Assembly (NCBI GenBank): GCA_020629235.1
Contig: JAHDDS010000007.1
Coordinates: 2,584 to 38,530, forward strand
Direction: 5' to 3'
DNA length: 35,947 nt
From: Planktomarina sp.
Lineage (GTDB): Bacteria; Pseudomonadota; Alphaproteobacteria; Rhodobacterales; Rhodobacteraceae
Both the position numbers and the translations under genes were made by a program. A model generated the notes under the pieces. The model was not told where the DNA came from, made no database searches, and saw nothing but the letters and a program-made list of their open reading frames with translations. This document shows, in pieces, positions 1 to 35,947 of this stretch (the stretch's first letter is position 1; every line of letters starts with the position of its first letter).

Positions 1-30
1 TTTTCTTTTTGAGAAAATCCAGTTGAGTTG

Positions 31-579
31 TCAGACAGTTTCCAAAAGTCGACTTGGCAGAACCATGTCCGCGTGGCGGTCCATATAAATCCGCACCCAC
101 GGGGTGTATCTGTCGGGGTTGGCGTTCAAATCGGCGCGCAAATCGCCGGCAGACATCCAACGCGTCGCGGCCACTTCCTCTGGGTTCAGGGCCATCGGCA
201 AATCAGCGGGCGCGCGGGCGACAAACATTTCCACCACTTCGTGTTCCACCAAACCGCCGCCGACATCGGCGCGGTATTCCACCTGGCCGCGGTGGTCCAA
301 ATCCAGGCCGGCGATGCCCAGTTCCTCGGCCAAGCGGCGCGTGGCGCATGTGGCATCGTCTTCCCCCCAGTGGGGGTGGGTGCAACACGTGTTCGCCCAC
401 AAACCAGGCGTATGGTATTTGCACAAGGCACGCTGTTGCAGCAAAATCCGATCGTCCTGGTCCAGCACGAACACGCTGATGGCTTTGTGGCGCAGTCCGC
501 GTTGGTGGGCGGCCAGCTTTTCCACTGGCTGCAGGGTCCCGTCCACCCAGGCTGGGATCATGATATCAGTCATCGTCAT
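31..579 (-). CDS. idi: Isopentenyl-diphosphate delta-isomerase, type I
   Basis: This enzyme interconverts IPP and DMAPP in the cytosol and so sets the supply of prenyl units for bacteriochlorophyll tails and carotenoids. The 182-aa product has the type I signature: a Cys-containing segment (NTCCTHPHWGEDDA) followed by the Nudix-like stretch ATRRLAEELG. Its length matches bacterial Idi. The start ATG (579) overlaps the bchP stop as ATGA, so it is the last gene of the bchG-bchP operon and probably translationally coupled. The same position, after bchP, is held by ORF176/idi in Rhodobacter capsulatus. Only 30 bases lie beyond the stop, so what follows cannot be seen. Confidence 0.95.
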   Translation of the reverse strand: MTMTDIMIPAWVDGTLQPVEKLAAHQRGLRHKAISVFVLDQDDRILLQQRALCKYHTPGLWANTCCTHPHWGEDDATCATRRLAEELGIAGLDLDHRGQVEYRADVGGGLVEHEVVEMFVARAPADLPMALNPEEVAATRWMSAGDLRADLNANPDRYTPWVRIYMDRHADMVLPSRLLETV

Positions 580-1751
580 ACATAGGCCTTTGGCACGATT
601 CCCAGCAGATGCGCCACGTTTTTCACGCCGATTTTCAGGTGGGCCAAAGGTTTTGCCTTCACCAGTTCTTTGTTCATATAGGCTTCAAATGTCAGGCGTT
701 GCACGTCGATGTCGTGGCACAAGGACACAAAGCGTTCCCGGCGATTGTCCGATTTGTAATACGCATCTTGCATGGCCCGCAGCACGCGGAACACGGTTTT
801 ATGTTCCTTCATGAACATCTTGCGCGCCAGTTGCAGGTCTTTGGCCTTGCCGCTGACCAAGGCGGCCTGAACAGCAGTGGCCGCCACACGCCCACCGGCC
901 ATAGCATAGTAAATTCCTTCGCCCGACGATGGGGCCACAACGCCCGCGGCGTCGCCCGCCAACACCACGTCCTGGCCGTTGTCCCAACGGTCCATGGGTT
1001 TCAACGGGATGGGGGCGCCTTCTTTGCGCAGCGTTTCACAGTCGGCCAGGCCGGAAGCTTCGCGCAGGGCGGCGGTGGCGTCCTTCAGGTTCACGTCCGG
1101 GTCTTCTGTGCCCATGCCCACGCTGGTGGTGCCGCCGTGCGGGAACACCCATCCGTAAAAGTCTGGGCTGATGGCCCCGTCGTAAATCACGTCGCAGCGT
1201 TCGGGGTCATAGACATCTGTCTTTGGGGGGGCTGAGATGATTTCGTGGTATGCAAAGACCAAAGGTACCTTGTCCGCGCCCGGCACTTCGGCCCGGCCCA
1301 CTTTGGATTTTGCGCCATCAGCACCAATGACAAACTTTGTCGGCAGGCTGCGTTCTTCACCGCTGTCTTTGTCGCGGTACACCACGGCTGTCCCATCTTG
1401 GCGATCCACCCGCACAAATGTGCCCACATGGTAATCTGCGCCTGCATTCCGGGCACGGTCGCGCAGATATGGGTCAAAATCCTTGCGGTCCACCATACCG
1501 ACGTATCCGTTTTCGATGGGGATATCGACTTTGCGGCCCGTGGGGGAAATCATACGGGCGGTGTTCACCTTAGTCAGCAACTGGTCTTCGCCAATGTCAA
1601 AATCCCGCATCAGTCGGGGCGGGATGGCCCCGCCGCACGGTTTAATGCGACCTTCCCGGTCGATCAGGGCAACCTTGCGACCGGCAACTGCCAGGTCATG
1701 GGCGGCAGTGGCCCCGCAGGGGCCGCCCCCGATAACAACGACGTCGTACAT
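576..1751 (-). CDS. bchP: Geranylgeranyl diphosphate / bacteriochlorophyll reductase BchP
   Basis: BchP is a flavoprotein that reduces the geranylgeranyl tail of bacteriochlorophyll a to phytyl in three steps. I chose the ATG at 1751 (391 aa) because the FAD Rossmann motif VVVIGGGPCGATAA begins at residue 4. The open frame continues about 130 codons upstream, but that part is Arg/Gly-rich shadow of the neighbouring gene. The second FAD motif, VVLAGDAAGVVAPSSGEGI, is present in the C-terminal half. The start lies 3 bases after the stop of the PucC-like gene and the stop overlaps the idi start, which indicates one transcript. Length and gene order agree with the Rhodobacter family. Confidence 0.95.
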   Translation of the reverse strand: MYDVVVIGGGPCGATAAHDLAVAGRKVALIDREGRIKPCGGAIPPRLMRDFDIGEDQLLTKVNTARMISPTGRKVDIPIENGYVGMVDRKDFDPYLRDRARNAGADYHVGTFVRVDRQDGTAVVYRDKDSGEERSLPTKFVIGADGAKSKVGRAEVPGADKVPLVFAYHEIISAPPKTDVYDPERCDVIYDGAISPDFYGWVFPHGGTTSVGMGTEDPDVNLKDATAALREASGLADCETLRKEGAPIPLKPMDRWDNGQDVVLAGDAAGVVAPSSGEGIYYAMAGGRVAATAVQAALVSGKAKDLQLARKMFMKEHKTVFRVLRAMQDAYYKSDNRRERFVSLCHDIDVQRLTFEAYMNKELVKAKPLAHLKIGVKNVAHLLGIVPKAYV

Positions 1752-1753
1752 AG

Positions 1754-3007
1754 TCACTCTCCCGGTTGAAGGATGGGGTTGGGGCGTCTGCCGTCCAGCA
1801 AGCGCGCGGCCATCCAGGCAGCGGCCAAGAACAGCAGCGCCTCTAGTATAAAGACAAGGCCATAAGCAGCCTCGGACGGCAGGGCCAAACGGGCCAAATC
1901 CACCATGCCGGTGGCGATCAGCCCCGCCACACCTGCGGCAATCGCTTGGGCCGCCCCGAAGACCCCCATACGCGTGCCGGTGGCCCCGGTCTGTTGGGCG
2001 GCGATCCGCATCATGGATCCCACGGCCCCCACAACGAACAAGCCGTTGCCCAGCCCGAACACCACGGTCAGCGGCACAATGGGCAGACCAGCCGCCAATC
2101 CGGCCAGCCCAAGGGCGGACAATCCGCACCCGATCATGGCCCACGCCCGCAAAGACCCCAGGTGCAGATAGGACAGCACGCCGGTGGCGATCATGCCCAA
2201 CAAGGCCGCCCCGTCTTTGGCCCCCGACAGTTTGGTGCTGTCTTCGGGGGGCAACCCGTGCACATGGCCGGCAAAGGGTTCTAAGATCAGCTCTGACAGA
2301 TAAAAGGCCAGGATCGACAGGAAGACAAATCCGGTAAAGGCCCGTGCGGCAGGATCATCCCATGTGTCGCGCAGCGCGGCACCCAAGTTTTCCTGCGCGG
2401 CCGGTGGCACGGGGCCCAGGCGGCGTTCTACCCCGAAGGTGGCCACAACAGACACTAAGAAACAAATAAAGGCCACGCAGGGAACCACCACCATCAGGCG
2501 GTCTGGGGAATACGGTTCCAACGCGATGCCCGTGCCGATGGATGCAACGATCGCGCCGAAGATCAACATCAGCCAGGCCAGGGTGGCCATGGCCCCCTTT
2601 TGGCGATCGGACGCGGCGCTGGCCAGAAGGGTCAAGAACGATGTGCCTGCGGCCCCGATGCCCAAACCGATGGCAGCATAGGCGACGATCCACACCGCCA
2701 GCGCCAGGGCGGGGTTCGAAATCCAAGCGATGGCCCAGGCACTGGCCACCAGGCCCAGCCCCACCAACGCAATGCCCGCCAGAATGAACGGCGTGCGCCC
2801 CCCGCGGGTGTCGGATCGGTGCCCCCAAAATGGTCGGGTGACTTGAACGCCATAGTGCAGCGCCACCAAGACGCCGGGCAGGATCGCGGGCCAGGCCAGT
2901 TCCACCACCATCAAGCGGTTGAACAGGTTCACAGGCAACGCGGCCAACCCACCGATGGCGGCATTGGCCAAGCACAGCCGGATCAATCCCCCCCATCCCA
3001 GGGTCAT
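1754..3007 (-). CDS. PucC-family MFS protein of the bchG-bchP operon (ORF428/Bch2 type)
   Basis: This 417-aa hydrophobic protein with about 12 membrane segments belongs to the BCD/PucC branch of the major facilitator superfamily. Members assist light-harvesting complex assembly or pigment handling in the inner membrane; the exact job of the ORF428 type is less clear than that of PucC or LhaA. I chose the ATG at 3007 because it overlaps the bchG stop (ATGA) and the conserved N-terminus MTLGWGGLIRLCLA starts there; the longer frame is noncoding in character. Family-typical segments include HYGVQVTRPFWGHRSD after the second helix. Its place between bchG and bchP matches ORF428 of R. capsulatus, so co-expression with pigment synthesis is very likely. 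Confidence 0.9.
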   Translation of the reverse strand: MTLGWGGLIRLCLANAAIGGLAALPVNLFNRLMVVELAWPAILPGVLVALHYGVQVTRPFWGHRSDTRGGRTPFILAGIALVGLGLVASAWAIAWISNPALALAVWIVAYAAIGLGIGAAGTSFLTLLASAASDRQKGAMATLAWLMLIFGAIVASIGTGIALEPYSPDRLMVVVPCVAFICFLVSVVATFGVERRLGPVPPAAQENLGAALRDTWDDPAARAFTGFVFLSILAFYLSELILEPFAGHVHGLPPEDSTKLSGAKDGAALLGMIATGVLSYLHLGSLRAWAMIGCGLSALGLAGLAAGLPIVPLTVVFGLGNGLFVVGAVGSMMRIAAQQTGATGTRMGVFGAAQAIAAGVAGLIATGMVDLARLALPSEAAYGLVFILEALLFLAAAWMAARLLDGRRPNPILQPGE

Positions 3008-3903
3008 GCCAATCCCCGCAGGGCAAAGGCGGAGACCATCATTCCCGATACGTACAGGGTGACGCCGGTGCCGTTGTACCATGGGGCCAAGCCCTTGGGG
3101 TCTTTCATCAGCTTTGCCATGGCCAGGATTTGAAAGCCCAACAACACTGTGACTGCCAACGCGTGCCAGGGCTTGCCCCAGATCAACAGCATGGGGATCA
3201 CCAGGCATTGCGCCAAGGCCATGACGGTGCAGGCAATTTTTGCGGCGTCCTTTGGGCCCAACATGGCGGGCAGGGACCGAACGCCCGTGGCGCGGTCGCC
3301 TTCCAGTGCTTTGAAATCATTCAGGGTCATGATGCCGTGGGCACCAAAGGCATACAGCAAAGCGATGATCACCACCTCAAAACGCGGTGCACCTGCAGCC
3401 AGAATGGCGGCCCCGGTGAACCATGGCAACGCTTCGTAGGACAGGGCCACAAGGCCCGGTCCCCACCAGCCGGATTTCTTCAAACGCACAGGTTCCGCGG
3501 AATAGGCCCAAGCGGCCAGCACCGCCGCAATCGTGGCCCCAAAGCCCCAGGGCCCCAATAAAGACCCCACCGCCAACGACAAAGCCGACATGGCCAAGGC
3601 GATGTACAAACCCCACCGTCCCGGCACGCGGCCGGATGGGATGGGGCGATCGGGTTCGTTGATGGCGTCCACGTGGCGGTCGCACCAATCGTTTGCGGCC
3701 TGGGACATGCCGCAGACCAAAGGCCCCGCCAGCAAAATCCCCAGACCGACAAGACCGATGGAATCCATGATCGGGGCATTGACGGACACCACGCCGCACA
3801 GGAACGCCCACATGGGCGGAAACCATGTGATGGGTTTGATCAGCCGCAAAAGGGCAGACGGGTCTGGCAAGCGCCGTGGTTGTACATCAGAAATGACAGT
3901 CAT
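3004..3903 (-). CDS. bchG: Bacteriochlorophyll synthase (geranylgeranyl transferase) BchG
   Basis: BchG is an integral membrane UbiA-type prenyltransferase that esterifies bacteriochlorophyllide a with geranylgeranyl diphosphate. The 299-aa product carries the polyprenyl-diphosphate binding motif NDWCDRHVDAINEPDRPIPS, a second Asp-rich stretch (LNDFKALEGDRATG), and the family N-terminal segment LLRLIKPITWFPPMWAF. The ATG at 3903 is preferred over an in-frame TTG at 3939 because the family starts a few residues before that segment. No good Shine-Dalgarno sequence precedes it. It is the first gene of the operon; bchE and bchJ, its usual upstream neighbours in Rhodobacter, are absent here and an unrecognised gene lies 48 bases upstream. 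Confidence 0.95.
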   Translation of the reverse strand: MTVISDVQPRRLPDPSALLRLIKPITWFPPMWAFLCGVVSVNAPIMDSIGLVGLGILLAGPLVCGMSQAANDWCDRHVDAINEPDRPIPSGRVPGRWGLYIALAMSALSLAVGSLLGPWGFGATIAAVLAAWAYSAEPVRLKKSGWWGPGLVALSYEALPWFTGAAILAAGAPRFEVVIIALLYAFGAHGIMTLNDFKALEGDRATGVRSLPAMLGPKDAAKIACTVMALAQCLVIPMLLIWGKPWHALAVTVLLGFQILAMAKLMKDPKGLAPWYNGTGVTLYVSGMMVSAFALRGLA

Positions 3904-3905
3904 GC

Positions 3906-3923
3906 TGTCAACTAGACACCACA
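3906..3923. promoter_or_regulatory. Possible PpsR/CrtJ-type site (TGT-N12-ACA) before bchG
   Basis: The sequence TGT, twelve bases, ACA lies immediately upstream of the bchG start. TGT-N12-ACA is the consensus of the aerobic photosynthesis repressor PpsR/CrtJ. The motif is short, so about nine chance occurrences are expected in a window of this size; the position in front of a bch operon is what makes it worth listing. It sits only two bases from the start codon, which is unusually close for an operator. Confidence 0.35.
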
Positions 3924-3951
3924 ATCCGAGTCGATGCAAGACAGCTGTGGG

Positions 3952-4644
3952 TCAGCCTTTGGCGGGCGGATCTCTTTCGATGGGATTGGTTTGGTGGCTG
4001 ATTTGCGGTTTGTCAGACATCGACGAATGCCGTGCCATAAAGCGCAGGATCAAGGTGCAGTAAAACTCAATCTCTGCCTTGTTTTGCGCCAATCGACCCC
4101 AGAACAGTTCCAACCGTTCCGACAGGGCCTTGCTGTGTTTGCCCACGGCCATAGGATCGGCCACCGCCAGGTTCAGCACCGGCATGACAATGTCGTTCAA
4201 CGTCCGGGCCGCCAAATCGTTTTCCGTGTCTTGCAGCAAAGTTGGCGCCCGACCGGGCAAGAACAATGCGTTGATCGAACCGATGAAGCTTTTGAAGGAA
4301 ATGATAACCCGCTGTATGCCATTGCGGGCTTCTTGGCCCGTGACGGACAAACCGTTCAACGTCACGCCATGACTGTCCAATTCAAAATCAGCTGCGGTTA
4401 ATACCACCGGGGCCTGGCCGCGCGGCAAATAGGCCCGCAAGACATTTCCCAGATCCGGGATCAACGCGTCGTTGGGCCCGGTAGGTTTGTGAAACGCCAT
4501 GGTCTGCGTGAACGAGTCCGTCACGGCTGTGATGCGATCCAACATCCACGCCCCAGCTTGCCGGCCAGACGTGTCCCGTTTCACCCAGATCGTCAGCGAT
4601 GGCAGAAGTACATCGGGTGTATTTGTTTTGGCGAGGTCCGCCAT
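3952..4644 (-). CDS. Protein of unknown function between bchG and the CheBR-kinase locus
   Basis: I do not recognise this 230-aa protein. It looks soluble, with no signal peptide or membrane segment. The middle (roughly residues 85-150) alternates hydrophobic strands and helices, and the C-terminal 25 residues are polar and probably disordered. The start ATG at 4644 has only a weak GA-rich sequence in front. The gene shares a 226-base divergent gap with the CheB/CheR-kinase gene and a palindromic operator candidate in that gap. It is followed after 48 bases by bchG on the same strand, so read-through into the photosynthesis operon is possible. A role as partner of the signalling locus is conjecture. 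Confidence 0.7.
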   Translation of the reverse strand: MADLAKTNTPDVLLPSLTIWVKRDTSGRQAGAWMLDRITAVTDSFTQTMAFHKPTGPNDALIPDLGNVLRAYLPRGQAPVVLTAADFELDSHGVTLNGLSVTGQEARNGIQRVIISFKSFIGSINALFLPGRAPTLLQDTENDLAARTLNDIVMPVLNLAVADPMAVGKHSKALSERLELFWGRLAQNKAEIEFYCTLILRFMARHSSMSDKPQISHQTNPIERDPPAKG

Positions 4645-4710
4645 TTCAGTTCTTTCTCAATCTTTGTGTTGCAGACTTTATCGTCCCCGCCCGACACATG
4701 CCTTAAAACT

Positions 4711-4729
4711 TGTTAATGAAATATTAACA
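4711..4729. promoter_or_regulatory. Perfect palindrome that fits a CtrA box
   Basis: TGTTAAT, five bases, ATTAACA forms a perfect 7-bp inverted repeat. On both strands it contains TTAA-N7-TTAAC, the full binding consensus of the alphaproteobacterial response regulator CtrA. A third TTAA lies six bases further upstream. It is 67 bases before the minus-strand gene of unknown function and about 140 bases before the CheB/CheR-kinase gene. CtrA commonly controls motility, chemotaxis and signalling genes in Rhodobacterales, so control of one or both genes is a reasonable inference. Confidence 0.55.
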
Positions 4730-4870
4730 GCCATTCGGATGTAATTTAGGAAATGAAATTAATTTGGGTAACAGTTGCCCTTTAAGGTGTGTAGAATGTT
4801 AATTGTGCGCGCTTAAGGGGAATTCAGATATTTACCGTTGGCTGCCTATTTTTTGCAAAGGTTGCTCGAA

Positions 4871-7800
4871 ATGAATGAAACATCTTCTAACGACACTGGT
4901 GCTGGGTTGCCTGCGGAAGACGCAAGTACCCGCCGCACGTTGGGCGCTGTTGATTCCAGCTTCTATTTGATTGGGGTCGGTGCTTCAGCGGGGGGGCTGG
5001 ACGCGATCAAACAGCTTATCGCCCAAGCCGGCGAAGGATTTTCACATTCATTTGTGATCATCCAACATATTTCACCCGACCATAAATCTTTGATGACAGA
5101 AATCCTGGCCCGCGAGACGGGTCTGGCGGTGCGCGAGGTGACGGATGATATGCCGGTTTTGGCGGGGCATATTTATCTGATTCCGCCGAAAACCAATGTG
5201 ATGATCCAAGGCACAATCGAAGATGATCGCCCGATGATAGAACACGGCGACCTGGAATCGCGTGCAGGACAGCGGTTTTCGCTGGTGGCCCCGTCGCCGC
5301 GCCCGAAATTGAACCTGCCGATCGATGTGTTCTTTCATTCCTTGGCAGAAGCCGTTGGAGAACGCGCCATTGCGATTGTTTTATCGGGCACCGGAACCGA
5401 TGGCAGCCGGGGGTTGCGGGCGGTGAAAGATCGCGATGGTTTCGTGATGGTCCAAGACCCGCTGACTGCCGATTTTGACGGAATGCCCCTGTCTGCGATT
5501 TCCACCAACCTGGTGGACATGGTGGCGGCACCCGACGCCATGGTGGCCGAGTTGAAGCGGTACATCACACTGCGGGAATCCGGCAGTTTCGACATTGAAC
5601 AATTGTTCCAAGACCGTGACGTGGAATTGGAACAACTGCTGGTGCGCATCAGTGAAGAAGCGGGCATTGATTTCACCAAATACAAAAAACCCACCCTGAA
5701 GCGGCGAATTGCCCGGCGGATTGCCCTGAACGATCGCAAGTCGCTGCAAGACTATATCCAATTCACCCACGAACACCCCAACGAATTGGCCATTCTGCAC
5801 AGAGAGTTTCTGGTGGGGGTGACCAACTTTTTCAGGGACGCAAGTTCTTGGAAAGCGTTGTCGGAACAGATCTTGCCGGGCATTTTTGACAAGGGCCCGA
5901 TAGATGAACCCGTCAAGATTTGGTCGGTGGGGTGTTCGACGGGTGAAGAAGCGTACACCATCGCGTTCATCTTGGAAAAATACAGGACCGACCACGACAT
6001 CAAGCGCGACTTCCGGATTTTCGCCAGCGATGTGAACGAAGACGCGGTGCGGTCGGCCAAGGACGGGATTTATTCAGAATCCGTCATCGACGAAATTCCA
6101 CCGGAATATCGCAACAGCCATTTCCTAAGCTTTCATGGCGGCACGTTTCATATCACCAGCACGATCCGCAACCGGGTGATCTTCAACGCCCACGATGTCT
6201 TGCAAGAACCGCCCTATATCAACACGGATCTGGTGATTTGCCGCAATATGCTGATCTACCTTAGCCCGGAAATGCAGAAGAAAGTGCTGTCGCTGTTTTC
6301 GTTTTCCCTGCGCAATGAAGGGCATTTGTTTCTGGGGGCGGCGGAAACGGTGACCCACCAGTACACCAAGTTCGAAACGGTGGTGTCGGCGTTCCGAATT
6401 TACCGCAACATTCGACCCAACCAGCGCAGCCAATTCCGCCGTCCGCTGTTGGAAAAAGCGACCGAGACTTATCCGCTGCCCCGGTTGCGGCGCTTGGCGA
6501 CCCGCGAACCCCAGCGGTCGTCAAGTGCGGTGGGTCCGATCCTGGAAAATACGCTGCGCAATATTGATGGCTGCGTGCTGATTTTGGACGAAGGCGGGAA
6601 TGTTCTGGAATCGGTTGGGGACTATCTGAAGTTCATCAACCTGCCGTCCCAGGCGTTTTCAGCCAACGTGTTCGACTTGGTGCATGACCGACTGAAAAGT
6701 TCCATCTCTTTGTTGATCCGTCGGGCCGAAACCCAAGGGTCCGCAGAATCTTTGGGCACGAAGTGTTCCTTTGGGGACCGGATCGAACAGGTGGATTTAT
6801 TCTGCCAACGGATCGAATGGGAAACCCAGCCCGTTGCCTATTCCATCCTGCTGCGCAAAACGAAAGAGATTGCAACACCGCAGGTCACGATCAACACAGA
6901 CCAGTTGTCCCAAGATGCGGACATGGCGATGATCACCCGCCTGGAAGGCGAGGTCGAAACGCTTCGCGAACTTCTTAGCGCCACCACAGAAGACTTGGGC
7001 ATTTCAAACGAAGAACTGCAAACCGCCAACGAAGAATTGACGGTGTCCAACGAAGAACTTCAGGCCAACAACGAAGAAATGCAGTCCATTAACGAAGAAC
7101 TGCACACAGTAAACGCCGAAAATGCCGACAAGATCGTGCAACTGGAAGCGGCGAATGCTGATATTGAAAACCTGCTGAACACGGCAGATTTGGCCGTTCT
7201 TTTCTTGGACAATGCTTTGTGTATTCGTCGGTTCAACCCAGCCTTTTGCCGGTACGTGGACCTGAAGGTGGGGGATGTGGGGCGGGGCTTGGCCAGTTTT
7301 ACATCGAATTTTGCCCAGCCCGATTACACCCACTTGCTGGATGCGATTGCCACCGCCCAGGACGACAGGCAAGAAGTGCAACGCGAAATGCTGTTGCAAG
7401 ATGGATCCTATGCCTTGGTGCGCGTTCGCCCGTTCGAGGTAGAGGTGGCCGATCGGTTCGCGGGCCTGGCGATCACCGTTCTGGACATCACCCAATCGCG
7501 CAAGTTGAAAGAAGAACTGCGCATCCAACGCGACCAGTTGCAGGGCCTGATTGAAGCGGAATCCGCAGGGTTTTGGGACTGGGATTTACGCGATGGGTCA
7601 GAATACGTCAGCCCGCGTTTGTTCACCATGCTGGGGTTTGACCACGGGGCCATGGCACCGGATGAACAGGGGTGGCGGTCCTTTGTGAACCCCAAGGACT
7701 TGCCTGCCTTGGAAGCGGCGCTGCAAACCCACTATGAAAGTCGCGGCAGTATCCCGTTTCACAAAGAAGTCCGTTTTTCCCATCGGGACGGGACCGAACG

Positions 7801-8617
7801 GTGGTTCATTTGCCGCGGGCGGGTGGTGGATTGGTCCAACGACGGCCAGCCGTTGCGCATGTTGGGCGTCCAAATTGACATCACGGATATGAAGTCCCGG
7901 CAACTGACGTTGGAACACACGGCGGACGAACTTTATCAATTCAGCCATTCCACGATCCACAATCTTTTGCAGCCGTTGAACACGCTGTTGCAGGGGTTTG
8001 ATCTGCTGAAAACAGACCTTGGCGAAAGCAGGGACGTGGCAGACACGGTGGATATATTGCAAGGGGTGGTGGACCGCATGCGCACGCGCGTTATGGGCAT
8101 AAGGTCCTATTCCAGCATGTTTTCAGATCAAGACGTCCCAAAGATGTTGGACCTGACCAAGATCGCGAAAGACACGGTCACAGACCTGAAAACCAGGGTG
8201 GAAGACGCATCGGCGCAGATCAACATTCCAGACTTGCCCCAGGTGTTTGGGCACGAACAACAGGTGGCGGCCCTGATGCAGAACCTGATCAGCAATTCGC
8301 TGAAATACCGCAGCCCCAAACGGGATTGTGTCATCACCCTGTCCGGCGAATTCTTGGCCGACGGGTACGTGGCGATCACGGTCAAGGACACGGGCCAGGG
8401 CATCGCAAAAAGCGAACGCGACAAAGTGTTTGATCTGTTTCAGTCAGGTGCTGGCCACGACGGGCACGGCGACCGCGGTGTCGGGCTGGCGGTTTGCCGA
8501 CGCATTCTGTCGCAACACGGCGGCACCATCCAAATCGCCAAAAGCGGCCGCAGTGGAACGTCAGTTGTGTTCACCCTGCCCACCGGCGCCCCCAGCATGA
8601 AACAGGCCAGGCCTTGA
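4871..8617 (+). CDS. CheB-CheR-coiled coil-PAS-PAS-histidine kinase hybrid
   Basis: This 1248-aa cytosolic protein fuses a CheB methylesterase, a CheR methyltransferase and a sensor kinase. CheB (about 30-220) has the catalytic triad Ser39 (GASAGG), His66 and Asp177. CheR (about 250-510) has the SAM-binding motif GCSTGEEAYT at 354. A coiled coil with repeated NEEL units (about 690-765) follows, then two PAS domains (about 765-875 and 890-1010). The kinase has phosphorylatable His1030 (IHNLLQPL), an N box around 1138-1142 and the G boxes DTGQG (1173) and DRGVGLAV. I chose the ATG at 4871, with AAAGG upstream, over the in-frame TTG at 4838. No receptor, CheA or CheW gene lies nearby. A PAS kinase and a response regulator follow directly, suggesting one phosphotransfer locus. 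Confidence 0.93.
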   Translation: MNETSSNDTGAGLPAEDASTRRTLGAVDSSFYLIGVGASAGGLDAIKQLIAQAGEGFSHSFVIIQHISPDHKSLMTEILARETGLAVREVTDDMPVLAGHIYLIPPKTNVMIQGTIEDDRPMIEHGDLESRAGQRFSLVAPSPRPKLNLPIDVFFHSLAEAVGERAIAIVLSGTGTDGSRGLRAVKDRDGFVMVQDPLTADFDGMPLSAISTNLVDMVAAPDAMVAELKRYITLRESGSFDIEQLFQDRDVELEQLLVRISEEAGIDFTKYKKPTLKRRIARRIALNDRKSLQDYIQFTHEHPNELAILHREFLVGVTNFFRDASSWKALSEQILPGIFDKGPIDEPVKIWSVGCSTGEEAYTIAFILEKYRTDHDIKRDFRIFASDVNEDAVRSAKDGIYSESVIDEIPPEYRNSHFLSFHGGTFHITSTIRNRVIFNAHDVLQEPPYINTDLVICRNMLIYLSPEMQKKVLSLFSFSLRNEGHLFLGAAETVTHQYTKFETVVSAFRIYRNIRPNQRSQFRRPLLEKATETYPLPRLRRLATREPQRSSSAVGPILENTLRNIDGCVLILDEGGNVLESVGDYLKFINLPSQAFSANVFDLVHDRLKSSISLLIRRAETQGSAESLGTKCSFGDRIEQVDLFCQRIEWETQPVAYSILLRKTKEIATPQVTINTDQLSQDADMAMITRLEGEVETLRELLSATTEDLGISNEELQTANEELTVSNEELQANNEEMQSINEELHTVNAENADKIVQLEAANADIENLLNTADLAVLFLDNALCIRRFNPAFCRYVDLKVGDVGRGLASFTSNFAQPDYTHLLDAIATAQDDRQEVQREMLLQDGSYALVRVRPFEVEVADRFAGLAITVLDITQSRKLKEELRIQRDQLQGLIEAESAGFWDWDLRDGSEYVSPRLFTMLGFDHGAMAPDEQGWRSFVNPKDLPALEAALQTHYESRGSIPFHKEVRFSHRDGTERWFICRGRVVDWSNDGQPLRMLGVQIDITDMKSRQLTLEHTADELYQFSHSTIHNLLQPLNTLLQGFDLLKTDLGESRDVADTVDILQGVVDRMRTRVMGIRSYSSMFSDQDVPKMLDLTKIAKDTVTDLKTRVEDASAQINIPDLPQVFGHEQQVAALMQNLISNSLKYRSPKRDCVITLSGEFLADGYVAITVKDTGQGIAKSERDKVFDLFQSGAGHDGHGDRGVGLAVCRRILSQHGGTIQIAKSGRSGTSVVFTLPTGAPSMKQARP

Positions 8618-8632
8618 AGAAAGGAAACGCCC

Positions 8633-9790
8633 ATGTCCCAAAGCGCTGAAATAGGCCTTGCCCCCAGCTTGATGGAGGCGGGTTATAACCTGACCAGTTT
8701 CTTGGAACAGGTGACAAACGTTGCCCCCAGCATCATCTATGTCTTCAATCAAAAAACCCGCGCCAACGAATATGCAAACCGCAACATAGCCGATGTAATG
8801 GGATTTTCAGAAGCGGAAGTCCAAGCCATGGGCAGCGCGGTTTTGCCAGAACTGTGCCACCCCGAAGACATGCCGCGCATCTTGGAATTTCACCAAAAGC
8901 TGCAGACCATCGACGACGGCGAAGTGGCCACTATCACCTATCGCATCCGGCACAAAGACGGCGGGTGGCGATGGCTGATTTCTTACGACACCGTGTTTGA
9001 ACGGGACGCCCAGGGGCTGGTTTTGCGCACCATCGGGGCCACTGCTGATATCACGGCGCAAAAGGAAGCCGAGGCCAAAACCAAAGACGCGCTGCGCGCC
9101 GAAGCGCTGGCCACGGAACAGCTGCGCGCCTTTGCCTATTCCGTGTCCCATGAAATGCGCGCGCCCACCGTCACTTTGCAAATGTTGTTGGGGGAGTTAG
9201 AGAACGGCCACGCCGGGCCCTTGTCCGACGATGCCAAAGACTTGGTGGCCAAAGGTTTGGAAACCGTCGCCCGCATGCAGGCGGTGACGGAAAACACGTT
9301 GGATTTCACGAAACTCGTGGAACAGGGCACCAGTTTAGAACGGGTCAACCTGGGGCACATCCTTTCGAACGTCATGCAGGACCTTGCGGCCAATGTGACG
9401 GCAGCTGACGCAACGGTGAAATGGGCCAAGCTGCCAGACTTGCTGGTGGACAGCCTGCAAATGCACGCTCTGTTCCGCAACTTGATTTCCAACGCACTGA
9501 AGTACAGCCGACCCGGGGTGCCGCCTGCGGTTAAAGTCACGGCCCAGGTCGGCAGCGCCGCCACACTGATCGCCGTACAAGACAATGGTCAGGGCATCGA
9601 CCCAAAGCACTGGAACAGCATTTTTAAAATGTTCTGGCGCGGCCACCACCACGATGACGTTCACGGCATCGGCCTGGGTCTGCAGATTTGCCGCCATGTG
9701 GTCACGGCCCATGGGGGGGACATTTGGGTGGACAGCAAACCAGGCGAAGGGTCCACTTTCTGGATCCGCCTGCCGGGGGCCAACCAATGA
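8633..9790 (+). CDS. PAS-domain sensor histidine kinase
   Basis: This 385-aa soluble kinase has one PAS domain of the PAS_3 type (about residues 20-142, with the RIRHKDGGWRWLISYDT core), a coiled linker, and a HisKA domain with phosphorylatable His173 (SVSHEMRAPT). A HATPase domain follows with N box FRNLISNALKYS and G boxes DNGQG and GIGLGLQIC. No membrane segment or signal peptide is seen, and the PAS lacks the Cys motif of LOV domains. A good AAGGAAA Shine-Dalgarno precedes the ATG, which is 15 bases after the hybrid kinase stop. The stop overlaps the response regulator start. The sensed signal is unknown. Confidence 0.93.
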   Translation: MSQSAEIGLAPSLMEAGYNLTSFLEQVTNVAPSIIYVFNQKTRANEYANRNIADVMGFSEAEVQAMGSAVLPELCHPEDMPRILEFHQKLQTIDDGEVATITYRIRHKDGGWRWLISYDTVFERDAQGLVLRTIGATADITAQKEAEAKTKDALRAEALATEQLRAFAYSVSHEMRAPTVTLQMLLGELENGHAGPLSDDAKDLVAKGLETVARMQAVTENTLDFTKLVEQGTSLERVNLGHILSNVMQDLAANVTAADATVKWAKLPDLLVDSLQMHALFRNLISNALKYSRPGVPPAVKVTAQVGSAATLIAVQDNGQGIDPKHWNSIFKMFWRGHHHDDVHGIGLGLQICRHVVTAHGGDIWVDSKPGEGSTFWIRLPGANQ

Positions 9791-10194
9791 CGCGGATCGC
9801 AAATTTGGTGTTGGTGGACGACAATCCCATTGATCAACTGCTGTATCGGCGCATGATCGAACGCACGGGCAAAGTGGACAATTTGCAAGAATTCATGAGT
9901 CCTGATCACGCCATTGCATACTTTCAAGATAACCCGGATGCGTCGTCGACTGTTGTGTTCTTGGATATCAATATGCCACGTACGGACGGGTTCGAATTTC
10001 TGGAAATGTTGGCGGACAATGTGACGGGCGCCAAAGTGCCTGTGGTGGTGATGCTGACATCGTCTTTGAACCCCCAAGACAAGGCACGCGCCGCCAATTT
10101 CCCCATGGTGAAAGAGTTTTTGCACAAACCCCTTCGGGCGGCCGACATCGAACGGATCGCCAACGCATATGGGGTGCAATCTGGGGATCTGTGA
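9787..10194 (+). CDS. Single-domain response regulator
   Basis: This 135-aa protein is a lone receiver domain without an output domain. The key residues are present: acidic pair Asp11/Asp12, phosphoacceptor Asp60 (FLDINMP), Thr91 and Lys114 (FLHKPL). The ATG at 9787 overlaps the kinase stop as ATGA, so it is probably translationally coupled to that kinase and its likely phosphorylation target. It resembles the small receivers that follow phytochrome-like or PAS kinases. Such proteins act by protein-protein contact or as relay intermediates; the downstream partner is not encoded next to it. The frame extends upstream inside the kinase gene, but the receiver fold starts at the chosen ATG. Confidence 0.93.
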   Translation: MTRIANLVLVDDNPIDQLLYRRMIERTGKVDNLQEFMSPDHAIAYFQDNPDASSTVVFLDINMPRTDGFEFLEMLADNVTGAKVPVVVMLTSSLNPQDKARAANFPMVKEFLHKPLRAADIERIANAYGVQSGDL

Positions 10195-10206
10195 TTTGGG
10201 GGGTGT

Positions 10207-10293
10207 TGGTGCCCAGAAGAGGACTCGAACCTCCACGTCCATACGGACACTAGCACCTGAAGCTAGCGCGTCTACCAATTCCGCCATCTGGGC
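10207..10293 (-). tRNA. tRNA-Leu (anticodon CAG)
   Basis: Read on the minus strand, the sequence folds as an 87-nt class II tRNA. The acceptor stem GCCCAGA pairs with TCTGGGC, followed by discriminator A and an encoded CCA (10209-10207). The D arm is GCGGAATTGGTAGACGC, the anticodon loop CTTCAGGT gives CAG, a long variable arm follows, and the T arm carries GGTTCGAGTCC. The anticodon region matches that of the Escherichia coli leucine CAG isoacceptor. It reads CUG, a common Leu codon in these genes. It lies opposite to its two neighbours, 12 bases after the response regulator stop. Confidence 0.97.
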
Positions 10294-10418
10294 TGATGTC
10301 GTGAAGGGGCGTGTAGAAGCCCAAGACGCCAGGGTCAAGGCCGAAATCGGCGAATCCATGAACCTTGTCGAACGGGCTGCCGGGCCCTAGGTCCTGCCCG
10401 GATAGATAGGAGTTTGCC

Positions 10419-11339
10419 ATGGCGCAGCGGGTCACAATATTTGGGGGGTCTGGGTTTGTGGGTCGCTATATCGCGCGGCGTATGGCGTTACAGGGCTGGC
10501 AGGTACGGATTGCTGTGCGGGCGGTCAGCAAAGCGAAATTTTTCGAAACCGAAAACTTCGCCAGCCAAATTGAAATCGTCCCATGCACGATCCTGGAAGA
10601 TGCATCCGTGGCCAACGCCCTGGACGGTTCAGATGCGGTGGTCAATTGCGTCGGCATTCTGGCCCAGGACGGGGCGAACACGTTTGATGCGGTGCAGGCT
10701 GAAGGCGCCGACCGCATCGCACGATTGTCGGCCCAAGCGGGGATCACAGCTTTTGTTCATGTATCGGCCATAGGCGCAGACGCCGACGGGGCCAGCATGT
10801 ATGCGCGCACCAAAGCTGCGGGCGAAGCGGCGGTGATGGGCCAGATCCCCACAGCTGTGATTTTGCGCCCATCCATTGTGTTCGGGCCAGAGGATGACTT
10901 TTTCAATCGCTTTGCGGACATGACGCGGTTCAGCCCGTTTGTGCCTGTGGTCAGCCCGTCCACCAATTTCCAGCCGGTATATGTGGATGATGTCGCAGCA
11001 GCGGCACAGGCGGCGTTGCTGGGGCAAGCACAGCCCGGAATTTATGAGTTAGGCGGGCCAGAGGTGGCAAGTTTCAAGGCGCTGATGCGCAAGATGCTGG
11101 CAGTTTTGGGCAAGCGGCGTTTGGTGTTGGGGCTGCCACTTAGCATGGGTAAATTGATGGGCAGTGCGGGCGAAACGGTGCAGGCCTTCACGTTCGGGGT
11201 CGTGCCCACGCCCATAACCATGGATCAAGCGCGCAGTTTGGCCAAAGACAACGTGGTGACAGGGGATTTCCCGGGCTTAGATGCCTTGGACATCACGCCA
11301 ACACCGATGGATCAGGTCTTGCCCACATATCTGAAATAG
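10419..11339 (+). CDS. NAD(P)-binding NDUFA9-like epimerase-family protein
   Basis: This 306-aa protein belongs to the atypical short-chain dehydrogenase group related to complex I subunit NDUFA9. The N-terminal Rossmann motif TIFGGSGFVGRYIARRMA is clear at residues 6-23, and FVHVSAIGAD and YARTKAAGE occupy the active-site region. The typical YxxxK tyrosine is present as Tyr-Ala-Arg-Thr-Lys. The ATG at 10419 has a good AGGAG upstream. Homologues are widespread in Alphaproteobacteria, often annotated as complex I NDUFA9 family; their substrate, possibly ubiquinone-related, is uncertain. It stands alone between the tRNA gene and convergent uppP. Confidence 0.85.
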   Translation: MAQRVTIFGGSGFVGRYIARRMALQGWQVRIAVRAVSKAKFFETENFASQIEIVPCTILEDASVANALDGSDAVVNCVGILAQDGANTFDAVQAEGADRIARLSAQAGITAFVHVSAIGADADGASMYARTKAAGEAAVMGQIPTAVILRPSIVFGPEDDFFNRFADMTRFSPFVPVVSPSTNFQPVYVDDVAAAAQAALLGQAQPGIYELGGPEVASFKALMRKMLAVLGKRRLVLGLPLSMGKLMGSAGETVQAFTFGVVPTPITMDQARSLAKDNVVTGDFPGLDALDITPTPMDQVLPTYLK

Positions 11340-11349
11340 TTGGTCTTTC

Positions 11350-12147
11350 TTACAGATACGCCACGCCCAGCAGGATCAGCCCCAAGACCACGCGATAGAT
11401 CACGTAAGGTGTGAAGCTGACTTGGCGCAGCAGCCGCATCATCAAGCCCAAAGCGGCCAGTGCGGCCAGGCACGACAGGACCATTACGATGGACACGTCG
11501 CGCACTGGTACCTGCCCGCCGATCAAGTCCAAACTGGCCAGCGCGCCCGATGCGATGATGGTGGGTATGGACATCAACATGGCGATCCGTGCGGCTTCGG
11601 GCCGGGTGAAGCCCGCGCGCAGGGCACCTGTGATCACAATGCCGGACCGCGATGTGCCGGGGATCAAAGCCACCATTTGCCAAAGCCCCAATATCACAGA
11701 ATCTTTCAAAGACAGGGTGCCCATATCGCGGGTCTGGGCGGCGCGCTGGTCTGCCCAGTACAGCACCAATCCAAACCCCAGCATGGTCCAGCCGATCACG
11801 GCGACACTGCGCAAAGCGTCGCTGACCCCAGTGACCTTCAGCACCAGCCCAAACAGGATCACCGGGATCGTGGCGATCACCAAACACAGCGCAAGCCATT
11901 CGCCTTGCCCGGTGATGCGCCCACGCAGAAGACCGGGGACCCCAGAAACTGCCAAGGCCACGTCGCGACGAAAATACAGCATCACAGCGAACAACGTTCC
12001 AACGTGGGCCGCAACATCGATGGCGGTGCCTTGGTCCTGCATCCCGGTCAGGCCGGGCAAAAGGATCAAATGCCCCGATGATGACACCGGCAGAAATTCT
12101 GTGATCCCTTGGATCAGCGCGATCAAAACAAGATGAAAAACTGGCAT
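11350..12147 (-). CDS. uppP: Undecaprenyl-diphosphatase UppP/BacA
   Basis: UppP is an inner-membrane enzyme that removes a phosphate from undecaprenyl diphosphate so the C55 carrier can be reused for peptidoglycan and polysaccharide synthesis. Its activity also gives bacitracin resistance. The 265-aa, strongly hydrophobic product contains both catalytic signatures: GITEFLPVSSSGHLIL near the N-terminus and PGTSRSGIVITGAL in the middle. Length matches the family. It ends 10 bases from the stop of the convergent NDUFA9-like gene, and its start faces the secreted hypothetical across a 150-base divergent gap in which I found no clear promoter. Confidence 0.96.
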   Translation of the reverse strand: MPVFHLVLIALIQGITEFLPVSSSGHLILLPGLTGMQDQGTAIDVAAHVGTLFAVMLYFRRDVALAVSGVPGLLRGRITGQGEWLALCLVIATIPVILFGLVLKVTGVSDALRSVAVIGWTMLGFGLVLYWADQRAAQTRDMGTLSLKDSVILGLWQMVALIPGTSRSGIVITGALRAGFTRPEAARIAMLMSIPTIIASGALASLDLIGGQVPVRDVSIVMVLSCLAALAALGLMMRLLRQVSFTPYVIYRVVLGLILLGVAYL

Positions 12148-12297
12148 GGGCGTCTTTCCAATGGCGTGGGCATGCGCCTAGCCTAGGTCGCCAGGAATTG
12201 CCAACACTTCGGTGCATCGCTGCCTCTCTACGATTTGACTTGCCCCCGGCGGGCGCCGTGCTTTCTTATGGGGGAACACCCGACCCGGAGATGCCCT

Positions 12298-12981
12298 TTG
12301 AAACGCTTTGCCCTGCTTTTTGCCAGCCTGTCTGCCACCCCCGCCATGGCAGAATTTCCCGTGCCTGACGGCTGCACGGCCTATATGACCGTGCAGCAAC
12401 GCAGCTGTCTGGTGACGCATTATTATACTTGCGCAGCGGATCCAGAAGGGCACCAGTGGCGGGCGGATGTGGGGTTGGACGGGCCGTTCTTTTTGTCCCA
12501 GATCGATCGCGAAACCCAGTGGATCCTGTCCATCGACCTGGACGCCAAAACCCGCGAGGTGCTTCTGCCCGATCCGGCTGACCCGGCGTCTTTCAGTGAC
12601 TTGGCTGCCACTGGTTTGGATGCGTTTGATTTCACGATTGAAGCCAACAACGGGGACCAGACCCGGGTCGTGGGGTTTGATCGACTGACGGGACAGGAAG
12701 TGGTGATCGACGGGGTGCCCTTGTTAGAGGCTGAAAACCAAGTCACTTTGACCGATGTTAAAACCGGCGACGTGAAGTGGTCCGCCACCGGGCGCGAATA
12801 CATCAGCTTGAAACACCGTTTGTTTCTGTCCGGTACTGGCACATACACCTTGCCGGATGGGGATGAAGTCACGTCCGACGACCGCCCGGTTGAGTTTGAT
12901 TTTCCTGGCGACCCAGGATTTTTGGCAGACAAGCCGAAGTACGATTGCAACCTGTTGGACGCCGCATTCCCAGCGAATTGA
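12298..12981 (+). CDS. Secreted protein of unknown function
   Basis: I do not recognise the family. With a TTG start at 12298, preceded by GGAG seven bases upstream, the product is 227 aa and begins with a classic signal peptide (MKRFALLFASLSATPAMA) cleaved before Glu19. The frame also has an ATG at 12268, which would bury that signal behind ten extra residues, so TTG is preferred. The mature part has an N-terminal cluster of three cysteines and a fourth near the C-terminus, which could form two disulfides. The rest is rich in acidic residues and predicted beta strands. A periplasmic location is likely. It lies 55 bases before mtgA on the same strand. Confidence 0.8.
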   Translation: MKRFALLFASLSATPAMAEFPVPDGCTAYMTVQQRSCLVTHYYTCAADPEGHQWRADVGLDGPFFLSQIDRETQWILSIDLDAKTREVLLPDPADPASFSDLAATGLDAFDFTIEANNGDQTRVVGFDRLTGQEVVIDGVPLLEAENQVTLTDVKTGDVKWSATGREYISLKHRLFLSGTGTYTLPDGDEVTSDDRPVEFDFPGDPGFLADKPKYDCNLLDAAFPAN

Positions 12982-13036
12982 TCTTCGCCTGTCTGTCCCC
13001 TTGACCCACACGGTCCGGGCGTGGTGATTTCATCCC

Positions 13037-13753
13037 ATGTTGGGTTCCAGACAGCCTGCCCGCCGCAAGGGCCCTTTGCGCCGCCTTGTCGGGTGGCTGT
13101 TGCGTTGGATGTGGCGGATCGTTTTCTGGGGGGCGATTATTCTTGCGGTGTGGGTGCTGGCATATCGGTGGATCAACCCACCCACAACTTACCATATGAA
13201 GGCGGAAGCGGCCCGGTTGGGCGGGGTCCAATATGAATGGGTGGACACAGATGCCGTCGCGCCGGTGTTCTTGCGGTCCGTCGTTGCAGCCGAAGACGCA
13301 GATTTTTGTGTGCACAGCGGTGTGGATTGGTCGGCGATCCAACAGGCCCTGTCGGAAGGGGCACGGCGCGGGGGGTCCACCATCAGCCAGCAAACGGTGA
13401 AAAACGCATTTCTGTGGCAAGGCCGATCCTGGGTCCGAAAAGGGTTGGAAGTGATGATCACCCCCTTTGCCGATTGGGTCTGGGGCAAGGACCGCATGTT
13501 GGAAATTTACGTCAATATTATCGAATACGACACGGGCGTGTTTGGTATTCAAGCAGCCGCGCGTCACCACTATGGCGTGGATGCATCTGACCTGAACCGT
13601 GTCCAGGCGGGTCGGTTGGCCGCTGTTTTGCCCAATCCACGGGGATATCAGGCGGTGAACCCGTCCGCGTTTATCCGTGACAGGGCGGCGTCCATCATCG
13701 CTGGATCGGACATGATCCGCCGGGACGGACGGTCCGATTGCTTCGAGGATTGA
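13037..13753 (+). CDS. mtgA: Monofunctional peptidoglycan glycosyltransferase
   Basis: MtgA polymerises lipid II into glycan strands at the outer face of the inner membrane. The 238-aa product has a basic N-terminus, one membrane anchor (about residues 24-43) and a GT51 domain. Catalytic Glu86 sits in VVAAEDADF. The RGGSTISQQTVKN motif and the second Glu163 (EIYVNIIEYDTGVFG) are present. There is no transpeptidase domain, so it is not a class A PBP. UppP, which recycles the lipid carrier that this enzyme releases, is encoded about 900 bases away on the other strand. Confidence 0.94.
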   Translation: MLGSRQPARRKGPLRRLVGWLLRWMWRIVFWGAIILAVWVLAYRWINPPTTYHMKAEAARLGGVQYEWVDTDAVAPVFLRSVVAAEDADFCVHSGVDWSAIQQALSEGARRGGSTISQQTVKNAFLWQGRSWVRKGLEVMITPFADWVWGKDRMLEIYVNIIEYDTGVFGIQAAARHHYGVDASDLNRVQAGRLAAVLPNPRGYQAVNPSAFIRDRAASIIAGSDMIRRDGRSDCFED

Positions 13754-13806
13754 TTGCACCGTCGGGTAAAGGATAGAACACGCAAAACAACATTCCGACG
13801 GACCCC

Positions 13807-14472
13807 ATGGCCACCCTGTATCACGTTCCCTTGTCCCCGTTTTGCCGCAAAGTGCGGCTGTGCCTGGCGGAAAAGAAAATCGACGTGGAATTGATCCACG
13901 AAAAATACTGGCTGAAAGAAAGCGATTTCTTGCAGCGCAATCCAGCGGGCAAAGTCCCAGTGCTGAAACTGGACGGAAAAATTCTGTCCGAAAGTGCCGC
14001 GATTTGCGAATACCTGGAAGAAAAACACCCCACGCCGCCGTTGATGCCGAAGGCCGCCATGGATCGCTTTGAAGTCCGCCGTTTGGTGGCTTGGTTCGAC
14101 GACAAATTCCATAGAGAAGTGACGGAAAACCTTCTTTATGAACGGGTCAACAAGAAGGTGCAGGGGACAGGATACCCCAACGGAACCAACGTGAAGAACG
14201 GATCCAAAGCGATCAAATACCATTTGGACTATATGGCATGGTTGTTGGATCATCGGCGTTGGTTGGCGGGCGATGCAATGTCCATGGCCGATTTTGCCGC
14301 CGCCGCCCATTTGTCGTCCCTGGACTATATCAGCGACGTGGATTGGAACCGAAGTGCTGCCGTGAAAGACTGGTACGCCAAGATCAAATCACGGCCAGCG
14401 TTCCGCAGCATCCTGGCCGACGTGGTCAGCGGCTTCCCCCCACCGCCACACTACGCCGATCTTGACTTCTGA
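13807..14472 (+). CDS. Glutathione S-transferase family protein
   Basis: This 221-aa cytosolic protein has the N-terminal thioredoxin-like GST domain ([19 protein letters not shown], with the Ser-Pro-Phe-Cys redox-like site near residue 11) and the conserved glutathione-site stretch [27 protein letters not shown]. The helical C-terminal domain follows, with [20 protein letters not shown]. The substrate is unknown. The stop overlaps the TTG start of queG by 11 bases, so the two are probably co-translated; I see no obvious functional link between them. Confidence 0.9.
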
Positions 14473-15496
14473 TCTGAAGACCCGGCTGGTGGCCCAGGCC
14501 CTGGCCGAAGGTTTTACCGCCGCGCGCGTTGCGGCCCCCGATGCGATTTCAGACGTTCCAGACCGTTTGACCCAGTTTCTGGACGCGGATCACCACGGGC
14601 AAATGTCTTGGATGGAAGACCGTGTGTCTTGGCGGGGCGACCCGCGTGTGTTGTGGCCGGATGTAAAATCTGTGCTGATGTTGGCGGAAAGTTATACGCC
14701 CGATGCGGACCCATTGGCCGGGCTTCAGCAGACAGACTGTGGCAATATTAGTGTCTATGCCAGGGGCAAAGATTACCACGACGTGGTGAAAAAGCGGCTT
14801 AAGCGTCTGGCACGGTGGTTGGTGGCGCACGCCGATTGTCAGGTGAAGGTTTTCGTGGACACCGCCCCAGTCGCGGAAAAGCCACTGGCCCAGGCGGCAG
14901 GTTTGGGCTGGCAGGGCAAACACACCAATCTTGTGGGGCGCGGCCTGGGGAACTGGACGTTTCTGGGGGCCATTTTCACAACCGCAATCCTGGACCCCGA
15001 CACGCCGGAAGACGATCACTGCGGCAATTGTCGGAAGTGTTTGGATATTTGCCCCACCGACGCGTTTCCGGCGCCTTACCGTTTGGATGCCCGGCGCTGC
15101 ATTTCGTATCTGACCATCGAACACAAAGGCCCCGTCGCCGAAGACCTGCGCCCTGGTTTAGGCAACAGGATTTATGGCTGTGATGACTGTCTTGCCGTGT
15201 GCCCTTGGAACAAATTTGCCAAAGGTGCGGCCGACATACGATATGCTGCCCGGGACGGAACTGTTTCACCGCCGCTGGCCGAATTGGCTGCGTTGGATGA
15301 CACCGCATTCCGCACGCGATTTTCAGGCAGCCCCATCAAACGAATTGGACGGGACCGGTTTGTACGCAACGTGTGTTACGCCATCGGAAATTCGCAAAAC
15401 CCAGGGTTTTTACCTGCGTTAGAGCCGCTTTTGAACGATCCTGACCCATCCGTCGCGGATGCGGCCATATGGGCCAAAGCGCGTTTGTTGGGATGA
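14462..15496 (+). CDS. queG: Epoxyqueuosine reductase QueG
   Basis: QueG reduces epoxyqueuosine to queuosine in tRNA, the last step of queuosine synthesis, using cobalamin and two [4Fe-4S] clusters. The 344-aa product has the ferredoxin-like cysteine motifs [15 protein letters not shown] and [15 protein letters not shown], the segment [12 protein letters not shown] between them, and the conserved cobalamin-domain region [25 protein letters not shown]. The start is the TTG at 14462 inside the GST gene, giving MTSDLKTRL; no ATG gives a full N-terminus. The C-terminus ends with a HEAT-like repeat, as usual in the family. Confidence 0.95.
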
Positions 15497-15523
15497 CTTT
15501 GCGCGCTGTGGGTCTGCCGGGAT

Positions 15524-15554
15524 TTGAGTATTTTTGAACAAAAGAAGTTGGGAT
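15524..15554 (+). repeat. Gene-end repeat, copy 1 (core only)
   Basis: This is a 31-base sequence, TTGAGTATTTTTGAACAAAAG followed by AAGTTGGGAT. It is identical base for base to the minus-strand copy at 31574-31604. It begins 28 bases after the queG stop, in queG orientation, inside the 73-base gap before the convergent DUF4198 gene. The GC-rich hairpin part of the longer copies is missing. C-rich sequence follows both identical copies. Confidence 0.85.
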
Positions 15555-15569
15555 TTCCCCCCGATGGAC

Positions 15570-16370
15570 TTAGGGGACCCGAAACGTCAAATTGGCCCAC
15601 GCGGAATGCCATACTGCATTGATCGGCGGGTTCGGTGCGGTGCCGAACAAGGCAACGTGATCCACCATATAGGTGTGGCCAGATTTCACCGGTAATGTGA
15701 CGGTGCCGTCGTCGCCTGTGCGGTGCAGGGTGATGTTGATGGTGCCTTCGGGGGTTTCTTCAAACAGTTCCACTTGTGCATCTGCGCGCGGTTTGTCTTT
15801 TAACCAAACTTGCACTTTCATGCCGTCAGTCATGGCGTCTGTATAAGGGTTAGTCAGCGCCAAAATTTCCACATCCATGCCGGCCCGCACATCTGATCCG
15901 GCCCCAGACCCCACCGCCACCAAGGCCTTGGCGTGGCGGCGGTACGTCTCTGCGAAGCCTGTTTCCGGCAGGCCGCGGTCCTTGTGCATTTCAGCGGCCC
16001 AAGCAAAGTCTTTGTGTTCGATGAAGTCCACAAACTTCTGCCATTCTTGATAGGTCAGGTCGCTGTCGGTGGTTTCATGGATCAGCGTTATCAATCCTTC
16101 GGGGGCATCAGGCATCTGCATTGCTGGGCGATCGCCAGACCGTGCGGGCAAGTCCATAATCTTGCCTTGATGACCAAAAGCTTGGGTCGTGGTGCGTGGC
16201 CCCAGATAGCTGTGCTTTGGCCCGATGAATTCAGACCCAACCCGGTGGTGGGCTTCGATCTTTGCGCCGACATTTACTTGAAATTCGACTGGATCAATCC
16301 AGAATTCGTGGGCATGAAGGGGCAAGGCCCACACCAGGGCGACGATCAAAAGAAGAGAGCGCTTAAACAT
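15570..16370 (-). CDS. DUF4198 periplasmic protein
   Basis: This 266-aa secreted protein starts at the ATG at 16370 with a signal peptide (MFKRSLLLIVALVWALPLHA) directly followed by HEFWIDP, the hallmark N-terminus of the DUF4198 family. The C-terminal half looks like an Ig-type beta sandwich. The family often sits beside nickel or cobalt uptake genes and is thought to be a periplasmic metal-related component, but its function is not settled. Its start codon overlaps the potential upstream ATG of the divergent HupE/UreJ-type gene, so the two are likely co-regulated. The longer frame upstream of 16370 lies inside that neighbour and is rejected. Confidence 0.85.
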   Translation of the reverse strand: MFKRSLLLIVALVWALPLHAHEFWIDPVEFQVNVGAKIEAHHRVGSEFIGPKHSYLGPRTTTQAFGHQGKIMDLPARSGDRPAMQMPDAPEGLITLIHETTDSDLTYQEWQKFVDFIEHKDFAWAAEMHKDRGLPETGFAETYRRHAKALVAVGSGAGSDVRAGMDVEILALTNPYTDAMTDGMKVQVWLKDKPRADAQVELFEETPEGTINITLHRTGDDGTVTLPVKSGHTYMVDHVALFGTAPNPPINAVWHSAWANLTFRVP

Positions 16371-16398
16371 GGCAACATCCAGATATCCAGGGGTCCGA

Positions 16399-17568
16399 AT
16401 GGGTCTGTCTTTTGCAGTGAAGTCAACCCTGGTTGTGCTGACATTGTTGTGGGCCAGCCTTGTTAAGGCCCATGAAACGAAGCCGGCTGTTGCAGATGTG
16501 ATGATCGAAAACGGCGTTGCCAAGATCGAAGTCTTTGCAAACGTGGAAGCCCTTTTGGCCGGGATCGACCTGTCGCAGTACAGCGATACGAATGATGCAC
16601 CGCAAGCGGAAGCTTATGACACGTTGCGGGCTTTGTCGGATGCGGAACTGGTGGCGCAAATCGAACAGTCCTGGCCCACTTTGGCGCCGGGATTTTTGAC
16701 CGAAGGTGGCGGCCCGATTGCTTTGGTGCGCGCCGAAGTTGACCCCGAAGCCAACCCCGAATTCGCCCGAGATACGCGCTTGTTTTTAGAAGCGCCCTTG
16801 GCGGACGGCGCGGACAGTTTTCAGTTTGGCTGGGTGGAAACCAATGGCGGTTTGGTGGTTCGATGGGGCGATGTGGAAGACGCCTTTGCCGTTCTTTTGA
16901 ACAATGGCGACCTCAGCCCAGCCATCCCGTTGGACATGGGCGCTGCTGAAAGCGCCGGTGCGAATTTCTTGCGGTTTGTCATCGAAGGGTTTGAACACAT
17001 TATCCCCAAAGGTCTGGACCATATTCTGTTTGTGCTGGGCCTGTTCTTCTTCGCCTTGGCGTGGCGCCCGTTGCTGTGGCAGGTCACCGCCTTTACCCTG
17101 GCCCATACGGTGACCTTGGGGATGGCCACTTTGGGGGTGATCACCATCCCAGGCGAACAGATGTGGATCGTGGAAAGTCTGATCGCCTTGTCCATCACCT
17201 ATGTCGCGGTGGAAAATATTCTTCGGCCCCAACTGGGGTGGTGGCGCATTGCTGTAGTGTTTGGCTTTGGGCTGCTGCACGGTTTGGGGTTTGCCAGTGT
17301 GTTGTCGGATGTTGGGCTGCAGCCAGGCCGATTTATCGCCAGCCTGATTGGGTTCAACATCGGGGTTGAAATTGGGCAATTGGCCGTGATCTTGGCCACC
17401 TTCCTGCTGCTGTTGGTGGGCACGCGCTTGGCCAAAGTGGCCCGATTGCCCGCCGACCAAGCCGCTGCCGAGGCGTTGCCTGTGATGCACCGATCTGTGT
17501 CTGTCATTGGCAGTTTGATCATCGGGATCATCGGCATCTATTGGGTGGTGGAACGCGCGATTTTGTAA
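16399..17568 (+). CDS. HupE/UreJ-family membrane protein
   Basis: With the ATG at 16399 (AGGGG six bases upstream) this is a 389-aa protein with an N-terminal signal peptide ending ASLVKA before His-Glu-Thr-Lys. It has a soluble extracytoplasmic domain of about 180 residues and a C-terminal bundle of about six helices. The family motif PKGLDHILFVLGLFFFALAW and later His residues (LAHTVTLG, LLHGLGFASV) fit HupE/UreJ_2 proteins, related to nickel/cobalt permeases. An alternative ATG at 16369 overlaps the divergent DUF4198 start. Pairing with DUF4198 suggests metal or metallocofactor supply; cobalt for cobalamin would fit, since QueG next door needs it, but this is inference. Confidence 0.85.
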   Translation: MGLSFAVKSTLVVLTLLWASLVKAHETKPAVADVMIENGVAKIEVFANVEALLAGIDLSQYSDTNDAPQAEAYDTLRALSDAELVAQIEQSWPTLAPGFLTEGGGPIALVRAEVDPEANPEFARDTRLFLEAPLADGADSFQFGWVETNGGLVVRWGDVEDAFAVLLNNGDLSPAIPLDMGAAESAGANFLRFVIEGFEHIIPKGLDHILFVLGLFFFALAWRPLLWQVTAFTLAHTVTLGMATLGVITIPGEQMWIVESLIALSITYVAVENILRPQLGWWRIAVVFGFGLLHGLGFASVLSDVGLQPGRFIASLIGFNIGVEIGQLAVILATFLLLLVGTRLAKVARLPADQAAAEALPVMHRSVSVIGSLIIGIIGIYWVVERAIL

Positions 17569-17607
17569 TCGCATTCCGTCCCAACGTGGGGCTGAAAAAG
17601 AACCAGA

Positions 17608-18309
17608 TCAGGCTGGATGCTGTGGATTCAGTGGCCTGATTTGTGTGCCATCAGACGCAAAGTTCGACGGGGCCAAGTGGGCTTGAAACCGGGCTTTGCG
17701 GTCGGGCCATTCGCTGTCCAAAATTGAAAACCAGGCCGTGTCCCGGTTGCGCCCCTTGTAGTGGGTGCATTGGCGGAAAATGCCTTCAAAGGTGAAGCCC
17801 AACCGTGTTGCCGCTGCACGGGATGGCGCGTTCAAGGCATCGCACTTCCATTCGTATCGGCGCATCCCCAAATCATCGAACGCGTGGGCCATCATTAAAA
17901 ACATAGCTTCGGTGGATATCCGGCTGCGCTGCATCAGCGGCGACATGGAGATCCAGCCCACCTCTATACTGCCGTCGCGTGTGTTGATCCGCAGGAACGA
18001 CGCAAGCCCCACTGGCGCGCCTTTGTCGTTCAAAATGGTGTAAAAGAACGGATCATCGCCAAAGCAAGTGGCTTGGAACCAATCGTGAAACGCCGCCCCG
18101 TCCCCCACTGGGTTGGTGGGCAGATAAGTCCAATTCTTACCGCTGGCATCTAATGAAAACGCCTGGAACAGACCCTGTGCATGGGTGTCATGGGTCTTTT
18201 CCAGACGACAATATTGCCCCTGCAGCGCCCGCCCGTCGGGGCGCGGCCATGGGCCCAGGAAATCCAAAGCGTGCCCGATGGGTTGTCCGTGTTCGTTGAT
18301 CCGGGTCAT
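17608..18309 (-). CDS. GNAT-family N-acetyltransferase (RimJ/RimL type)
   Basis: This 233-aa cytosolic protein has a GNAT fold of the RimJ/RimL branch. The beta-strand region PVGLASFLRI is followed by EVGWISMSPLMQRSRISTEA, which holds the acetyl-CoA pyrophosphate loop, and by the C-terminal strand and helix RRYEWKCDALNAPSRAAATR. The acceptor is unknown. It starts just downstream of the ilvE terminator with only three bases between the T-run and the ATG and no Shine-Dalgarno sequence, so it may be poorly translated or its own transcript may start elsewhere. It converges with the HupE-type gene. Confidence 0.88.
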   Translation of the reverse strand: MTRINEHGQPIGHALDFLGPWPRPDGRALQGQYCRLEKTHDTHAQGLFQAFSLDASGKNWTYLPTNPVGDGAAFHDWFQATCFGDDPFFYTILNDKGAPVGLASFLRINTRDGSIEVGWISMSPLMQRSRISTEAMFLMMAHAFDDLGMRRYEWKCDALNAPSRAAATRLGFTFEGIFRQCTHYKGRNRDTAWFSILDSEWPDRKARFQAHLAPSNFASDGTQIRPLNPQHPA

Positions 18310-18312
18310 GGG

Positions 18313-18340
18313 AAAAAGGGCGCGCGGGGTGCACGCGCCC
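18313..18340 (-). terminator. Rho-independent terminator after ilvE
   Basis: On the minus strand GGGCGCG, nine bases, CGCGCCC forms a perfect 7-bp GC stem followed directly by TTTTT. It begins eight bases after the ilvE stop and ends before the GNAT start, so ilvE is probably a single transcription unit. Confidence 0.8.
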
Positions 18341-18347
18341 GTTCACT

Positions 18348-19226
18348 TTACGCGGGCGGTGTGCGCACAGCGGTTTCATAAGCCTCCGCAATTTCGCGCG
18401 TCAGGGCACCGACTTCGAATTTGAATTCACCGATTTCGCCCACCGGCGTCACTTCCGCGGCTGAGCCGGTCAGCCAGCATTGTTCAAATTCCGCCAGTTC
18501 TTCCGGCATGATGTGCCGTTCGTGAACTTTGATTTGGCGGTCGCGCAACAGGCCGATAACCGTTTGGCGCGTTAACCCGTTTAAGATCGCGTCGGGCAGT
18601 GGCGTGTGCACTTCGCCGTCTTTGACAAAGAAGATATTCGCGCCGGTCGCTTCGGCCACGTACCCGCGATAATCCAGGAACATGGCGTCAGAACAGCCCT
18701 TCGCTTCAGCCGCGTGTTTTGACATGGTGCAGATCATATAAAGTCCTGCCGCCTTGGCCGCCGTGGGGATGGTTTCCGGGCTGGGGCGTTTCCATTTGGC
18801 GATGTCCAGTTTGGCACCTTGCATCTTGGCGTCGCCGTAGTAGTTGCCCCATTCCCAACTGGTGACTGCCACACGAACAGGATTGCGGCTGGCCGCAACC
18901 CCCATGTCTTCACCTGCCCCGCGATAGGCGATGACACGGACATAGGCATTGTCGAATCCGTTGGCGTCCAACACCGCGCGCTTGGCGGCGCAGATTTCTT
19001 CTGGGGTGTATGGGATGGGCATGTCCATCAGTTCACCCGATTTGATCAGGCGTTCTGAATGTTCGCGGCTTTTAAAGATGTTGCCATCATAGCAGCGTTC
19101 GCCTTCAAACACAGAGGATGCATAGTGCAGCGCATGGGACAGAATATGCACTTTTGCATCGCGCCATTGCACCATTTCGCCATCCATCCAGATGACACCG
19201 TCGCGGTCTTCGTATGAACCAGCCAT
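18348..19226 (-). CDS. ilvE: Branched-chain amino acid aminotransferase
   Basis: IlvE is a fold-type IV PLP enzyme that catalyses the last step of Leu, Ile and Val synthesis and the first step of their breakdown. The 292-aa product has the PLP lysine at Lys158 (PTAAKAAGLY), close to Lys159 of the E. coli enzyme. It also has the N-terminal ILSHALHYASSVFEGERCY region and the cofactor-site stretch VAEATGANIFFV. The start has a strong AAGGAGGG upstream. It is divergent from petP, with about 140 bases between start codons, and is followed by a clear terminator. Confidence 0.95.
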   Translation of the reverse strand: MAGSYEDRDGVIWMDGEMVQWRDAKVHILSHALHYASSVFEGERCYDGNIFKSREHSERLIKSGELMDMPIPYTPEEICAAKRAVLDANGFDNAYVRVIAYRGAGEDMGVAASRNPVRVAVTSWEWGNYYGDAKMQGAKLDIAKWKRPSPETIPTAAKAAGLYMICTMSKHAAEAKGCSDAMFLDYRGYVAEATGANIFFVKDGEVHTPLPDAILNGLTRQTVIGLLRDRQIKVHERHIMPEELAEFEQCWLTGSAAEVTPVGEIGEFKFEVGALTREIAEAYETAVRTPPA

Positions 19227-19365
19227 TTCGTCCCTCCTTCAGGTTGGCTTTCCAAATGTTACGCAATAAGGTCCGATGTGGACATAATATTGCGCCAAAA
19301 GTGATGCTGGCTAGCAATTGATTCTTGGAATGTCAACAATGCTGACGTATTCTGAGTTCAGGACA

Positions 19366-19863
19366 ATGGACGATACATCTGCAAAGGCCCCGCCGTATTT
19401 GGCTGACGATCAACTGCAACAGGGGATCGAAGCTATGTTCTTTGCCTATCGCGGGTTTACGGCGGACCCAGACAGGATTCTGGCAGAAAAAGGTTATGGG
19501 CGGGCCCATCACCGCGCCTTGCACTTCATTCACCGCAGTCCTGGCACCACGGTGAACAATCTGTTGGTGACCTTGGGAGTCACAAAACAAAGCTTGAACC
19601 GGGTGTTGCGTACACTGATCGAAGATGGGCTTGTTCACAACGCTGTGGGCACTCGTGATCGGCGCGAACGGTTGTTGACCTTGACCCAAGCGGGCATTGC
19701 CTTGGATAAGGCGCTGTCGGATGCCCAGCGGGCCCGGATGCGGGCGGCCTTTACCGCTGCGGGGCCAGACGCAGTGGATGGCTTTCGCACAGTGTTGGAA
19801 GCGATGATGGACCCGGACATGCGCAAACAGTACAAACGGTTGAGTGAGGGAGGTTCAAAGTGA
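19366..19863 (+). CDS. petP: MarR-family regulator, PetP type
   Basis: This winged-helix protein is 165 aa from the ATG at 19366; ATGs at 19330 and 19339 are also possible and the start is not decided. The helix-turn-helix lies in TTVNNLLVTLGVTKQSLNRV, followed by the wing GTRDRRERLLTLTQAG. It overlaps the OmpR-type regulator gene downstream by GTGA. A MarR-like protein immediately before an OmpR-like regulator is the petP-petR arrangement of Rhodobacter capsulatus, where the pair precedes petABC for cytochrome bc1. Here petABC is absent and the neighbours are ilvE and a deacetylase-like gene. Confidence 0.8.
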   Translation: MDDTSAKAPPYLADDQLQQGIEAMFFAYRGFTADPDRILAEKGYGRAHHRALHFIHRSPGTTVNNLLVTLGVTKQSLNRVLRTLIEDGLVHNAVGTRDRRERLLTLTQAGIALDKALSDAQRARMRAAFTAAGPDAVDGFRTVLEAMMDPDMRKQYKRLSEGGSK

Positions 19864-20558
19864 CGCCAGATGCCCACCTGTTGATCGTTGACGATGATGA
19901 ACGCATTCGCATGCTGCTGCAGAAATACCTGATCCGCAATGGCTTCCTGGTCAGCGGGGCCCGCGATGCAGCCCACGCCCGGCGCATTCTGTCAGGGTTG
20001 GATTTTGACCTGATCATATTGGACGTGATGATGCCCGGGGAAGACGGGTTAAGCTTGACCAAAGACTTGCGCGCCGAACGGGATGTACCGATTTTGTTGC
20101 TGACCGCCAAAGGTGAAACCGGGGATCGGATCGCTGGATTGGAAGCAGGGGCGGATGATTATTTGTCCAAACCGTTTGAGCCCAAAGAACTGCTGTTGCG
20201 TATCAACGCCATTTTGCGACGTGCGCCCGCCACACCGGATACCAGCACCGTCCCCAAAGTCCTGCACCTTGGGCCGGTTCGATATGACGTGGATCGGGGA
20301 GAGTTGTGGCAGGGTCAGGACCTGGTGCGGTTAACGGCCACCGAAAGCCACCTGATGCGCATTTTCGCCACAAAACCGTCGGAACCGTTCAGCCGCACCC
20401 AATTGGTGGAAGAATTGGGGCGGGATGGCGGGCAATCCCAAGAACGGGCCGTGGATGTGCAAATCACCCGCCTGCGCCGCAAGATCGAAGCCGACCCAAA
20501 ACAACCGCGATATCTGCAAACCGTCCGTGGCGCAGGGTACATGCTGGCCCCAGAATAA
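19860..20558 (+). CDS. petR: OmpR-family response regulator, PetR type
   Basis: This 232-aa transcription regulator has a receiver domain (residues about 5-120) with Asp11-13, phosphoacceptor Asp55 (LIILDVMMPGEDG) and Lys in YLSKPFEP. A winged-helix DNA-binding domain follows (about 135-230, ending in VDVQITRLRRKIE and RYLQTVRGAGYML). It starts with GTG overlapping the petP stop, so the two are coupled. No sensor kinase gene is beside it. In R. capsulatus, PetR is needed for cytochrome bc1/c formation; the role here is inferred from similarity and gene order only. Confidence 0.85.
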   Translation: MTPDAHLLIVDDDERIRMLLQKYLIRNGFLVSGARDAAHARRILSGLDFDLIILDVMMPGEDGLSLTKDLRAERDVPILLLTAKGETGDRIAGLEAGADDYLSKPFEPKELLLRINAILRRAPATPDTSTVPKVLHLGPVRYDVDRGELWQGQDLVRLTATESHLMRIFATKPSEPFSRTQLVEELGRDGGQSQERAVDVQITRLRRKIEADPKQPRYLQTVRGAGYMLAPE

Positions 20559-20562
20559 CTGC

Positions 20563-20578
20563 GCGACCTTTCGGTCGC
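20563..20578 (+). terminator. Hairpin after petR, possible terminator
   Basis: GCGACC, loop TTTC, GGTCGC makes a perfect 6-bp stem four bases after the petR stop. No T-run follows directly, but a second GC hairpin and the T-rich part of a gene-end repeat follow within 60 bases. Confidence 0.4.
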
Positions 20579-20593
20579 CCGTGATGTTTGCAC

Positions 20594-20650
20594 GCCCCAT
20601 CCGGGGCATGCGGATTGCCTGCGGCGCGAGTATTTGTTGAACAAAAGAAG
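20594..20650 (+). repeat. Gene-end repeat, copy 2 (hairpin form)
   Basis: The copy starts with a GCCCC / GGGGC hairpin, continues through GATTGCCTGCGGCGCGAG and ends with the core GAGTATTTGTTGAACAAAAG plus AAG. It lies 36 bases after the petR stop in petR orientation. Compared with copies 3 and 4 the hairpin arms and core differ by a few substitutions. Confidence 0.8.
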
Positions 20651-20701
20651 CCTGGATTGTTCTGGTTGTCAGACCCCCGCACTTCTTGTTTAAGCGCTTG
20701 C

Positions 20702-21649
20702 ATGTCTTGCGTTATCGTCACCCACCCCGCCTGTCTTGATCACGTCACACCGCCCGGCCATCCAGAGCAGGTCGCGCGGTTGGAGTATATCTTGTCAGCC
20801 TTAGAACCATTGGGGTTGCAGCACGTCAAAGCGCCCCTGGTGGCGGATGATGACTTGCTGAAAGTTCATCCCCAAAGCCACATCGATTTGATAAAAAATA
20901 GCGCTCCGGACGCCGGTTGGGTGTCCTTGGACGGGGACACGCATATGTCGCCCGGCACACTGGAAGCAGCGCTGCGCTGTGCCGGGGGGGCCGTTCGGGC
21001 CGTGGATTTGGTAATGTCAGGCGACGCGTCCAACGCCTTTGTGGCCATGCGTCCCCCGGGGCATCATTGCGAACGCAGCACGCCTATGGGTTTTTGCTTT
21101 TTCGGCAATGTCGCTTTGGCGGCGAAGCACGCCTTGGATCATCATGGGCTGGACCGTGTGGCCATCGTGGATTTCGACGTACATCATGGCAATGGCACCC
21201 AGGATTTGGTGGAAGGCGACAGCCGCATCTTTTTTGCCAGCACCCATCAAATGCCATTGTATCCGGGCACGGGCCACGCCCATGAAACGGGGGCGGCAAA
21301 CAATGTGATGAATTGTCCGCTGCCCGGGGGCGCAGGATCCAAAGTGTTTCGCGATGCGATGGAGCGCGAGGTATTGCCCGCCGTGGACCGGTGGAAACCG
21401 CAACTTCTGCTGATTTCCGCAGGATTTGATGCACATATGGCGGACCCTTTGGCGGGTATGGATTTGGTGGAAGACGACTTTGCTTGGGTGACAGACAAGC
21501 TGTATGATTTGGCTGACACCCATGCGGGGGGGCGAGTCGTGTCTTGCCTGGAAGGGGGCTATGACCTGGAGGCACTGGCCGCCAGCGCCAAAGCCCACGT
21601 GGAAGTTTTGATGGCGCGCGCGCCGAAAGAAAGGTTGCCCCATGGCTGA
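20702..21649 (+). CDS. Histone deacetylase-family hydrolase (acetylpolyamine amidohydrolase-like)
   Basis: This 315-aa zinc enzyme belongs to the arginase/deacetylase fold. The catalytic pair His121/His122 sits in [11 protein letters not shown]. Zinc ligands are Asp159 and His161 (DFDVHHGNG) and Asp243 (SAGFDAH), and the [10 protein letters not shown] end motif is present. Bacterial members remove acetyl groups from polyamines or other small amides, or from protein lysines; the substrate cannot be told here. The ATG at 20702 has a weak ribosome site. The gene overlaps xseB by eight bases and thus probably heads the xseB-ispA-dxs operon. Confidence 0.92.
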
Positions 21650-21881
21650 TGCTGCATTGGATGGATTGAGTTTCGAAGCTGCAATGGCAGAATTGGAACA
21701 AGTGGTCACCAAGCTGGAACGCGGTGATGTAGCATTGGAAGAATCCATCGGTCTTTATGAACGCGGGGCCGCATTGAAGGCCCACTGCGAAGCCAAACTG
21801 AAAGCGGCAGAAGAAAAAGTGGCTGCCATTACCTTGACGACCGATGGCCAGCCCAATGGCACGGCGGACCTGCCTGAATAA
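21642..21881 (+). CDS. xseB: Exodeoxyribonuclease VII small subunit
   Basis: XseB joins XseA to form exonuclease VII, which degrades single-stranded DNA. The 79-aa product has the family core [20 protein letters not shown] followed by [18 protein letters not shown], almost all helical and forming a coiled coil. Length is typical. It overlaps the upstream deacetylase-like gene by eight bases and ispA by one base (TAATG). The xseB-ispA-dxs order is common in proteobacteria. xseA is not in the window. Confidence 0.95.
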
Positions 21882-22750
21882 TGTTTGCTGCGCGTTTGAC
21901 TGCCGCTGCCCATGCGACCCAATCCGTTTTGGCGCACCGGATGGCGGGATATGCCGATGTGCCGGTGGTGCACGGCATGCGGTATGCCGTCGAAGGTGGC
22001 AAAGGATTGCGGGGGTTCCTGGTGATGGAATCGGCGGCGCTGTATGGTGTTGCGGGACCCGGGCCAAGCTTGGCAGGTGCTGCGATTGAAGCGCTGCATG
22101 CGTATTCGCTGGTCCATGATGATTTGCCGTGCATGGATGATGATGATGTGCGGCGCGGTCAGCCCACTGTTCACAAAAAGTGGGACGATGCCACTGCCGT
22201 TCTGGTGGGCGATGCGCTGCAGACCCTGGCGTTTGATCTTTTGGCAGACGCGGATTGTGCAAGCGATCCAGCTGTGCGGGTGGCCTTGGTGGCCAGTTTG
22301 GCGCGGGCATCGGGTGCGCAAGGCATGGTTTTGGGGCAAGCCCAAGACATCGCCGCTGAAACGGCTGGCCGCGTTTTAGATCTGGACGAAATTTCGGAAT
22401 TGCAGCGTAACAAGACCGGGGCATTGATTGAATGGTCCGCCCAAGCCGGTGCTGTGTTGGCGAAAGAAGACCCCACGCCACTGCGGCACTATGCCCAAGC
22501 GTTGGGCCTGGCCTTTCAAATCGCTGACGACATCTTGGATGTTGAAGGGGACGCGGCCACTGTTGGCAAGGCCACGGGCAAAGACGCCGACGCTGGCAAA
22601 GCCACTTTCGTATCGCTTCTGGGGTTGGACGTTGCCAAAGCCCGGGCCCAAGACCTGGTGGATCAGGCATGCGACGCCTTGGCCCCATTTGGTGCCAAAG
22701 CAGATGTTTTGAAAGCGGCGGCGGATTTCGTCGTGACGCGCAAAAAATAA
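21881..22750 (+). CDS. ispA: Farnesyl diphosphate synthase (short-chain polyprenyl synthase)
   Basis: IspA condenses IPP with DMAPP and GPP to farnesyl diphosphate, precursor for quinone tails, undecaprenyl carrier and, after elongation, pigments. The 289-aa protein has the first Asp-rich motif in LVHDDLPCMDDDDVRRG and the second in FQIADDILDVEGD. The aligned GMVLGQAQDIAAE and Lys-Thr-Gly-Ala segments are also present. The extended first motif with two residues between the Asp pairs is typical of bacterial FPP synthases; a GGPP synthase cannot be fully excluded. It is translationally coupled to xseB by TAATG. Confidence 0.93.
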   Translation: MFAARLTAAAHATQSVLAHRMAGYADVPVVHGMRYAVEGGKGLRGFLVMESAALYGVAGPGPSLAGAAIEALHAYSLVHDDLPCMDDDDVRRGQPTVHKKWDDATAVLVGDALQTLAFDLLADADCASDPAVRVALVASLARASGAQGMVLGQAQDIAAETAGRVLDLDEISELQRNKTGALIEWSAQAGAVLAKEDPTPLRHYAQALGLAFQIADDILDVEGDAATVGKATGKDADAGKATFVSLLGLDVAKARAQDLVDQACDALAPFGAKADVLKAAADFVVTRKK

Positions 22751-22762
22751 GGAGGCCGCAAT

Positions 22763-24691
22763 ATGGCCGAACGCCCCATTACCCCTTTGTTAGACACTGT
22801 TTCTTCGCCGTCAGACATGAAGGGTTTGTCGGACGCGCAGCTGCGGCAACTGGCAGATGAAGTGCGGACCGAAGTGATTTCGGCTGTGTCTGAAACCGGT
22901 GGGCACTTGGGGGCTGGCTTGGGCGTTGTGGAATTGACCACTGCACTGCACGCTGTGTTTGACACCCCCAAGGATCGGCTGATCTGGGATGTGTCGCACC
23001 AGTGTTATCCCCACAAAGTGTTGACGGGCCGCCGCGACCGGATGCGAACGTTGCGCCAAAAGGATGGGTTGTCGGGGTTTACAAAACGCAGCGAAAGCCC
23101 GTTTGACCCGTTTGGCGCGGCCCATTCGTCGACCTCTATCTCGGCGGCGTTGGGGTTTGCCGTGGCGCGGGATTTGGGCGGGGCCACAGAACACGGCATT
23201 GGGGACACCATCGCGGTGATTGGCGATGGTTCCATGTCGGCCGGCATGGCGTTCGAGGCGATGAACAACGCGGGCCATCTGAAAAAGCGGATGATCGTGA
23301 TTTTGAACGACAACGAAATGTCCATCGCCCCGCCGGTCGGGGCTTTGTCATCTTATCTGTCCCAACTTTATGCGGGTGCGCCGTTCCAAGAATTCAAAGC
23401 CGCTGCCAAAGGTGCAGTCAGCCTTCTGCCCGAACCGTTCCGCGAAGGGGCCAAGCGCGCCAAGGACATGTTGAAGCACATGACTGTGGGCGGGACGATG
23501 TTTGAACAACTGGGCTTCAGCTATCTTGGGCCGTTGGATGGGCACGATATGGACCAGCTTTTGCCCGTGTTGCGGACGGTCAAGGATCGGTTGCAAGGCC
23601 CCATTCTGATCCATGTGATCACAAAAAAGGGCAAGGGTTACGGCCCCGCCGAACGGGCCCGCGACAAAGGGCACGGCGTGTCCAAGTTCGATGTGATCAC
23701 GGGCGAACAGAAGAAAGCACCGTCCAACGCACCGTCCTATACTTCTGTCTTTGCGAAGGCGTTGTTGGATCACGCGGCCAAGGACGACAAGATTTGCGCT
23801 GTCACGGCGGCCATGCCGGATGGCACGGGGTTGAATTTGTTTGCTGAACGGTATCCCAGCCGGTGTTTCGACGTGGGCATCGCAGAACAGCACGGGGTCA
23901 CGTTTTCTGCCGCTTTGGCGGCGGGTGGGATGAAACCGTTTTGCGCCATGTATTCCACGTTTTTGCAGCGCGGCTATGACCAGGTGGTGCACGATGTTGC
24001 GATCCAACGCCTGCCAGTAAGGTTTGCCATCGACCGCGCCGGTCTGGTGGGGGCCGATGGCGCGACCCATGCCGGGGCGTTCGATGTTGCGTTTTTGGCC
24101 AATCTTCCGGGTTTTGTGGTGATGGCCGCCGCCGACGAAGCCGAATTGACCCGCATGGTGGCCACTGCTGTGGCCCATGATGACGGCCCCATTGCGTTTC
24201 GCTTTCCCCGCGGCGAAGGGGTCGGCTGCGACCTGCCGGAAACGGCAGCACCATTGGAAATCGGCAAAGGCCGCATCATCACGACCGGCAGCAGGGTGGC
24301 AATCTTATCTTTCGGCACGCGCCTGTCTGAAGTTCAAAAGGCGTGCGACGATTTGGCGGCCAAGGGCATTACACCCACCGTTGCGGACGCGCGTTTTGCC
24401 AAACCTTTGGACCGCGATTTGATTTTGGATCTTGCGGCCAATCACGACGCCCTGATTACCATTGAAGAAGGGGCAGTGGGTGGTTTTGGCAGCCACGTGG
24501 CGCATCTTTTGGCAGACGAAGGCGTGTTTGACACGGGCCTGAAGTACCGATCCATGGTGTTGCCGGACATCTTCATCGACCAGGCCAGTCCCAAGGATAT
24601 GTACGCAGTGGCCCGCCTGAACGCAGCTGACATCGAAGCCAAGGTTTTGGATGTTTTGGGCGTGGCCTCGCTTAAGGCGCACGCCCCTTGA
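22763..24691 (+). CDS. dxs: 1-deoxy-D-xylulose-5-phosphate synthase
   Basis: Dxs makes DXP from pyruvate and glyceraldehyde-3-phosphate with thiamine diphosphate. It is the entry and main control step of the MEP isoprenoid pathway. The 642-aa product has the ThDP/Mg motif [18 protein letters not shown] and [17 protein letters not shown]. The catalytic-domain stretch [19 protein letters not shown] and the C-terminal transketolase domain are also present. A strong AAGGAGG lies before the ATG, 12 bases after the ispA stop. Phototrophic Rhodobacter species often carry a second dxs in the photosynthesis cluster; this copy, beside ispA, looks like the housekeeping one. It ends 3 bases from the stop of the convergent CAP-domain gene. 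Confidence 0.97.
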
Positions 24692-24694
24692 AGA

Positions 24695-25312
24695 TCAGTC
24701 AGTAAAGACCTGGGCTGCGAAGTATGCCCCGCAGTATGGGCCTTTGCCGTCAAATCCGATGCCCGCGCCCATCTTCTTGTATTTGCGGTTCATCAGGTTT
24801 TTGTTGTGCGCCTTTGACGCCACCCACAAGCGCACCAGTTCCTTGCCCAAGCTGTCATAGGTGTGGGGCACGATGGCTTGCCCATTGCTGCGCTGGAATT
24901 GGCATTTGGACGCATTCAAGATGCGGAAGCTTTCCCCCGGTGGAATAGTCAGCCGGGCAGTTTGCGCAATGTTTTCGGCCCCGGCCCGGAACTTGATCCG
25001 CTCTTTCTTGTAACGATCGCGCAGCGTGCGATACCCAGATTTGTTGGAAGTGTGGGACAACTTTCGTGACTTGCCCATCCATTTGGCATGCCCATCGGCG
25101 GCTTTGGTCAACTTTGCGGAAAATTCCAAAGGCTGTCTGCGTTTTTTGCAGCGTGCCACGTTGGTATAGGCTGTAATCACCTGCGAAATTTTCATGGCAT
25201 CAATCCGCTTGGGATTGATTTGTTCATTCGATCCCGCGACCGATTGCAGGCTGCAAGCCTGGGCGGCAGATGCCAGCCCCAAGGCGACGCAAAATGTCAA
25301 AATAAATTTCAT
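24695..25312 (-). CDS. Secreted CAP-domain (SCP/PR-1-like) protein
   Basis: Starting at the ATG at 25312, with GGAGGA upstream, the 205-aa product has a signal peptide ending ASAAQA before Cys-Ser-Leu. A single CAP domain then covers most of the protein. Its helical start is ADGHAKWMGKSRKLSHTS, the motif GAENIAQ follows, and the C-terminal region is KAHNKNLMNRKYKKMGAGIG. The domain is basic and has two further cysteines. CAP proteins of bacteria are secreted and mostly of unknown role. The Cys at the likely cleavage site raises the possibility of a lipoprotein, but the preceding residues do not make a good lipobox. Confidence 0.87.
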   Translation of the reverse strand: MKFILTFCVALGLASAAQACSLQSVAGSNEQINPKRIDAMKISQVITAYTNVARCKKRRQPLEFSAKLTKAADGHAKWMGKSRKLSHTSNKSGYRTLRDRYKKERIKFRAGAENIAQTARLTIPPGESFRILNASKCQFQRSNGQAIVPHTYDSLGKELVRLWVASKAHNKNLMNRKYKKMGAGIGFDGKGPYCGAYFAAQVFTD

Positions 25313-25419
25313 GCTTTCCTCCATCAACGTCACCATAGTCGCGCGCGCGCGTAAAAATCAATGCGCCTGACCTTCGGTTGGGTTTGACCGGGCGTCGCTG
25401 TCTGTGCAGGCTGCCCGTC

Positions 25420-26058
25420 ATGATATATGCGCCGGCCACAAAGTTTTTTCGTTGGATCGTTTTCCTGTTGGCGGCGGGATATCTGACCCATTCCATCTTG
25501 GTGGCGCACTGGGATTTCGGCGGCCCGTTTCGGTACCTGACGATATGGGCATTGGCCCTGTCCGCCTTCGTGGCGGCCCAAAATTTGCGGGTCTCGTACC
25601 GCTTGTCTGCCAACAGCTTGGACCCGCTGGTTTCGGCCACGGCGGTTGTGAATGCCATGGTGGTGTTCCTGTATTGGCGGCTTTACTTTGCCGATCCCAT
25701 GTCTGTGACCCGGAACGGGCAGTTGGGGGACCCGTGGCGTGAATTCTATATGCACGGGATCGGCCCACTTTTGATGTGGATCGACGCCGTTTTTATCAAC
25801 CGCGTGTTTCGACGGTTGCTGGGGGCAGCCTTGTGGTTGGTGGGGATTGTCGCGGCCTATGTGCTGTGGACAGAAACCCTGGTGCAGCGGTTCAACGCAG
25901 CACCTGAAGGCACAGTGACATCGGGCCTGCCGTATCGGTTCTTAAACAATCTTGAACTGGCAGACCGCGCTGTGTTTTACGCCACGAATATCGGCGTCGC
26001 GCTTATCTTACTTCTTGCGTTCGGCGCTGTCGCTTGGCTGGTGCGTCGCTTGATCTAG
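25420..26058 (+). CDS. FAR-17a/AIG1-like (Pr6Pr-type) membrane protein
   Basis: This 212-aa protein has about six membrane segments. Several stretches resemble the eukaryotic androgen-induced-1/ADTRP family and its bacterial Pr6Pr relatives: HWDFGGPFRYLTIWALALSA after the first helix, a central LYWRLYFADP, and REFYMHGIGPLLMWIDAVF with the His corresponding to the family's conserved histidine. Eukaryotic members are hydrolases of branched fatty acid esters (FAHFAs); the bacterial role is unknown. Its last 51 bases overlap the 3' end of the sodium-channel gene on the other strand. Assignment rests on motif resemblance only. Confidence 0.7.
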   Translation: MIYAPATKFFRWIVFLLAAGYLTHSILVAHWDFGGPFRYLTIWALALSAFVAAQNLRVSYRLSANSLDPLVSATAVVNAMVVFLYWRLYFADPMSVTRNGQLGDPWREFYMHGIGPLLMWIDAVFINRVFRRLLGAALWLVGIVAAYVLWTETLVQRFNAAPEGTVTSGLPYRFLNNLELADRAVFYATNIGVALILLLAFGAVAWLVRRLI

Positions 26059-26808
26059 CCGTCGTTCAATTGCTTCCAACCGGTCCAACACCTTTAATCG
26101 GTATTCATCTGTGGCGGCGTTGCCTTCTTCTTGGTGGGCGTCTTGCATGGAATTCACGATCAAACCCACCAACAAGTTCACGACGGCAAAGGTGGTGACC
26201 ATGATGAATGGTACAAAGAATGCCCAGGCATAGGGGTATTCTGCCATCACCGGCCGGGCGATGCCCATAGACCAGCTTTCAAGTGTCATGACTTGGAACA
26301 ATGAATACCCTGATCTGCCCAGGGTGCCGAACCAATCTGGAAACGCGTCGCCGAACAGTTTGGTGGCCATAACGGCCCCGATGTAAAAGATGATGGCCAT
26401 CAACAAAAAGACGCTGGCCATGCCGGGCAGGGCGGTCACAAATCCTTCCACCACGCGCCGCAGGCTGGGGGCGGCATTCAGCACCCGGAATACCCGCAGC
26501 ACCCGCATTGCACGCAACACGGCCAAGCCTTGGGTGGCGGGCAACAGGGCAATCGCCACAATCAGGAAATCGAAGATATTCCAGCCGTCGCGGAAAAACC
26601 GCGGACCAAACGCCACCAGTTTCAGGCCAATTTCGATGATGAAAATCACCAAACAGACCGTATCCAAGAATTTGATCACCGGCCCCCAAGTTGCCATGAC
26701 AGAAGGGGACGTTTCCAGGCCAAGCAAGATCGCGTTGAAAATGATCACGCCCAAGATCGCGTACCGAACCCGGTCGCGCAGCAAAAACGCTTCAAGCTTT
26801 GCCCGCAT
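26008..26808 (-). CDS. Voltage-gated sodium channel, NavBac family
   Basis: This 266-aa protein is one domain of a tetrameric bacterial sodium channel in the inner membrane. S1-S3 lie at about 16-33, 46-66 and 78-92. S4 has four gating arginines at 99, 102, 105 and 108 (LRAMRVLRVFR), with S5 at about 130-150. The pore loop carries selectivity filter TLESWS at 175-180, as in NaChBac and NavAb. S6 spans about 193-222 and a C-terminal coiled coil runs from about 235 to 254. The ATG at 26808 has AGGAGG six bases upstream; a GTG at 26811 is too close. The start overlaps the end of the upstream dehydrogenase-like gene. Roseobacter relatives (NavSp, NavRosD) are known channels. Confidence 0.96.
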   Translation of the reverse strand: MRAKLEAFLLRDRVRYAILGVIIFNAILLGLETSPSVMATWGPVIKFLDTVCLVIFIIEIGLKLVAFGPRFFRDGWNIFDFLIVAIALLPATQGLAVLRAMRVLRVFRVLNAAPSLRRVVEGFVTALPGMASVFLLMAIIFYIGAVMATKLFGDAFPDWFGTLGRSGYSLFQVMTLESWSMGIARPVMAEYPYAWAFFVPFIMVTTFAVVNLLVGLIVNSMQDAHQEEGNAATDEYRLKVLDRLEAIERRLDQATHQPSDSAERKK

Positions 26809-27649
26809 CACTTTCCTCCTGCCGCAGCAAATCAGCCAGGCCGCTTCTATAATCGGGAAAAATTAACGTCACCCCCAACTCGTCCCGGATGCGATCATTT
26901 TTTACCCGTTTGCTTTCGGCATAAAAACTGCGGGCCATTGGGGTCATGTCGGCCTGTGCAAAATCTTCAGCTGGGGGAACGGGCAGGCCCAGCAATTCTG
27001 CTGCGTGCCCGATGACATCTTCGGGCGGGGCAGGGTCATTGTCGCACAGATTATAGATCGCCCCAGGGTTGGGTTGGTCGATGCTGGCCTTCAGCACCTG
27101 GGCAATGTCAGCCACGTGAATCCGGCTGAAAATCTGATTGGGTTTGATGATCCGCCGCGCGGTGCCGGCCCGAACCTTGGCAAACGGGCCGCGACCCGGG
27201 CCATAAATTCCCGCCAACCGAAAGATGTGCAGCGGCAGGTCCAGCGCGTCCCATTGGCGTTCAGCCAGGACCCGCAACCGTCCGCGGTTTGTGCTGGGGG
27301 TCAGGGGTGTTGTTTCATCCACCCATTGGCCTTGGTGGTCGCCGTAAACGCCCGTGGTGGACAGATATCCGACCCAGTCAAAGCTGTGACCTGTCAGGTC
27401 CACATCCCGCAGAAGCGGGTCGCCGTCTTCGCCGGGTGCGGCAGACATCAACAGATGGGTGGCGTCCGCCAAGACGGCTTGCAAATCGGCCCCGGGCCAA
27501 ACCAAGGGTTCGACCCCCAAGGCGCGCAATTGGTCTGCCTTGTCAGCCGTGCGCGTCGTGCCGATGATCCGCCAGCCGTCGGCCAACAACAGTGGCGTCA
27601 GGGCGCGTGCAGAATATCCGTGGCCAATGGAAAGAAGTGTTCCAGTCAT
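26792..27649 (-). CDS. NAD(P)-dependent epimerase/dehydratase, YeeZ-like
   Basis: This 285-aa protein belongs to the atypical SDR group that includes E. coli YeeZ. The N-terminal dinucleotide motif is LLSIGHGYSARALTPLLL. The active-site Ser-Thr and Tyr appear in YLSTTGVYGDHQGQWVDE, but the typical Lys four residues after the Tyr is missing, as is common in this group. IFRLAGIYGPGR and SRIHVADIAQ are family-typical. The ATG at 27649 is chosen because the Rossmann fold starts there; about 28 extra upstream codons are open but unlikely. It overlaps the sodium-channel start by 17 bases, so the two are probably co-transcribed. Function unknown. Confidence 0.87.
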   Translation of the reverse strand: MTGTLLSIGHGYSARALTPLLLADGWRIIGTTRTADKADQLRALGVEPLVWPGADLQAVLADATHLLMSAAPGEDGDPLLRDVDLTGHSFDWVGYLSTTGVYGDHQGQWVDETTPLTPSTNRGRLRVLAERQWDALDLPLHIFRLAGIYGPGRGPFAKVRAGTARRIIKPNQIFSRIHVADIAQVLKASIDQPNPGAIYNLCDNDPAPPEDVIGHAAELLGLPVPPAEDFAQADMTPMARSFYAESKRVKNDRIRDELGVTLIFPDYRSGLADLLRQEESDAGKA

Positions 27650-27829
27650 GGACCTGACATAGGCCAGTTTCGAGTGTATCAAAACCGTCATGTCGACCCA
27701 ACAATCCATGACGCTTCCAAATAAGCGCAACACGCAAGCATCCGTGGAACTTCACGCCCAACTTGGATGTCGCAGCCACATTATACGGGGGACCCAAGAC
27801 CCAGTGTCTGAACCCAAAAAAGGACGCGC

Positions 27830-28450
27830 ATGATGACTGATTTGAAAGGGGCCTATGCCCTGCAAACGCCGGAAGACAGCAAGCGCCTCTATGCAGACTG
27901 GGCGGCCACATATGATTCCAGCTTTGCAGATGCCCATGGATACGTGTCGCCCCAAGCAGTGGCCGACGCGTTCGCTGCCAAAAATTGCCCAGGCCCTGTT
28001 CTGGACATTGGGGCAGGCACAGGCTTGGTGGGGGTGGCATTGGCGCATCGAAACATTGGCCCCATCGACGGCACTGATATTGCGCCAGAAATGTTGGCGG
28101 AAGCCGCTTTGAAAGATGTGTATGACCGACTGTTCGAAGGAAATGTGCTGGACCGGCTGGACGTGGACGACGCCACATATTCCGGCATCGTCAGCGCGGG
28201 AACATTCACCCACGGGCACGTCGGACCCGCGGCGTTTGATGAATTGTTGCGGGTGGCCAAGCCCGGTGCGTGGTTGGTGTTGTCGGTGAATGCAGAACAT
28301 TATGTAGCCGATGGGTTCGATGCGAAATTGTCGGACATCGCACCAAAAATCGCCAATGTGACAATGCCGAAATTCAGGCTCTATACATCGGGGTCACGGG
28401 GTCCAAACGCCGATGACATGGGGCTGATGCTTCAGTTCCAAAAGGTATAG
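27830..28450 (+). CDS. Class I SAM-dependent methyltransferase
   Basis: This 206-aa cytosolic protein has a Rossmann-type methyltransferase core: motif I VLDIGAGTGLVGVAL at about 58-72, the acidic end of strand 2 in DGTDIAPEMLAEA, and motif IV-VI regions GIVSAGTFTHGHVGP and AKPGAWLVLSVN. Substrate unknown; the sequence resembles small-molecule methyltransferases of the Methyltransf_11/25 type. AAGGA lies before the ATG. It is divergent from the YeeZ-like gene across 180 bases, where I saw no convincing promoter, and convergent with the CaiD-like gene. Confidence 0.88.
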   Translation: MMTDLKGAYALQTPEDSKRLYADWAATYDSSFADAHGYVSPQAVADAFAAKNCPGPVLDIGAGTGLVGVALAHRNIGPIDGTDIAPEMLAEAALKDVYDRLFEGNVLDRLDVDDATYSGIVSAGTFTHGHVGPAAFDELLRVAKPGAWLVLSVNAEHYVADGFDAKLSDIAPKIANVTMPKFRLYTSGSRGPNADDMGLMLQFQKV

Positions 28451-28454
28451 CCCG

Positions 28455-28511
28455 CTTCTTTTGTTCAAAAATACTCCCGCCGGAGGCATCCGCCATTCCC
28501 GGATGGGGATG
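28455..28511 (-). repeat. Gene-end repeat, copy 3 (hairpin form)
   Basis: Read on the minus strand the copy begins CATCCCCATCCGGGAATG (imperfect hairpin), continues GCGGATGCCTCCGGCGGGAG, where CTCC and GGAG can pair, and ends TATTTTTGAACAAAAGAAG. It occupies most of the 97-base gap between convergent genes and lies in the orientation of the CaiD-like gene, 36 bases after its stop. The GC stem followed by TATTTTT could act as a terminator. Confidence 0.85.
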
Positions 28512-28547
28512 GCCAGCACCATCCGGCGCGCAGCGCCACATGGAAGG

Positions 28548-29333
28548 TTATTTACCGGTCCAAACAGGATCGCGTTTTTCGGCAAAGGCTTTCGCCCCTT
28601 CCAACTGATCGTCTGACGCATAAAGAACATCGACAGACCGCAGATGCCGCCCGGTGATCCGGTTCATGGCATCTTGGAATTTGCTGTCTTCAGCATCGCG
28701 CACAATTTCTTTGATGGCCGCATAAACAAGCGGTGGACCACTGGCCAATAACCGCGCCATATCCCAAGCCTGATCCATTAATTCACCTGCGGGATAAGCA
28801 TGGTTCACCAGTCCCCACCCTTTGGCTTCGTCCACGTCAAACCAACGTCCCGTCAGCAGCAATTCCATGGCAATGTGGTACGGAATGCGCTTTGGCACTT
28901 TCACGCTTGCTGCGTCTGCCACCGTGCCGGATCGAATTTCCGGCAGGGCGAAGGTGGCGTGGTCTGCAGCCAAGATGATGTCGGCGGACAAGGCCCATTC
29001 CAACCCGCCGCCGCAGCAAATCCCATTCACAGCGGCGATCACCGGCTTGTTCATATCCCTCAACTCTTGCAACCCGCCAAAGCCGCCCACGCCGTAATCG
29101 CCGTCCACAGCATCACCGTCTGCGGCCGCTTTCAAATCCCAGCCGGGGCAAAAGAATTTGTCGCCTGCGCCCGTGATGATCGCCACCCGCAGGTCCGGGT
29201 CATCCCGAAACGCCGCAAACGTATCCCCCAATATTTTTGATGTGGCCAAGTCTATGGCGTTTGCCTTTGGTCGGTCCAAGGTGACTTCCAAAATCGCGCC
29301 GTCGCGGCGTGTTTTCACAGGGCTGTCGGTCAT
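28548..29333 (-). CDS. Enoyl-CoA hydratase/isomerase, CaiD-like
   Basis: This 261-aa crotonase-fold enzyme most resembles carnitinyl-CoA dehydratase CaiD. The two catalytic glutamates fall at Glu112 (GGGLEWAL) and Glu132 (FALPEIRSG), against 111 and 131 in E. coli CaiD. The segment after them reads ADAASVKVPKRIPYHIAMEL, as in that subgroup rather than classic enoyl-CoA hydratases. It acts on a CoA thioester, but the exact substrate is unknown. The start overlaps the stop of the acyl-CoA synthetase gene as ATGA, so the two enzymes are made together. CaiB and CaiC transferase/ligase genes are absent. Confidence 0.88.
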   Translation of the reverse strand: MTDSPVKTRRDGAILEVTLDRPKANAIDLATSKILGDTFAAFRDDPDLRVAIITGAGDKFFCPGWDLKAAADGDAVDGDYGVGGFGGLQELRDMNKPVIAAVNGICCGGGLEWALSADIILAADHATFALPEIRSGTVADAASVKVPKRIPYHIAMELLLTGRWFDVDEAKGWGLVNHAYPAGELMDQAWDMARLLASGPPLVYAAIKEIVRDAEDSKFQDAMNRITGRHLRSVDVLYASDDQLEGAKAFAEKRDPVWTGK

Positions 29334-31357
29334 GGTGTCATCCTTATCAATGCGTCAGCGGCCACGGCGCTGTCTGGTGTGCAGATCAGCGGGTTGATTT
29401 CCACTTCTTCTATCGTGTCAGCATGGGCGACCACAAATTCTTGCACCGCCATTATGGCATCCACCAGGGCGGACATGCTGACGCCGGGTTTTCCGCGATA
29501 CCCTTGCAACACGGGTGCGATGCGCAGGGACATCAAAGCCGCCGCCACGTCGTTTTGTGGTGCGGGCACCAAAAGGGATTGTGTGTCTTGCAATATCTCT
29601 GTCATCGTTCCGCCTGCCCCCAGGGTTAACAAAAAACCATGGGCCGGATCCCGCGTGACCCCCACCAGAACTTCAACCAAGGGGTTTTGGACCATGGCTT
29701 CCACCAGCAAGGGGCCGTCCGCCAGAGATTTGCACGCTTTGGCCACTTCTGCCGATGTGGAAAGGTTCAAGGCCAAACCGTTGGCCCCCGTTTTGTGGGC
29801 CAGCCCCAACACTTTCAGCGCGACGGGGAAGCCCACGGCGGTGGCTGCCTGGGCAGCGTCTTGCGCGGTTTCAACAATTTTCGATTTCGGCACCGGCACG
29901 CCCGCCGCCGCCAATCGGGATTTTGCGTCAGCCTCGCTCAACGTTTCGGTGTGTCGGGCCTGTCCTGGCAGCAGCACGGGGTCATCGCTGGGGCAAGACG
30001 GGACAGCCATAATGTCCAATGCAGCAATGGCGTGGTCAAGTCCGTGCAGGGGGGCCAGGCCTTGGTCCATCAAATGGTGTGCCGTCGCTTCTGGCAAAAG
30101 CTCTGGCAAGGTGGCCACAACCGCAAAGCGCATCCCGGTCTGTTGTGCGGCCGCCACCGCGGCGCGGGTTGCAATGTCCCAATCGCTGGCGTCACACAGA
30201 TCGCCCCGGGGATAGTCCAGGACGATCAATGTCAGCGCAATTTCTGCGTCCGCCATGGCCGCCCAAGCCGCGGTCATCGCGGCTTCGTCCCGCCAGATAT
30301 AGGTGTGGTAATCCAAAGGATTTGCCAAAGCCACCATCGGGCCCAATACGTTCCCCAAAGCTTGCTTTTGCCGGGGGTTCAAAGGTGGAAATCGCAACGA
30401 CGTTCCAACGCACATATCTGCCACCAAAGCCGCTTCGCCGCCCGAACAGGAAATGGACGCAAGGGTCGGTGTCAGGCTGTCGCCGAACACATGGGCCAAT
30501 TTCAGCGCTTCCAAAAACACCGGAAGATTGGGGGCACGGCGGATGCCCAGCCGGTCCAACAGGGCCTGCGCGCCAGCGTCGCCGCCCGTCAGGGATGCGG
30601 TGTGGGAAATGGCTGCGGCCTGGGCTTCGTCCGATTTGCCTGATTTCAGGGCGATCAGTGGGACAGCTTTTGACCGTGCTTTGGCGGCCAACGCTTCCCA
30701 TCCCCGCAAATCACCGAAGCCTTCGATGTGCAGGCCGATCGCCGTGATGCGGGGGTCGTCCAGCAGGTGAAGCGCGATATCGGTTTGGGTCGTTTGGGCT
30801 TGGTTGCCGCAAGCCACAACCTGTCCCACCGGCAACCCGCGCATCTGCATGGTAATGTTGATCAGAATATTGGAAGATTGCGTCAGGATAGCCACGCCCC
30901 GATCCACCGGTCGCATTCCGTGTTGATCCGGCCATATCCCACACCGGTCCAAGCCATTGAGAAAGCCATAGCAGTTCGGCCCCAATATAGGCATGTCACC
31001 AGCGGCATCGATCAAGGCGGCTTGCAGGTCCGTTCCCGCTTCGTCTTCTGCGGCGGCTTCGGAAAAGCCGCTGGCAAAGCAAATCGCACCGCCAGCGCCA
31101 AGGTCCTTGAGTTGGGCCACGATGTCCAAAGTGGCCATCCGGTTGACGCCAATGAACGCTGCATCAATTGGGCCTGCTACGTCAGCCAGGTTGGAAACGG
31201 ATCTTAAGCCCGCAACCATTTTACCCGCCGGGTGAACCGGGACAATGGTGCCGTCAAAGCCGACTTGCTTGGCAGCGGAAATGATCGACGCGCACCAAGG
31301 CCCACCCCCCACCACGGCGATTGTTTTCGGGGATAAAAGGCGCGTCAGATCACCCAT
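29330..31357 (-). CDS. NDP-forming acyl-CoA synthetase (fused alpha-beta)
   Basis: This 675-aa protein has the domains of the ADP-forming acetyl-CoA synthetase/succinyl-CoA ligase superfamily in one chain. A CoA-binding Rossmann domain (about 5-135) is followed by a ligase domain with phospho-histidine His252 (AAISHTASLTG) and a C-terminal ATP-grasp domain (about 470-670, with FPVALKVLGLAHKTGANGLAL). It joins a carboxylic acid to CoA using ATP, reversibly. Substrate unknown; coupling to the CaiD-like hydratase suggests activation of an acid for hydration or dehydration. The start region, 243 bases from the acyl-CoA dehydrogenase stop, contains two facing repeats, so a separate promoter is likely. 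Confidence 0.92.
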   Translation of the reverse strand: MGDLTRLLSPKTIAVVGGGPWCASIISAAKQVGFDGTIVPVHPAGKMVAGLRSVSNLADVAGPIDAAFIGVNRMATLDIVAQLKDLGAGGAICFASGFSEAAAEDEAGTDLQAALIDAAGDMPILGPNCYGFLNGLDRCGIWPDQHGMRPVDRGVAILTQSSNILINITMQMRGLPVGQVVACGNQAQTTQTDIALHLLDDPRITAIGLHIEGFGDLRGWEALAAKARSKAVPLIALKSGKSDEAQAAAISHTASLTGGDAGAQALLDRLGIRRAPNLPVFLEALKLAHVFGDSLTPTLASISCSGGEAALVADMCVGTSLRFPPLNPRQKQALGNVLGPMVALANPLDYHTYIWRDEAAMTAAWAAMADAEIALTLIVLDYPRGDLCDASDWDIATRAAVAAAQQTGMRFAVVATLPELLPEATAHHLMDQGLAPLHGLDHAIAALDIMAVPSCPSDDPVLLPGQARHTETLSEADAKSRLAAAGVPVPKSKIVETAQDAAQAATAVGFPVALKVLGLAHKTGANGLALNLSTSAEVAKACKSLADGPLLVEAMVQNPLVEVLVGVTRDPAHGFLLTLGAGGTMTEILQDTQSLLVPAPQNDVAAALMSLRIAPVLQGYRGKPGVSMSALVDAIMAVQEFVVAHADTIEEVEINPLICTPDSAVAADALIRMTP

Positions 31358-31403
31358 GTTGCACGGATCCCGGTTGTGGCGCTGCGCGCCGCTGGATGAT
31401 TTT

Positions 31404-31467
31404 CATCCCCATCCGAGGATGAGGGGTGCCTCCGGCGGGAGTATTTGAAAACAAAAGAATTAGGGAT
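31404..31467 (+). repeat. Gene-end repeat, copy 4 (hairpin form)
   Basis: The copy begins CATCCCCATCCGAGGATGAG with paired CATCC/GGATG arms, continues GGGTGCCTCCGGCGGGAG and ends TATTTGAAAACAAAAGAATT with AGGGATT. Its orientation is opposite to the flanking minus-strand genes, unlike the other four copies, and it faces copy 5 across about 105 bases. Confidence 0.8.
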
Positions 31468-31537
31468 TTCTTCACCAGAATCGCCGCCAATGTTTGTGCG
31501 GTACAGGCGGAAGCGCCGATGGCCGTAACGGAAGAAG

Positions 31538-31570
31538 GCCCCCCGACGCGCTGTTGCAGCAACGGGGGGC
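31538..31570 (-). terminator. Strong GC hairpin between two facing repeats
   Basis: GCCCCCCG and CGGGGGGC form a perfect 8-bp stem around a 17-base loop that itself contains TTGC/GCAA. On the minus strand it follows the acyl-CoA dehydrogenase stop by 31 bases and is followed by CTTCTTCC rather than a clean T-run, so terminator function is probable but not certain. Confidence 0.5.
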
Positions 31571-31573
31571 TGG

Positions 31574-31604
31574 ATCCCAACTTCTTTTGTTCAAAAATAC
31601 TCAA
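31574..31604 (-). repeat. Gene-end repeat, copy 5 (core only)
   Basis: This is identical over 31 bases to copy 1 at 15524-15554. Its first bases overlap the end of the acyl-CoA dehydrogenase gene: the TGA stop codon (31603-31601) lies inside the repeat's TTGAG. It is in the orientation of that gene. Confidence 0.85.
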
Positions 31605-32761
31605 GCCCCCAAGGCCCGCAACAAGTCCCGGCTGATGATGTGGCGCTGAATTTCTGAGGTACCGTCCCAAATGCGTTCCACCCGCGCGTCCCGCCAGAAG
31701 CGTTCAAGGGGGTAGTCGTCCATCAATCCCATGCCGCCATGCACCTGGATTGCAGCGTCCGTGACCCGCGCCAACATTTCAGAGGCATAAAGCTTTGCTG
31801 ATGCGATTTCGCGGTTGGCGGGCAGATCTTTGTCCAATCGGTCGGCTGCTGCAAGGGTCAGCAAGTCTGCGGCATCAATTTCCGTGACCATGTCGGCCAA
31901 TTGGAAGCTGACGCCTTGGAACTTCCCGATTTTTTGCCCGAATTGTTCGCGCGTTGCGGCATAGTCCAGGGCATAGTCGAAGACCCGTCTGGCGCGACCC
32001 ACGGACATGGCGGCCACGGTGATGCGCGTGGCGTAAAGCCAGGTGTTCATCACTTCGAACCCGCCATCGACATCCCCCAGAACTGAAGTGTCTGGCAGGC
32101 GACAGTCATCGAATTCCAGGATCATATTTTTGTAGCCCCGGTGGCTGACGGATTTGTACCCGTCGCGGATGGTGAAGCCGGGGTGGCCACGATCCACCAA
32201 AAAGCAGGTGATGCGTTTCTTGGGGCCTTTGGGGGTTTGATCTTCGCCGGTGGCGATGAAAACGATGATGAAATCGGCGTGTTCCGCGCCAGAGATGAAG
32301 TGCTTGGTGCCGTTGACGACCCAATCCCCCCCATCGCGCACGGCGGCGCATTTCATGCCGCGCACGTCCGACCCAGCACCAGGTTCTGTCATGGCAAGTG
32401 CGTCCATACGTTCGCCGCGGACTGCGGGCATAAGATAGCGGTCCACCTGTTCGCCTTCGCACGCCATCAAGATGTTTTGCGGGCGACCAAAGAAGTGGTT
32501 CAACGCCATGGACCCGCGCCCAAGTTCACGTTCGACAAGGGAAAAGTCCACGTGGTTCAGCCCCGCGCAGCCCACACTTTCGGGGAAATTGCAGGCGTAA
32601 AATCCCAGGTCGATGGTTTTTTGTTTGATGTCTTGGGCAATTTCGGCAGGGACTTCGCCGGTGCGTTCCACCAGGTCTTCGTGGGGGTAAATCTCTTTTT
32701 CTACGAAGGCCCGCACGGTGCTGGCGATCATTTCTTGTTCTTCTGACAGGCCGTACTGCAT
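31601..32761 (-). CDS. Acyl-CoA dehydrogenase family protein
   Basis: This 386-aa flavoprotein dehydrogenates an acyl-CoA and passes electrons to ETF. FAD-binding motifs AMTEPGAGSDVRG and FISGAEHADFIIVF, and the C-terminal AAIQVHGGMGLMDDYPLERF, are clear. The catalytic-base position, normally Glu in the EGTS motif of medium-chain enzymes, is Asp366 (RIWDGTSEIQR). The alternative base site used by isovaleryl-CoA dehydrogenase is a Thr. I chose the ATG at 32761 (AAAGGGG upstream). It lies 84 bases after the FrhB-type gene, and its stop codon is part of a dispersed repeat. A role with the CaiD-like and synthetase genes downstream is plausible. Confidence 0.92.
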   Translation of the reverse strand: MQYGLSEEQEMIASTVRAFVEKEIYPHEDLVERTGEVPAEIAQDIKQKTIDLGFYACNFPESVGCAGLNHVDFSLVERELGRGSMALNHFFGRPQNILMACEGEQVDRYLMPAVRGERMDALAMTEPGAGSDVRGMKCAAVRDGGDWVVNGTKHFISGAEHADFIIVFIATGEDQTPKGPKKRITCFLVDRGHPGFTIRDGYKSVSHRGYKNMILEFDDCRLPDTSVLGDVDGGFEVMNTWLYATRITVAAMSVGRARRVFDYALDYAATREQFGQKIGKFQGVSFQLADMVTEIDAADLLTLAAADRLDKDLPANREIASAKLYASEMLARVTDAAIQVHGGMGLMDDYPLERFWRDARVERIWDGTSEIQRHIISRDLLRALGA

Positions 32762-32845
32762 GGGGTCCCCTTTGCGTTTCACCGCACCCTAGGCAACGTG
32801 TTGGATTTGTCAGGTTGAAATTCGACAATGCCCTTGTCGATTTCG

Positions 32846-34078
32846 TCAACTAAAGCCGTCAAAATCCACACATTCGTCACCTTGGCCCGCTTTCACCCGT
32901 CGCAGGGTGCCTGCATGGGTGGCGGCTTTTTCATCTGCGTCCAGGGTGTGGGTCAGCTGGTGTTCGTTCAGATCCGTGAAATTGGGGGCGTTGTGGCCCG
33001 CATCTGTTGTGGCTTGCACCCGCGTGCCGAAGGTGCGGCGCAAGTCCACATGGTGGGGTTGGCTGTCTGACACGTCGTCGATGGTCAGGTCTGTCACTTC
33101 CAAGTATCCGGCGTTGATGGCCTGGTGAAGAATATCATCGCCCCGTTTGGTATGGCTGATGATGGCGTTTTCGCCGGGGGTTTCGCCTTTGGGCATGCCG
33201 CCAGGCCAGATGTCGCCCGTGGCGATGTCAGCCTGCAGGGCGATGGCGTCCGGGCAAATTTTGCAGCGGAATTGGGTTTTCCATTTGTCGGTCCACAGTT
33301 CGGAATAGGGCCCGTCGACTTCGATGCCGCCGGGCAGAAACCCCACGGTTTTGCCCGGGCAGCCATGGCCGCGCCAACGCATGTCCGTCAGGTCCTTTGC
33401 GCGCACGTTGCGGCGGTGGAAAAAGGCTTCGGTTTCGGACCGGCTGGGGGTGGTGCCGCAGAACATGGCTTGGGTGAATACGATTTGTTCCCGCGCGCGG
33501 GCATCGGTTTTTTGCAAGTTGCGCACGCCAGCGATGTCGCAGGGTTTCAGGGACACCACAAAGCGTTCGCCTGTGTCCAAAGCATCCAGGATTGCGGCCA
33601 ATGGGGCCACCGGGGCATATCGCGATTGGGACCCGGTCAACAGATCTTCTGCGTTGCGGATCATCACAGGATTGGAATGCAGGGCATCGTCCCCGTCGGC
33701 GGCCACCTGCAAAATGAAATCCGCCTGCCCGCTGTCCAAAGCAAAACGGTTCAAGGCTGTCATCACCCCGCCCGCAGACGCGCGGTGGCGCGTGTCCGGG
33801 TCCCTGGACCATCCCATGCATACGGTGCGGACTTCGCCCCAAATGGGATGCATTTGTTTCAGGGGGACGTCCCATGGGCCCGCCACGTTGATGCCTGGGC
33901 AGTGGGTCAGAATTTTGGCTTCGACTTCGGGGGTTAAGGCTTCCACATCGGGCCGGTATTGCCCAGACGTCGTGTACCCCATTTGCGCGGCGCCGTTGGA
34001 AAAGGCCGTGCACAGGCCACAGCTGACACAGTATCCCTGTTCCACGATTTGGCGAACAGATGTGAATCCGTGGGTCAT
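32846..34078 (-). CDS. Coenzyme F420 hydrogenase/dehydrogenase beta-subunit (FrhB) family protein
   Basis: This 410-aa cytosolic iron-sulfur flavoprotein has the FrhB N- and C-terminal domains. An N-terminal cluster site (GYCVSCGLC), a central HGCPGKTVGF and the C-terminal CKICPDAIALQADIATGD are cluster or flavin-binding regions of the family. Members include F420-reducing hydrogenase subunits, the ferredoxin-dependent divinyl-chlorophyllide reductase BciB and 7-hydroxymethyl-chlorophyll reductase. Alphaproteobacteria of this group generally lack F420, so ferredoxin or another donor is more likely. The start overlaps the stop of the upstream secreted hypothetical as ATGA. Function unknown; a pigment role is only a possibility because it is about 29 kb from the bch genes. 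Confidence 0.85.
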   Translation of the reverse strand: MTHGFTSVRQIVEQGYCVSCGLCTAFSNGAAQMGYTTSGQYRPDVEALTPEVEAKILTHCPGINVAGPWDVPLKQMHPIWGEVRTVCMGWSRDPDTRHRASAGGVMTALNRFALDSGQADFILQVAADGDDALHSNPVMIRNAEDLLTGSQSRYAPVAPLAAILDALDTGERFVVSLKPCDIAGVRNLQKTDARAREQIVFTQAMFCGTTPSRSETEAFFHRRNVRAKDLTDMRWRGHGCPGKTVGFLPGGIEVDGPYSELWTDKWKTQFRCKICPDAIALQADIATGDIWPGGMPKGETPGENAIISHTKRGDDILHQAINAGYLEVTDLTIDDVSDSQPHHVDLRRTFGTRVQATTDAGHNAPNFTDLNEHQLTHTLDADEKAATHAGTLRRVKAGQGDECVDFDGFS

Positions 34079-34521
34079 TTAGAAACCTCCACCCCGGCTT
34101 GCCGGGCGCGATAGAACAGTTGAACCAACGCATCGGCCAGGTTGGGATAGGCTTCTGCGGGCTGATCGTATGTCGCAGCCACCATTGCATCGGCCCGGAC
34201 CAATCCGCGGGCATAGGCTTTGGCTTTTAATGGGGCTGCGTCCAAAACCTTGGGCAATTTGGGCCTGTTGTTTGCGTAAAAGGCCCGGATCATTTCATTG
34301 GTGCCTTGCAAGCAGGGGTCGGGCGTTCCGCGCAGTTCGCAAATTTTCAACGGCACGGCAACGCATGATCGGGCCAGGTGGCTGCGGTATGTGGCGGGCA
34401 GGGGGTCGATGGCCATCAAACACGCTGCCAAATTCAGGCGTTCATCCTGCAATGGGGTGTCGATCTGTTGGGCCAAGGCCCATCCCGGCGCGATGGCCAA
34501 CGCAAAGATCAAAGCACGCAT
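34075..34521 (-). CDS. Small secreted protein of unknown function
   Basis: I do not recognise this 148-aa protein. The ATG at 34521 gives a clear signal peptide (MRALIFALAIAPGWALA) followed by Gln-Gln-Ile-Asp. The mature part is mainly helical and has four cysteines (ACLMAID, RSCVAVPLKICELRG and DPCLQG), spaced so that two disulfides are possible. The spacing recalls LprI-type lysozyme-inhibitor domains, but not closely enough to name it. It is coupled to the FrhB-type gene by ATGA. The frame upstream of 34521 is open but lacks a better start. Confidence 0.75.
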   Translation of the reverse strand: MRALIFALAIAPGWALAQQIDTPLQDERLNLAACLMAIDPLPATYRSHLARSCVAVPLKICELRGTPDPCLQGTNEMIRAFYANNRPKLPKVLDAAPLKAKAYARGLVRADAMVAATYDQPAEAYPNLADALVQLFYRARQAGVEVSK

Positions 34522-34595
34522 CGAATTCCCCCGTCTGCCTCGCTGTCCCATCTTGGTGGCAGCAGGGCCTGACAATCAATGCCAAATTCAACGGC

Positions 34596-35576
34596 TTACT
34601 TTTGCATCGCTTTCATTCGGCGGCGCGTGTCTTGGGTTGCGGTGTCTGACCCATCATGGAACGTGCCGAACCACCGATCCCAGGGCATTTCTTGGTTGCC
34701 ATAATTACACTCAAAATACTTATGATGCAGCGTGTGGTAAAACGTGCCCAAGGCCAGGCGGCGTTTGTCTTTGATCAACAAATCTTCGTACCCGGTGTGG
34801 GTCATGGCCGCGCCGGGGCCTTGGTATATCACATGGAAAATCAGGTGAACTGGGTGGCTGGCCACCACCACGTGCACCAACAAAGTGGACAGATACATCA
34901 GGTGTTCGCCCGGGTGCATAGAAAACCCAGACCACGGCCCCAGATCAATATTGCGGTGATGCAGGTGGTGGAAGCGTTTGTAAAAGAACGGCACGTGCAG
35001 CAAACGGTGCACCCAATAAAAATGGAACGCCGACCAGATCGGCAACAACAGCACCCAAGCGACAAACCATATGGGGTTGCTGGTGAAGGTGATGGTGGGG
35101 GCGTATCCGTTGGCCATCAGCCACATCACCACCACTTGGTACGCCGTCAGTTGCGCCACACCGCTGCCCAGTGTCCAAAACATGTTGTCTTTGACCTGGT
35201 TGTCGAAGTCGAACTTGCGGTTGTTTTGGGCCAGCTCGCGCATCGAAAATCGCAGGTCTTTGCCCTGTCCTTTCTTCATATAGAAAAACCAGTGCAGCCC
35301 ACCGGCGATGGTGAAGCACAGCACCATATTCACCACCCAGGTCTGTATCACCCAGCCAAACGCCCAAGTCTGGGCATCCGCAAGACTGGGGTAAACGGTG
35401 TAAAACAATACGACCGCCAGGATCACCATCATCACCCGTTCAGACAGGGTCAGCCAATTTTTCGCAAACCAGTGCGCCAGGAACCGGCCATCAGGGGGCC
35501 ACTGGAAAACGGAAGGATTTTCCAGTGGCAAATCTGGGTGATAATTCCAAAGCGGGGATGCGGGTTTGTCTGCCAT
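34596..35576 (-). CDS. Sterol desaturase/fatty acid hydroxylase family protein
   Basis: This 326-aa membrane di-iron enzyme has about four membrane segments and the histidine clusters of the fatty acid hydroxylase superfamily: HRLLHVPFFYKRFHHLHH, HPGEHLMY further on, and HTLHHKYFECNYG near the C-terminus. These ligate two irons for hydroxylation or desaturation of a lipid. The substrate is unknown; roseobacter members act on lipids or carotenoids. The ATG at 35576 has no strong ribosome site. It follows the EEP-family gene after 36 bases on the same strand and precedes the secreted hypothetical after 74 bases. Confidence 0.92.
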   Translation of the reverse strand: MADKPASPLWNYHPDLPLENPSVFQWPPDGRFLAHWFAKNWLTLSERVMMVILAVVLFYTVYPSLADAQTWAFGWVIQTWVVNMVLCFTIAGGLHWFFYMKKGQGKDLRFSMRELAQNNRKFDFDNQVKDNMFWTLGSGVAQLTAYQVVVMWLMANGYAPTITFTSNPIWFVAWVLLLPIWSAFHFYWVHRLLHVPFFYKRFHHLHHRNIDLGPWSGFSMHPGEHLMYLSTLLVHVVVASHPVHLIFHVIYQGPGAAMTHTGYEDLLIKDKRRLALGTFYHTLHHKYFECNYGNQEMPWDRWFGTFHDGSDTATQDTRRRMKAMQK

Positions 35577-35612
35577 GGCGGAAGTGTAAAATCCTCTTCG
35601 CCCCTTTCCGCT

Positions 35613-35947
35613 TCATTCGCGGCACGTTTCTTCGTTGAAACCGACATGGGCCAGAAGCCCGTGGTGGTCTGATCCCAGCTTTGGGCGCCGCTCCACCGTG
35701 CCGCAGCGGGCCAGCACTTGGTCGATGGACACGGGCACGCGGTTTGGGCCGATGTGATACGTGGTGAAAGCCGGGCGCAAGGCTGTGGTCCGGGTGGCAT
35801 CGCGCACCACGCGTTCCACGCGCGTGCCGGGCTGCATATTGAAATCACCGCCCAGGATCACGGGCCCATCCAAGGCAGCCAGCTTGGGAAGAATGCGGTC
35901 CAGCTGTTGCGATTGCCACTTCGGGAAGGGCCAGAACAAGTGCAGGC
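35613..35947 (-). CDS. Endonuclease/exonuclease/phosphatase family protein, C-terminal part
   Basis: The coding frame runs off the right edge of the window, so only the last 111 or so residues are visible. They contain the typical EEP motifs: a HLFWPFPKWQSQQL segment, the metal-site GDFNMQPG and the catalytic SDHHGLLA, where Asp-His complete the active site. The fold covers nucleases, sphingomyelinases and phosphoinositide phosphatases, and the substrate cannot be told. The apparent start at 35939 is a TTG inside the domain and is not the true start. Confidence 0.85.
   Translation of the reverse strand, partial: LHLFWPFPKWQSQQLDRILPKLAALDGPVILGGDFNMQPGTRVERVVRDATRTTALRPAFTTYHIGPNRVPVSIDQVLARCGTVERRPKLGSDHHGLLAHVGFNEETCRE

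Follow-up and report, generated by a model that had tools for sequence, protein, structure and literature searches.

What might the methylation enzymes of bacterial chemotaxis do when they are fused to PAS domains and a kinase, encoded with a second kinase and a lone receiver, and placed beside photosynthesis genes? A stretch of 35,947 nucleotides from the marine photosynthetic bacterium Planktomarina sp., called the window below, raises this question. CheB-CheR fusion proteins are found in many bacteria; to our knowledge, the targets of those outside chemoreceptor systems are mostly unknown. We propose, with a probability of roughly one half, that the locus encodes a cytosolic, receptor-less methylation module in which a small protein, termed U230, is partner, substrate or output, and which is here joined to a phosphorelay.

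Composition of the locus

ORF and domain analyses bear out the layout in the first-pass annotation, i.e., a hybrid, a PAS kinase, a receiver and a divergent 230-aa gene (Table 1). The spacing of 15 bases between P0001 and P0002, the ATGA overlap of P0002 and P0003 and the lack of an output domain in the receiver were likewise found as described. On the minus strand bchG is indeed the next gene after U230; it probably starts from an ATG at 3903, separated from the end of U230 by 48 bases. The reading frame of P0001 stays open further upstream to a TTG at 4838. The intergenic region contains a promoter-like site (4768-4797, plus strand, 9/12; mean of 0.5 for a shuffled 301-base region).

Table 1. 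Features of the signalling locus; positions refer to the window.
Feature	Position	Strand	Basis
P0004, U230 gene, 230 aa; undescribed family, neighbours CheB-CheR hybrids	3952..4644	-	ORF
Divergent intergenic region, 226 bases, 38.5% GC	4645..4870	.	
P0001, CheB-CheR-coil-PAS-PAS-kinase hybrid, 1248 aa	4871..8617	+	ORF and domain search
CheB methylesterase domain, S39/H66/D177	4970..5554	+	Pfam and residues
CheR N-terminal and SAM-binding domains; intact GCSTGEE and CRN motifs	5624..6385	+	Pfam and residues
Heptad coding repeat, 21-base spacing; coiled-coil-like CheR-to-PAS linker	6986..7123	+	
PAS domains PAS_10 and PAS_3, without LOV cysteine motif	7163..7870	+	Pfam and motif search
P0001 kinase, His1030 in H-N box (Asn for acidic residue), complete HATPase_c	7958..8584	+	Pfam and alignment
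P0002, PAS-HisKA-HATPase kinase, 385 aa, H173-E174 box	8633..9790	+	Pfam and alignment
P0003, receiver without output domain, 135 aa, D60/K114	9787..10194	+	Pfam and alignment
tRNA-Leu(CAG), right edge of block	10207..10293	-	

P0001 is the sole match in the window's genome that spans CheB and CheR domains. Its Pfam domains are CheB (residues 34-228, E-value 6e-50), CheR_N (252-299), CheR (317-505, 3e-50), PAS_10 (765-874), PAS_3 (912-1000) and HATPase_c (1128-1238), the PAS domains being located behind the heptad-repeat linker. The full Ser-His-Asp triad of CheB and both SAM-binding motifs of CheR are present, as had been claimed. The "complete kinase" attributed to P0001 stands in part: HATPase_c is full and a phospho-acceptor His1030 is present, but Pfam HisKA has no match on P0001 and His1030 is followed by Asn, as opposed to Asp or Glu in four aligned kinases. 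Judged by its sequence this kinase deviates from the standard form and is perhaps weakened. P0002 with PAS_3, HisKA, HATPase_c and an H-E box appears to be a standard kinase. P0003 is a single-domain response regulator (Pfam Response_reg) with the phospho-acceptor Asp and the conserved Lys. LOV photoreceptors carry the cysteine motif GxNCRFLQ; it was not found in the PAS domains of the window, and a blue-light LOV sensor was rejected.

The U230 family and its neighbour

P0004 has no match in Pfam, NCBIfam or PDB. As sole query it retrieves relatives with E-values down to 4.5e-13, and U230 is an undescribed protein family. Among the samples searched it is seen only inside the bacterial family of the window: a search of 288 further genomes from the class sample gave no match, nor did plasmid records when searched with one Roseobacter U230 query. 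L066 was accepted as a U230 locus, L139 is doubtful (E 2e-4), and a match in G128 was set aside as an AraC-type protein by eye with CheB-CheR absent nearby. The maximal 19-residue mean hydropathy is 1.46 for U230 of the window, 1.41 for P0001 and 1.10 for P0002. With 1.6 as an often used cut-off for membrane segments, such a segment is unlikely in the window's U230 and possible in some relatives (up to 1.85 among 36 U230 rows). We found no paper on a U230-type partner in a literature search from which subscription journals were mostly absent and for a protein which has no name to search by.

The 230-aa protein had been suggested as a possible partner of the signalling proteins. A profile search strengthens this view: U230 directly adjoins a CheB-CheR hybrid in 24 of the 30 genomes which possess it, and lacks this adjacency in the other six. 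Of the 24 adjacent pairs 15 are divergent; in the others both genes share a strand, with U230 located downstream in eight and upstream in one, i.e., the link survives changes of orientation. In seven of eight named loci (L140-L146) U230 is divergent to the hybrid; the eighth, L147 from a Shimia MAG, carries U230 twice, at a distance of about 6 kb from a CheB-CheR gene (L143, L144 and L147 share their contigs with L119, L050 and L120). Thus, the partnership of the U230 and CheB-CheR genes is well supported.

In the 28 further hybrids linked to U230 the CheB triad is intact throughout, as are the CheR residues tested (with one T-to-S exchange), and in none of the 28 was a kinase matched. Because active-site residues are kept and the kinase is missing throughout, it is the methylation chemistry, not phosphorylation, which the pair conserves. 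With a broad receiver profile, 0 of these 28 hybrids have a receiver domain fused to them or a receiver gene at a distance of up to 300 bases; among hybrids without U230, 25 of 30 do. The receiver contrast may reflect a single change since the 28 linked hybrids form one group. In the bacterial family of the window, an HWE-type kinase is present in 12 of 15 scanned hybrids without U230. At one locus, L056, U230 is accompanied by a receiver gene 27 bases away from it, confirmed by Pfam. The common form is thus a two-gene pair of CheB-CheR-PAS and U230, in which U230 occupies the usual genomic place of the receiver; one such natural kinase-less pair exists in Roseobacter insulae strain YSTF-M11. 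Consequently, the expectation that the four genes travel as a set finds no support in the other U230-linked hybrids, nor in L059, the closest relative of P0001, where a receiver adjoins but neither U230 nor a PAS kinase. In general the receiver does belong with CheB-CheR hybrids of the kinase type.

The window as an exception

In the window U230, kinases and receiver occur together; HATPase_c is present, and the receiver follows after one gene. A tree of CheB-CheR cores, computed without L143, L144 and L147 and without three of 44 search matches (G054, one of two in G144, and G002), pairs the window with L059 and not with the other U230-linked hybrids. The p-AU for a grouping with the latter is 3e-32 for the window alone and 0.006 with L059 included, while a wider group that takes in L059, L080 and L081 remains compatible with the data (p 0.43), these groups having been picked after the tree was seen. 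The CheB-CheR core of the window is thereby placed on a branch other than the U230-linked group. Further, U230 of the window forms a long branch in the U230 tree (which leaves out L058, L132, L134, L136, L139, L143, L144 and L147) and has Ser in place of the nearly invariant Arg116; on these two grounds it may be drifting.

A rival explanation is an ordinary two-component locus consisting of a CheB-CheR hybrid kinase and its receiver, beside which U230 stands by chance or as a relict in this one genome. The pairing with L059, the frequency of receivers beside hybrids without U230, the divergent U230 sequence and the position of the block at a junction between bchG and tRNA which same-genus loci do not share all agree with it. 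Yet U230 adjoins CheB-CheR hybrids in most genomes that carry it, and a chance landing divergent to a CheB-CheR gene from another branch is unlikely when P0001 is the only such match in the genome. We consider this explanation unlikely.

Could U230 be a local transcription regulator of the CheB-CheR gene and not a signalling partner? The divergent orientation which prevails in the adjacent loci is typical of local regulators, but in a third of them (8 of 24) U230 is located downstream on the same strand. Moreover, no DNA-binding family matches any of 27 U230 members at E 0.001; HTH_19 and HTH_Cmi2_C appear at E 0.18 in one member each. Such a function is quite unlikely.

The block has bchG, pucC, bchP and idi as neighbours, U230 lies on the same strand closely upstream of bchG, and flavin or heme binding is known for PAS domains. 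From this one might envisage a regulator of photosynthesis genes with sensors responding to light or redox, and the first-pass annotation had raised the prospect that the genes travel with bch genes. The comparisons speak against it. At E 1e-20 none of IDI, BchP, PucC and BchG is matched in 69 other stretches. In all six same-genus loci compared, bchG lacks the block next to or ahead of it; one of them has an 89% identical BchG (six of seven other genomes with BchG were compared, G584 being left out). Some 37 bases ahead of bchG can be aligned to this relative, and bchG may thus have retained a promoter of its own. Together with the missing LOV motif this makes control of photosynthesis by the locus very improbable.

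Proposed methylation without receptors

Searches of the window's genome, which is 86.9% complete, yielded no match for MCPs (MCPsignal, PF00015) and none for CheA/CheW (CheW-like domain, PF01584). From this we conclude that the locus does not serve ordinary chemotaxis, in keeping with the intracellular, non-chemotactic system envisaged at first. That it is a remnant of a chemotaxis system, as CheB and CheR being chemotaxis enzymes might insinuate, is scarcely credible given these searches, the scarcity of MCPs elsewhere in the genus (2 of 19 further genomes) and the intact active-site residues tested. Across the U230 family MCPs are present in 40 of 51 tested genomes and without a match in 10, each of the latter at least 99% complete (tested were 51 of 59 other U230-positive genomes, leaving out G156, G162, G211, G293, G320, G376, G416 and G475).

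The proposed methylation module, then, would use chemotaxis enzymes outside ordinary chemotaxis, its core being the PAS-bearing CheB-CheR protein and its dedicated partner U230. Input at the PAS domains would pass through the heptad coil and shift the balance between methylation by CheR and demethylation by CheB; methylation would be the signal. The methylated target would be a non-receptor protein, most likely U230 itself or a complex of which it is part, so that U230 may act as target or output. A conserved CheR methylation site was sought in an alignment of 35 U230 rows and not found; the best candidate was an E-x-x-A column where no more than 20 of these rows carry Glu and the window's U230 carries Asn, which argues against one conserved methyl-acceptor at this position. 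A separate kinase arm, P0002 and the perhaps weakened P0001, may set the phosphorylation of P0003, with both kinases acting on it. The biochemistry in this scheme, i.e., methylation, binding and phosphotransfer, is deduced from genes and motifs.

A bolder version is tentative. U230 and CheB-CheR-PAS might constitute a two-gene system of its own in which U230 replaces the receiver as output, and a PAS sensor would directly control the reversible methylation of carboxyl groups on a soluble protein other than a receptor, with no need of MCP, CheA, CheW or kinase. The window might then be a re-partnered version with an added kinase-receiver branch, combining methylation and phosphorylation in one locus. 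This version gains from the observation that hybrids linked to U230 stand without a receiver next to them, where other hybrids usually have one.

How does this compare with known systems? CheB-CheR-PAS(-kinase) hybrids with a neighbouring receiver have the same domain order as P0001; the window differs by the divergent U230, by an HATPase_c-type kinase with an H-N box and by a second PAS kinase ahead of the receiver. Among plasmid records there are 46 in which one place matches 80% or more of P0001; identity stays below 60% in every one of the 2012 records matched. A partial precedent is cfcABCDE of Pseudomonas putida, with the kinase CfcA, CfcB/CfcC as CheB/CheR and CfcD with a REC domain; according to earlier work cited there a chemotaxis role was ruled out (PMC4951495). 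As a point against the parallel, the phenotype scored in that study was retained when cfc genes apart from cfcA were mutated. The cfc system further differs in that CheB and CheR are separate proteins and a link to c-di-GMP runs via CfcR; U230 is not mentioned in the available part of that report. Alternative-function chemosensory pathways, described with CheR-TPR, likewise use chemotaxis methylation enzymes for other outputs, yet as chemosensory gene clusters (PMC3447774), while the genome of the window has neither an MCP nor a CheW match. An Azospirillum survey counts kinases with CheB methylesterase and methyltransferase domains as in P0001, and in the portion at hand gives neither a function nor a partner (PMC4618731).

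CheB-CheR-PAS(-kinase) hybrids are therefore already known; new are the U230 family and its partnership with such hybrids. As a conserved, dedicated neighbour U230 is a concrete candidate for the substrate or output of CheB-CheR fusions, and the kinase-less two-gene pairs and the genomes without MCP matches make the partnership open to study in isolation. The gene arrangement hints at a methylation-based signalling pair which works without receptors.

U230 and its CheB-CheR neighbour

As a lone query P0004, the window's U230 protein, gave weak matches in 10 of the 197 other Rhodobacteraceae genomes searched. One match (genome G128) was false and was dropped. The remaining nine adjoin hybrids, i.e., fused CheB-CheR proteins, which a search with the window's hybrid P0001 had found independently. 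A U230 profile built from ten sequences detects family members in 30 genomes out of 394, including that of the window. Matches were present in 44 of 292 genomes of the Rhodobacterales sample, all listed as Rhodobacteraceae, and in 1 of 289 genomes of the alphaproteobacterial sample, the window's own only. At E 0.001 or better no Pfam or NCBIfam model matched the 27 members scanned, and the profile found no PDB chain (best E 0.39). The U230 family is fast-evolving, so these counts are lower bounds; hybrids counted as lacking U230, e.g., at locus L074, could carry one too divergent for detection. In the U230 tree the window's protein forms a long branch, nearest to those of loci L129, L128 and L133.

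A hybrid directly adjoins U230 in 24 of the 30 genomes of the profile search (neighbourhoods retrieved): 15 divergently, eight with U230 downstream and one with U230 upstream on the same strand. As to the other six, the hybrid lies about 6 kb away in G342, the contig ends in G156, and the U230 stretches of G376, G320, G162 and G293, the last a doubtful U230 match, contain no hybrid. CheB or CheR was visible in 25 of 30 loci returned by the order-sample search, viewed with 1.5 kb flanks only; of the five loci that showed neither, those of G187 and G300 have an adjacent hybrid once longer stretches are viewed. Seven of eight named loci (Roseobacter and one Sulfitobacter MAG) show a divergent hybrid, and the eighth, from a Shimia MAG, carries U230 twice, at about 6 kb from a hybrid. 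A less biased view comes from 44 matches (41 in the tree) picked by likeness to P0001, not by U230: all 10 other genomes with a hybrid in the U230-linked group have U230 adjacent. Close U230 paralogue pairs occur in three genomes (G260, G328, G342); G328 has a third copy on L127, with no CheB-CheR gene within about 7 kb.

Features of the window and of compared loci
Locus	Feature	Position	Strand	Remarks
Window	TGT-N12-ACA	3906-3923		just upstream of likely bchG ATG; putative, PpsR/CrtJ-like
Window	block edge, bchG upstream region	3940-3952		
Window	P0004 (U230)	3952-4644	minus	no Pfam, no NCBIfam match
Window	P0001	4871-8617		Pfam: CheB, CheR_N, CheR, two PAS, HATPase_c
Window	P0001 kinase box	7958-7963		His then Asn; L059, 53% identical, has His-Asp
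Window	P0002	8633-9790		Pfam: PAS, HisKA, HATPase_c
Window	P0003	9787-10194		Pfam: receiver
Window	block edge, tRNA-Leu(CAG)	10194-10293		
L121 (G260)	divergent hybrid locus	5541-10469		second U230 copy across the hybrid
L124 (G328)	tandem U230 pair	6925-8461		
L120 (G342)	tandem U230 pair	6544-8061		hybrid ~6 kb off
L056	receiver gene	8189-8773		convergent to U230, 27 bases away (Pfam 1.6e-8)
L071	CheB-CheR-PAS kinase	4364-8863		1499 aa; receiver fused at end
L079	CheB-CheR-PAS kinase	4088-8539		1483 aa; receiver fused at end
L053	GGDEF-EAL protein	2153-4195		adjoins CheB-CheR gene of one U230 pair
L188 (G583)	triple-PAS Fis-type regulator	11052-12560		PpsR-like build; directly upstream of bchG, U230's place in window

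Conserved methylation enzymes and the receiver's place

All 28 U230-linked hybrids besides the window's have CheB, CheR and PAS matches; the CheB triad is present in 28/28 and the tested CheR residues are kept in 28/28, bar one T-to-S, while a kinase matched in none at E 0.001. Retention of these residues together with the lack of kinase matches points to methylation and demethylation, not phosphorylation, as the pair's probable conserved biochemistry. Of the 30 hybrids without U230, 25 have a receiver fused or at most 300 bases away by a broadened receiver profile, versus 0 of the 28; within 1000 bases the counts are 26 of 30 versus 1 of 28. This contrast may represent one evolutionary change, not 28, because the 28 hybrids form a single tree group. 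By gene position U230 thus appears to stand in the receiver's genomic place. Exceptions are the receivers of L056, of L137 (890 bases from U230) and of L131 (about 3 kb, with a PAS kinase at about 5.5 kb). An HWE kinase was matched in 12 of 15 hybrids without U230 (Pfam scan), and five more (L059, L071, L079, L080, L081) match the HATPase profile. L073 and L074 have no kinase match, receiver or U230, and L061 has neither kinase match nor receiver. The neighbour in L053 is a single hint of a possible c-di-GMP link.

The window's hybrid, its kinases and the photosynthesis genes

The four genes lie where the first-pass annotation had placed them, and the CheB triad of P0001 (S39/H66/D177) is intact as described. 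Its "complete kinase" stands in part: HATPase_c matched, yet the Pfam scan did not recognise HisKA, and the phospho-acceptor box is H-N versus H-E or H-D in the aligned kinases P0002, L059, L080 and L081. Hence, judged by sequence, the P0001 kinase may be weak. Among the loci seen, the window alone has a U230-linked hybrid carrying its own kinase.

The tree of CheB-CheR cores (59 sequences) groups the 28 linked hybrids with L080 and L081, both with kinase and receiver, and pairs P0001 with L059, its only relative above 50% identity among the 393 other genomes of the sample. Within Planktomarina, a P0001 match of E 1e-60 or lower occurs in 2 of 20 genomes, the window's own counted. With constraint groups picked after tree inspection, the test rejects a grouping of the window with the linked hybrids alone (p-AU 3e-32); adding L059 gives p 0.006, and adding L059, L080 and L081 gives p 0.43. 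Thus, P0001 is not close kin of the usual U230 partners, but may belong to a wider group including them and these three. P0002 resembles the L059 kinase end (30% over 345, 152 bits) more than that of P0001 (27% over 349, 107 bits); P0003 and the receiver of L059 share 33% identity.

A link to photosynthesis finds no support in the synteny comparison. At six same-genus bchG loci the likeness to the window ends at the bchG start, and U230, CheB-CheR and receiver are all missing beside bchG. In 69 other stretches, three repeating contigs of others, no ORF matched the window's IDI, BchP, PucC or BchG (E 1e-20). The upstream neighbours of same-genus bchG are a cytochrome c gene and hemE/hemC (by eye), the L188 regulator, or others. 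Because the block is missing in these retrieved loci, an insertion or rearrangement junction is suggested; the right edge of the block borders a tRNA-Leu(CAG). Upstream of bchG, some 37 bases can be aligned with its closest relative, so bchG may retain a promoter of its own.

Chemoreceptors and the likely mode of action

Neither MCPsignal (PF00015) nor CheW (PF01584) matched in the window's assembly (2.59 Mb, 124 contigs, 86.9% complete), the one genome screened for CheA and CheW; among 14 known genomes used as controls, each model matched in seven. Elsewhere in Planktomarina, 2 of 19 genomes gave an MCP match. At E 0.001, 10 of the 51 tested U230-positive genomes (of 59 others), each at least 99% complete, had no MCP match, and G149 has a sole match at E 9.2e-4. 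CheB or CheR is seen beside U230 in seven of the ten (G145, G302, G420, G421, G437, G461, G566), which also include G394, G512 and G520. These genomes argue that the U230/CheB-CheR pair does not need chemoreceptors, judging by gene content; in the other 40 tested genomes, which have MCPs, receptors may be acted on.

The nearest tested analogue found is cfcABCDE of P. putida, in which CheB/CheR genes accompany those for a kinase and a REC protein. A chemotaxis role is said there to be ruled out, but the scored phenotype persisted in mutants of the genes besides cfcA (PMC4951495), so that the system does not reveal what CheB/CheR do. The paper on Caulobacter HmrABCX (PMC11481889) deals with a kinase and phosphotransfer pathway and is not directly comparable. 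At the E-x-x-A column of U230, Glu stands in 20 of 35 rows while the window's protein has Asn, which counts against a fixed methyl site. Most likely, a PAS-gated methylation module would act on U230 or on a complex with U230, and the window would possess an extra kinase-receiver branch.
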